DNA of 64,000 bases from NCBI RefSeq assembly GCF_031877795.1, contig NC_133940.1, positions 11,533,985 through 11,597,984 on the forward strand. Direction: 5' to 3'. The position numbers and the translations under genes are program-made. This stretch comes from Strix aluco (lineage: Eukaryota > Chordata > Aves > Strigiformes > Strigidae). The stretch's first letter is position 1. Each line of letters begins with the position of its first letter. Of this stretch, positions 1 to 64,000 are shown in pieces. The notes beneath the pieces are model-generated. The model saw only the letters and a list, made by a program, of their open reading frames with translations, searched no databases and had not been told where the DNA came from.

Positions 1-2455
1 ACATAATTGCTGGGTGGTTATGATAGTTAAATATGTACTGTCAGTTTTGACTTTTGAAATCCCTATAGATGTAAATCCACTGTTCTAAAAGTTAAAAATA
101 TGAAGTAACAGAGTAATGGATTAAAATATCTTTAAAACAAGAGTTTTGAGTTGAGTTTAAACTCTTGTTTGTGGACATGTCTTAAACTTACGGCATAACA
201 ACATTGTGTTTGGCTTTTTCAGGAGAAATTTCTGTGACGAGTTAGATAATTTAGTCTCTCTTTTTTTGGCTTTTGAATGGATGGCAAATTACTAATACGT
301 GTGCAGCCATTTTAACAGTCCAGATTGGGTTGTGTTCTGGCAGGCTTTTGTGAAGTGCTGCAGTTTTACAATGCTAATGCAGCATTAATGTGCACCCATT
401 TACTTTCTGTCATCAGCTCTGTGCAGAAGGTTCTGATGCAACTTCTTCTTTAAAAATAACCCATTTAGAGATCTGGATGCAGAGATCTTGGTCACCTGCA
501 GAAATCCCTGCATATATATATATAAAAATACATATATAAAAAAAACCCCATGCCTGTCGGTGCCTGAGTTTTGTCTAAACTGGCTATGTTACTTTTTTTC
601 CTGCAAAGCTGAACACTACCTGTTTTTATACCAGTCAAAATGAGGAGTAGGAAACAGAGTAGAGGCATACTGAATCTACACATCTGATTCAGCAATAATT
701 GGCTCAGAATGAGTAAGACTTGCTAATTTTGTTATACAGTGATTTAGTGCCTTAGGTCTACCTGCAATTTCTGCCAGGCACATTACTCCAAAACTTAAGT
801 TCTAAGTTGCCTCAACCTTATGGAACCTACATAATGCATATCCATTCAAAAATAAATAAAGCATGTTTGCTTTAAGTGATCAGAAAGTTCTGCTTTGGTC
901 TAGCTCGTATCCATCTTGCACAGGTAAGACTGCACTAGTATGAGACTGTAGAGAATCAGACCCAGAATAAATAAATTAAAAGTGATTATAAAATATGCAT
1001 GGGGCATTTATGTAAAACCATATTTTCTGCTAGATAATCTCTTATGGAATTTATAGTACAGTATATCACCAAAGAGAGAAACTGGAGAAAAGGTTAATAG
1101 CTGGACTAATTATAAATCCAGATATATATAATTCAGCCTCCTAAACAGCATCATGCCCTTGCGGTTTGAGTAAGAAGTTATAAGGGAAATACTCTTTTGG
1201 AACCTATTGGTCTTTTCTGTAATATTTATGAGTATACTAGCATTTAATTCATTATTTATAGGTTTCTGACATGCATCTCATTTGTTTGATATATAATTTT
1301 TATTAGTAGTACTTTGTAGACAAGCAAGTACTTCAAGAAAGCAGAATATAAAGTAAATCTGCAATAGCCTTTGGGAAAACGTATTAAGTATGTAAACCTG
1401 ACTAAATAATGTGTGGAGATATGGGACAGTACGTTAAACTTACAATTCTGCTATAGCTGAGGTAAATTTTAATGTTTGTGTTATTCATCCTAACTGCAAA
1501 ATCTTTAATTTTCATTTTCACTATACAGCAATGGATAAGAAACACAGTCATTCTCATGCGAAGGAGAACTAAAATACCATAGAGTTCCCTCATGCTCCTT
1601 TAACCAAAGGCTTCTTTATGTTGTTTGTATATGGGATGGGAAGAGGAGAATTGGTTTGAAACAATCCAGCATAATATTTGGTGTAAAAACTAATGACTGG
1701 CTGGAAGGTCTGTTTATGAATGAGTGAATTATGTACAATTTAGCAGTTTACAAACTGATAAGCACACACACACACATATACACGTAACAGGAAGCAGTAA
1801 TGTACTGTAGAATTATTACTACACATCTGTGGTCTGCAAATGGAACATAAATACGGTAAAGCAGCTCAAATAGCTTTGAATTGTAACTTGGGATGATGGG
1901 ACCTTAAGCCTATGTACTGTTTAAAAGAGACTGATATCCATCTGTGGAAACACATAGGAAAGGTTTCTGGTGTGAGAATATTTAGATACGTCAATGTAAG
2001 TACAAAAATATAGAAATGCTATGAGTCATGAATAGAAATAATAATAAGACATAGGCCCAGTTCAAAGATAAATGGAAAAGTGCACTGATACTCCTTGAAA
2101 CTGTGCTTTGCAATACAACATAGCTAAACAGTATGCACCTAGCCAAATTTTTGCAGCTGAAGACTATATTTTTGGGGTTTAAATGCATTACTTTTATTCT
2201 CTCTTTCACAGAGTAACTCTCAATTATTTGATAATTTTACATAAGTTGTCACAAAAATATAATACTTTTTTTTTTTTTTTGGAAGACCTCAGAGATAATT
2301 ATCCTTTTGCTAGATAACCTATCAAATACACAAAGAGCTTTTCTCCCATAAAACTCTCAGTGGTCATGGACAACAAAGGATCACAGGCATTTATTTATTC
2401 TCAGAACTAGTAAAAGTGGCAACTAGTCAAGTCTGTCAGTAACTGCAATGAAATG
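1..2455. other. AT-rich non-coding DNA, no gene seen
   Basis: No open frame longer than about 70 codons and none with recognisable protein similarity. It contains an AT microsatellite around 511-546, a short CA run near 1768-1785 and a T14 tract near 2267-2280. Nothing else is recognised. Confidence 0.7.
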
Positions 2456-2752
2456 CAATGGCTTTCAACCTTTTTGGAGCAAGATTCACTGCTGACATTC
2501 TTCCTGAATCCTATTCGCTCAGTCCTTGCTGAAGATAAAAGGCAGGAGGACCAGAACCATTTGGGATGCAAGCTGCAAGGGTCAGGGAAGTTACTGCAGT
2601 GAGTTGTGCTGGAATCGATCTTGGCAAAGCGGAAACAGAAAAAAAGTCTGACCTGTGCCCCGCAGCTACTGCTTTCTTCCTGAGTGATGATGTGGGAATA
2701 ACATAAAAATAAGTAAAGCCATGTATGTCACTGTTTGGGAATCACTAACCGG
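2456..2752. mobile_element. Possible relic of a hAT-type non-autonomous element (MITE)
   Basis: The left end (ATGGCTTTCAACCTTTTTGG) and the right end (CACTGTTTGGGAATCACTAA) are imperfect inverted copies. They resemble the CAGTGGTTCTCAAC-type termini of old amniote hAT MITEs. The length of about 300 bp fits. The interior is not recognised and no clean 8-bp target duplication is visible, so this is a low-confidence call based on the terminal motifs. Confidence 0.3.
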
Positions 2753-2769
2753 GGAAACGAGCACCAAGT

Positions 2770-2870
2770 TAGGTCTCTGCAAATTAGGTTCTACTCTCAG
2801 TTTGGCAACTAGACCATATTCCAGACCTCGTTTTTTCATCTGTTAGAACAACACTGACCTTTACAAAGAA
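2770..2870 (-). repeat. MIR-like SINE relic, antisense
   Basis: The segment around TTCTACTCTCAGTTTGGCAA and CCTCGTTTTTTCATCTGTTA follows the order of the MIR core read in antisense: a block like 'cctcagttt...catctgtaaaatg' preceded by a 'gttctactc' region. It is strongly diverged with no tail or target duplication. An alternative is chance similarity in AT-rich sequence. Confidence 0.35.
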
Positions 2871-5800
2871 CATTAGTCTCTATTAATGAAAAGTACATCA
2901 TGAGAGTGAGAAAAGGCTCTATAGTTACTGTGTGGAAGAACAGAAGAGAAAAGGGTAATAATTAATAATTTTACAAATTTAGAAAATAACATTTTTGATA
3001 TTTAGCTGTCTGAAGATATGTATATCATGTTTACTGGGCAGATTCTTTTAAACCAATATACTTTTTTCAAAAGCAATTGACAGCAATCTAGTTTCAATTT
3101 TTACTTTCAAATGTGACTGCAAAAAACTTCAAAAAACAATCAGAGACAAACTTTGCCCCAGCTGATAATCTCACACAGGCCTCCTCTAAACACAAGCACT
3201 AAATCTTTAACTCATTACCCCTTTCCTTGTTAGAGGCTAAATGATACTTCTTTCCGTTGTAAGAGGAATGAAGAGTATGCATTTTCTGAGCTGCTGAAGC
3301 TTGTTATTGAAATTAAGCTTTATGACACTGCTGTTTTCCATACTTGGACCCAGTCTATTGGATTTGTGTGGCTGCTTCCAGAAATAAGAAGGGCAAATGT
3401 CAATGCATTTTCAAAAGCAAAGGCAAGGAACAGGTTGTTAAATGGGCTGAGTTAAGCAATCTCCTAGAAAGGACACCTACTAAAAGTAGCATGTGGAAGA
3501 GCTTGTCCTAACGTGCTCCTCCGTTTCTGTGACAGTACAGACCAAACTCAACAATGTCCTTTCCTTTTGCGTTTAATACCTTTGCATCTCTGTGGTTTTC
3601 AGTAAGATTGATTCCTTTAAAAAGCCTGGATGGCAAGGAACATATCAACCCCTTCACTCATCTTTAAATAAAAGAATGTGTATTTCAGTGTTTATGAAGT
3701 AGTGAGGAAGTACTGCCTCTATTTTCCAAAGAATTCTTGTCAATTTTCCTTTCCACATGTTTTAAACCATATTGATGTGAATGCCTTCTGAAGTTACTCA
3801 GTCAAAAAAGTAATTCATTTCAGTAGAACGATTTCTGAGGCACATCACTGCCCTGTAGACTTTCATCAGATTCCTTTCTTCACATGAAAAATGAGTACAT
3901 TTCTAAACTGCAATTTTAAATATTGAATAAGGCTACTGATATCAATAAGTTTGATTATTCAAGACATGAGCTTACCAAGTGTTGAACACTATTATTACCA
4001 AGGTACAAAGCAGAAGTGTGCAGCCTTTTCTATGTAGCATTCAGCACTATGGAGGATTGGACCCTAAAGAAAGAGCATTAACAGTTTATAGGAATTAATG
4101 TAGAGACACAGAAGCCAAGATATTACATAAGCCCAATATCTGGCTCTTTAGATTATTTACATATCTTAATTTAGAAAAATATATTTAATTTATATTAAAA
4201 ATGCATTCAAGCATAGATCAATACACTTTTTTTCAATTTAGTCATGTATCATCTATTTCATAGTGTTCATATTCCCTTGAATCAAGGAGCTGGCAGCTCT
4301 GGATATTTAACACTTCATTAACACACAGTATTAGCGTATGATAACAACAGGTTATACTGACAACAATATGCACTTTGTAATTTGACAACATTCATTTAGA
4401 ATTAGTAACAGAGGGTGAACTAGGAAGTAATTATATTAGAAATGGCATGCCAGTGAAAACCAGATTTTCTGGGACTTATTAATAACTTAATGTATATAGT
4501 TCAAGGTCCTGAAGAGCCTGTATGTTAGGTTCATATTTTCAAATGACTGCAATGGAAGTAGAAGACAACTGAAATTAGACATATGATTACAACCCTAGTT
4601 GTCTCTGCAGTTTGTCAGTATTTTACTGTGTGCTAACTGTAGAGTTAGTGTCCAGAGACACTGGATGCATTCTGCATCCAGTCAGTTTTCCAGTCAAGTT
4701 TTTCTCTTTGGAAGTCAAGTAAAATTCTGATGGGGAATGGGCATATATTTCTCTTTTGGCTGTATATGTATCATCTTGGAGCGTTAATGTTTCCACTAAA
4801 AAATATGCCTTATTTGTTGAGCACTTTGATAAATGACAAATGCACTTGTTTGTGAATTAGGGTCTCTGTTCTGTAAGTTGATTTTAACATACTTAATACA
4901 TGCTTTGATTCTTACAGCTCTTTATCTTGCTTCTTGATTTCGGTAGAGTTTTCTTCTTCAAGGAGTACATGCTTTCAGATGGACGTTTCGCTGTTTTGCC
5001 TAGGGTATTCCGATTCATCTTATTCTAGTGTGTTTTCCTATTCAGCTAGTTGTCATGAATCAAAAATTTATTTCTTTTCATCAAGAGCTTTCTCTTTCCA
5101 TGAGGTATAATTTTATTTACTTTTTCCCTTTCCTTTTGCCCTCTCTTTCTGGTTCTTTTTGATAATTCATTTAAGGGAAGCAACATTTTATTTAATGCTG
5201 TTGCAAACCATCACTGAATATATTACTACAGTGTAAATTATTCCTCTTTCATGAAACACTAGAAGAATTGTAATCATACAAATTCTGTAAAGTCAATGGA
5301 ATAACTTGATTGAATGAGAGAAAACAATATCCTCTCATTTCACTAATCTAGATCCTACAAATTAGACAACACCACATGGTAAGCACTGACAAGCCTAGTT
5401 TGCAAATGAGTAATTAAGGGCCAGTAGAGAGTAGGTAAATCTCTGAAAACCTCATCTTAAATTCTTTGCCCAGGCTGTTTATGCTGGACAATATTTGGAA
5501 CCAGGTGTTCCGTGGATTACAGTAACACTGGTTTTAGTAAACCTCCCTTCCTCTCTGCTGTCCTTCAGAATCTTTTGCATTACAATTTCCAGATACTTAA
5601 CAGAAATCAGTAATTGCTTTGATCAGCTTCAAAGTCTGACATTTCAAGTGTGAAATCAAAATACATTTTAGGACACAGTGGAAGACTCCAAACTATTTTT
5701 CCTCTGAGGTGGTATTAGTATCGCAGCCTTTAAACAGCAGCATCTCAACCTGTTATTCTGTTTTCTCTAATTTGTAATATAAAATATATTATACACACAT

Positions 5801-8800
5801 ATGCTTCATCTATAAAGAATTATTTTCCACACTGAAAGGATAATAAAGAAGGAAATATACCACCAATATGATAAAATTCCCAATTGACATTGGAAAAATA
5901 CACCAGTTCAACATCTAGTGTATTGGGTAGAGGTAAAAGATTAGAGTTACCTTTCTCCAGTCCCAGGCAGAAAGTATGTTCTTCTCCCAAGCTTCACAGG
6001 TGAGCTTAAGGGAATCATTCATAACTGCTTTATATAGAAAAAACTAATTGATGAAATTGGGTAAAGGAGAAGAACTCTATGGTTAAATAAAGGATTAATA
6101 TATTTGCATGATAACTATAAGATTTTAAATGCAAACATAAACCCTTGATTTCAGTAACATATCAGGGACAGCTTTAAAATCAGCTGATGATATATATGTA
6201 TTTTGAATGAAAGAATGTTAAAAAAAGATGCAGGAAAGCTTAATGAGCAGAACAGCAGAAAAGGTGAAGTTCAAGCAAAATTTTCTTTGGCCCCTTTTAC
6301 CTGTACACTACCACACGCACATGAACTGAGAGATGAAAATTCCAAGAAATTAAATATAAAAATGGGAGGATGATATCTTACAAAATGAGGATATTGTAAA
6401 AAGATAATAGGAAATAAGGCCATTCATGGTGAATACTAGAACACAGAAAGAATAAAATATAACTAAAAGAAAATACAGTTTTAATAAGTGTTTTTAAAAT
6501 AGGATTTGTAAAGGGATAGCAAGATAACTATTCATGTATGAATAGCTATCTGTCTTAAAGGTCTGTGGTGGAAAAGTAGTTGCAGACACACTTTTCAATG
6601 AGCATCCAGCTTTCACCAGCCTTGTAAAACAGGACCCTTACAAATGTGACAGCTACTACACTTTATATCACATTAAGAATAAAGAATTAAAACTAAAAAT
6701 TAAGACCATTGTTTCCTTAAACATTGTTAGTAGAACAACGTTCTCAAGTTAAAAGGGTGTTTATATGCATGACAGGGACCCTAAATAAGAGTTTTATTTC
6801 TTATATAATATTATCCTGTCCTAAAGTATCATCCATTAATTCTTCCTCTGGAAATACTGACCTTTAAAATGTCACCAAATTGCAAACCTTCAATATAAGG
6901 GAATAGTAGGAATTCTTTGGTACTATTATGCTTTATGTGGAGTTGCTTTAATTTGTGTATTTGAGAAAGCAAGTCACTCTGAAAAACGGTTCCTTAAATA
7001 ACATTGTGGCAATTTATATCTTGCCACAATGATTCCAAATTACACTCCTTTCCTGCAAAAAAGGTTGCCTGTTTACCAGGGCCAAAATTAATTTTCAAAT
7101 CCAAGGATTAAGCTCTCAAAACATCACAATCTAGTCAAAGATTGTCAAGTAAGAAAACAATGTCATTTGTTCTTTTATAATCCCACTGTTTTAAAATGAT
7201 ATCACCAATTTAATCTACCCTTAAAACTATTAAGAAGGAAATATTTTATAATGAAAGAGTTTAAAATAGGGTCTGGATTTCTCTGTTACTAATGTGAGAG
7301 GTACTAAGGCTTTTACTTCAGCAAGAGACTGCAGAACTGGAAATGAAGGCCTAAATTTTGAGAAGAGATTACAGAAACATCTTTATATCTTGGATTTTAA
7401 TCCTCTGACTTTCTGTATTTTGCCTAGAATTCCGACCTTTGTGTAACTATTCAGCTATGAATTAACTGTAATTGGAAAGAACTCATCAAGGATCGGTCAT
7501 TACATTCCTGAGCCAGTATCCAGAGTAAAATTCAGTTCAATCTCTTCAGTTTTTGTTGGCCTAACCAGCAGAAACATGGCAAGAAAATTATTTTTTGTCA
7601 CCAAAATATGCACAGAAAGCAGTATCGCTGAGTAAGAAAACATCACATTTGTAATGACCTTGATATGCTCCTAGATTGATAAACGGTGCATAATAAACTG
7701 TATAGCTCACCAAAACAAGGGTTACTTTTTAAGACATTCTTGCCTGTATCAGTTTTCCTTTAGCTTTTGAACAAAGGTTTGTCTTGCAGTTTGCATTACT
7801 TTTATAAAATAATGCTGATTTGCAGTATCTCCAGAACTGCTACATTTCACCTACGTATTGTTCATGCTGTTTGCAGTTCTACTGCCAACAAAGATCTACA
7901 ATAGCTCTGTCAAGTTCTCTGGTAGTCTGAGTAGTAGTTACTCCATATTTTCAAAGGGCTTCTCTCATCTGATGTGATATACAAAAGAAAAGGCATAACA
8001 GACAAGGAGAGGTTTATGCTGGCAGCTATCCATCTGAAAATATATGCTGCTTTATTCTTTAACTTTCTACAGAAGCTGATCTGCTTATTACAAGATTTCC
8101 TACTATCATTCTCTGATAGCTCTCTAAAGAAGATATCCACAAGCTATTATAATTAATTTCCATGTAGAATGATACTCTCAATAGTGTGGCTTTAGGTATT
8201 TGGACTACATCAGAATAGGAAATCAGTATAAAAAAGGAACCCCCTTCTTCCTAAGAACTGGTGAACACGGATTCTCATCTCTGATCGTGAGAACATCTTT
8301 CAGTTTATGGTTGGGAGACAGGCTCATTTTCTTCTAGCACTGATAGAAGCTATCCATCTCTGCTCTGGGAGCCGCACATCTGCACCCTCAGACAGAATGT
8401 TCTGTCAATTGGTTAAGGCAGCTGTGATGGAAATTTTTATCCAGAGGACATTTCAAATACAGAGAAGCAGCACCATGCTGACATCAGACATAAGTGCGAC
8501 TGAAGCCATGCAGCTGGCATAAACAATGTGCCTTCCTACTACCTCCAGCCGTGGCATGCCACCAGCTCAGATAAACAACAGTCCTGTCCAAAAAAGCTGC
8601 TTCTCGGTCTTGAAATGGCCTGTATTTGCTTCCTTTTATCCTGCGTGGTAGAAGAATAACAGCAATAAAATAGTTTATATTGTACCATGCAAAGAAAATT
8701 AGGAGTTCTTGTCAATGGTCTTCAGCAATAGTCAAAAGACAGAAAATTCTCACTGCAACTACCTCAGTTGACCACAGCCAATTGTATCATGGCAATGCAT

Positions 8801-11800
8801 GGTGATGTCGATATTCACATCATTAACAGCCTACTCAGTGAAGACTTCATTAGGAGCTTTGAGAAAGAGGCAAGGTTATAAAAGGGACAGAGTGAAACTT
8901 TATTCTGTTTTTTAAATAATGACATTTGAAGGTCATGGCTCCGTGGCGTTGAAAAAACTCCAATGCTGCAATCTATGCTATGTCTGCTCTTCAAGAAAAC
9001 ATGCCTCCCAGTGCTGTGAATATAGACTTCTCACAGTACTAAAATTTACTTTTAGAAGATTACTATATCATCTGAAATATGCTTCAATCTATAAATATAA
9101 ATAAGTCTTTTAGCTTGATACAGCACCAATGAATATTGAGAAGTGAATACTTTTCCATTACTATAGTCAGTTTATTCCTTTTTGTTATCTAAGAATTCTG
9201 ATCTGTATTCCTTTGCCCTTACTAAATGGATGTATTCACAGCATTTTAGTAACTCCTGGTTTAAAATCTATTTGTTATACCTGTTGCTCCCCCCACCTAA
9301 ATTTGTCATCCGTACAGAAGATACAACACTGCGACCCTGAGTTAGAAATGATGAACATACTGAATAGTTGTTGTGCAGCAATACATTTGCATAGCTTTAT
9401 CTCTGGTTGGCCTATGAGTCACCCCAAATTAAGGCCCCATGTCGCTGTGCACTGAGCACAGTAGAAGAGTATCTTGGGGCTTAAGACAGTCTCGAGCAAA
9501 CCCTGCATACAGGTATGAGATGTACAACTAACATACCATTTGCTGTCTTGTTCTTTATTTATTGTTTTAGAGAAATGGATCTCTATAGATAGACACGAAA
9601 AATCACATGACTGACAAGATTCAGCACAGGACTCATACCGTGGAATCTCCTCCTCCTCCAGTTCTAGCGCTCCACCCACACCTCCAGGCTCTCTCTCCTG
9701 GTGCTTTCTCACTTCTCGCCTATCCCAGCATCCCACATGGAGCACGAAGCTGATTGACAGATCACTAATATGGCAGCAAGATGAAGATGTCCTCACACAC
9801 AAAGAAACTGTGTCTGCAACACATGTTTAACTGTGTCTGCAGCACATGCTTTAGCCTCTCTCCCAATCCCACTCAGCCACATCTCTCCATCCATCAGAAC
9901 ATAAAATATTTCAGAGACTGTACTTCAATGTGTGGCTAGTATGCTTCCCTTCGATTCAACCATTTTGGAAGGTGCAGGATTCAGTCACCACTGTTCATAA
10001 GATTCCAACATTAGAATACTAAAAATGTCAGTTGTATAGAAAAGGCTATAGAAAAACAATGAATGACTTCACTGCTTTTCAAAGTGTTTGAAAATTATGA
10101 TTCAACTAACACTTCTTAATCTGCATATTTTTTCTAGAAGCCTTCAGACTTTGATGATATCAGGATCATAAGATGAAGAGCATCCAATATCAGGAAAAGT
10201 GCTGCAAACCAGACTGGTCTGAAAGGATATTTCACAAAGGAAAAAATAAAGTTTATTTTTTTATACACTGTTCCAATACAGATTTTTTTTTTTTAAGAAA
10301 CTTATTTCAAGTCCAACACACTAACAATATCTGAGATAGGCTATAGTGACTTAACTTTTAATTATTTTTTTTATTCAACTACATCTCAACTTTATTATAT
10401 TTTATCCTTAGCTGACTGCAAGCTTTATGTATTTCTTTTAACTCCGTTTGTATACTAATGGTGTCACATCTGTTTTCAGGTTTTCAAGCTTGCTGTTAAT
10501 GGAGAATTTTTCTGACAGTTTTGTCAGCATTTTCCATTTTAGTGGTAATGCTACTGACCTAAGAGTTTCCATCATGCACTAAAAAGTATTACTGGTATAG
10601 ATCTCTGTTTCTTCATAAAGAGCCATAATACCCCGTGCGAAAAAATTCTCACAGCCGTGGAAAACTTACAGGACCATGTTCCTATCACAGAAGAGAAGGA
10701 CATTCTGGAAGTGCTAAAGTAGTATGAGTTATTTGAGCTCTTATTAAAATATTACTGAAGTATTAGTACAAGCATTTAAATAGACTGTGAGGAGCTATTT
10801 TGGGGAATAACTTAAGGGATATTTTTAGATACCCAACCTTCTGAGCTGGAGTTTTAAGAACTCGTATCACAAAGTTAAGATCCTTGTACTATAAAATCTC
10901 TTAGTGAGAAACAGGAAATAAGGAAGGAGTATACACTCTTTCCATTTAATCCAAATATTCCAAAAGGGAATTTTACATTAATTTTGACAAAACCTACCTG
11001 GCATTTAAACTAGATGCAAAATTACTAATACAACCCTTTATGCCACTGCAGAATGAATACAAGATGTATATATGCTTTGTTTGAACCCTGTTGTAGCAGT
11101 AACACCTATTAAAAATTGGATTACATGAAGATCAAAGATGTTTTAATGGGGACAAAACTAAAATGCAAATTCTTCTCACAGTCCTACCACAGAGATATGT
11201 GGGGTCAAGACCATCAGTTGCAATAAGGTCAATGGTGTCGTGCTATTCTTAGTCTCTAAGGATCCCACCGAGGTTTGGCCACTATCTGGGAAATACAACA
11301 GTGTACCACACAGGAATCAGCAGATGCCAGAGGCTCTTTATTTTGTAGGAATAAACCTACCACCCTTTCCACAAATCCTATTTCAAAAAGAATATGAAAG
11401 AAAATCAATGAGTGGAAACAGATTTTCCAATTTTTTATGCTGGAAAACCACACATAGAGATTTAATTGAGCTCTGAGTGTCAGGCTTAACTTTGAATGAC
11501 CTGATTTTGGCCAAATGTGTCCCAGCTTTAATGTTATTTAAATGTAGGGGGTTTTTGTCTGTGAATATTAGCAAAGTCCTTGCTGCTTTAGATAAGCAGA
11601 TGACATTCCATTCCTCTTCGTTTCCCTCATTAAAGCAAAGAAGTTGAATATTAATGAGTGTGGAGAATTATGTTGTCATGCATGTTAGTCTAGAAAATAT
11701 AAATTCATCTCATAAAGAAGTCAAAGGATCAAAGAACGTTTTTACTGTTAATTGGAAACAAAGTGTCAACGGTGTCCTGATTTAAAGGGCACTCAAGGAT

Positions 11801-13700
11801 GATAAGGAAGGTTTTTTTTTTTCCAAAAAGGAAATATAATTAAGGTAGAAGTGGGGTTATTATTAGTACTTCTTTACTAAAATCCTTTTCATTGCCTGTG
11901 GCATTCAATGTGGCATTCCCAATCTTCAAAGTAATTTTAAAAATAAAATGTTCTTACACACATACTTCAAAATTACTAAAAGTAATATTTTTATAGCAAA
12001 AAGCACTTTAAACATTATAGTTGAAAGTATTTTAAATACCATAGTTTTACAAGCTTTTTTCAAATCTACACAGTATGTTTTCACTGTTATTTTGGTAAGT
12101 AAACTTAAAAATAGCATATTCAGCTTGCAGCTAATTAATAGAAAATAAAAGAGGATCACCTCTCCCTTTTGGACTCCTGTGCCTAGCCTTAATTGCAGCA
12201 GTAAAAATTAAACCTGTGCTTATGAGCAAGCCTAAAACCACTAGCTTTCTTGCACACACACATGCACACACCAGAACGACAGACTGAGCTTATACTAGCC
12301 TGGAGTGTACTGTTAGTATGTCCTTCAGTTATGAGTAATATTATACTCAACATAGACAGCAGTATTACAAGCATATCTTAACTGTTTAGACTTCACTAAG
12401 TAACTCGCAAGAAAGAGCAAATGTCTTTTACATGTCAGAATATAGAGTATCACAGGAGTACAGACAGGGAACAACTTTATTTTAATCTTTTTAATTAAAT
12501 ACACAGACTGTAAACTCTGAGGGATAGGTCTCTCACTTTTCTGATGAGATAACCTCTGTGCTTTTATAAATGTAAGGTCATTTGTGTGGTTTTCTTTAAC
12601 ATTGTTTAATTGCAGTAGTCTTCAGATATATCTTGCAAAAGGCTCTTATTGTTTACTGTTGCAACTGTATATTTGGTTCCATATGAACAGAAATTTGCTA
12701 AAAAAAGGGGAAACCTATTACTCACATTAACCCTAAGAGACAATGCTAAAGTCAAGTGAATATTGCCAATGCTATCTGAAACCTTCCTGGTCTTTTTATA
12801 TGACCTTTAAGGTAAAGCTTAAAAGGTTAAAAAGTCATATAGTTTGAACAATCAATTAAAATGCTCTAAAATGTATTTATTAACAAGGTAAAATCCAAAC
12901 AAAAATATTCTGTATGCTCCTCCACATGCATCAGCTGAAATACTATGAGAATAAATTAATACTATTTATCACTATTACATTTGGCTAGAATACTTGTTAA
13001 TAACACCAACAAATAATTAAAATATAAGTGAGAGATAATATTACAAATCATTACTGCTTAGAATGGAGTTGTATGAACTTTTGCAGTATTAATAGAATTT
13101 ACATATTACAAGTGCAATGGGTGCCATTAAATTTTTAACATTCGCCACCTTTTGTCATTGTAATTCTGCATATATGCAGGGGCAGTGAATGGTGCATCTA
13201 TGTAAGTCATAAGTTATATTTCATTATAAAATAATTTGAATGTTGTGCTGATAGTATTATTCGATTGCCTGAACTTGCTGCCATCATTTTTCTTTGAACA
13301 TAGACCCTCTGGGGCAATATCAACCCAATGGACTATTGCATTACTATTGTTCAAAAACACAGAAATTTGTTTTTAATTTTAAAGTATCAAGTCTACTCCT
13401 CTAAGCTTGCAAAATGGCAAGTCAGTGAAGAAAGTCCCCTCTTAAAAACATGCATGCCTGGGGGATATTTTGGATATATATGATCAATTGTCCCTTCACC
13501 TAACAGGTAAACTGTAGACATGAGTTAATTGCTCAGCTCTCAGAAACAGGACTTTTGTGTGCACTCTTGGGTGGGGAATACCCCTGCCTAAAAAACCAAT
13601 CAGCAATACTCATTCATTCCAGCATGACATGAAGTAAAATCTAATGTAGTTTCAGACTGGTGAGAAATTAATAATTTTTCTCCTCACTACTTGAGACAGA
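2871..13700. other. AT-rich non-coding DNA, no gene recognised
   Basis: About 10.8 kb with only short, scattered open frames in all six frames. The longest is 127 codons at 9419-9802 on the minus strand, and it has low-complexity composition and no recognisable domain. There is an AT-rich stretch at 4140-4240 and T-rich tracts near 10280 and 11812. I see no RNA gene, satellite array or recent mobile element. Confidence 0.6.
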
Positions 13701-13760
13701 GAACCATAGAATCATTTAGTTGGAAAAGATCCTTAAAATCATTGAGTCCAACTGTAAAAC
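13701..13760 (-). mobile_element. CR1 LINE 3'-end fragment
   Basis: Contains the antisense CR1 3' end: ACCATAGAATCATTTAG, then TTGGAAAAGATCCTTAAAAT and GAGTCCAACTG. Only about 60 bp remain, which is typical for a heavily 5'-truncated copy. The sequence downstream to 14069 (a 70-codon frame) is not clearly part of it. Confidence 0.8.
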
Positions 13761-14364
13761 ATGAAGGGCAAATCCAAATTGGAGAGCTTAAGGAATCCAC
13801 ACTGAGGAGCAGAAGCTTTTAGAGCAAGGAGAACTGCTGGACTCACAGTCTGGGCCATGGGCAGCTCACTGGGCTCAGACTGGGCTCAGGCTGAGCAAGG
13901 GCAAAGCCAGCGAGACACAGCTGCTCACACACAATCAGTCTGGCTGAGCAACCTGCATTGTCGTATGAGAAAGAAGACAGAAACACCAGCTTTCTGCAAG
14001 AACTGCCATGTATTCTGCAGTTACATCTACATGTTAGAATCCCTGCAGGTCTACCTGTCTAGGTGGTAACAAAGGCTTCAGAACTAACGTCTAATCCTGC
14101 TAGGATATCCAAATGCTCTGACTTCTTCAGGAGGACACTGTTACCTCCTTCCAAAAGGAGCAGCCTAGCTACAGTCCTCTGCTGAAAAGACTTTAAAAGT
14201 TTAGACTTCAAAATGGCATAAATATGCTTTTCTATTAAGCTCTAGTGAAAAGATCAACAAAATGAGATAGCTGTTAACTGAACAAGAATGTTATATTAAC
14301 TTCTTCAGCTACTGCTTTCATATGCTTGCTTAGATTTAGATATATCATTCATAAGATCAGTGTA
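13761..14364. other. Non-coding DNA, slightly GC-richer
   Basis: The 13790-14070 part is richer in G and C, with repeated CTGGGCTCAG-like words around 13870-13900. The small open frame there shows no recognisable domain. Nothing else is identified. Confidence 0.5.
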
Positions 14365-14470
14365 GTTAGAAATATAAAAGACCTATTTAGATCACCTAGT
14401 CCATCTTTGCCAGCACAGCATTATTTTCATCACTGTATTGTCCATTTTCTCTTTAAACCTTGATAATCTG
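14365..14470 (-). mobile_element. Ancient CR1-like 3'-end relic
   Basis: AGAAATATAAAAGACCTATT, then TTAGATCACCTAGTCCATCT and TTTGCCAGCACAG, follow the order of an old CR1 3' end in antisense (ggaagggacct, gatcatctagtccatc, then the region before cctccaatgatgg). It is much more diverged than the young copies here, so it is an older layer. Confidence 0.5.
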
Positions 14471-15839
14471 TAAATCATGTAGGGTTTACAAACTGAGTGT
14501 TTAACAGAAATGTTATCTGCAGAGGATAATCACAGGACAAGGAAAACCAACATTGCAATGCACACTAGATTTATGGGTTTGGTTTTGTCCACTGCAGAAT
14601 GGTTATAGCTGTTGGTACCAAGCTATCAGTGAAGTCAAGAACCATACAAGTATACCATTCATAGGTTTTATGTATTTTGACTACAAAATGCTACAGAGAA
14701 TCATGTTTAATATTGGAATTTGACCTAGGAAAACTAATTCATGCTAGTGCACTGACAGCAGAATCATGCTGTCAGAGAATTTGTTTACAAAAAAATATAT
14801 CCTAGAACTCCCCAGCACAGATACTTTGCTGTAGAAACACGATTTAGTATATATGTGCATGCGTGTGCACAAGCACACAAAGGAGGGCTCTTTTTGGAGG
14901 TACTTGCTAACAATAGAGGGACCCTCTACAACCAAGTATGGCTACCTGTCTGTTACATATTAAAATCATTTAGGGTGAATTCAGCATTCATTAATGACCA
15001 TAAATATAGGAATCCCCAAATCTGCTACTGAACCACAAAGAGGCAACATTTGGTTGGTGAAATGGGACTCAGGAAACCATAAATCCTTTTTTTGCTTTTG
15101 TTTTAATATTATTTGTGTGTGTCTATGTATATGCATATAAAAGTATATATATATTTAAATAACTTTTTTTACTATGAAGGAAACAGTTTGGAACCCAATG
15201 TTAATAGACTGGGTTTTGTTAAGTCTGAAAAGTCTGAAACAAATGCCTCGGAGCTTTCTACACTTTCTTAATGCAGCAAAGACTTTGGAACTTAATGAGA
15301 ACAATTAAAACATCAATATTGTCAATAATTGTACTTCAGAGCATTTTCACAGGACCTCTGACTACTGAGGTTGTCTGCAGTCTGAGAGAGTGACAAGTTC
15401 TAGGGTGAGGAAGAGCAGAAAGTGTGCTTCTGAAAAAGACTGCTGGGACAACATAGGCTGTGTAGAACATAGATTTAGAATTCAGACAATTTGGTCACTA
15501 AAGCCTATACCTTAAAGAAAGCAAAGGAAGACCTTTCCCATCATCTTCTGAATGCTATGAAAACCTCCCTTGCCAGAGCCAGTTGTCTCTAGGCTCCAGC
15601 CAGCTGTCAAAGGCTCTGGCTACAGATTTCCAGCTTTTATCTATCTTTTTGAAAACAAACAACTCCCCAGTTCTCTGTAGAGTACTCTAATTAATGAAAG
15701 CTCATGCATTTATTCTGCATAGTATATAAACCTACTTAGAAAACAAAGCAGAACAAGGTTCATCACATCACTCTCAGTCTGAATTTTCCATCACTGAAAA
15801 GCAGAAAGGGTAAAATCAGTTGACAGATTTGGGGCATGG
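14471..15839. other. AT-rich non-coding DNA with one inverted repeat
   Basis: No gene is recognised. It has a TA-rich simple stretch at 15110-15165. A 9-bp perfect inverted repeat, GCCAGAGCC at 15572-15580 and GGCTCTGGC at 15612-15620, is separated by 31 nt. Confidence 0.6.
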
Positions 15840-16028
15840 GACTGACAGTCAAAGAGTGGAAGAGGGGCCCAAAAAGCTTGTGCAGTTTCTGTCCTTGGAG
15901 GTTTTCAAGACCCCCCCGATAAAGCCCTGAGCTTCCTGGCTGGACCTTGAAACTGACCCAGCTTCAGCAGGAAGTTGGACAGTATGACCTCTTGAGCTCT
16001 CTTCAAACCTGATCTATCCTATGATACT
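15840..16028 (+). mobile_element. CR1 LINE 3'-end fragment, plus strand
   Basis: Carries CTTGGAGGTTTTCAAGACCC, GATAAAGCCCTGAGC, GCAGGAAGTTGGACAGTATG and ACCTCTTGAGCTCTCTTC, then a decayed tail CTATCCTATGATACTTT. This is the sense order of the last part of CR1 ORF2 plus the 3' UTR and tail. No open frame survives. The 5' limit is approximate. Confidence 0.8.
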
Positions 16029-19000
16029 TTGACTTTTTGTCTCCATGTCCAAACTGATTTTAAAAACAAGAACCACCCAAACAACAAAGAATAATTAAGA
16101 TGAGTGATAAGTAGTCTCAGTTATCAAGGTTTGATAGAACTCAGATATTACCTGAACACCCTCTTGAACAGCTTTGATCACTCTCCTATTTCTAGGAGTC
16201 TCTTCACTTATGTTATAAAGTCCTTCAAGATGAAAAGCGCTCCATGAATGGCATGCATATTCATTTTTCCTGTATTTTTAACCTACTTGAGGGATCAAAG
16301 ACACAGTTTACTTTCATGACAGTTACCTGTTAATTTTGAACTGCCTTGTGGAAACATGCATCTAATCTGAATCCACTGGGGTGATTTATTTTCTTGTTTT
16401 ATCATGTCAAACAACTCTCTCCTACTAATTCAGGACATTAAAATCTATCCCAGCATGCAAGGGATTCAGAAATACTCCACTGTTTATTTTATGTGAATAT
16501 CTACAATCTGAGGTTAAACTAAACAACCAGAGCACAAAGACTCCATGATAAAGAATTAGTGTGCAGCAGTAACCAGGTTTGTAACCCAGATTATGACCAG
16601 AGAAGATGAGGATTTTAAAAAATATTCAAAAATGTTGAATTTCCTCCAATGAATCTTACATAAATACTAGTACAATCTCATTTATTTTAAGTTTATGCTA
16701 TCATTTTCCTTTTAGTTTATGAAGAAGAAAACATTTGAGAAGATGAATTTTTTTCTCCACCAGTCTTTATTTGATCTATGAATGTATTACATTTATCAGC
16801 TTCAATTGTCCTAATACTTAGGGAACAAGGCATTACACAATGAATGCAACAGTGAGATCGCTTCCTCAACAGTCCAAAATTTCCCTTCTGAAAATATGCC
16901 TCGTTCCCATTGACAAACTGTATCTACACTTTGATATATTGTCAAAAAGGCTGAATTTGTAAATGCAGTGAAATTATCCCCCCGCGCCCAGCTTCCTTCA
17001 GTACTACTATATACAGCATGAAATGCATCCAACAGTATAGGGGTCCAAGACAGCACAGTGCTATATTTGATGGAAACAGCAAAGAAAACTAAGTTGTGCA
17101 TATTGGAATTTGATGAACCTATCTAGCTTAACATAGCTTTAGTAGAGAAAAGTTTCAGTGGATCTGAAACTTGACGACTGCATTTGTTGAGAATCTCAGC
17201 TCTTACGCTGCCCAAGCCTCTGCCCTGGAGGCAAGACACGCATCTTACGGAAACTTTCTTTTCTCCTTAGTCTGTTTGTGCAAAATTACATTTTGCAGCC
17301 TATCTGAAGTGGGAAAAGGGGAACTGTAACAGAGTGAAAGGAAGGAGAAGATTGCCTACATGTAAACCAATTTTTCTCCCAAGATCCTTGCAGTAACAGA
17401 AATAATTGCTTAGTTTTATGAAATCCAGGAAATCCTCCAAGTAACAGTTTATCCCCGGCCTCACAGCAATACTTGCGAAGCATAGGTGGAGGCTGAGCCA
17501 ACTCCCTTGTAAGTTCATCTCCTGATGTTACAGCCCTGAATCTTGTACATGACTTCAAATGAGTTTTTCTTCAATCAAATACTAAACTGACTCACACTTA
17601 CACTGTGAAATCACAGGAGACCTTCAGGTCAGGATGGCAAGCCTGCAAGACTTAGATACACTCTTCTACATTTCTTGTTTCAGAAGGAGACCTTCTGACA
17701 CCCAAGCCAAAACTGAAACCTCTTTTACAGAGAATGAAGTTCTAGTAAAAACATGCGAATAGTTAATTTCTATTTAAAATGGCCTCACCTGTTAGGTTTT
17801 AGATAAGATGCAAGAAGTGGTTACACTTTTTACTAATTAGTTAACCATTTTTCAGTTTTTGTGGTAGTCAGACTATGACTTACTATCTCTGGGTAGCTAA
17901 CTAGGCTTGAACTAGACATCACATTTGGAAAAAAGCTTTAGCAAAGATTTTTTTTTTAATAATTTTGTATTTCATGAAAATACATTGATACATTAATATG
18001 CACAGATTGTTTTAAATAGAAACACTGCAACACTTAATGTATCATATATAATAGAGGAGTGACATATTTCACTTCCATCTCACGAGCATTAGAGAGACTT
18101 AGTTCCTTAAAATCATGTTGCACTTGTCTAGAGAGTGATCCAACTTAAACTGGTGTCCTGATGTGACCTGTTCCTGTGGCAGGCAATATCAAAATACCTT
18201 TATTGGAAAGACTTCCTCCAGACCTTCCATTTTGACCACTCATATGACATTGACTCTAGGGCAGAAGAGATACCCAAAGACAGAAAGGCCAGGTACAAGA
18301 CTATCAGCCTCTAAGCATGGAGTTGAATATTTTCTGAAACAGAGGTACCCAAGTTTTCTCCAGGAGTGTACTAGGAGAGTTGCCCTGTAGACTAGAGGAC
18401 ATCAACGACAGGTAAAGAATGTGGGCAGTGGGATGAATGTGGCCTTGAGCACAGGCTCAAACTAGGTCCTGTACCACTCTGAAAAATGTTGTTCCTGAAC
18501 TCATTCCTGTAGGAATATTTTGGATGCCATCCATGTGCAGACTTATTACTGATGTGCTTGGGACTCATAAGCAGAACAAACACAGACTGTGTCCCTTAGA
18601 TTTGACAATCTGTATGAGAAAAATAAGGTTTAACTAGGAATGTATCTGTCTCTGACAAGAGAATGATGGATAGAGCCTCTATATTTACCCTGACAGAAAT
18701 ATCTTTGTTGATGAGCTTTGTGTTTTGTGAAAGAAAAGGAAAGTGAGTATCTAGATTTATATATGAGGTGAAATATTGCATTTTAGACTGGAATATATAA
18801 TTTCATAGATTATGAGTTTTGTTTAATGACTGACTGCAAAACTGATATTTCAGGGTTTAGCATTTCCATGATTTATGGTCTTGTCAGCAAATTTTTAATA
18901 TGCTTTATGTGCACAGATGTTTCTGCAATTGTGATGTGCTATAAAAATTCACAATGGTCATTTGCCCTCCAGTGCTTTTCATGTCAAGTCTGTGGCAGAA

Positions 19001-22000
19001 AAGTCAAGAGGATTGCATAGTAGAGCTGCAATGAATAGCAGTTAGGGATAGTTTAGTCATTAACTTGTGAAGCTTCTTTTTGTTAACCTCTGCTTGTAGT
19101 CACCTGTGCTTCCAAAGGTGTTGTGAATAGAAAGATTATTTGAAATAAAAGAAGAAAGAAAATTCAACTGAAAACCTTGCAACAACACCACCTTTTCAAA
19201 TAAATAGATAAATAAATAATTAAATTATATGTACAGACCTGACTTCCTCATACCTAACTTTGGGCTAAACTGCTCCAGCTAAATAGAAACAACCTTGGGT
19301 AGAAACAAATTCCCCCAATGTCTCTTCAAAATTTTTTTCTCCATAGAAAAATCTGACTCCTGAAAGCAAACAAGCAGGATTGGTTGGAGTAAGTGGATTT
19401 TATGATATTCATGAAGATTTCACAGTATTGTACTGACAGCAGGGTGCTGCTCTCCAACTGGTTTGGGGTCCATCAGGATGTGGAAGAACCAGCATCCACA
19501 GCAGTGCTGCTTAATACAGAAATATCTTTACAATCACTTGACACACATTTCTATAAGACCTGAATAAATTTAAACTTCAAAGCGCCCTCTGTTCTCAAAA
19601 GCAGCATTTACTAGATCCCAAGACTCCTATTCTGAAAACAAAAGACCTGGTTCTTCATTTTTTTTGTTTGTTTTAAGGTTTATTTTTATCCTCCTCTTTC
19701 ATTCATATAATTTTCAAAGTTGTGTTCACTACCTGGTTTTGTTGGAATGCTTTTGTCTCATCCTAGGCCTATGAAAGCAGCAGAGAATTGTGATATTACA
19801 TTGTTATGTGGTAGGCCAGGGATAATATAGTCAGCTTGGTAACTTACTGGGAATTTATATCTTTTTTCTGACTTCCTTCAAACTGTTTCTCAATCAGTCA
19901 TCAGTTTCATGTTTTGTTTGACAGACCTATTTTCAGTCTAACTGAGCTCACTGAATTGCAAAGGAAACTAATGAGTATGAGCATTACAACACTCCCACAT
20001 AGGTAGGTTCTTCCAACTGGATGCCTAACTGCCACACAAAACCCTCACACAACTCTACCAGATTTGTTGAGCAACAGCGATGTATCAGAACAACAATAAA
20101 TTGCTTAGAAAAAGCTGTTCTTTCATATATATAGGTGAGAATACAAGTAAACACAGATATATTTTTAAAGTTCAGAATTAATGTTACAGAATGTTTGGGA
20201 AACGAAGTCAACGTGCATCTAAAATTGGTATAATCTGTTGTTAGTGTAGCTGCTAGGAAGCAAACACAATAAAAACAAGAATTATGCCATTTTTTCCCCC
20301 TGCTGAATTGACTGACTTATCCAACACAGCATTATTAAAAGGACATTCACACATGCACACAAAAGAAAAAAAAAAAAAAAGATATGAGTTTCATTATGAT
20401 CCTAGTATATACCTCTTCTTCCACAGCATGGAACATCAGCAGATCTGACCGTTGCATTGCTGTAAATTCCCTGTACCTTAAAGACTTCCACATTTCTCCA
20501 TGGATCCCTGCATGCCTCTCTATAAAGCTCAGCCAGGTTGAAGGGCATGTGAGAAATCAGCTGTTTATCTCAAGAGTATGAAAGTCAGTGGCCCTGGGAT
20601 ATTTCAAGTATGGCCACATCTGGCCATGCCTGCTTTATAATTAGCTGTATGCATTAACAGTGGCTTTCAGTGAGAATAATCATTCCTCCTTCAAAAACAG
20701 TTTTTAGAACTTGTTATTTAAGAACTTCATTAGAAAGAAGCAATACTGCAAAGTAACTAACTGTTCTTTACTGTCCTATTATTACATCTGACTTCAAAAT
20801 TTATCTTTTATAAAAAGAAAACCAATAAATCTATCTTAAATTTAGCTGTGAAAAACAGACAAGCCTTAAAAAAAATACTATGAGTACTCAAACACATGGC
20901 AACAGATTTTCGCTCAACTAGAATATGAACAAACTCCCATATGGTATCATGAGCAATCATGACCAAAACAAGGCTATATATCTTGTCCAAGAAATAACAA
21001 ACAACTATGTTTTAACAAAAAAAAAGTCACTGTTTTATTTGCATTGAAAAAAAAAACCCTATTTTTTTTAAAGTTTAACTAGAGGAATTGCTGGATTACT
21101 GAACATAAAATACCCTTTATGAGTCAGATTCCAGAGTAACAGATGATCATAAACAGCTCATATTCTTATTTTCTGTAGAAAATTGTTCATTAAAACTGCA
21201 TAACAGAAAATATATTTAGCTATTTCACTCAATGCTGATACAAAAATATTCCTAAATCAGGATTCACAGAAAATAAGCTGGACTGTAGCTGAAAAAGGGT
21301 ATAAATCAACACATATCTGGACATTCTCCCTGAATAAGTATATTAAATATTCCTGTAGAAGTCCAGACAGTGAATGATACGTGCTGCTTTTGCTTACAGG
21401 TTAGCTCTCCAGGTCCTCTGCAATAGCTATCCAACCACTGCAGGGCTGTGAAGCAGAGAGCTTCAGTGCAGTAAACTCAGAGCAGAATACCTGCTTGCTT
21501 GCCAAAGGTTTAATTTGCTGGACAACCCTAGATAAGATATCTTCGTTTCTCATATGCAAAAGAGGGATAGGATGGCTATTGGACCCTTACAGAAAAGCTT
21601 TTACCTAGGAACTCTTTACAGATTTCAGTACAACCACAGACAATTATCTCTAACATTAAGCTTATCACACTGAAAATGAGGTGACAAAGATATTTTTTCT
21701 TTTGTTAATGAATGTTAACTATTCTCATTTAAATATTATAACAAATAAACACTACTGTAATATAAAATAAAGGTAAACAAAACAAGAGCACTTATATTGT
21801 GTCCTGTCCCCATTGGAAGAATTCTCTGCATTTTTGGTGTATTTTCCCAACAAAACTTCTACACCACCTGCCAGGTGGCATGTCTGACCTCAAAATCTCT
21901 TTCCAAACAGTCTGCTGTTGCTAATGCAGTAGAAACTCAAATAATTTGTTCTAGAGAAACAGGCTGAATCAACATTCAGACGAGGTGCAACACCTACCTT

Positions 22001-22479
22001 TGTTCAATATTAATTACACTTCTGCCTAGTTCAGTACAGTACATCTGGCTCAAAGCTATCAGGAAGGAAGTCAGTTATAAGGAGTATCACCACACTGACT
22101 AAAGATGTAGGTAGACCAACAGTCTGAGCTGCTGTGTCAGTCTCTTACCTCTCACAAGGATCATGCATAATCAACCCATCTCCCTTTATAGCACAAGGTG
22201 AGTTCATAGAATTATCCAGCAAAAAAATGTTAAGTTGCTTAAAACTTATTTCACAATACGTTCATACATTCATCAAGATGTTAAAAGTAGCTAACTCCAT
22301 ACTTTTTTTATGTTCTGCATTATTCTTATACTGCATGAGACATTGTAGAGAATTTCTAAAGTGAACACAGTAAATAGAAAACTGTATGCTTAAATTGCAC
22401 TGGAATTTGCTACATACTTGTGACTTCAATATCAGGAACTGCATCCCCTCCCGAATAATGGTAACACCATCCACTAGCT
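16029..22479. other. AT-rich non-coding DNA, no gene recognised
   Basis: The longest frame is 96 codons (16811-17101, minus strand), with no domain or flanking splice signals I would trust. An A-run lies near 20367-20381. A possible but unconvincing MIR-like stretch lies near 21515-21580. No structured RNA or recent insertion is seen. Confidence 0.55.
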
Positions 22480-22640
22480 AATATATGGAGATTTGCATTT
22501 CCATATCTCAGAGACCTTTGCAAGAGGTGTCAGTATACCCCCTCTGTAGATGAGGCACAGAGAGGTCCTTTGAGTTCTGATACAGTGTTCTGTCCGTTAC
22601 CTTCCATGGACACTACTAAACAGACAAGAGAACTTGTCTT
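22480..22640 (+). repeat. MIR-like SINE relic
   Basis: The segment TACCCCCTCTGTAGATGAGG followed by CACAGAGAGGTCCTTTGAGT matches the order and spacing of the MIR core in the sense direction (cccattttacagatgagg...gcacagagaggttaag). Flanks on both sides are diverged. There is no tail or target duplication, as expected for an ancient copy. Confidence 0.5.
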
Positions 22641-24648
22641 CCAAGGAAATGGATACTGTGCACTGCACGTACTAGAAACAACAGCTTTGATAAAGCCAGG
22701 GATCTCATAGGGCATGTGATTTTCCCATTGCAGAGCTTTGGGCAAGAGCTGCACAAGATGGAGTAGCCTCTGCATGGGCAGTTAACGCTTGTAGACTCAC
22801 AAGGTATCTGTTCTTTTCCAGTGGAGCTCTTATTCTGATACTATACAGTCAGAAGATGGTTATCGTAATGATAACTATGCCAGGAAAGGAATCGAAATAC
22901 TGTCAGATGTAGGATCACTCTTCATCCTACAAACTCCATTTAAACTGTTGGCAACGATTATTAAGATCAAGAAATGATCCATGCTAAGAATTCATGCCAA
23001 CCATAAAGGGTTGGAAAAAGTGAATTTTCCAACCATAAAGGTTGGAAAAGTGAATTAATAATAACCATAGAATCTCTTCCTTTGATTTGTGTGACCAGTA
23101 TCTTTTGCAATTGAAAACAGGAAGCTTGCATGCAATAGTTTTTGAATTTGTAAATTATTGCCCACTATCAAGTTATTTTTTTCCTCTACCACCCTTTTTT
23201 GACACTATAAAGGTCATTTAAAATAACAATTGTAATTATATAGAGACTCCCATGGGACATTTACAAAAATATATTTTTTTTTCTTTACACCTGTCACAAA
23301 CTGCTGTATATTAAATCTGATTTAGACAAATTGGGCTGTTTGCCAGTCACAAACTGAAGAGAACAGCTGGACATGTGCAACACATGCAAATTCACCTCTA
23401 GCAAATCAATCTGGTGGTGGTGAATCTTAGTTTGCTTCTAGCTATTTTTTTGATTTGTGGCCAATCACTCTTGACCTCTAAAAAGAACTAAAACATTCCT
23501 ATACTTGGAACTTCTTAGACATGCACTTCTTGGTTACTCTGTAATATCAGATTTTAATACAATCTTTCACTATAGATAAGATACCCAGATCCACTAGTTT
23601 CAGTATCTAGTAGCCTCTACAGATACTACAGATAGTAGTATCGACAGATACTCATGACTCACAATGTTTAACATGTATTGATGTTTGCAAATCAGCAGTG
23701 ATACTTAATTTTAGAAACTGTGCTAATAAAAGACTTAAGCGTCTGGACCATATTGTTCCTTTTGGAAATCACACAATATATCCGACAGATTCGTCCCCAC
23801 TATCACTGTCCTGAGGTCAGTGGTGTCAAAACTGCAGTATGAAGTTGCACCAGGGAAGTGTTGAAATCCACTGGGGCTTCACATTAATTACTTAATCTTG
23901 AAGGGGTTTTGAGGAGCCTCATATGATGAGTCCTAATGAAAGTGCTCAGCATCCAGCAGAAATATTCAGCCTATTACAGTACTAAACCTTACAGGCAGAA
24001 AAATGCCTGGTTTTTATTAGAAGTGGACACTTTAGCCGTAGGATAATTTTGTCTGATATTACTTTTATGTATGTGTAGATCCTTTTCTAAAACTTGAAAC
24101 TAAACTACAAAAGAGCTAAGTCAACAGGTAATGAGACTGAGGTTTTGTCTGTGAATCTTCCACACAATTTAGTGTTCATAGGTCAACAGGCAAAGAAGTG
24201 TCATGCTAATCTCTGGAGCTTAAAATATACTCTAATACATATGAGTATTTCTCAGGCAGAAATACAAAGATTTGTATATAAATACAAAGATTGAAATATA
24301 GCTAAAAAAATAACTCCGTGGACATGGGCTCACTCAGCATTAATTTCTGATGGGATATTTTGTTTGAGTAAAAGCAATAAAATTATAAACTAGAAAAATA
24401 CAGTATCCTAATCAATAAAGTTATCACCACTAAGATTAAAGATTTTTTTAAGTTTGAAATATTATACAAAAATTTGCAATATTATACAAACCTGAAAATT
24501 CTGTAAAATATATTAGGAAATAACAGAGACTTTGATCAAGCTTAAGACTTATTTTTACCTTTAAGAGATAGCATTTGTGATATTCCCCATACAGAGTGCT
24601 ATGCTTAAAAGTATTGACCAAGTGTTTTCCAGACTGTTTCCATTTCGT
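22641..24648. other. Non-coding DNA with a small tandem hairpin duplication
   Basis: No gene is recognised. The notable element is a two-copy tandem repeat at about 22997-23058. Each copy holds CCAACC, then ATAAAG, then GGTTGG, followed by AAAAGTGAATT, so each unit can fold into a short hairpin. Short TAGTATC/GATACT words cluster at 23605-23655. Confidence 0.6.
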
Positions 24649-24690
24649 AAAAAAAAAAAAGAAAAAAAAAAAAAAAGAAAAAAAAAAAAA
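24649..24690 (+). repeat. A-rich tract
   Basis: A run of 12 A, then G, 15 A, G and 13 A. It could be the decayed poly(A) tail of a retroposed sequence or a simple repeat. I do not recognise the upstream sequence as a processed gene copy and see no flanking target duplication. Confidence 0.8.
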
Positions 24691-27600
24691 GAGTTCCAAG
24701 TTGTCAGAGGTGTGACACACCTGAAATCTCTTCTGATAGATACATTGATGCCTCCTGGATTAGCCTTCGTTCTTCATTTCAATAACTCTTAAAGCAGATG
24801 TTAAAGATAAATTAAATATCAGCATGGGTATGCATTTTGCTGCACTTAGAAAATCCTTTAGGCTAAAGAGTGAACACGAGATTTTATTTCTCAATATGGA
24901 CTATGTATTTATAAATTTGGGAAATTCTACAGCCTACAGGGTAAGAACACCTAAAGCAATGTGAAATATCTTAAATGCGTCCATGGTTCTCCACTATAGA
25001 TGTAATTCTGCAGGAAACACACAAGATTTTTATACTGTCCCAGCTGTGCCTAATATTACCCTGAAATTCCAACAACTCACCAGAGACAGTGGTGTGTATC
25101 AGTGATCACTAACCTCATTTCTTTTAAAACACTTTTTAATTAGTAAGAAAGTTAATACAGGAACATGCCTTTGATGTGACAATACAGTTAACACTGAGAT
25201 CAGGAAGAGCTGAGATTATTTCCTAGGTGATTATTTCCTAGTATGATTTTCAACACAACTGCAGATTTTCCATGTCAAAACTGGAAAAGCTGCTTCTCTG
25301 TTGCACCAGAGCAAAAATAAAGTTATCCTTCTGGTTCTTGTTCTATGTAAGCAGCAGGGCAAATCACCAAATTTGTAACATGTTAAAAATCAAGAGCAAC
25401 TGTTATACCAGTAATATTTTCCTGATGATAGAGAATGGTAATGCTGCTAGTGGAAAATGTACACTGGAAGTCACAGTAACAATTACTGTCTGATGCTGAA
25501 GAAGTTCAGATCTGTTCTTATGTTCTTTATGCTAGGTCTAAACAGGTAAAACTGGATTTTCTTAAAAAGCATGTCAATTGAGGAAACGCAAAAATAATTT
25601 GGCTTGTCTATATAAGTGACTTTGAAAATGCACATTTTTCTGCCTTACACAGTGTAAGTAACTAGATAGGTGAAATAAGAGGTTAGCGAAAAAACAATCT
25701 TTGAAGAGCTTCTCACAGCATGCAGACTGAAAATGTGTATTCTTGATATCAGTAAAATGTATCAGTTTGAGCTCTTTTTTTTTCCTGCTCATTATCTGTC
25801 TACTTCCCAAGAGAATATTTCAGAGATTAGCGTATAATTATAATCAACAGTTATTTTATGAGGCTTACAAGACCTCCCTGAACTAAATGACTTTTCCCTT
25901 TTAGTCACAAGCCTTTCTATAGCACTAGTAATTTCTTTAAGTGTTCAATCATACAAATTCAAATAATGAATAGCAATCTTTATTAATACTGGGTTCAGCT
26001 GCTTTATTAATTGATGAACATATGTAATACATTTTTTCATGTGCAGTTACTTCTATTTTTGTTATTATTTTTATCTAAAGCGAGTAGAAGTTTGTCTCTG
26101 ACAGTGAAAGATTTTGACTAGTAGTGTAGCTATATCTAAAAAAAAAAAGCCAAAAAAGCACTGATATCTTTTGTTACTTCTGTGATCATTCTATCTTTCT
26201 CTTCATTATTTTCCTTGTAATTTGAAAGCTGCCAAGCTATTCACTACTGTGTAATGGCCAAGTGGAAGGAATATTTTCAAAGGTATTTTCAAAGTCATTT
26301 ATACTTACCACAAATCAGAGTACTGTTAAAAGAAGTACTAACAAGGGAGGACTCCACTCACAGCTGGAATTTCCTTTTACAATAGCTCACATTTTTCTGA
26401 TTTAAACCTCTGATAGGTTATAATAAAGAATACTAAAATAAAATGAAGAAGTAATACCTCTAGTTTTTCAGGGAAAGATATAATGTATAATGGTAATCAC
26501 AAGTGCATGGTCTATCCTGTTGTACATACCTGCTTTTTATTGTGAAAACGCGATTTACAAGTTCCACTGATAGTGATTACACTTCATAAAGCAGACAAGA
26601 AGTTAGTTGTTATGTGTTTCCCATGGGGAATTACTATTATTTTTTTTATTTCCACTTGGGGGAAGACTCTAAAAGCCAGCATTCTGAATATTAGGCAAAA
26701 TACAGCAGATGGTCATAGGAAAGATAACGCCAGAATAGTAGGCAATGGGTTTAGAATACCAGGAGCCAAAGCACTGACAAATTTTTTTAGGAACTGCACA
26801 AAAGAGAGCACTGTGGATCTGAGGCAGAATAACAACGTGGCAGACAGATATTCACAGAAAAAGATCCTCCCCAAGTTCAGTAGCGAGCACAAAAGAAAGC
26901 ACATGGCTGAACAGCCCTCGCCAATCGGAGGCAGAAGTTGACATCCTGGTGGCTGATGAAAGACTATGAACAGGATAAGTAGTGCAGGATCATAAAAATG
27001 AAGATAAAACTTTATGTCTAATGAGGAAGAGCCAAAAAAGGACGCAGAGAGGAGTGACACAGAACCAGGGGCTGGGAGGAGGAGCTCTGCAGCAGAGTCT
27101 TCTGGATAAGCCACGACTTTGTCATGGTTAAACAAAAGGATGGTGCAGCTGCAAGAAGGGAAATGAGATGCCACTCCTCAAAGTGTTGTTTGCAACAGAA
27201 GGAGCTGTTAAGTAGAAGGCGAATAGAGGAACAGAAAGTTCTCTGAGCATTTCTAGAGCTGAGTTACATCAGAGCAAGTGGAGATGGGTAAAGCTGTACA
27301 CTGGTGCCTCACAGCAACCCAGGAGTAGACCTGGCTCTTGCACATTGCAGCCCCTGTCATTGCAGTAACCCTGAGGCAATGATAACTTCCTAACAACATA
27401 GCACTTGCTGCCTTTTTTTCTTTTCTTTATATAAATCTGTACAGGTATACTGTACAATTGCAGTCCCCTCAGAAGAGGACAGTTTCTTTAATTTGGTGTA
27501 TCTAAACTTAACACAGCTAAGTACCACCATATCCCAAACCCAAGTATTCATGAAGTGGTGTGAGCATAAACATAAAAAAAGAAAAAATTAGATTGTTTGG

Positions 27601-29849
27601 AAAAACTAGTTAGATGAAGTCACTAGAAAAAGTCAACAAGCTAAGTAAAAGCAGTGTATTGCATACAGTATCTTCCCTATAAAGCACAATGCAGCTGGTG
27701 AGACTTGCTCATACAGTGAGCATTCCTGCCAAGCTTCCACAATTATCTCTAATTAAGAAACATTTCTTTTTAAATTAAAATATTCCCATGGTCACATTAT
27801 TCACCTTTTTTAGTTTGCTCTGTACACAAAAAAGCTGTTGGACTGGAAACATCCATCATTTACTTAAACAAAAAAACCCACAAGGTGTGCGTTAAAATGA
27901 GATAACACATGCCCCACTGGCCTCCAATGATCCAATAAAAGGACTATCTTACAATACCACACTCTTGGAAATGTCTTATTGTGATAACGAAATGGCACCA
28001 AAGTTCCTTTTGTTATAGAAAAGCTATGTTCGTTCACATACCATGAGTATTTTTATGTGATTTCAAGCAAAAATATCCCACCTTCCTGTTTATTCAGAGG
28101 CACAGCAGAGAAACACCCACGGAATTGTTTAATATATTAACTGTGTAATGTAATAATATGGGATAGCTATAAAATGCATTTTTTATTTATATGTTGATGG
28201 ACATCACAACATTGTAGTGGCCTAGAAAGGGGTTCATTGCTCTGTGACTTGCCACTAAAATTCTGGACAGAATGCTACCACTCTTTCTGTATTAATAATA
28301 CTTGATAATACTGTGGAAGGGAGAAACTAAAACACTATGTATTTATAGGTCCATAATTATTATTTTTTTCCTAGATCTTATCTTTCTACTGTTACTACTG
28401 AATTCTTTCTACTGGACAGTTATCAACATTAGCAATACTAAATTTTCTTATTGTGTGTAGTACTCTGTAATTAATACTTACAGACAACCAAAATATGTTT
28501 GCTGTCTGGACAATCATAACTAAGAAACTTGGAAAGCAATGAATCTCTGCAAGACAGGAAGAAGTGGTGACATTTATGATCCCACATATTTCCAGCCATA
28601 CATCAGAGCACATATCAAGGGCACTTGTCTGTACAGCAATGTTGGAACCAGCTGTTAAAGTCTTGACTCCTTCCATTGCTTCTAGCAGAAGGGGACTATA
28701 TAAAAGCAGCAGCAGAAGCAAAATGCCTATCACACTGTTCTCTCCTTTTCCTTTCTTCCCTGGCAGGTGGCTAAAACTGAGAGACTAATGTTCTAGTCCA
28801 GTTCTGTCACCACTGCCATAGATTGCTTCTTAAATCTTTGTTTCAGCTTCACAATGAAGTGTGAAAAAATAATTTTTCAGTTTTGTAAAATGTTTTTCTC
28901 CCAGTGAAATCCTAGAAATGAAAGTGCTTAAATTGCCTACACTTCTCCCTAGGCAGTAAAATTTTTTTAAGTACTTTGGAGACTCAACAAAGGCCATCTT
29001 CAGCTTCTGCCCTTCAAAAAGGAAAAAGGCTGAGAAGAAAATCAGAAAAATAGGTCAGAAGAAAAAAATATTTCTGAATCCATTCCAGTGTTATATTTGA
29101 AACTGAAGTAAGAAATGGTGAACAATGGCCAGGAATTTTCTTTATTAAGTTTTTTTTTTACCCATCACTGTCTTTATATCTGACATAGATAGTCGTTAGG
29201 AATAATGTTAGTTCTTTATTTTAACTCTGAATATTAAGATAATGGAAGAAATTGGCTAGTCAGTTGTGAAATATTATAGCAATAAAAGTCTTTGGTGGAA
29301 GATGAATCTTCTTCAAAATAGTATGAGGGTGTCAATAAATGAAGAATAATGTGAAGATCACTTGTATTTATTGAGACTGCAGCATTTATCAGAGTCATCA
29401 ACATTTAATTGGAGTTAATATACTTGCTAGCTTTTTATTTCTACCATACAAGTTTGTTCAGATATTTAGGGATAAAGTGCTAGACTCACTAGATTTTATT
29501 TTAACTCTTTTTGGCTTTTATCATCCATCTTCAAATAAATGTGTATTTGGATTACACTTGTAGCGTTCCTTTGGTGGGACAGCTGAGCTACTTTGTAAAT
29601 GCATTAGCAATTCCCCTGGTGGGCCTGCATGTTAACAAAATCTCTCTTATGTCTTAGAAGTAATACAAGTAAAAAACTAGGAATTTTGGAATTTGAAGTC
29701 AGTAAAAATCTACATACATTTATGGACCTTTGCTTTATGTTTATGAAAGAATTATATGATTACCATATTAGCTTGAGATCTGATTCCATTCACGGAGTCT
29801 TTCATCCAGGCATGAATCTGCGGGTTGTTTGAATTTGGGAATAAATGTA
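24691..29849. other. AT-rich non-coding DNA, no gene recognised
   Basis: Open frames are short and unrelated to anything I know. The two longest (122 codons at 26573-26941 plus, 153 codons at 26713-27174 minus) overlap each other on opposite strands, which argues against either being real. No mobile element boundaries are visible. Confidence 0.55.
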
Positions 29850-30560
29850 AATATCTCGGCTATCCCAAGCACTGCACTTGCTGATGTCTCAGGACCTGAG
29901 ACAGAAAGGAGAAGAGAGCGGAGACATCAGGATCTGAAACCATCTCGCAGATCAGGCCCCCTTCTATTTCAGGGGATTAAAGAGCTACTAGAAAAACAGG
30001 AATTCACACACTTGGCATTTGTCGGCATTTACCTTATAACATCCTACTCGGCTGATGCTGTAGGTTACAGCTATATCCAGTGGGCAGCAGACACCCGCTC
30101 ACCCTCTTTTACTTAAGGGTCTCAGGAGTTACTCACTCAAGAGCACTTCTAGCAGCCCCAGGCCACTTCTGCTTGTTCCCTGCAGCTGACATTACACGAT
30201 GTGACAAGGACACATCCAGCTGTGTGGGGGACAAGGGACTGAGGCAAGCAGGCCCTCCCAGGAAACCTGGGAAGAGTACTCTGTGACTGCTCTGGCTGTG
30301 GCAGCTACCCTCTTCCTCTGGCTACTTGTGTGAGCTGGAGTAGGGAGGAGGGGTGTCACCTGGGTAGAGGTGGTGTAGTCGCAGGTGCAGAGCAAAGCCA
30401 GGGCTGTTGGGAGGAGTAAGACTTCAGAGTGGCACAGCAGGACTGCCCTCTGCGTGCCCAGCAAGCCACGAGCAGCTCGGCAGGAGATCCAGCCATGCCA
30501 AGCCTAGCATGGCCAATCTGTGTGGTCCACAGCTGGCAGGGCACAGTTGCCAGTGTAAAC
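29850..30560. other. GC-richer stretch of unknown nature
   Basis: About 700 bp with clearly higher G+C and many overlapping open frames on both strands, the usual by-product of GC-richness. The longest is 140 codons (30356-30778, minus), with no recognised domain. It is not CpG-dense enough by eye to call a CpG island. It could be an unrecognised old repeat, a conserved element or a diverged exon; the sequence alone does not decide. Confidence 0.4.
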
Positions 30561-33349
30561 CAAATAGATGAACAAAGTATTTGTGAAAAGAAATTACAGA
30601 AAGATGACTCAGTGATTGCGTTTTCTGGAATCTGCAGACCAATTGGGACACTTACATTATTGATTTTTTTCAATGACAGATTCCTTTTCAGAATGCAAGG
30701 AGAGCAATCAGGCATTAATGCATGCATGCAGATTTCATGAGGCTCCCTAACCAGCTGCTCATGAAATAGTAACGTCATTTTTGAATAAGGGAAACGGTGA
30801 ATCTAGTGGTCATTTTAACTGCTGTCAAATTGCTTGACAAAAGGTACCTACATGATACAATGTAGGATGACTTCTTACTGCAGTTCATATTTCAAGCCTG
30901 AATTTGTAGTAGTTGGGACACAATTCCTAAAAAATCCTGAAATGCCCTGTAAGCTGTAAATTCCTACTACACTGTAAACAGGATCTGTTGTTTACAGCTG
31001 TTTAGATCCACTAAATATTTGTGGATTTGCTTCCTCAGCTATAGCAGGAACTTACTGGTCATAACTCCCTGCCTTGTTCAATAACTTCCAGTAATTATCA
31101 TGAAGAAAATGCAATAAATTTATGTAATAGACTGCCCCTTTGCTATAATATACAATGAGAAGCAATCAATGCTCCTTACAATAAGGAGAAGAAATACAAC
31201 TGTGTTTTATTTTATAGCTTTGGTAATGCAGCTTTGGAAACCACCAGAGGGAGTGCAGTGAAACTCCAGTGGTCAAATTCCAGCCCCATAAAACATCGCC
31301 GAGGGCTGACATTTTACAAAGTAGCAGCACAACACTGGGTTGCGTACTTCTTAGTAGTCTATTTTATTTGTTCACCCATCCAGCAAATACAACATCCCCA
31401 TGAATTGCTGCTCTTATTTCATATGCTTAGAAACAGGGAAGCTATATGAATCTCATAAATAATCCTCAAACTTAACCTTTGTCAAAATAATTACAAAAAA
31501 GATGATGTAGGAAGAGGGTAGCAAAATATCTACTTTTGCAGTTACCAACAATAATCTTGGAAAACAAGCTAACTATATTTAATCATGGTTTTAATATATA
31601 GTTTTACTATAACTTAAATCAAGGGGCATTTCTGAGACCATCCTAGTTAAAATATAATTACACGCTACATATCTTGGAAAGTAAATGAAAGCCTTTTCCT
31701 GGTGATTTGTTATACATTTCTTTTTTGCCTCTGGCTAAGTGAAGGCCAGGCCTCTGAAGAGTTTCAAGTATAATGCACAGTGAATATAAAACAGTCCATT
31801 AATTGGGATAATAGGTCCTAGCATGTAATTGCATTGCTAAGGTACTATGGATAGCTGCTGAGTGAAATGGTATTTATTCAAGGTTGTTAGTCACCCGTGG
31901 ATAACTTTATTTGTCCACTGATGCTTAAATAAATGCATCATCCATCAGTAAGAATACTTATGAAAAAATTTATAGCAAAAATCATTATCATGTCTCAAAT
32001 TATAAAAGGAAACAGTATATAAAAATTGCTGAACAGTGGTACAATAAAGCCATGCCATGCTGCAGTTTGCTTGTTTTTTTGCCAGTGGATGGTAAAATAT
32101 GGTTGAAAAATCATGGCTGAATGGCAAGTTTACATGCTTACAATATTTACCCTTGCCACAGATTACACTAGCTGTCTTTAAAAAAAATAATGGTTTTTCC
32201 TAATAATTAATTCTGAAAGTGTTGTAGAAATTAACATTGTCTAAATAGGAGACATAATTCACTAATGCATGCAGCACCAACTGCAAAAAAACCCCCAACA
32301 CTGTGTTTAAGCCACATACATGAGTAAGGCAGCATGTTTTGTTCGTGTTATCATTTTGTTGTTATTTTGCAATGATCGCTAATCCCCGAGAAAATAGTGA
32401 AAAACAAATCATGCATATACACAATAGTGAGACACAAGTATTGCTTAATTGTGGACAATCTTAAATAAAGCTTAAATAAGACAGAAAAGACCTACAAAGA
32501 ATTCGCGTTGATACTGCCAACAGCTCAGCTCAAAACACCTTTGTATCTCATGTAGGTAAAGAAATTATTAGTAAGGATCTGATTTTCAGATATAGTACAG
32601 CCACATCCTCTTTTATCTTCAGTTACATATGCAAACACTCATTATTTTGACAATCGTACCCTCAAGATCTTATCTCGTCATACGTTCCTTCTGAATAGAA
32701 CTGGATAATATCTAATATACAAGGGGTATAGGCTTCCAAACAAGGTTTAAAAGAAAATACATACGTTATTTGAAATAATGATGCTTGTAGCTGCAGAAAA
32801 TGTCTTATTATTCATATTTATAATTTCTAAGTAATTTCCAGCATAGTTTCACTGGGATCATGATGCTTTGTCTGTTGGGTCCACAAGTATATCCCTTTTG
32901 AAAGGGCCACTGCCAGCTTTTTAGATAGATATAAAGAGAAAACAACTTCTTTTGAGTTCAGAAGGGTAGTGTAAACCTTCTTTGCCATTCACAGCAATAA
33001 ATCAGGGGTCAGCTTCGGCCATGTTTGGTCTCCACACCTCCCAGTGACTGCAGGGCCACCGGCCGCCTCCCCGCCTGCATGGGAGGCTGGACCAGCACCT
33101 CAGTCAAAGCCATCCTGTTTGTCAAGTGTCTGAACCTGCCAGATTCATCCATCCCATGGGGTAGAAAGGCCAGCAAATGGAATAGTTTGATGAGAAAGAA
33201 GCTCATTTTAAAAACGGTGCAAAGAGTGGTCACATAACAGTCACTCCTGCCTTCCTAATAGACACATCAAATTTCACAGGAGGCAGAGGAAATTCCGCCC
33301 AACTCACCAAAGGGGTTGTTACATCTAAATATAAAGCTGATCAGTGAAG
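30561..33349. other. AT-rich non-coding DNA; small GC-rich patch at 33005-33200
   Basis: No gene is recognised. A 200-bp patch at 33005-33200 is GC-rich (GGCCACCGGCCGCCTCCCCG and neighbours) and stands out from its surroundings. It carries overlapping 70- to 74-codon frames on both strands with no known domain. Confidence 0.5.
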
Positions 33350-33404
33350 CCTGATCCTGCAAACACATATGCATGCTATTAACTTTAGATATGCAAGGTG
33401 TTGC
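33350..33404. repeat. Fragment of an ancient palindromic amniote repeat (MITE-like)
   Basis: CCTGATCCTGCAAACACATA followed by TGCATGCTATTAACTTTAG resembles the end of an old palindromic repeat of amniotes that carries 'gatcctgcaaacact', 'catgtg' and 'taacttta' words. Only one arm is visible. I do not name a family. Confidence 0.4.
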
Positions 33405-33949
33405 AGCAATCTTAGTGAGGTAACTCATGCGTTAAATTAACCACATATATATTATGGAGATTAGAATACAGCAGCAATGTCTTTTCCTTGAGATTCACTT
33501 TTGAGGACTTCTGAAAAGTGTCAAGTTTTGAAATACCAAACAGCATGATAGGATTGAACATTAAGCAGAAAAAAACCCTCCAGTCTTCTCCCAAAGACCC
33601 TCTGCCCTCAAAGCAGGATTTACAGCTTTTCCTCTGAGTTCTACAGGAGCCCTCAACCTCTCTGCATATTACTTTAATTCCACCTCGCTAGAGCATATAT
33701 TCTCAGATTTATCAACTTCACTGAATGTTCTTCTTTGTTGTATTTTAGTCCCTGATATTTCTATGTTTACAAGTTATATGACCAAAATAGGGAAATTTGG
33801 CCTAATGGTTATTCTGTATGAACTGGTTTATAAAATAAGTTCAATTTCATATTAAAAGTCCATTTGGACACGTTAGCCTTTATGCTGCTACACAACGAAG
33901 TAAGCATTTAACGTGGAATCCGTCAATAAGCATGCATTGAACACTTCTG

Positions 33950-34930
33950 CCTGACTATTACCTAATTCAATATCTAGTTCAACTACACTTAACTTGTATA
34001 ATACTCCAACCAGGAGCATCACTTAACACTTAGATCTACTGCATTTAATTTTCACCCCCGGTCTGTTCATTCAATTTATCAAAACTTATACTGTAAAGCA
34101 GCTACAATCATCTGCCATTTAAACAATCTCTTTAATTTAGTACCACCTGAAATACTTACTGACTTACATGTTTTAAGCTAAATCAATAATTAAAATATTA
34201 AAGAGAATGATCCCAACAAAGAAAGCAAGAGGATTCTACTTTTCAGCAATCCCCCAAAGCGTACTCTCCATGCCCTTCTATTCTGGTTACTTATCAGTAT
34301 TAAAAAAATCTTAAGCATCCACTCCATATTCAGACACATTATACAAAAATCTGTTGCATGAAACTCTGGTAAAAAGAAAATGCTTTATCAAAATGGAGAA
34401 ATACTGAATCTTGCATTTTCTCTTCTTCCATTCACTTGTAAAGTAATCTTATTTGCTTAACATGGTTCACCTTTCAGAAATCCTTGCTTACTCATGCCCT
34501 TTAAGTTATAAAGTTCTGAGGTGTTTTTTTTGGGGAACCGTGAATTAGTATTCTCTGCTAACATACTGAAAATATTACACTTAACAGGACTCTAATTTTC
34601 AACCTTTCATGTAGGCTTTCGTTTTAAGAACAGTATCTAAATTCACGGTTTTCAGTCTCCTGGAGACTTTCGTATCAAATACGCATTAAAAAATCATAGC
34701 AGCATCAACAGTTTATTTTCTCCATCGCGTATGAAGCATATGCATCATCTATTCCTACACTTCACCTAATTTTCGTTTGCCTTAACATTTGCTTACTAGC
34801 ACTTCTTCAAATATTTGACTTAATACTTTTCTACATTAGCAATGTTTCACAAAACATTAAAAAAACTAAAAAAACCTCCCAGCAGCTCCCCTCATGACCT
34901 GAGAGCATGATAAAAAGAACATTTATTAAC
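33950..34930 (-). mobile_element. Very old CR1-type LINE relic (ORF2 reverse-transcriptase region), antisense
   Basis: A series of short matches occurs in the order of an antisense CR1 ORF2: TTCATTCAATTTATCAAAAC, TAATTTAGTACCACCTGAAA, AATATTAAAGAGAATGATCC, AGAGGATTCTACTTTTCAGC, GCTTTATCAAAATGGAG, TTTGCTTAACATGGTTCACC, CAGAAATCCTTGCTTACTCA and ACTCTAATTTTC. Each is weak alone; the ordered series over nearly 1 kb is what supports the call. No open frame survives. It is far more diverged than the CR1 at 50 kb and looks like the type shared among amniotes. Confidence 0.5.
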
Positions 34931-35259
34931 ACAACTGTCATTATTAAAATTTGTGATAGTCTCTTCAGTGTGACATATTCCTCTGTCTTACATAGGCTGG
35001 ACCAGATTAGATGTAGCCCTGACCTGCATTCCTGCCTGGAAATAAGGGGAAGAACTGAGAACACCTGTAGCAATTTTTTCCAGGCTATCAGGGTACTCTT
35101 CCATCATCCAAAAAATTCTGCTGAAGGACTTCCGACACTTCCATTTTGCATTCATTTATGCCAGTTTTTAAGCACTTATCCAAGTATCAGCAATATCCTC
35201 CTCTCCTTCCTTGTGCTTAACCCTTGGTTTTATTTATAAAGATGGATTGTGTGCTTCCA
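34931..35259. other. Non-coding spacer between two old CR1 relics
   Basis: A 110-codon frame (34907-35239, plus) and an 80-codon frame on the other strand overlap here, without a recognisable domain. This is probably diverged repeat or neutral sequence. Confidence 0.4.
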
Positions 35260-35540
35260 TCTTCATTTTACTAGGCTAAACAAGTAGGTCCTACTATATA
35301 ACACACTTTAATTTCTTCTCATATGATAGATTCACTGTTCACTTAATCATCATAATTGCACTTCTTTCCATCTGTTCTCATTTAAATTCATTTTTCTTGA
35401 ACAAGGATGACCAGATTGTACCTACTATTCTAAATAAGATTAATGCCTCTAGTGACTCTCATTCTTCACTATTTCTTTTAGAAATACTTCACATGATCTT
35501 AATGGACTGCATTTGCCTTTTTTTTTTTTTTTTTCTTCTC
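35260..35540 (-). mobile_element. Very old CR1-type LINE relic (3' region), antisense
   Basis: TTCTTCTCATATGATAGATT, ATCATCATAATTGCACTTCT, TTCCATCTGTTCTCATTTAA, ATGACCAGATTGTACCTACT, TATTCTAAATAAGATTAATG and TCTTCACTATTTCTTTTAG follow the order of the C-terminal part of an antisense old CR1. It ends at a T-rich tract (35518-35534). Because it corresponds to the element's 3' side but lies on the wrong side of the 33950-34930 relic, it is probably a second copy. Confidence 0.5.
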
Positions 35541-38462
35541 CACAGATACATGAGAACTGAATTACCAGAGTAATTCAGTACCATTTACAACTGAAAATCT
35601 CCCAACATTTTAATATCAAATTCTACTCATAAAAATTGTTACTTATGGATTCTGAACTCAGTATGAGATGTCCTTTGATATAATCATATATCAGTGTTAC
35701 ACACACTTTATAACATTTGACAAAACTTATCTCCTTTCAGAATTTATTTTACTTTTGAAAGCATGAAGTCTGAAATCCATCATGGAAGTAAGAGAAAAAG
35801 TGGCCTTCATAGCAGAATTTGGGATCATTCTGTCCCTTGCTCCCCAACTTTCATTAATTCTCTCACTTTTGTCCCAATATCCTGCAGCAATACTGTCAGA
35901 AGACTAAAGATAAGCAATAAGGCTGTTACTGCTACATGCACTCAGAGAAATTTAATCAAGTCAGAGACCAAGTCAAAGGTAGCTAAATATCCTTTTTTCT
36001 CACCTTTATTAGTAATTTTTTTCAAACTAATTAGTAACACAACCAGTACTATCAACTTCATAGTGAGAAGAACAAATGAAGAGCTGTCATCAGATAACGG
36101 TTGATATTTATCAATGAACAACTTATTTATTAGAAGTTTTGGGCAAAAATATTTGTTGAAAACCCAAGCCCAGATGTAAGGCCTTAAAATGGTGGAATTC
36201 TAAAAGAAAAATATACATACATTCACTCTGGTGAGCCAGGTACATTTTAGCAATGAAGTAAAACATTTGTTCCAAGCTCCTCTGAGTAAATTCAGTTTTT
36301 AAAGGAATCTTCAAAAGTGAATCCACATCATAAAAAAAGAATCATTCTCGCTATAGAATATTATACCCATATCCCAGCACTTTTAATTATTTGCCATGTT
36401 TATACTAAGAAAATATTAGAAGATCACAAATGCATTTCAGGTCCTATTGTATGAAACTGTTAGTCCATTATGTTTCACTCCCTCTGAAGAATTTCCTATT
36501 CAGCCTGAGATGTATCAAGAAAAAATGAAAATGATAGGGTTGTAAAAGAATACAAGTGTACTGTTGTGTAGTACCATTAACTTTCTCAACTTGGCTATTT
36601 CTGGAATGGAATAACAAAGCAATTAATATTATTTTTTCTCTCTTTTTACTGCAATGAAGAACATACTGAATACACATTACTAAAACCTACTGGATTGTTT
36701 CATATTATAAGAAAGCCTTATCACAAAATAATTAAGAGTATCTAATCAAAATATATCACTCAGAAATCATGCATAGCTTCTATCCTAGCAAAGTCTGGCT
36801 CACACCTCTAGGACTGCACGATCTCCTGGCTGTTCTGTAATTTACATAAACACAAAACACATAAAACTGTTCCAAGTACTTTTCCAAATACACATCTGAA
36901 CACCTGACATCAGTAATCACGAAAGTAGAAAAGGCTAAAGTACGAGTCAGTGATATGTTCAATCAGGAAGAGAATTTTCATTCATTTGCATATAATTTTA
37001 ACATCTAATGTTCTACAACAGAGTTCACCTTTTGATAGTGTAAAATCAATTCATTTTTTTTTGAAACCTGACAAGGAAATAACTCAAAGTAAACCTTTTT
37101 CTATAGCATTTTATTAAGAAATGCAGTTCTAGAATTCAAATATATGATATTGCTCCCCATCCCTCAATTTTCACGTTTGTTAATTTTGGCAGTTTTCCAT
37201 ATCCACACAGAAAAAACAAGTAGCCCTGAATTTCTAGGTTCCCTACGAGACATTAAAATTCAGCTAAAGACTGCAATAAAAGCTAATCTTATACCTTAGA
37301 ATAACATCTTAAAGATATTGCCTTTTCTACCTCTATCCTGCTCCAACTTTCATATTACAGTTTTTTAAGTATAAAGAGAATAATTCAAGTTAGAATTCCC
37401 TAGCATCAAGTTTACATCCAGCTATTAGCCAAGAAAAGCACTTGCATAACACACTTATCAAGATTCAAAAGTACCTGTTTCTAAGTGTAAAAACCACAAC
37501 TTTATGAGGCTTCTCAAGCTGAAATTTGCTTCACCCATATGAAGAATCAAGATCAGCTTCTGCTTCCTCTGCTGCTAACTGGAGGCAGCAAGATAGTTGA
37601 GGTATGAAAAACATGGAACTGCTTCTCCTGGAACACATATAGATAAATGTAAAGGAACCTCAGTTGACTTTGCTCAGGCACTTCTCATCACTTAATGTTG
37701 ATTTGCCATCATTCAGCACAGCTGATCTCTTCAGGAAGTCAGCAGTGTCTCTTCCACAGAACACTGCTCCAAGTACAAAGTAATATTTGTGAGCTTGGGA
37801 TTTACTTGTATCATGTAGTGACACTTTTTTTGTGAGAGTTTGTTGAATGCACAAGCAATAATGAATTTATATTGTTTGGGTAGGTGTGAAATAGTAAGAG
37901 GCAGGATCTCTGGTTTCAAACAAAATTTCTTCTATTTGACAAGACAGGAACATAATTTCTCTGAAAAATACCCCTAGTGTATGGAACCATTTTAGTTTAA
38001 TGAATCCATCACACATCAATAGAATTAGCATACGCATATCATCCTGTATACAAATCACTATCAAGTGACACATTACAGACTTCTAAACACATTTTTTAAC
38101 ATAATTTTACAGTTTCAGATGCATGCATACATGCATGAGGTACAATCCAGAACTCTGCACACAACACTGCCCCCCTCCCAATTGCAACATAGATGCAGTG
38201 GGTATGAACTGCCTTTGGGGACTAACGTTATCTCTGACTTTTTCTTGGCTGATGAGTAGAATACGAGAGGGCAGAACTGAAGTGCCTCTGACCAAGCCTG
38301 TGCCCACTGGTAGCTGACAGCTCCAAGAGGACTCTTTCAGCCAGAAAGTAAAATCTATACCCCACCTACCCCACCCCAAGGTTGTCCCAAAACCCCGAAG
38401 AATAAAAACATGACAAAGTTGGGAGGCTTGATCCAATAAAGACCTAAGCAGAAATCTCTCAA
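35541..38462. other. AT-rich non-coding DNA, no gene recognised
   Basis: Short open frames only (longest 113 codons at 35763-36104, plus, with no domain). No structured RNA, satellite or recent mobile element is seen. A small palindromic cluster of GCATGCATAC-type words lies at 38118-38138. Confidence 0.55.
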
Positions 38463-38598
38463 AATCACAGAATCATAGAATACCAGGTTGGAAGGGACCT
38501 CAAGGATCATCTGGTCCAACCTTTCTTGGCAAAACCATGGTCTAGACAAGATGGCCCAGCACCTGTCCAGCTGAATCTTAAAAGTGTCCAATGCTGGG
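38463..38598 (-). mobile_element. CR1 LINE 3'-end fragment
   Basis: AATCACAGAATCATAGAATA (tail), GGTTGGAAGGGACCTCAAGG, ATCATCTGGTCCAACC and then GGCCCAGCACCTGTCCAGCT and AATGCTGGGGA. It is the same CR1 subfamily as the plus-strand copy ending at 57503: the segments from CCAGCACCTGTCCAGCTG through the tail are near-complementary between the two. Confidence 0.85.
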
Positions 38599-39655
38599 GA
38601 AAAGGCAGGAAAAGAACTGAAATGAAAACGAATGTATCAGATAACAGAAATAACCTGTCCCTTAGATTAATTATTGACTTTGTAGGGGGGTGTTTATTAT
38701 TACTGATTTTAGTCTTTGATGCTGCAAAGATACCTAATTATAATAGCATCAAAAAATAGTAAAGAATGCATTATATTTCCCTTATCCTGCCTGGAGCAGA
38801 ATGAGAATGCCTATTTTAAACTGTGCAGGAGCCCGTAAAGAAATTAGTGGTAAACTTATTTTTAGTAGCAGTATTAGCAGTCACTGGAATGAATAATCTG
38901 TTTTCCTCTGGTTTTAACAGTTAACTAAAATTCATAAGCGTTCTAAAAATCAAACCCACAGTTTATTCAATTAAACTGTACACATAAAAAATATCCATCA
39001 GCTGTCGACAGCATGAATTTAAATTGGAAGCAGAATAAATGCAGTATTTCAGATGCTGGCAGGCAGTTCTTCGTACACATGAGGGCAAGCAGCACACTAA
39101 AAAGTATTTCAATTTTAGCTACTAGATTTGAGTGAAACCCAAGTAGCTGAGGGAATCCGTTACACACGGATAGGCCCATTGCAATTCAGGAGAAGTCAGT
39201 GACACATGTACTCCTGAATCACTAGGAGAGTAACTTTGATGAGGACAGATATCAGATATTCAGTTTCTGTATAGAAAACTGAAATAACGTATTGCCCTGT
39301 CTTTTGATACAAGGAGACAAAAGCACACGACAAGTTTTTGGTTTAAAAGAAGAAAAAAAGAAAAGACAAAAAATCTTGTTTTGTTTCTATGAATATTTGC
39401 ATCATATTAAAAAAAGGACATGAGAGCATGCCAAGTAAAAGTCTTGAAGTCAAACTCTGGAATGCAACTAGGAACTCTCACAAACTCAAAGGATATGGGT
39501 ATGTTTTTATAAGATTATCATAATTAGGTCTATGAGCCACACATGTGAGGTCCTTCCATCAAGTTACTGTCCCTCTTCCCAGGCCCTGATATTTTGCATG
39601 GCAATCTGAAACAGTGCTCCACAAACTCTCTTTGCTTGACAGGTGTAACAGCAGA
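38599..39655. other. Non-coding DNA flanking the provirus
   Basis: AT-rich sequence with no gene. It forms the left flank of the proviral insertion and ends in the target-site copy at 39656-39660. Confidence 0.6.
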
Positions 39656-39660
39656 GCTGC
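39656..39660 (+). repeat. Target-site duplication of the provirus, left copy (GCTGC)
   Basis: GCTGC lies directly before the TG that opens the 5' LTR and is repeated exactly at 45154-45158 after the CA of the 3' LTR. Five bp is within the 4-6 bp range of retroviral integrases. It shows one intact integration event with no later rearrangement. Confidence 0.92.
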
Positions 39661-39836
39661 TGTATCGGGTCTGGCTGAGCCAGAATTGGTTTTCCCCTGT
39701 AGCAGCCCTCATGGTGCTGTGTTTTATGCTGGGAGACATTTCCCCCCCCACAGTGGGACGGGGTGGGCAAGATCTTGGGAGGGGACACAACCAGGACAGC
39801 TGACCCGAACTGACCAAAGGCATATTCCATACCATA

Positions 39837-39843
39837 TGACGTC
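39837..39843 (+). promoter_or_regulatory. CRE/ATF-like site in U3 (TGACGTC)
   Basis: TGACGTC lies 8 bp upstream of the TATA box, a common activator position in retroviral U3 regions. The same site is in the 3' LTR at 44801-44807. Binding is inferred from the motif only. Confidence 0.5.
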
Positions 39844-39850
39844 TGCTCAG

Positions 39851-39856
39851 TATAAA
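39851..39856 (+). promoter_or_regulatory. LTR TATA box
   Basis: TATAAA in the context CAGTATAAAGCTGGG. It predicts transcription starting near 39880, which would be the start of R. The counterpart in the 3' LTR is at 44815-44820 and could drive transcription into the right flank. Confidence 0.8.
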
Positions 39857-39973
39857 GCTGGGAGAAAGGAGGAAGGGGGTGGGGTCACCCTTGGTCCTCC
39901 GAGGCAACCGCTACGCATATCAGAGCCCTGCTTCCTGAGAAGGCCCGACATCGCCTGTTAATGGGAAGTAGAG

Positions 39974-39979
39974 AATAAA
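39974..39979 (+). terminator. LTR poly(A) signal
   Basis: AATAAA lies 120 bp downstream of the TATA box, followed by a T-rich stretch and then GTTGTTTTACC and GGGTTGTTTTG, which are suitable G/T-rich downstream elements. The copy in the 3' LTR (44938-44943) would end the full-length RNA. Confidence 0.85.
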
Positions 39980-40189
39980 TCTGTTTTCTTTTTTTTGCTT
40001 CCGCGCGCGGACCTTTGCTTCGCTTTGCTTATATTAAAACTGCTGTTGTTTTACCCACAAGGGTTGTTTTGTTTTCCTATCTTATTTTCTTTCCCTTCTT
40101 TGCCCTATTGAGAAAAAAAGGGGAAGGGGGGGGAAGTGATAGAGCGACTTGGTGGGTACCTGGCATTTAGCCAAGGTCAAACCACCACA

Positions 40190-40197
40190 GTCTATTT
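40190..40197 (+). other. 8-nt spacer between LTR end and primer-binding site (GTCTATTT)
   Basis: The 3' LTR shows that the integrated U5 end is ...ACA, but the primer-binding site begins only after GTCTATTT. In most retroviruses this gap is about 2-3 nt. Because primer removal fixes the U5 end of the linear DNA just before the binding site, integrase or another nuclease would have trimmed 8 nt here. This follows from standard retroviral end formation and has not been tested for this element. Confidence 0.8.
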
Positions 40198-40215
40198 TGG
40201 CGCCCAACGTGGGGC
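40198..40215 (+). promoter_or_regulatory. Primer-binding site for tRNA-Lys1,2
   Basis: TGGCGCCCAACGTGGGGC is the exact complement of the last 18 nt of tRNA-Lys(CUU) including CCA. The same primer is used by spumaviruses and several betaretroviruses. In ordinary retroviruses complementarity ends here, just before the methylated A58. In this element it continues to the first base of the tRNA. Confidence 0.97.
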
Positions 40216-40222
40216 TCGAACC
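40211..40222 (-). promoter_or_regulatory. Pol III B box within the captured tRNA
   Basis: GGTTCGAGCC on the minus strand matches the B-box consensus GGTTCGANNCC-type core. The first T4-or-longer run downstream on this strand is T7, complementary to the A7 at 40113-40119. A precursor would therefore carry a trailer of roughly 80 nt that includes part of U5 in antisense. Confidence 0.6.
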
Positions 40223-40249
40223 CACGACCCTGAGATTAAGAGTCTCATG

Positions 40250-40266
40250 CTCTACCGACTGAGCTA
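40250..40266 (-). promoter_or_regulatory. Pol III A box within the captured tRNA
   Basis: TAGCTCAGTCGG on the minus strand (tRNA positions 8-19, lying at 40266-40255) fits the A-box consensus, and TAGAG follows. Together with the B box it forms a complete type 2 internal Pol III promoter pointing against the retroviral RNA. Activity is an inference. Confidence 0.6.
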
Positions 40267-40267
40267 G

Positions 40268-41176
40268 CCGGGCGAGCGGATTGCTGCCTGGCTGCTTCGA
40301 TGCTGGGATAATGGGGCTGATGCTCAGCAGCTGGAAGGTAAGGAAGCCCAACAGCTGGGTTCCCTTGCTAGAGATCGAGGAATTGAAAGGGGAATTGGAA
40401 AAGAAACAGGAATTTGCAGTCTGTGGAGACGGCTCCTTTCAAGTGTTAAAGCAAGATATCCTTTCAAGGAAGATCTTACGGATAACTCCCCAGGGAAGTG
40501 GGCTACTGCGGATGAAGGTGTCCAGTACCTGAGAGAACTAGCAGTGCTAGAAGTCATCTATAGTGATCCAAATAATGATGAAGCCCCTAAAAATCCAGAG
40601 GATGTCCTGTGCACACGGGCCATGTGGAGGAAGGTGATTAAAGGTGCACCATCCTCGTATTCTGCGGGCTTGGCTGCGATGTACTATCCAGAAATGGATA
40701 TGGGAGAAGGACTAAGATGTACGCCAACTGTGGAGGCAGTCTCTTCCTGGCTTCAGAACTTTGAAGAGAGTCTTGGAACCTCCTCATCTCTACGGGCGAG
40801 TGCCTTAGATGTCAGGAGCACCCCAAGAAATCGGTTCTCTTCCACCCCAGTCAGAGGGAAAGGGAAACCTAGGCGCATGACACGTGGCGAAATTTGGTTC
40901 TTCCTGCGTGACCAGGGGGAGGACATGAGGAAGTGGGATGGTCAACCCACCTTCAAATTGGAAGCTCGTGTACATGAATTGCGAGGAAAGACCCCTGCCA
41001 AGAAGACAACATCCAAGAAGGTTGTTAATGTAGCTGGCGTGAAACCGCAAGAAAGTAATCAGCGATCTCCCAGATACAGGAAGAATGAGATCACCTCCCT
41101 TGGCCCTGATGAAGGAGTTTCCGGCCTGGCACAGCAAGGGTCAGACAGTGAATACTCTGACCAAGAACAGGAATAG
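40268..41176 (+). CDS. gag: Gag-like frame of the provirus (short, no zinc knuckle), ends in UAG
   Basis: This frame is open from just after a TAG at 40265-40267 to the UAG at 41174-41176, about 302 codons. It has no ATG before 40622, so its start is unsettled: a non-AUG start, or entry from the Met-Gly frame that opens at 40311. The well-formed part starts near 40466 (YPFKEDL, then WATADEGVQYLREL), followed by a helical region with MWRKVIKGAPSSYSAGLAAM and WLQNFEESL, then RGEIWFFLRDQGEDMRKW, and a basic tail with KTPAKKTTSKK. I see no CCHC knuckle and no clear major homology region, which is unlike most orthoretroviral Gag and like spuma-type Gag. At under 310 codons it is short for Gag, so an internal deletion or a compact lineage is possible. 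It shares its frame with Pol. Confidence 0.75.
   Translation, partial: PGERIAAWLLRCWDNGADAQQLEGKEAQQLGSLARDRGIERGIGKETGICSLWRRLLSSVKARYPFKEDLTDNSPGKWATADEGVQYLRELAVLEVIYSDPNNDEAPKNPEDVLCTRAMWRKVIKGAPSSYSAGLAAMYYPEMDMGEGLRCTPTVEAVSSWLQNFEESLGTSSSLRASALDVRSTPRNRFSSTPVRGKGKPRRMTRGEIWFFLRDQGEDMRKWDGQPTFKLEARVHELRGKTPAKKTTSKKVVNVAGVKPQESNQRSPRYRKNEITSLGPDEGVSGLAQQGSDSEYSDQEQE
40311..40532 (+). CDS. Overlapping 73-codon Met-Gly frame, possible Gag N terminus
   Basis: ATG at 40311 begins MGLMLSSWKVRKP, a Met-Gly start with downstream Ser and basic residues, as in myristoylated Gag proteins. A charged, helix-prone stretch follows (EIEELKGELEKKQ). It is in a different frame from the main Gag frame and stops at 40530-40532. 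The downstream Gag-like sequence in the other frame becomes convincing near 40466, so a one-base loss or a minus-one shift between about 40445 and 40470 would explain the layout. I see no classic slippery heptamer there. It could also be a chance frame. Confidence 0.5.
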   Translation: MGLMLSSWKVRKPNSWVPLLEIEELKGELEKKQEFAVCGDGSFQVLKQDILSRKILRITPQGSGLLRMKVSST

Positions 41177-41206
41177 AGGGCCCCTGCCTCCAGCCAGGAG
41201 GAGGAA
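41174..41206 (+). promoter_or_regulatory. Candidate UAG readthrough signal between Gag and Pol
   Basis: The UAG at 41174-41176 is followed by AGGGCC and then a stem: 41183-41185 CCT pairs with 41202-41204 AGG, G41186 is bulged, and 41187-41191 CCTCC pairs with 41197-41201 GGAGG around the loop AGCCA. An 8-bp stem 6 nt after an in-frame UAG resembles gammaretroviral readthrough signals, where a structure starts about 8 nt downstream. I did not find a convincing pseudoknot partner for the loop. The UAG could also be a simple inactivating mutation, although the clean frame on both sides argues against that. Confidence 0.55.
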
Positions 41207-44200
41207 AGGGATGATCGGGTGTATTGGACAGTGTGGATTCGATGGCCTGGCACATCAAATCCACAGAAGTACCAGGCTTTAATCGATACCGGGGCACAGT
41301 GTACATTAATGCCATCAAGTTATAGAGGGGCAGAACCTATCTGGATCTCAGGAGTGACAGGCGGATGTCAAGAACTGTCAGTACTGGAGGCCGAGGTTAG
41401 CTTGACCGGGGATAAGTGGGAAAAACATCCCATTGTAACTGGCCCAGAAGCCCCTTGTATCTTGGGCATTGACTACCTCAAGAGGGGGTATTTCAAAGAC
41501 CCAAAAGGATACCGATGGGCTTTTGGTGTGGCCAGTGTGAACACAGAGAAGGTCAAACAGTTGTCTAATCTGCCTGGCCTCTCAGGAGATCCTTTTGTTG
41601 TAGGACTGTTGCGAGTTAAAGAACAACAGGTGCCAATTGCCATGAGGACCGTGCACCGACGGCAGTATCGCACGAACCGAGACTCTCTGGCTCCCATCCA
41701 AGAACTGATCCGTCAACTGGAGACCCAAGGTGTCATCAGTAAGACACATTCGCCTTTTAATAGCCCAATATGGCCAGTGCGAAAGTCTGATGGAGGGTGG
41801 AGGTTGACAGTAGACTATCGTGGCCTGAACGAAGTGACGCCACCACTGAGTGCTGCTGTACCAGATATGTTAGAGCTCCAGTATGAGCTAGAGTCAAAGG
41901 CAGCCAAGTGGTACGCCACAATCGACATCGCCAATGCATTCTTTTCAATTCCTTTGGCAGAAGAGTGCAGGCCACAGTTTGCTTTCACGTGGAGGGGTGT
42001 CCAATATACCTGGAATCGACTACCCCAGGGGTGGAAGCACAGCCCCACTATTTGTCATGGACTAATTCAAACTGCACTGGAAAAGGGTGATGCCCCTGAA
42101 CATCTACAGTACATCGATGACATCATTGTGTGGGGCAACAAGGCAGAAGAAGTGTTCAAGAAAGGACAAAAAGTAATTGAGATTCTTCTGAGAGCTGGGT
42201 TTGCCATAAAGAAAAGCAAGGTCAAGGGACCAGCACAGGAGATTCAGTTCTTGGGAATAAAATGGCAAGATGGACGCCGCCATGTGCCTATGGAGGTTGT
42301 CAACAAGATAGCAGCTATGTCTCCACCGACCAACAAGAAGGAAACACAAGCTTTCTTAGGACTTGTGGGATTTTGGAGGATGCACATTCCAGGTTACAGT
42401 CAGCTGGTGAGCCCTCTCTATCAAGTAACCCGAAAGAAGAACAATTTTGAGTGGGGTCTTGAGCAACAACAAGCCTTTGAGCACGTCAAACAGGAGATAG
42501 CTCGGGCGGTAGCTCTTGGGCCTGTTCGGACAGGACCAGATGTGCAAAATGTACTTTACACATCAACTGGGGAGCATGGCCTCACATGGAGCCTCTGGCA
42601 GAAGGTAGCAGGTGAAACTCGGGGTCGACCATTAGGATTTTGGAGCCGGGGATATCGAGGATCAGAAGCCCACTACACTCCAACTGAAAAGGAGATACTA
42701 GCAGCATATGAGGGGATTCGAGCCGCTTCCGAAGTTGTTGGTACAGAAGCACAGCTCCTCTTGGCACCGCGATTGCCTGTACTACATTGGATGTTCAAAG
42801 GAAACATCCCTTCTACACACCATGCAACCAGTGCTACCTGGAGTAAATGGGTAGCGTTAATCACGCAACGAGCTCGACTGGGAAAACCCAACCGTCCAGG
42901 AATCCTGGAAGAGATCATGGACTGGCCAGAAGGTAGAGATTTTGGAGCACTGCCTGAGGAGGTGGCTCGTGCCCAAGAAGCACCACCATATAACGAATTA
43001 CCAGAAGATGAAAGGCGGTATGCTTTGTTTACTGATGGATCCTGTCGTGTGGTAGGAAACCATCGAAAGTGGAAAGCTGCTGTGTGGAGCCCCACAAGAC
43101 AAGTCGTTGAGGCCACTGAAGGAGAGGGCGAGTCAAGTCAGTTTGCAGAAGTAAAAGCGATCCAACTAGCCCTAAAGATTGCTGAACGAGAAAAGTGGCC
43201 AGTACTGTATCTCTACACTGACTCCTGGATGGTGGCTAATGCCCTGTGGGGGTGGCTACAGGAGTGGAAGAAGACCAATTGGCAGCGCAGAGGTAAACCC
43301 ATCTGGGCTGCTGCACTGTGGCAGGACATCGCTGCCCGAGTGGAAAACGTGGCTCTAAAGGTACGTCATGTAGATGCCCACGTGCCCAAAAGCCGTGCCA
43401 CCGAAGAACATCAAAACAATGAGCAAGTAGACAAGGCTGCTAAAATTGAAGTAGCTCAGCTGGACCTGGACTGGGAGCGCAAGGGTGAGCTATTTGTAGC
43501 TCGATGGGCCCATGAAACATCCGGGCATCTCGGGAGAGATGCAACGTACAGATGGGCTCGTGATCGAGGGGTGGACCTGACCATGGAGGCCATCTCACAG
43601 GTCACTCATGAATGCGAAACATGTGCTGCAATCAAGCGAGCCACACGAGTAAAGTCTCCCTGGAACAGAAGGCGATGGCTGAGTTTTCGATATGGTGAGG
43701 CCTGGCAAATTGACTATATTGGACCATTGCCACGAACACGCCAAGGCAAGCGCTACATACTCACTATGGTGGAAGCAACTACTGGTTGGCTTGAGACGTA
43801 CCCTGTAAATCATGCCACTGCCCGAAATACCATCTTAGGTCTTGAAAGGCAAATTTTATGGCGACATGGTACTCCTGAAAGAATCGAATCAGACAATGGA
43901 ACCCATTTTCGAAATAATCTCATAAACTCCTGGGCAAAGAAACATGGCATTGAGTGGGTGTATCACATCCCTTATTACCCACAAGCGTCTGGAAAGATTG
44001 AAAGATACAATGGACTGTTGAAGACTATGTTGAGAGCATTGGACAATGGGGGATGGAAACACTGGGATATAAATTTAGCAGAAGCCACTTGGCTAATTAA
44101 CACCAGAGGATCTGTTAACCGTCCTGGTCCTGCCCAAACAAAACCCCTTCATACTGTGGGAGGAGATAAGGTCCCTGTAGTACACACAGGGAAATGGCTG

Positions 44201-44356
44201 GGGAAGGCAGTATGGATTGCTCCTCCCTTGGGAAAAGGCAAGCCCACTCGTGGGATTGTTTTTGCTCAGGGACCTGGATGTACTTGGTGGGTAATGCGGG
44301 AGAATGGGGCTACTCAGTGTGTGCCTCAAGGAGATTTAACCTTGGGGGGGAAATAA
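41177..44356 (+). CDS. pol: Pol polyprotein: protease, reverse transcriptase, RNase H, integrase; intact
   Basis: Continuous with Gag after the UAG; 1059 codons with no stop until TAA at 44354-44356. Numbering from the GTG at 41219 as residue 1: protease DTGA at 23-26 and ILGIDYL at 81-87; RT with WRLTVDYRGLN near 194-204, catalytic D236 in TIDIANAFF and YIDD at 298-301 (42110-42121); RNase H with D606, E644, D668 and D719; integrase zinc finger H765, H770, C799, C802 and catalytic D832, D892, E928 (the D,D35E spacing). All key residues seen are present. It would make viral DNA and integrate it. It has no ATG of its own near the start, so it probably depends on readthrough from Gag. Motif forms favour class III (ERV-L/spuma-like). 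Confidence 0.95.
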   Translation, partial: RAPASSQEEERDDRVYWTVWIRWPGTSNPQKYQALIDTGAQCTLMPSSYRGAEPIWISGVTGGCQELSVLEAEVSLTGDKWEKHPIVTGPEAPCILGIDYLKRGYFKDPKGYRWAFGVASVNTEKVKQLSNLPGLSGDPFVVGLLRVKEQQVPIAMRTVHRRQYRTNRDSLAPIQELIRQLETQGVISKTHSPFNSPIWPVRKSDGGWRLTVDYRGLNEVTPPLSAAVPDMLELQYELESKAAKWYATIDIANAFFSIPLAEECRPQFAFTWRGVQYTWNRLPQGWKHSPTICHGLIQTALEKGDAPEHLQYIDDIIVWGNKAEEVFKKGQKVIEILLRAGFAIKKSKVKGPAQEIQFLGIKWQDGRRHVPMEVVNKIAAMSPPTNKKETQAFLGLVGFWRMHIPGYSQLVSPLYQVTRKKNNFEWGLEQQQAFEHVKQEIARAVALGPVRTGPDVQNVLYTSTGEHGLTWSLWQKVAGETRGRPLGFWSRGYRGSEAHYTPTEKEILAAYEGIRAASEVVGTEAQLLLAPRLPVLHWMFKGNIPSTHHATSATWSKWVALITQRARLGKPNRPGILEEIMDWPEGRDFGALPEEVARAQEAPPYNELPEDERRYALFTDGSCRVVGNHRKWKAAVWSPTRQVVEATEGEGESSQFAEVKAIQLALKIAEREKWPVLYLYTDSWMVANALWGWLQEWKKTNWQRRGKPIWAAALWQDIAARVENVALKVRHVDAHVPKSRATEEHQNNEQVDKAAKIEVAQLDLDWERKGELFVARWAHETSGHLGRDATYRWARDRGVDLTMEAISQVTHECETCAAIKRATRVKSPWNRRRWLSFRYGEAWQIDYIGPLPRTRQGKRYILTMVEATTGWLETYPVNHATARNTILGLERQILWRHGTPERIESDNGTHFRNNLINSWAKKHGIEWVYHIPYYPQASGKIERYNGLLKTMLRALDNGGWKHWDINLAEATWLINTRGSVNRPGPAQTKPLHTVGGDKVPVVHTGKWLGKAVWIAPPLGKGKPTRGIVFAQGPGCTWWVMRENGATQCVPQGDLTLGGK

Positions 44357-44624
44357 TCTGTGAGCTGAGTTGTATGTTGCAGGAAGTGATGGAGGAAGTA
44401 GGAACGACGAAGAGTGAACCAGATACATGCGATGATGACCCAAACCTAGCCGGTGCTGGAGTCCAACAGTCAAACATACTGCTCCTGTCCTGAACATCCA
44501 CCTTGACAGATGGCAGCCAAGTCACTGAACATCTAGAGGAGTGAAGAAAGCTTACGGAATGAATAAATGAGTGTTATGTGGGACCTGGGCATGACGTAAA
44601 TGGTATGGAATAAGGGGTGGAGAC
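44357..44624 (+). other. Proviral 3' tail without env
   Basis: Only 268 bp separate the Pol stop from the 3' LTR. No frame here encodes a signal peptide, a membrane segment or an envelope-like protein; the open frames that cross it run antisense or out of frame. The element therefore lacks env and should move only within cells unless helped. AATAAA occurs at 44562-44567 by chance or as a weak early poly(A) signal. Confidence 0.85.
44607..44623 (+). promoter_or_regulatory. Polypurine tract for plus-strand priming
   Basis: A purine-rich run interrupted by two T residues (GGAATAAGGGGTGGAGA) ends one base before the 3' LTR, the usual place of the plus-strand primer. The interruptions make it weaker than textbook tracts, but no better one lies nearby. 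Confidence 0.7.
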
Positions 44625-45153
44625 TGTATCGGGTCTGGCTGAGCCAGAATTGGTTTTCCCCTGTAGCAGCCCTCATGGTGCTGTGTTTTATGCTGGGAGA
44701 CATTTCCCCCCCCACAGTGGGACGGGGTGGGCAAGATCTTGGGAGGGGACACAACCAGGACAGCTGACCCGAACTGACCAAAGGCATATTCCATACCATA
44801 TGACGTCTGCTCAGTATAAAGCTGGGAGAAAGGAGGAAGGGGGTGGGGTCACCCTTGGTCCTCCGAGGCAACCGCTACGCATATCAGAGCCCTGCTTCCT
44901 GAGAAGGCCCGACATCGCCTGTTAATGGGAAGTAGAGAATAAATCTGTTTTCTTTTTTTTGCTTCCGCGCGCGGACCTTTGCTTCGCTTTGCTTATATTA
45001 AAACTGCTGTTGTTTTACCCACAAGGGTTGTTTTGTTTTCCTATCTTATTTTCTTTCCCTTCTTTGCCCTATTGAGAAAAAAAGGGGAAGGGGGGGGAAG
45101 TGATAGAGCGACTTGGTGGGTACCTGGCATTTAGCCAAGGTCAAACCACCACA
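44625..45153 (+). repeat. 3' LTR, 529 bp
   Basis: The same length as the 5' LTR with no difference found in a base-by-base reading by eye. TATA box at 44815-44820, CRE-like site at 44801-44807, poly(A) signal at 44938-44943. It ends with ACCACCACA directly before the right target-site copy. LTR identity means the two copies have had little time to diverge. Confidence 0.97.
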
Positions 45154-45158
45154 GCTGC
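45154..45158 (+). repeat. Target-site duplication of the provirus, right copy (GCTGC)
   Basis: Exact match of 39656-39660, directly after the terminal CA of the 3' LTR. Confidence 0.92.
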
Positions 45159-46109
45159 GCAAACTTAAAATACACACGAGTAAGATCTAGTACTTGACAA
45201 CTATTAGAAAACTATATATATTTCTGCTCTGTCACATATAATGAATGATCACTAAAAGTGAATGAAGGGTCTGTTGTGTTTTATTTTTTGACAGAGAAAC
45301 AGAAACACGAACCTGACATGAAAGCACATTGTATATTTTCCAGTTGTCATAGCAGTCTGGCCAGCTTTCTTAAGTGTTTGTTAGTTAGCTACTGGTTAGC
45401 TAATAAAGTCACCTGCTGATTAAATCTGATTTAGATAAATTTCTTAAATATGTTTTAGATGATTAAGGAGCTGCCTGGATGACACACATGGATTTTGATT
45501 AGCGCAGTACTAGTAGCTGCCCACATTTTAGAAGTAGTATAAGGAGTATAAAGTATAGGCTATGTTTGAAGAAAGAACTATTTCTCTCACTTTTTTCTTT
45601 CAAACTGTCTGGAAAAGAAATCAGAGGGGAGGTCTGTGGCACATCACACACTTTTAATGCAAGTATTCGAGGATTTATTTTCACAGAAAACTGGTGATAG
45701 ATTAGAAATGTAAGTAAATTGATATTTGTAAATTTAGTTTTTTAGTTTGTGGGTAATTAAACAAGATTTTTAATTTTTTAAAAAATGTTATTTTTTAATG
45801 AAAGTAAAGGTAATTTATTTCTCTGTGGCTGACATTTTCCCATGCTGTTGTAGTGAGGGGAAGCTGTATCTATCTCCCTAAAACACTTGGCATGTTTATA
45901 CCAACATTAGTGATAATTCACCAGCAACTTTGTTCTTTCCTTCCATGTCTTCCTTACCATGATATGTTCTATGTTCTTTTAATAGTGGAACTAGAATATG
46001 CACTTAAACAAGTTGATTGTTAAAATTATGTTAGTTTTATTGCAGAATGTCTTTCACATGATAATGAAAGGGTTGATTATTTTTGGTTTTTATCCAAAGG
46101 TATTTAATA
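45159..46109. other. AT-rich non-coding DNA, right flank of the provirus
   Basis: No gene or repeat is recognised. It is AT-rich with several TTTTTAA-type low-complexity words around 45730-45800. Confidence 0.6.
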
Positions 46110-46275
46110 TATGTAATCTCATAGTAGTCCTCAAGGTAACAAACTATTAACTCTATTTCATGGATGGCAAGCCAAAACACAGACGGGATAACACCAATTT
46201 GGTCCAGGTTTCCAGCATGGTAGGGACCTGATCTCAGTCTTGCAAAGTCCTAGCCTAATGCACCGACCACATTTT
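46110..46275 (+). repeat. MIR-like SINE relic
   Basis: AATCTCATAGTAGTCCTCAA, TATTAACTCTATTTCATGGA, ATTTGGTCCAGGTTTCCAGC, AGGGACCTGATCTCAGTC and AGCCTAATGCACCGACCAC follow the sense order of MIR (ctcacaacaaccct, attatccccattttacaga, caaggtcacacagc, cgggattcgaacc, ctaaccactatg). This ordered series over about 160 bp makes it the best MIR-like relic in the window. Confidence 0.6.
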
Positions 46276-48596
46276 TGCCTTTTGGACACCAGAATAACAA
46301 AAAGGCACTAGAAAGAAAGTGAAACAAAATGTTTTATAAAGTTATTTCACCAAAAATACATTGTACTTTGAAGGAGGATGTGTTTTACTGCTTTTCTTAT
46401 AAATGTGACACTTTTAAATTTTCTTCAGTTGTGGATATTATTTTTAAAAATGTATTATTATCAGTTGAAGAGTATGTCACTTTTTGTCACGCTGACTTCA
46501 CCACAGAAAAGTCGCTAGAAAGCTCTAAGAAAGCTTCAAGATTATCTTCTTTAATTTTCTTGGCTAAAAGGACTTGAGCCCCTCTGTCAGCATGGCCTAT
46601 TGAAGTACATGTGCTGAGTCACATGAAGAGCCGTCTTCCCTCCCTGCCCCTGCCTTGCAAGCACCTACTCTTGGTGCATCAAGCTTTCAGCACCATGGAT
46701 TCATGGGTCTGAGAAGAGAAGAGTCACCAAACCAATGTTATGAAACACATGTAAGAACTGTCTTTTACTTTTGGATCAGCTCTTAGAAACACATGACCAG
46801 TTCAACAGAATGCTGCAACTGGTAGCAACAGCTGAGGCAGGGTACAGGCAACTGCTCAATGGCAACAGGAGCTGGGCAGCAGAAGGCAGCAGAAGTTGCC
46901 CACACCAGTGAAGAGGGAAGCTTCTGAGCCCTACGTTTCCTTTTCACATCTAGCAAATCTCTTCTGAGCACGTTCAGAAACTTTTCAAAGGCTGAGTATT
47001 TCACCAAGTACGGATGGATTTTCACAGAAATGGCAAAACATGTATTTCACACAAAAATTTCCCTCCTCCTGCCAAATTGCAAGCTTCTGCTTTGTAAAAT
47101 GTAAATCAAAGTGGAGTCAGACCTTCCATTTTCAAAATCTCTTTGAATCTCCCTTGACAGTTTCCGACTCTTTAATGAAATAAAAATGAATCATCTGAGA
47201 ACTCCTGACCTATACTGCAAGTTTGTTTTGGTTATTAACTGTTTTTAAGATAACTGGGTTTTGTTTTCCTCATGCAGCCAGTCTGTCAAAATTAAGTCAC
47301 CATTTTTCCAGTTGTATTAATGCAAATATTTCTTGGAGAAAAACATTTAGAAACAGGGAAAAAGTAACCTTCCTACAGCTTTTGTGACAGGCTGCTTTTA
47401 CAATACATCTCTGAGCAAATTAAAAGTCAAATCTTTAAGAAAAAAAACCCTTCATTTACAAAAAGATACATTAATGAAAGCACAGACACTCTAAGAAAAT
47501 AAAATCAAGTACACATTCATTATGGGTAAAGAAAATCTGCCCGTACATACATTGAGAACTTAATTCAGAAGGCAAGAAAAAGGGACAGGATGCAAAGTCT
47601 CTTTGCCTTTGAATTTGGCATTAATGGGATTGCAACAGAAAAGGGATGTAGGGAAAAAAACATTTAAAATATATTAACAAGTGGAAGTATACAATAGATA
47701 TAAGATATAGAATAGACAGATACTGAAACATTTACTGAGATGTTCACTCAAGGGACAGAATTTTTTATTTGGGATAGAAAATAGCAAAATAATTTTCTGT
47801 GGTGTTATTTCGTACCAGTTTAACTCACACTAATTAAAACACTACGAAAAGGGAACAGTTAATTCAACAAAACAATGCTGTTTCTCTCTGCTTCACATTA
47901 TATCAGAATGCTCTCTTTGGCTGTAGGAAAAATATTGAAGAGTCCAACTTTCTTCACGGTTTGGGAATATGATCAATCAATAAACAAGTATTCTTCTATC
48001 ACTCTATGCTTTTCAAAGTACCGAACAACATTAATATTTAATGTATGAAAGAGATAAATACTGTTAGGGATCCAAGATGGGCAGAGGTTATGTTATTTTC
48101 TAAAGACCACATAGTAATTTAGAGGCAAATCTAAGCTGGAAATTTGTATAATCTTGTGTCCTTAGTTTAGTTTTTTTTTTGGAGGGGTGTGGGGTTTTTT
48201 TTTTATTATTATATGTATATTTTAAATTAAGTTTTATATTTTAGTTCTTTAGTTCTAATTTTCCCTTGGCCTTTGATGTAAATCTACTGTAGAGGTATTT
48301 GTAAAGAAATTTTCTACTAGACACCAGCCTGAGAACTGCTGAATATTACTTCTTCTGTCATGTATCATCCTTCAGCATAAACCCCAATCTCCCTGCTCTT
48401 CTTTCTTTCTTTCCTTCCCTCCTCCTCTCTTCCATTTCAAAAATAGGAATGACAATTGAAAATACTTTATGTTCCTTTCCCCCTTCTTTTCATACAAACA
48501 TATTTACACTGTCACTATCCTTCTACACTGCATTTTCTTCCATAACGATCACAATTTCATTCTTTTATCCTGCTATAGTTAAGTACTTTTGAGGCT
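46276..48596. other. AT-rich non-coding DNA, no gene recognised
   Basis: Open frames are at most 82 codons, none with a domain. Low-complexity sequence lies at 48165-48240 (T-rich) and a pyrimidine-rich tract at 48395-48435. Confidence 0.55.
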
Positions 48597-48670
48597 CATC
48601 TAGCTCCTATTAAAGTTAATGGATGCCTTGCCATTAACTTTGATGGAGGAAAGATTAGCCTCTAACCTCT
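48597..48670. repeat. Palindromic ancient repeat with an 11-bp perfect stem
   Basis: AAAGTTAATGG (48612-48622) and CCATTAACTTT (48631-48641) form a perfect 11-bp stem around an 8-nt loop, flanked by CTCCTATT and GATGGAGG. The words resemble an old palindromic amniote repeat with a 'ttgaagtcaatgg' core, as also suspected at 33350 and 49250. Confidence 0.5.
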
Positions 48671-49249
48671 CTACCCTATTTAGTTCTTTCAGGAGAGAAT
48701 TCAACTCTTAACTCATTCCTTATTTATACAGCTACTACATACATATGGTATATTCCCTCCATTTCATTTCCAAGTGCTCTTCTAGTTTCTTTCTCCATAT
48801 CAGAAATCTATTTTTACTTATTTTTTTTTTATATTTCAAAATGTGTATGTGAAAACACGTAAACATGTTCACGCCACAGTTGTTTGTTTCTCTGTGGTCA
48901 CATATGGACATAGAGAAACTTCTCTGCTAATGCCAGACAGCTCTATTAACTTCCAGGGAATTGTACAGGTACAACCAAGGGCAAAATTCTAGACTTTAAC
49001 AGAGCTGAAAGCCACAGTAGAGTATTTTATGGCAAATACAGCGTAGTAACAGATAACATTATAGTACGGCTTTCCTATCTCTTATTGTATGTATCCATAA
49101 CAATTAATATCACAGCTGTCAGATAAAATTGGCCTGGATAAATCATTTTCCCCAATCAATAAACACAGTGGCACGTTCATGCTGCTTCACTCTGTCAGTA
49201 TATCTTACACACACAAACTTATTTCACCAGGTACTTTAGGGACAGTCTT
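48671..49249. other. Non-coding DNA
   Basis: AT-rich; a T10 run near 48820-48832; no gene or known repeat. Confidence 0.6.
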
Positions 49250-49375
49250 AGGAATGTGCCAAAGACATCAGGGCTCATCTCGCTGATGAGTAGCACTGAC
49301 TACAGTAGGCTGAATTCACATAAGTAAAGTCACTGAGTGTGTGTTTGGAAGATGTGGCACTAAAGGTGCTTTCAA
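49250..49375. repeat. Possible further fragment of the palindromic ancient repeat
   Basis: GATGAGTAGCACTGACTACA, AGTAGGCTGAATTCACATAA, GTAAAGTCACTGAGTGTGTG and TTTGGAAGATG follow the order of the same old palindromic family (a 'cactgacttcagtggg', 'cacatgagtaaag', 'gtaagtgtttgcaggat' series). Divergence is high. Confidence 0.3.
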
Positions 49376-50125
49376 CATACTAGTGGAGTAAAACAAAACT
49401 AAAAACATTAAAACAATAGATTACAGTAGACTCAGTCATGTACGTACATACATTTTTGCAGATGTAGGGTTTATTGTTTCCAGGTGTAGAGGAGCAATGC
49501 TGACCACTGAGCAGAACTGGACACAATTAAATAATATTAAGAATATTTTAAAAATGTACCAAATGGGATGTTTAAGTGTAAGAGTTCTTTTCTTAATGCA
49601 CTACTGGGATTTCAGAGGATTTACACAATAGTTATTTACTATACTGAGTGTATAATGTGTGATGCAGTATTGACTCTAGTGGTAGCAGTAGAATTTCTAA
49701 CTGAACACTCAGGTTTCTTATTGCTTTTATCCTTAAATAGCATTTAAGTATCCATAGTTATTCAACAAATTAAAATTAATTTTTCTTCACTTTAAGAAAA
49801 CAATAACAATCAGGAAATTTTTTCCCACATAACCACAAGGACTATATTTTGTTTATGTGAGCAGAATTGAAGTTAAAGTATTTACAATGTGCTATTGCTT
49901 CTGTTCCCTTTTCCCTTTTATCTACTGGCATGCCTACATCACAGAACCTGTTATGAAGATGTGTGAGTTAGCTTGGCCTAAAGCTGTCCATGTTTCCAGA
50001 TCAATGTACATTTTTGGGGTCTAAAAATGCATAGCCACTTAGTTCAGGAGCCCCGCCACACTAATCCCAATTCCAGAGCTGCCTGAGATGTTGACAGGTC
50101 AGGCATTTTTGCATGATCATCACTG
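49376..50125. other. Non-coding DNA
   Basis: AT-rich up to the 3' end of the CR1 copy; no gene or known repeat. Confidence 0.6.
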
Positions 50126-51322
50126 AATCACAGAATGGTTTGGGTTGGAAGGGACCTTAAAGATCACCTAGTTCCAACCCCCCTGCCATGGGCTCAAAGC
50201 CCCATCCAACCTGACCTTGAATGCTGCCAGGGAGGGGGCAGCCACAGCTTCTCTGGGCAACCTGTGCCAGGGCCTCACCACTCTCACAGGAAAGAATTTC
50301 TTCCTTTTATCTAACCTAAATCTACCCTCTGTCAGTTTAAAGCTGTCACCCCTTGTCATATTGCTACATTTGCTGATCAACAGTCCTCCCCATCTTTCCT
50401 GTAGCCCCTTTAAGCACTGGGAGGCCACTTTAAGGTCTCCCCAGAGCCTTCTCTTCTCCAGGCTGAACAACCCCAACTCTCTCAGCCTGTCCTCACAGGG
50501 GAGGTGCTCCAGCCCCTGATCATCTTCGTGGCCTCCTCTGGACTCGCTCGAGCAGGTCCATGTTCTTCTGATGTTGGGGGCCCCAGAGCTGGACACAGCA
50601 CTGCAGGTGGGGTCTCACGAGAGCAGAGTAGAGGGGGAGAATGCTCTCCCTCGACCTGCTGGCCACACTCTCTTGATGCAGCCCAGGACACCGTTGGCTT
50701 TCTGGGCTGTGAGCGCACATTGCTGGCTCACAGTCAGTTTTCCATCCACCAATACCCCCAAGTCCTTCTCCACAGGTCTTCTCTCAATCCACTCCTCACC
50801 CAGCCTGGGTTTGTGCTTGGGATTGCCCCAACCCGTGTGCAGGACCTTGCCCTTGGCCTTGTTGAACTTCATGAGATTTGCACGGTCCCACCTCTCCAGC
50901 CTGTCCAGGTCCCTCTGGATGGCACATCCCTTCCCTCCAGCGTGTGACCGCACCACACAGCTCGGTGTCATCGATGAACTTGCTGAGGGTGCCTCAATAC
51001 CATTGCCCATGTTGCCAACAAAGGTGTTAAGCAGAGCCGGTCATAACACCGACCCCTGAGGAACGTCACTCATCACTGCTCTCCACTTGGACATTGAGCT
51101 GTTGACAGCAACTCTTTGAGTGCAACCATCCAGCCAATTCCTTATCCACTGAGTGGCTGATGTGTCAAATCTGTGTCTCCAATTTAGAGACAAGGATGTC
51201 GTGCAGGACAGTGTCAAAGCTTTGTACAGGTCCAGGTAGATGACGTCAGTTGCTCTTCCCTTATCCACCAGCGTTGTAACTCCATTGTGGGCCACCAAAT
51301 TTTTCAGGCAAGATGTTTTGCT
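50126..51322 (-). mobile_element. CR1 LINE, 5'-truncated, 1.2 kb, minus strand
   Basis: The 3' end is at the left: AATCACAGAATGGTTTGGGT and TGGAAGGGACCTTAAAGATC, then the 3' part of ORF2 running to the right. It breaks off near 51322 (CCACCAAATTTTTCAGGCAA) inside the reverse-transcriptase region. CR1 copies are usually 5'-truncated and make no target duplication, as here. It is only moderately diverged and is the longest interspersed element after the provirus and solo LTR. Confidence 0.95.
50168..51322 (-). pseudogene. Remnant of CR1 ORF2 (reverse transcriptase C-terminal half)
   Basis: Read leftward from 51298: RT-like GRATDVIYLDLYKALTLS and SDVPQGSVL, then from 51010 [38 protein letters not shown] and [10 protein letters not shown]. 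The next part ([20 protein letters not shown]) is in a different frame (50720-50520), and the C-terminal part (FSLEKRRLWGDLKVASQCLK, DKRKKFFPVRVVRPWHRLP) returns to the first frame (50596-50168). That makes at least two frameshifts. The reverse-transcriptase 5' half and the endonuclease are missing, so it is non-functional. Confidence 0.9.
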
Positions 51323-54300
51323 GATGATATGTATGATGTGTCTGTGTCATTCATAACACAAGAAAATTCTGGAAGCTAAAATTGAGGCTCATATCCACTG
51401 TTCTTGAAAATAAAAGTCCACATGGAGATTATCAATAAATACCCAAGACAGAGTGAGCTACTGGGTGAGCTGGCTGGTGAATGAAATGCGAGTTGAGGAG
51501 GGAGGAAGATGGGCCTGACATTACCTCCTTGATCAGCTAGTACTTTTAGAAATATACAGCTGAAGAAACCAAGACACCAAAATTTGAGCATCGTAACTAA
51601 CCCCAAGTAATCCACTATGAAAAGTAGTTAGACCTCTATAATACCGCTTAAAGTGTCTCTCTGCAGTTGGAAGTCTTCCCCTTCGGTCTTCAACTAGATA
51701 TAATTTTCTTGGAAAATTAGTAGCTGTAGAATCATCCATCTCTTTCTGTTGAACAGCTCTATTTATAATTACAAACTCGTGGCCTTTTCTGGATGAAATA
51801 TTCATGTAAACTCAACTGCCAAGCTGCACTTATGGCACTTATGGCACTTATGGCATAGTAAACTGCAAAACATTATCATATTAAAAGCAATTCAGCAACA
51901 TGCTTCATGCCAACTTAATAAAAATGTCATTTTAAATATTGTTTAGGAGCACTAGTCTATTTTACAAAGCAGGATCCCAAAATGTGTTCAGGAGCCAATA
52001 TACCTTGAGAAAATGAAATCAAAGTAAGAGGCAAAGGGTTGAACCTGGGTAAATAATTTTCAGGTACTGGCAAAGTGTTTTATTTAGTGAAAAGCATCTA
52101 TTTTTTCCAATGGTTTCCTAAGACCTACTATAGATATTCTACACTTTTGTATGTTAGGCAAACTTGTAACTAGTTGTTAGACATATGAAGTAAATAAAGA
52201 TAACTGAAGGTTATTTAGATGGCACTTGAAATGAAACACAGTAATATTTACAAATTTATATGCATATATACCAACTTCAAAGATTTGGAAAGACTGTAGA
52301 AATCTTTGAGATCTGGTGATTACTCAAACTGAAAAGATTGACTATTTTTAATAAAAGAGGTAATATGTAAAACCAAAGAAGTATGTATGTAACAATAAAG
52401 ATCTTTTGCACGGTGCAAAGGGATTCAAAGATTTATAGGGTCACATATCAAGCTTCATTAATGCAATGTTCAGAAGTAGCATATTATATTTATTCCTATT
52501 CTGAGAGTACTAATTGTTAATAGCAATAACCTGAAATCAGAAATTCTGAAAATGAAGATTAAACTGTAAGACTGGATAGTGGAAAAAACGTCTCTAACTC
52601 AGAAATTACTTTTCAAGTAATAAGGAGTTATCCTGTTGTTATGAAAAATAGGGCAAATTCGAATGAAAACAGAATGATTTTTCCTTCCACCAAAATAAAA
52701 AAAATAATTAAAAAATTATCCAGACTAAATGAAATATTTCTCACTCTTTTAACAAAAGCAAAAACTGTTCAAATGAATGTAAATCACAATTTACAACATG
52801 ATAGTAAATCAGCCCTGGGACTTACTTTACTTAGTAGCTAGTGCATAGGGTCCCCAGTCTCTGCTTTATTAAATAAATATTTTTTACAACACAGAACAGT
52901 ACAAACAGTAGAGACTGATATGAATCACTCCACGTATTCTCAAGGAATAGTCTATATTCAGAATCTCCTATGAGATCTCCTATCAGATTTGCTGCTGAAA
53001 ACTTGAATATCAGAAAAATGAACTAAATCTACCTTTCACCTCCAAGCTAAGTACACCCTTAGCTGTTCTGCAAACTACCTGGGGTTCTGCAAAAACCTGC
53101 TGGTTTTGTCAATACTCACCCTGTTCACACCACACAGCCCACCTTAATAATCTTTTCAACCACAGACACTGTGCTATTTTTTTTTTGCCTTTCTTTGCCA
53201 TCCTCACTCAATGTGTCCTCACAATCAAATTTTGCTTTTTTTTTTTTTTACTGTAACACAAGTGACATGCTTAGAGCTTGCACAGATTTATGCTGATACT
53301 AACAAAACTGAAGATAATCTTTGTCTATCTTGATAAATTGTTCTCTCCCATAAAAAGAAAAATCTACAGGAGAGTTGAAGAAAAAGGAAAAGAATCAAAA
53401 AAATCCTTTTTCCTCAATTATCCCATATCCTTCCAATGGGGATATGAATGAAGTTGTGTCTAGGGGGGAATAAACCAAGAAAGTAAATGAAACTAAGAAA
53501 TTACTGACTAGGTCCAAGAAGCTTAGTATAGGAAGATGCTCTCCTCATAGACTCCAGCAGTTCTGTACTAATTTTTAAAATAATTTTCTTTCAAAGCCAG
53601 CGAGAGCTCTATTCCCTGCTTATTTGTTAGCAGAGCAATTATTTGTCCACAGGGAAGCCTTTCCTGCTCAGGGTGGTGAGGACGGCTTGCAATGTGTCCT
53701 AACATATATTTGACAATATTCTGATGTTATTTTTATAATTGCTATGTTCCAACATGTTTTATCTGTAGGAATTTTATTTTAAAATGTTTCAGTTATTCAG
53801 TTCCAGTGGATAATTTCTGGATGGGAAGCATTTCAGATGGATGATAGAAACTCTTAATTTTTAATAGCACACCTTCCTAATTTATGACAAATAACTCAAC
53901 TTTCTCTTTTTTTCTCCCTAAGAAAAAGATACTAATTGCTGAAATGAGGCTTTACTACTGATATTTTACTGTATAACAAAATAATATTTTCTACATGAAT
54001 ATTTTGTCTATAAAACTCTTTCTAGTTTAATTACTTCAAATTAGTTACTACCATTGCAGCACTCAGTAACGCACAACAGCTTTCTCTGCAGCAATCTCTG
54101 AAATTGCCGTATAGATGTTACTTGACAGCAGAAAAAGTTTACTACAATTATAAAGTAACTCCAAGGATTTCAGTATATTGCAGAGTGCTGTAGAACTTCT
54201 TTGAGACAAATACAGTGCAAAATGTATACAGTTCTGTGGTACTGGCTGAATGCCTTTTCAGATACTCCAACAATATTGCAGTACTTAATCAGTAGAGAGA

Positions 54301-54748
54301 GATTGTATTGGCCATAAAATCCAAAGAGCATGGTCTTCTAACTAGAGCACGATATGTTTATTACCAGAAAAGAAAAATATATTTAGTCTTGGTACTCCAC
54401 ATTATGGAGAGAAAGAATGATTTGCAATTACCTTTAGATGTTTGAACCATTTCATTTTAACTCTGGAATATACTAACTAGGTAACAGAATCAGTGTATAT
54501 AAGGAGCGGGGGGCATAAGCAGGCTAGGTTAATGCATACTGTAAAGTATTTATATACATATATGTGTGTTTGTCAGTAATAATCTACAAAATTTGCTTAC
54601 AATTATGTTTCCACATAGATTCAAATTTTTCAAAATAATTTTCACACTAAACTCACAACAGCATTCCATTAAATGCCTATAAAAATCTCAATCCAGATAA
54701 CTGTGATTAAACTATGGATTAGATTACATGCAAAGTATTGGATTTGCA
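51323..54748. other. AT-rich non-coding DNA, no gene recognised
   Basis: Only short frames (at most 90 codons). A 9-bp unit CTTATGGCA is repeated three times in tandem at about 51829-51855. T-rich tracts lie at 53180 and 53238-53250. Confidence 0.55.
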
Positions 54749-55863
54749 TGACAAGGTTTTGGTAGTGGGGGACTACAGGGGTGGTCTCTGTGAGAAGCTG
54801 CCAGAAACTTCCCCCGTGTCCGACAGAGCCAATGCCAGCCGGCTCCAAGATGGACCCGCCGTTGGCCAAGGCCAAGCCCATCAGTGATGGTGGTACCAGC
54901 TCTGGGATAACAGATTTAAGAAGGGGGGGAAAACCCCCTGTGCAACAGCAGCCAGGAGAATGGAGTGAGAAAATGTGAGAGAAACAACCCTGCAGACTCC
55001 AAGTGAGTGAAGGAGGAGGAGGAGGTGCTCCAGGCACCAGAGCAGAGGTTCCCCTGCAGCCCGTGGTGCAGCCCGTGGTGAGGCAGCTGTGCCCTGCACC
55101 CAGGGAGCTCCACGGGGGAGCAGACACCCACCTGCAGCCCGGGGGGGACCCCACACGGGAGCAGGGGGATGTGCCTGAAGGGGGCTGTGACCCCGTGGAG
55201 AGCCCACACTGGAGCAGGCTCCTGGCAGGAGCTGTGGCCCCATGGAGAGAGGAGCCCACAGTGGAGCAGGTTTGCTGGCAGCACTTGTGACCCCGTGGGG
55301 GACCCACGCTGGAGCAGCCTGTGCCTGAAGGGCTGCAGCCTGTGGGAGGGACCCACGCTGGGGCAGTTCGTGAAGAGCTGTAGCCTGTGTGCGGGAAGGA
55401 CTCATGTTGGAGAAGTTCACAAAGGGCTGTCTCCTGTGGGAGGGACCCCACACTGGAACAGGGGAAGAGTGTGAGGAGTCCTCCTGCTGAAGAGGAAGGA
55501 GTGCCAGGAACAACATGTGATGAACACACAACCGCCATTGCCCATCCCCCTGCACTGCTAGGCAGGAGGAGGTACAGAAAACTGGGAGTAAAGTCAAGCC
55601 TCAGAAGAAGGGAGGGGTGGGGAGAAGGTGTTCTTAAGATTTGGGTTGTTTTCTCATTATCCTACTCTGATTTGATTGGTAAGAAATTAATTTTTCCCTG
55701 AGTCTGTTTTGCCCATGACAGTAATTGATGAGTGATCTCTCCCTGTCCTTATCTTAACCAACGAGCCTTCAGTTATATTTTCTCTCCCCTGTCCAGCTGA
55801 GGCAGGGAGTGATACAGTGACTTTGGTGGGCACCTGGTGACTGGCTAGGGTCAACCTACCACA
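54749..55863 (+). mobile_element. Solo LTR of a class III (ERV-L-like) avian retrovirus, about 1.1 kb
   Basis: Opens near TGACAAGGTTTTGGTAGTGG and closes with GGTCAACCTACCACA. It includes a GC-rich U3 (GGACCCGCCGTTGGCCAAGG), a TATA-like GATTTAAGAAGG near 54912-54923, and a long central part of degenerate repeats (ACCCACGCTGGAGCAG-type units, about 55180-55460). U5 ends in GTGATACAGTGACTTTGGTG and GGGCACCTGG, which resembles the provirus U5 end. The usual poly(A) signal position reads AAGAAA (55681-55686), so it is probably decayed. No internal retroviral sequence lies on either side. No clear target duplication is visible, so the ends are uncertain by a few bases. Confidence 0.85.
55180..55460 (+). 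repeat. Degenerate tandem repeats inside the solo LTR
   Basis: Units of about 45-60 bp each carry CCCGTGG or CCTGTGGGAGGG, then CCCACGCTGGAGCAG or a variant, then CTG- or AGCTGTG-type words, repeated about six times with drift. They create long but meaningless open frames on both strands. Confidence 0.7.
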
Positions 55864-56924
55864 CAAAGTAACAAAAGATTGAGATATCTAATTGAAATTT
55901 ACCAATAATTTTTTTAAGCAGGTTGTCTAACGTATTCACTGCATAAATTTGAATGCAGAAGTGCAATAGCAATAGCATTTTTTTTAGGCCAAGATCAGAG
56001 TGTCCAATATTGAACTCAGAAGTAGATTACTTTAGTGCCCGTCCTTATTATAATATATACCACTCTCATGGTATACCATTATCCTCTCCACATCCTTTAC
56101 TCTGGTTGCTCAGTAGAGGAGCGGGTTCTGCTGTGAATGACTGCTTACAATACTAATAGTCAGCATCAGCAGGTGTTACATCAGGCTGCTCTGCTTCAAT
56201 CCAGAGTTTTATAAAAAAATTATGTGATTTTCAGAGTCATCAAAAAATCAGCTTTAATCCTCATTAACTTGTTAAGGAGACAACTATGCATCCGCTTTAC
56301 TCGGGCCATAAGGATTAAAGCTGCTCACACTTTGAGCTCTGAAAAGATAACTTTAGAGACGATGCACTTTCACTTGGAAGGGTTCAAAAAGATTTAAGAG
56401 GAAATTATGGCTGAATGCTTTTTAAATTTCATATAATTTTCAGGAATACTCAAGGACCAAAACCTAATGAGGTCAACATAAAAATTGTTGTTCACTTTAG
56501 TGGGTTTTTAACCAGGCCTCAATAATTTATTTTTATAAAATGTCATATCACACTGAATGCATAACTCAGTAACAAGACAATAGGGAAAACTCCATTATTA
56601 AAAGTACAATCTTTCAAATAAAGTGATGAAATTATTTCCTTTTTGCTAATCTTTACTGTTCATTTTAGAAGGATTGGCAATATCTTCTCTGAGTTTATTA
56701 ACTTTATTATGACTCCAAGGAGATGAGTATGCTTTTCAACACAAATTGTCCTGTGTATACTCACTACAGGTTCTTGATTATTGTGTTAGTAAAAAATGTT
56801 AGCTAACACAGTTATGTGCTCGCTGTAGACATAACCCAAATGAAATGTCTACAACTTTGTAGAAACTTCTAGCTGGTGAATACATATTTTCTATACTGTT
56901 TTCTGAACATATCTAAGTTACAGA
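55864..56924. other. AT-rich non-coding DNA with a 13-bp inverted repeat
   Basis: No gene is recognised. CAGCTTTAATCCT at 56249-56261 and AGGATTAAAGCTG at 56311-56323 are perfect inverted copies separated by 49 nt. Confidence 0.6.
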
Positions 56925-57503
56925 TGCTGGGTTGCATCAACAAGGGCATCACCAGCAGAAATCATTATCCCACTCTACTCAGCACTTGTCAGGTCACACC
57001 TGGAATACTGTGCTCAGTTTTGGCCTCCACTAAACAAAAAAGCTGTGGACAGGCTGGAGAGGGTTGAGAGAAGGGCCACAAAGATGATCAGGGGACTGGG
57101 AGCCTGCCCTGTGGGGACAGGCTGAGAGAGATGGGTTTGTTCAGCCTTGAGAAGAGAAGGCTTAAGGGAGACCTCATCACCATGTTCCAGTGTTGAAAGG
57201 GTGGCTCAGAGAAGTTGGAGTCTCCCTTTTTACAAGGAGTCACATGGAAAAGACGAGGGGTAATGGGTACAGGTTATTCCCGGGGAGATACCGACCGGAC
57301 ACAAGAGGAAAATTGTTCACAATGAGAACAATCAGCCACTGGAATAATCTCCCCAGGGAAGTGGTGGATTCCCCAACATTGGACACTTAAGATTCAGCTG
57401 GACAGGTGCTGGGCCGTCTTGTCTAGACTGTGCTTTTGCTAAGAAAAGTTGGACCAGGTGATCCTTGAGGTCCCTTCCACTTTGGTATTCTATGATTCTA
57501 TAA
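56925..57503 (+). mobile_element. CR1 LINE 3' fragment, plus strand, about 580 bp
   Basis: Starts inside ORF2 (GGTTGCATCAACAAGGGCAT, CACCTGGAATACTGTGCTCA, AGGGCCACAAAGATGATCAG) and runs through AGCCTTGAGAAGAGAAGGCT, CTCCCCAGGGAAGTGGTGGA and TTGAGGTCCCTTCCACTTTG to the tail TATTCTATGATTCTATAAT. Frames are broken: recognisable pieces lie in two frames (56876-57067 and 57190-57390). It is the same subfamily as the 38463-38598 fragment. Confidence 0.95.
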
Positions 57504-58744
57504 TCTCTTCTCACTGAAATTGTCTTCAAAATGGTAGAAAGGCACATGAACCCCAGGTGTGCAAACCCTGTAGGGTTCCACAATGCAGTGCAAATGGAGG
57601 TAATGCCAGTGGCTAGTAACTTCTGGGGACTTTAACATAAATTTTATTTCTTTTCTTGTTTTGTTGGGTCTTTGGTTGCGGGGTTGGTTTTTTTTTTGAC
57701 ATTACAAATATAAATACTGCAGCTCTAGATGCCTATTCACCAGAGCAGAGTATTTCAGCAATAAGCTCCTGAAACTCATCAGCCTCCTGACTTTCCCACA
57801 GAAAGCTTACATTTTACCTGGGGCCTGACTCTATGATGCAGACTAAGTCTAACATAATGATAAGAATAAATCTAAATAACACCTTCTAAATCACTAGGCC
57901 TTTAGGAAATTCGCACTTCTCTTTGTGTGAAAAAGCCAACAGACACACTCAATAAAATGCTGCTTTACTGACAAAACCAGTAAGTTGTTAAGTTCTCTTT
58001 CCAGGCATAACTCACAAGAGAAAGGTACTTGTCTACATACAGATAGAATATCATACTCTCCTCTGTTGTTACTGTTTGATTGTAATAGAGTCATAACAGG
58101 GATTAATTTATATCTTCCTGCTCAAAATTTATCTGTTTCTCCTTTTAGGTTGGGTTTTTTTTCCATAATTGAGAAGAAACTCTGGTGCTGGTGATGATGT
58201 CAAAGTTGCTATACTGCCTAGTAAGGTCTTATAGGACTGCATGTTCATGTCATCATCCAATACAATTGCTCCCTGAAATCTTAAAAGATTTGCTTCTATA
58301 CGTGATAAAAGTAACAGCTCAAATAAGCAGTAGATATATTTAAAAGCATATAAAATGATTACGTGATCCGCAAGGCCAGATGAACCAAAGGTATTCCCCT
58401 TCTAGAAATAAACTGCACAAATTACTAAAGTGTCAGCATTAGGCACCTAAAATTAGGAAACATCATGATTCAGATGGGCCACTTTCACATACCCAATTCA
58501 GTTCATAGTGTCCCTGTGATAAAACCCCAGATTAATATTTCTGCAGAAAAATTGCCCTCAATCAGTGCCTAACATGGGAATAAATCACTTGGTGATGCTT
58601 ATTTAATATTATGTTTTTACCCCCACTGTTTACTCTATGGTGTCATGCCTTGTTTATTGTAGGCTGTTCAAACCCCGTAGACTAAATGATTAATTTCTTC
58701 AAAACCTTTCTATGATACTCATCAATGAAGTATTTAGGTTCTTC
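57504..58744. other. Non-coding DNA, no gene recognised
   Basis: AT-rich, with a G/T-rich simple stretch at 57654-57699. Nothing else is recognised. Confidence 0.6.
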
Positions 58745-58830
58745 ACAACACATTCATAACAACTCTCTGAGATAAGTGCATATTGTTATTCTTACTCTAA
58801 AGATAGCAGATGCAATGCCAGAAATCTAAA
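58745..58830 (+). repeat. Possible MIR-like SINE relic
   Basis: CACATTCATAACAACTCTCT, GAGATAAGTGCATATTGTTA and CTCTAAAGATAGCAGATGCA follow the MIR core order (cacaacaaccctatgaggtaggtactattattatcc, then acagatgagg). It is short and diverged. Confidence 0.4.
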
Positions 58831-61800
58831 ATCTGATTTAGTGTTATATTATGCTTTATACATCCAAGGCAGAGCAATTTACTTCAGTTGCAGCTGCAAG
58901 GTCTCAGCACTGGTATATATTACAATCCCAAGTCAGATGTCCAGAATATACACAGCTAAGGTAAACCCCTTATCAAGTGTGGGTTTAGTAACCAGCATAG
59001 CATTACTGTGTGTCAGGAGCATGAAGAAAACCAATTCTCCAGGTCACTAACCATGAGGACATCTTTTTTTCTTCCTGCAACACTCTGCCTCATTCACTGA
59101 ATCCTATTCAGCTGCTGAAATAAATGAGATGGGATCTAAACAGTTTTCTTTCTACACAGGTTGCTGGGCCACAAACTGCTTGAGAATTGGAGAGTTTTCC
59201 AGATGAAATCACAACATTCTGCTGTTCTGCTCTTGCCTAAGCATCCCCTGTAGGTAGTTACCTGTCACAGGATACTGGGATAGATCAGCTCTCTGCTTGG
59301 ACCCCAAAAGTATCATCTTTTTTTTTTTTTTTTCTCTCTCTTCAACAAACCCCCTTTACATTCTCTTATTACATACCATTTTCTTTAAAACTGTATACTT
59401 CCTTACAAGTGTTGGGACCCATCACATAGATCAAAGTGCTGTAAACTTCTTTGTGGACCAGTTCTGGAAAAAGATCCAAAACTTCCACAGTGGGTTTCAG
59501 GTATGTACTGACAGCTGAAGAACAGGGAAGTTCAGCTATTTCATCCACTCTGCTTAGGGGCTACGGAGGACACAGGAGGGACACTTTTCCTGCCCGTGTC
59601 ATCTAACTCTCTCCTGGCAAAACCTACACAATCAAAAGTTGCAGTCGCAGGAAAACTCTTGTTTGGCTCCAGGGCTGGATCATACCCACTGTGAATAAAA
59701 CTTCTACAAAGTTTGCTGCAAAAATGAAATCTGAGAAAACTGAATTTACCAGAAGGTTTTAAAGTGCATTTAATTTTCAGAGTTTCATATTAAATCTTCA
59801 AGAATACTACCCTGGATATAACATCTACTCTTCCTCCTACCTACTTCTAGGAATATTTGAGGATGGCATTATGAGGTGGCAGATCATCTTTCAGTCTCAT
59901 TCTGGACATGTATAGTATTTTTGCTGGCATCTTTTGAACTACATTCAGACTGAGGCAGACGGTTTCCACATGCAAATTCAGAGTAGTTAAAGAGTGATAT
60001 GGATGTGTGAAAACTAGGTCTTATGATGAAGCTATTTAACGTTGATTTTTGGGTGGTGCTTCCTGCTCCACTTACACAGTAAGGATGCCATACATTTGTC
60101 CATGCATCTGGCCTCTCAGATTGTCACTAAATTATATTAAAGTGGACATTTAAATTCACGTTTATCAATATCTAAATGCCTTCATGAAGATTTTAAGAAA
60201 ATATATAGCAATTCCCAGTTGAAAATTCAGCTTAAGAAAAAAACCTGGAATATCAAGAAATCTGAAAAAGAATAAAATTTTACTTAAAATGCTGAATATT
60301 TCAGAATAACTGGTGTAATAAATCAAAATTGTGTGGAGGATATCAGAATATCACAGAAGAATATATCTACAAAAGCACAATATGTGAAATTTGACTTCCA
60401 AAACTGCAGGGGAAAGAAGAGAGGAAGAAAAGAAGAAAGGACAATTTTCAGGTTAGTTTGTTATAAAAAACCCCACGTCAGCTAATCTTTCTTGTCCCCT
60501 CAATATGTATTTAATGATTTATATTAAATGAATAGAATTGGATTTTTTATTTTTTGTGTTTGTTTTCTTTTTTCTTTACAAGAGAGCTTAAAGTTAGGCA
60601 AATATTATTCAGGAACAATTTTAGTTTAATTGATCTTGAGATACAAGAATGAACTGGAGGATCTCTTGAGACCACTCCCAGGTCTAATCGTCTATGATGA
60701 GTACCCAGAGACATCTGTAACTTGATGCAACTTATCAATCATAAAATAAAAAAATGTGCAGACTTCATAATGACCGTTACAGCACTATTTCTCAGCATGC
60801 AGTCATTTCAGTACTGGTATGTTATTTAATTGTAATGTGATCCTCACTCGAAAAGAAAAATGACACTCAGATGCATGAACTTTTGAAGTTAAAGTGCAGA
60901 GACACAGTCTGGGAATCTCCTCAAGCCTATTGCTTACTATTGCCAATATTCCCACAGCAAACATTATTATTATGATGATACAAAGCACTAAATGTTTGAA
61001 GGACTAAGATTTCAGTAAGTCACCATATGTCCAAATAAATCACGTAAGACAAGCATAAGAAAGGCAAGATATCCCAAGTCTTACAACAAGCAATAAACTA
61101 CAGAATTTATGCAAAGACTAGTGTGCAGGCGAGAAAATTCATTCATTCTTTTTTATAATTCCATACATTTCCTCACACATTTCATGTTTCTTGTTGACAC
61201 AAAACATAGTATTGTTTTATCTCCTTGTCTATGCATTCTTTTATAATATAAAACTTTCCCTACCTCAGTAATATCAGCTCAATCTATCACTTCACCCTAA
61301 CGCTCTCATCAAAATCAGGCAGTCTCACTCCATTTCTTGTTTACAGTATGTCACTGATTCATGCATCTTAACCTTCCTTCAGAGCTCAGGGAGCATTCCT
61401 ATATCTGAGCAGAATTTTAGTCCCTTCAGTCACTACACAGAAGAACAAAGCACACTGTGCAGATGCCACAAAAGAAACGCCAAACAACGTGCCACTGATC
61501 TCACACTGACCTCGCTTGCTTGCTTCCTTCATGTTTCTTTACTGACTTTCTGTAACTGTCTCTGTAACATTCGCTTCTCTGCTTTCATAACCCTATTAAT
61601 TAAGGCAAGCTCAACTAAGTACCCACTATATATCCAGAACTAATAAAAAGTACGTGTGAAGTCTGAAAAGAAAATATTCGGGAATATATTTCAATAAACC
61701 CCAGAAATCACATTGATAACAAACGCTTACTCATCTATCACCGCTTTTGGGAAACTGAAATTAATTTTCATGCACACATAGTTTACAGAGCAAGAAAAAA

Positions 61801-63735
61801 CACAGCATTTAAGAAGTGTCTAATTAACATAAATGAACAGCTAATTGCGAACAATAAACATTAGATGAAGAGAATCAGAATGCAAAAAGAAATGGAGGAT
61901 GCTGATTTGATCACATAAATCCCTGATCAAATATTTCAGGGCAGCTAACATTAATAGGAGCAAACATCTATTTGCTGCGAAGTTTTCTCAGGTCTATACA
62001 GATTTCTTTCCTACAACAGCATCTTACCCTAGCCCTGCATCTTACAAAGTAAGCAGACACAGGAAAAAAATGATTGGTCATTTAGGAAGAAAGCTTCTGT
62101 TTGTATCAAAATATCTATATGACAAACAAAAAGGTAAAATAACTGAAAAAATGAAACACACATGAAACTTAAAAAAATATTATTGTTACAGATCTTACTG
62201 TGGTGTGCTGAAGTCTCTTCAAGTATTGTCTTATATCCCAGCTCAAACCCTCTGAAAATGTTTGGTTTTGTTTGGTTTGTTGTTTTTTTTTTTTTTTTTC
62301 ATTTCAGTGTTTCTTAGTATTTCCCAGAATACTCTAGAGGTATTCTCCAGACTACCTTTCTTTCAGAGTATCTGAAAACTGTTTCTTTTCCCTTAAGGCA
62401 GCTGTGAAATAGCACGCTATAAACCTTATCCAAAAGTTTTGGAAGATTGAGCAGATCACAAAGCAATGTTTCATTTTCATTTTGTCTTAGTCCATTAAGG
62501 GATTACTAAATCAGTAAGCTGTGTGTAGCTAAATTGCTGAGGGGTTTTCCAATTAAATTCAAATTTTTACCTCTTTTTATTACTTGTAAATGTTCTGTCT
62601 AACATTTAACAGTTAATAAAAATCTCAGACAAAACAAATGAAGAAATAAAGAAATGGTCAACACTTTGCTTGACTCAAGAACAGCAAAATCCTTGAGTCA
62701 AAATGCTCTTTAATACCATGTTTGCAAATCACGACTATGTGCTAATATATTATTCCTATATTTTTGCCATGAGATCAATACCTCGTATCTGTAGGCATGT
62801 TAGCTAATGTGCTTACCTGAAACATTAAAATACCGTGATTACTTGAAAGAGAGAGAAAACTACTTTCTCATGTGTTAATATGTGATAAAAAACTGATAAT
62901 GAAATACTGATTGTTTATAATACAATCAAAGCAGAGACATTTATGGTGTTTAATGCTGGTTCTAGTTACAGGGTATACCTAAATATGTAACAATAGGGGT
63001 GATGCCCACAGCAATTCAGATATTCATAAAAAAAAAAAAATGCAAGCCAGCTTGGCACGTATAAATGGACATGCTTTCAGCAGCTGAAAACCATAAACAT
63101 TGCTGGAAGTAGCACCCCATGAGATTTTAAATAGCTGCTAAGCTATTACTACAGTCAAACACAAAGGCAATCAATTTGGAAGCTTTTCCGGGAGGAGTGT
63201 TCTGCTCCAGGTTTGGGATCTCAGACACGGATCTGCACATCCCCCTCTGCCACGACAACAGTTCTGCCATCACCTGGTGGTGCATCTCTCCCTGGCGTGC
63301 TTTGCGCTGGCGTGTCTGCACGCCTCCCAAGTCAAGGCTCACTCCTGTTTTATGGGGATAACGTACTCATTTGTGCGTAGGTATGTATACACACACACAC
63401 TTTCCCACCCCCCACTAGGTGCAACTGAGTGGGATATAGTACTTCACAGTTGTGTTTTTAATGCTCTGTAGCCCACAACTTCATCTGTTCTCATAAATAT
63501 TATGTCACATATTTTACAGATAGCTCACATTAAAAACATTTTATAATATAAATTATTAATGCAATTCTTATTTTCTTTACCTGTCCTGTGTGTATGTATT
63601 CACATCTCCACAGAAGAAAAAAAATTAACAACAACTTAAAATTAAAAGCATCTATGTTTTATCTTAAACAGCTTTGCAATCTTGTTGAGGATTTTGGTTT
63701 TTTAACATCATGCTTTTTTCCAAATCAATATGTAT
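58831..63735. other. AT-rich non-coding DNA, no gene recognised
   Basis: Open frames are at most 73 codons, none with a domain. T-rich tracts lie at 59317-59335 and 62281-62300, and an A13 run near 63028-63040. A GC-richer patch at 63185-63350 carries overlapping frames on both strands without recognisable products. Confidence 0.55.
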
Positions 63736-63892
63736 AGAATCACAGAATCACAGAACCATCTAGGTTGGAAGGGACCTTGAAGATCATCTAGTCCAACCGT
63801 TAACCTAGCACTGACAGATCCCAACTACACCATATCCCTAAGTGCTATGTCAACCCGCCTCTTGAACACCTCCAGGGATGGGGACTCCACCA
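63736..63892 (-). mobile_element. CR1 LINE 3'-end fragment
   Basis: AGAATCACAGAATCACAGAA, CTAGGTTGGAAGGGACCTTG, AAGATCATCTAGTCCAACCG, TTAACCTAGCACTGACAG and ACACCTCCAGGGATGGGGAC: antisense CR1 3' end, truncated after GACTCCACCATCC. A different subfamily from the 38-kb and 57-kb copies, judging by the TTAACCTAGCACTG segment. Confidence 0.9.
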
Positions 63893-64000
63893 TCCATATA
63901 GTTTACCAGGATCAAAAATTGTTGTGACGCTAACATTTATTGCTAAAATAAATATGTTCACTGTTCTCCACTGAACAGCAGTATCTGAAACACCCCAAAC
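63893..64000. other. Non-coding DNA to window end
   Basis: Short AT-rich remainder; nothing recognised. Confidence 0.7.

Follow-up and report, generated by a model that had tools for sequence, protein, structure and literature searches.

Complement of a whole primer tRNA-Lys(CUU) behind the primer-binding site of an endogenous retrovirus, apparently fused inside gag

Introduction

As a rule, RT halts at m1A58 of the primer tRNA when it makes plus-strand strong-stop DNA. A provirus in the window analyzed here, i.e. the whole stretch of 64,000 nucleotides, raises the question how the complement of an entire primer tRNA can come to stand behind a retroviral primer-binding site (PBS). The first-pass annotation of this DNA had proposed that RT once read through A58 to the tRNA 5' end, that the additional 58 nt persist as an insertion in the leader and that the encoded CCA speaks against recombination with a tRNA gene. 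It had further considered that the genomic RNA could pair with its primer over up to 76 nt, or that the tRNA body acts as a structured leader. Here, we present an analysis of the tRNA complement, of the provirus and of the sequence adjoining the tRNA, which suggests that the tRNA marks the junction of a deletion reaching into gag.

Results

A complete antisense tRNA-Lys(CUU) continues the primer-binding site

When read as reverse complement, positions 40198-40273 constitute a complete 76-nt tRNA-Lys(CUU) on the minus strand, the 3' CCA included. The scan of the minus strand for tRNAs, as suggested in the first-pass annotation, bore this out: ARAGORN detected a single tRNA across the 64-kb window, which is tRNA-Lys (ctt) at 40198-40273 on the minus strand, and Rfam family RF00005 (tRNA) scored 65.1 bits at the same positions (E 7e-12, gathering threshold 29). 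Nuclear tRNA genes of animals are not known to encode CCA and are followed at a short distance by a Pol III terminator. At this locus the CCA is encoded and the nearest run of at least four T begins 79 nt downstream of it, where seven A residues at 40113-40119 (T on the minus strand) provide a possible Pol III terminator. Without the CCA, the tRNA is identical in 73 of 73 nt to the tRNA-Lys(CTT) sequence given in the methods section of a study dealing with human methionyl-tRNA synthetase (excerpt of PMC8216282). Moreover, a 36-nt antisense piece is contained in the rat probe among the probes for tRNA-Lys CUU of HeLa and rat that are printed in PMC3411763.

The first 18 nt (40198-40215, plus strand) represent the PBS, which complements the 3'-terminal part of tRNA-Lys(CUU), CCA included, as judged by ARAGORN and by reading of the sequence. 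The remainder of the tRNA, 58 nt reaching from A58 to the 5' nucleotide, has its complement at 40216-40273 according to ARAGORN, Rfam and reading. Complementarity to the tRNA thus proceeds directly 3' of the PBS, where a primer over-extension sequence (POS) would be located, and comprises 58/58 nt. The runner-up site in the window, both strands considered, reaches only 31/58 matches, which excludes a chance match. The position of A58 is represented by T at 40216, the correct base. Antisense strand and register are those expected from copying of a primer tRNA, and the segment ends at the mature 5' end.

Structure and class of the provirus

The tRNA complement is part of a plus-strand provirus comprising all elements of an LTR retrovirus or ERV, i.e. 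two LTRs, a TSD, a PBS, a polypurine tract and the order protease-RT-RNase H-integrase. Reading of the sequence located the 5-bp TSD GCTGC at 39656-39660 and 45154-45158, and the polypurine tract in front of the 3' LTR at 44612-44623. The 5' LTR (39661-40189; TGT...ACA, with TATAAA at 39851 and AATAAA at 39974) and the 3' LTR (44625-45153), whose ends were likewise read from the sequence, are identical to each other in 529/529 nt, which indicates a recent insertion. Protease, RT, RNase H and integrase are encoded by pol (41219-44356), an ORF of 1045 aa recognized by its frame and by Pfam, PDB and motif comparisons. A spacer of 8 nt, likewise read from the sequence (40190-40197), separates the CA end of the LTR from the PBS; the corresponding distance is 2 nt in the avian foamy virus consensus (LTR to 576, PBS from 579; excerpt of PMC6955096). 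Either integrase needs to remove eight bases, or there is a different reason for this unusual spacer.

Pfam assigned RVT_1, RNase_H and rve to pol and also yielded a protease match, while Integrase_H2C2 remained under its curated cut-off. A motif search identified DTG in the protease and both DYRGLN and YIDD in RT. Among solved structures (PDB), the RT piece is best matched by Pr125Pol (7o0h, E 7.3e-34), a foamy virus protein, and the integrase piece by 3dlr (E 2.7e-19) followed by PFV integrase 3l2q. On this comparison, which covers solved structures only, Pol is closest to foamy viruses. The env gene, the accessory genes and the long genome that characterize foamy viruses (Spumaretrovirinae) were not found in this provirus; merely 268 nt lie between the pol stop codon and the 3' LTR, leaving no room for env. 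The 5-bp TSD, the TGT/ACA ends of the LTRs and the presence of DYRGLN and YIDD in RT agree with features of class III elements given in the excerpt of PMC8278194, which includes DYRGLN for XtERV-S. The integrase spacing retrieved by a pattern search of pol is DX59DX35E and does not match the DX58DX35E given for class III in the same excerpt. No dUTPase following integrase was present among Pfam matches at E 0.001. From solved structures and motifs, we read the element as a young, env-less, spuma-like ERV of class III (ERV-L-type) that is primed by lysine tRNA.

The open frame adjoining the tRNA

A clean 58-nt insertion, as assumed in the first-pass annotation, would be followed by leader sequence. 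However, no leader is visible after 40273, and the tRNA is followed instead by gag-like coding sequence without a start. The pol frame contains no stop codon from 40268 onward, thus beginning within the last six bases of the tRNA complement, and continues for 302 codons to a TAG at 41174. ATG is lacking in its first 118 codons, the earliest one being located at 40622. Counted from 40274, the frame comprises 300 stop-free codons, which was reached in 0/5000 dinucleotide shuffles (longest 224, mean 81). Codon usage was assessed with a model trained on pol, which is weak (0.31 bits per codon for held-out pol). For 40274-40400, it assigned +18.7 bits to the pol frame and -3.8 and -14.4 bits to the other frames; in several later gag windows, frame 0 was preferred. 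When summed upstream from 40544, the score amounts to 18.2 at the stop codon at 40265 and, with stops ignored, climbs further to 34.5 at 40022 inside the LTR. Hence, the codon model alone fails to place the junction. The presumed gag product matched no Pfam family and no relative in the PDB (best E 1.3), and its structure model was set aside as useless (pLDDT 38).

Judged by the open frame, its position between PBS and protease, the terminal TAG and a half-motif described below, the stretch 40274-41176 looks like gag minus its beginning. Frame, codon usage and motif together place the putative junction between the tRNA 5' end and gag-like coding sequence at 40273/40274. As gag-like sequence without a start codon follows the tRNA, the latter would mark the junction of a deletion. 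A 73-codon ORF starting with MG (40311-40529) was considered as beginning of gag and rejected. It uses the wrong frame (frame 0), and its length is within chance, since an equally long run occurred in 149/2000 shuffles of its 287-nt surroundings. The fact that no myristoylation signal is listed for ERV-L or XtERV-S Gag in the excerpt of PMC8278194 contributed to this decision. At the other end, a single TAG (41174-41176) separates presumed gag and pol within the same frame, which is comparable to read-through retroviruses and to XtERV-S.

The idea of a functional structured leader gained no support, as the gag frame lacks a start codon near its beginning and no sign of a working leader was seen. 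RNA folding z-scores were -2.28 for the antisense strand, -1.55 for the sense strand and -3.08 for the 121-nt stretch 40190-40310, but they were not read as a sign of function because the complement of a tRNA is expected to fold anyway.

A half-motif of the MHR next to the tRNA

The MHR of capsid follows the consensus QX3EX4(hydrophobic)X2R and comprises residues 238-257 of the 530-aa XtERV-S Gag and 281-300 in ERV-L (excerpt of PMC8278194). The peptide ERIAAWLLR, whose E is encoded by the first codon after the tRNA, fits EX4(hydrophobic)X2R, which is the second half of the MHR. This half-motif has one match in the 302 residues of presumed gag and three in the 1045 residues of pol. When the residues were shuffled, 0.26% of the shuffles had it at that exact spot, 2.1% had it among the first 8 residues and 55% had it at some position; these figures are post hoc, since seven motif patterns were tried on presumed gag, three of them partial forms of the MHR. 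The patterns for the full MHR, for GQR, which like the MHR is a Gag feature of class III ERVs, and for Cys-His had no match in the 302 residues. From the E of the motif to the TAG, there are 300 residues, and XtERV-S Gag has about 289 over the same part. The place of the half-motif and this agreement in length point to a junction within the MHR. As deduced from one copy, the 5' end of the tRNA appears to be fused inside gag, in place of the leader and the gag N-terminus. Comparison with XtERV-S provides a very rough estimate that, besides the leader, some 240 gag codons may be missing.

Searches for relatives and sequence surroundings

The RT piece had no confirmed relative among viral contigs (5 pattern matches) or genome contigs (14 pattern matches), and the same holds for the gag piece among viral contigs (1 pattern match). 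A 32-mer of the extended PBS gave 0 matches in viral contigs and a 24-mer gave 0 in genome contigs. As the collections scanned do not comprise bird genomes, these misses say little. The 18-mer of the PBS, with one base degenerate, matched three viral contigs, in which 18, 15 and 17 of the following 58 positions agree with the tRNA complement; these matches were put down to chance. In the open-licence literature searched, no title or abstract mentions a provirus in which an entire primer tRNA is contained, which may be different for print beyond it. The 32-nt extended PBS was found in no paper of this literature, while pieces of the tRNA matched PMC8216282, PMC3411763 and PMC5639113.

Elsewhere in the window, dispersed repeats are present as inverted copies at 38464-38581/57387-57504 (90%) and 50433-50533/57074-57174 (85%). 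A 12-base tail motif, presumably CR1-like and fitting a bird or reptile, occurs at four places (38470, 50125, 57487 and 63737), two of which lie within the pair 38464-38581/57387-57504. A stretch of 59 nt at 55805-55863 shares 76% identity with a portion of the LTR (E 1.5e-5); it is perhaps a decayed relative of the LTR, or merely a similar sequence of low complexity.

Discussion

The provirus carries the complement of a whole primer tRNA, which ends exactly where the tRNA does, and a long stop-free stretch without early start codon adjoins it in the pol frame. In the explanation that we consider best, with a probability of roughly 70%, the provirus records a faulty second strand transfer: copying of the primer tRNA went beyond m1A58 as far as the 5' nucleotide, and the DNA, being too long, found a new priming site within gag. 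While plus-strand strong-stop DNA was being made, RT would ignore the m1A58 stop of tRNA-Lys(CUU) and reach the 5' nucleotide, which would generate a DNA tail of 58 nt having no partner in the minus strand beside the PBS. The 3' end of this DNA could prime anew at a more distant site of the minus strand, within gag and close to the MHR, and be extended from there. The intervening loop, consisting of the leader and the N-terminal part of gag, would be lost upon resolution of the mismatched strands and the product would integrate as a gag-defective provirus. If the frame is gag, one event of this kind, i.e. read-through followed by a jump, would account for three findings: a tRNA present in full, a boundary precisely at the tRNA 5' end and the adjoining start-less frame. 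As gag is broken whereas pol has remained open and the LTRs do not differ, we infer that the accident probably occurred in the cycle that made this copy or shortly before.

Read-through of A58 to the tRNA 5' end had already been invoked in the first-pass annotation and is the simplest source of the segment, whose register continues that of the PBS and which stops exactly at the mature 5' end. According to the excerpt of PMC13191261, in vitro copying of an unmodified tRNA proceeds as far as the 5' nucleotide (section 10; for tRNA-Lys3 and HIV-1) and synthesis runs beyond A58 upon mutation of TRMT6. The transfer-competent products listed in this excerpt have ends near A58, Psi55 and U54, and the full-length copy is not among them, which fits a rescue by a jump. 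A caveat applies to a fully modified tRNA, since bypass of m1A features misincorporation (excerpt of PMC4787781). Although misincorporation would often be expected, the correct T is present at 40216, and it is plausible, if unproved, that the tRNA copied was under-modified or under-methylated.

An alternative reading takes the antisense tRNA as the fixed leader of a whole family, that is, as an extreme form of POS. The minus strand would then hold all 76 nt, so that plus-strand DNA ending anywhere in the tRNA could still anneal. The element would tolerate an unmethylated A58, and each read-through would rewrite the segment from the tRNA, thereby keeping it perfect. Precedents are the short over-extension sequences reported for lentiviruses and spumaviruses in the excerpt of PMC13191261 and the avian foamy virus PBS, which is printed with 22 nt in the excerpt of PMC6955096. 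The structural matches of Pol point in the same direction, with PFV integrase among those of the integrase and Pr125Pol, a foamy virus protein, heading those of RT. The predicted hybrid with the primer is also far more stable with 76 bp (-175.5 kcal/mol) than with 18 bp (-41.8 kcal/mol). The extended pairing proposed in the first-pass annotation would thus be very stable, but there is no sign of its relevance in a copy without a gag start. The start-less gag-like sequence right against the tRNA suggests a defective product and not a working leader, and we regard a family-wide leader as unlikely. It is likewise improbable that a replicating family shares a maximal over-extension sequence, freed from the m1A58 stop and rewritten in each cycle by the host tRNA; if this were true, a cellular tRNA would prevent part of a retroelement genome from diverging from its own sequence.

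The segment could also stem from DNA, if the PBS had recombined with a nuclear tRNA-Lys gene, or undergone gene conversion, via the 15 nt that both share and had thereby been lengthened to the whole tRNA. The CCA, which had been put forward against a tRNA gene, is no objection, since the PBS already supplies the TGG and a gene without CCA recombining through the PBS would yield the same product. Furthermore, a DNA source predicts absence of errors from modified bases, and none are present. The better argument is the exact 5' boundary: the second end point of recombination must coincide with the mature 5' end of the tRNA, carrying along no 5' flank, and the same point must coincide with the deletion in gag, which renders this route improbable. 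That the provirus bears its own antisense gene for the primer tRNA, transcribed by Pol III, is compatible with the acceptance of the full tRNA by ARAGORN and Rfam, with A and B box regions as in an intact tRNA, and with the seven-T run on the minus strand. However, animal tRNA genes are not known to encode the CCA or to have a trailer of 79 nt, and a recent accident requires no function, making such a gene very improbable. Equally remote appears an assembly artefact joining tRNA sequence to a provirus, given that the join keeps the register of the PBS and stops exactly at the tRNA 5' end, and that the element is otherwise coherent with its TSD and identical LTRs.

Read-through of A58 has been reported from laboratory systems with unmodified A58, and the full-length product is not listed as usable for transfer (both in the excerpt of PMC13191261). 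If the provirus indeed contains a whole tRNA joined inside gag, read-through would occur in nature and be rescued by a jump with deletion. An antisense tRNA continuing the PBS to the exact 5' end would then be a simple genomic signature, and a survey of many genomes for it could show how frequent such accidents are. The same signature would possibly also serve to count gaps of m1A58 methylation in the germ line.

Deletions arising from strand-transfer errors in retroviral vectors were reportedly described by Pulsinelli and Temin in 1991 and in similar work. The likeness would lie in an aberrant second transfer that re-primes downstream, with sequence next to the PBS being deleted. With XtERV-S and ERV-L, the provirus shares YIDD and DYRGLN in RT, the LTR ends TGT...ACA and a TSD of 5 bp, and in XtERV-S gag and pol also form one frame split by a stop codon (excerpt of PMC8278194). 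Env is absent here and from ERV-L alike. The provirus differs from both in having no dUTPase detectable by Pfam, a lysine primer, a truncated gag and the integrase spacing DX59DX35E instead of DX58DX35E. The POS described for lentiviruses and spumaviruses (Muthuswami 2002, cited after the excerpt of PMC13191261) resembles the present segment in that tRNA complementarity extends beyond A58 directly downstream of the PBS. However, according to that excerpt a POS is short, resides in a working leader and helps products ending at Psi55 or U54, whereas in this provirus the complementarity covers the other 58 nt completely and adjoins gag-like sequence. Closest to the proposed first step is tRNA-Lys3 lacking m1A58, which the excerpt of PMC13191261 describes for in vitro transcripts, TRMT6 mutants and the A58U replication defect. 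There, copying proceeds past A58, and on unmodified tRNA to the 5' end, as is proposed for the present case, but the products from tRNA-Lys3 are laboratory intermediates, whereas here the product is a provirus that has integrated and forms part of a genome assembly.
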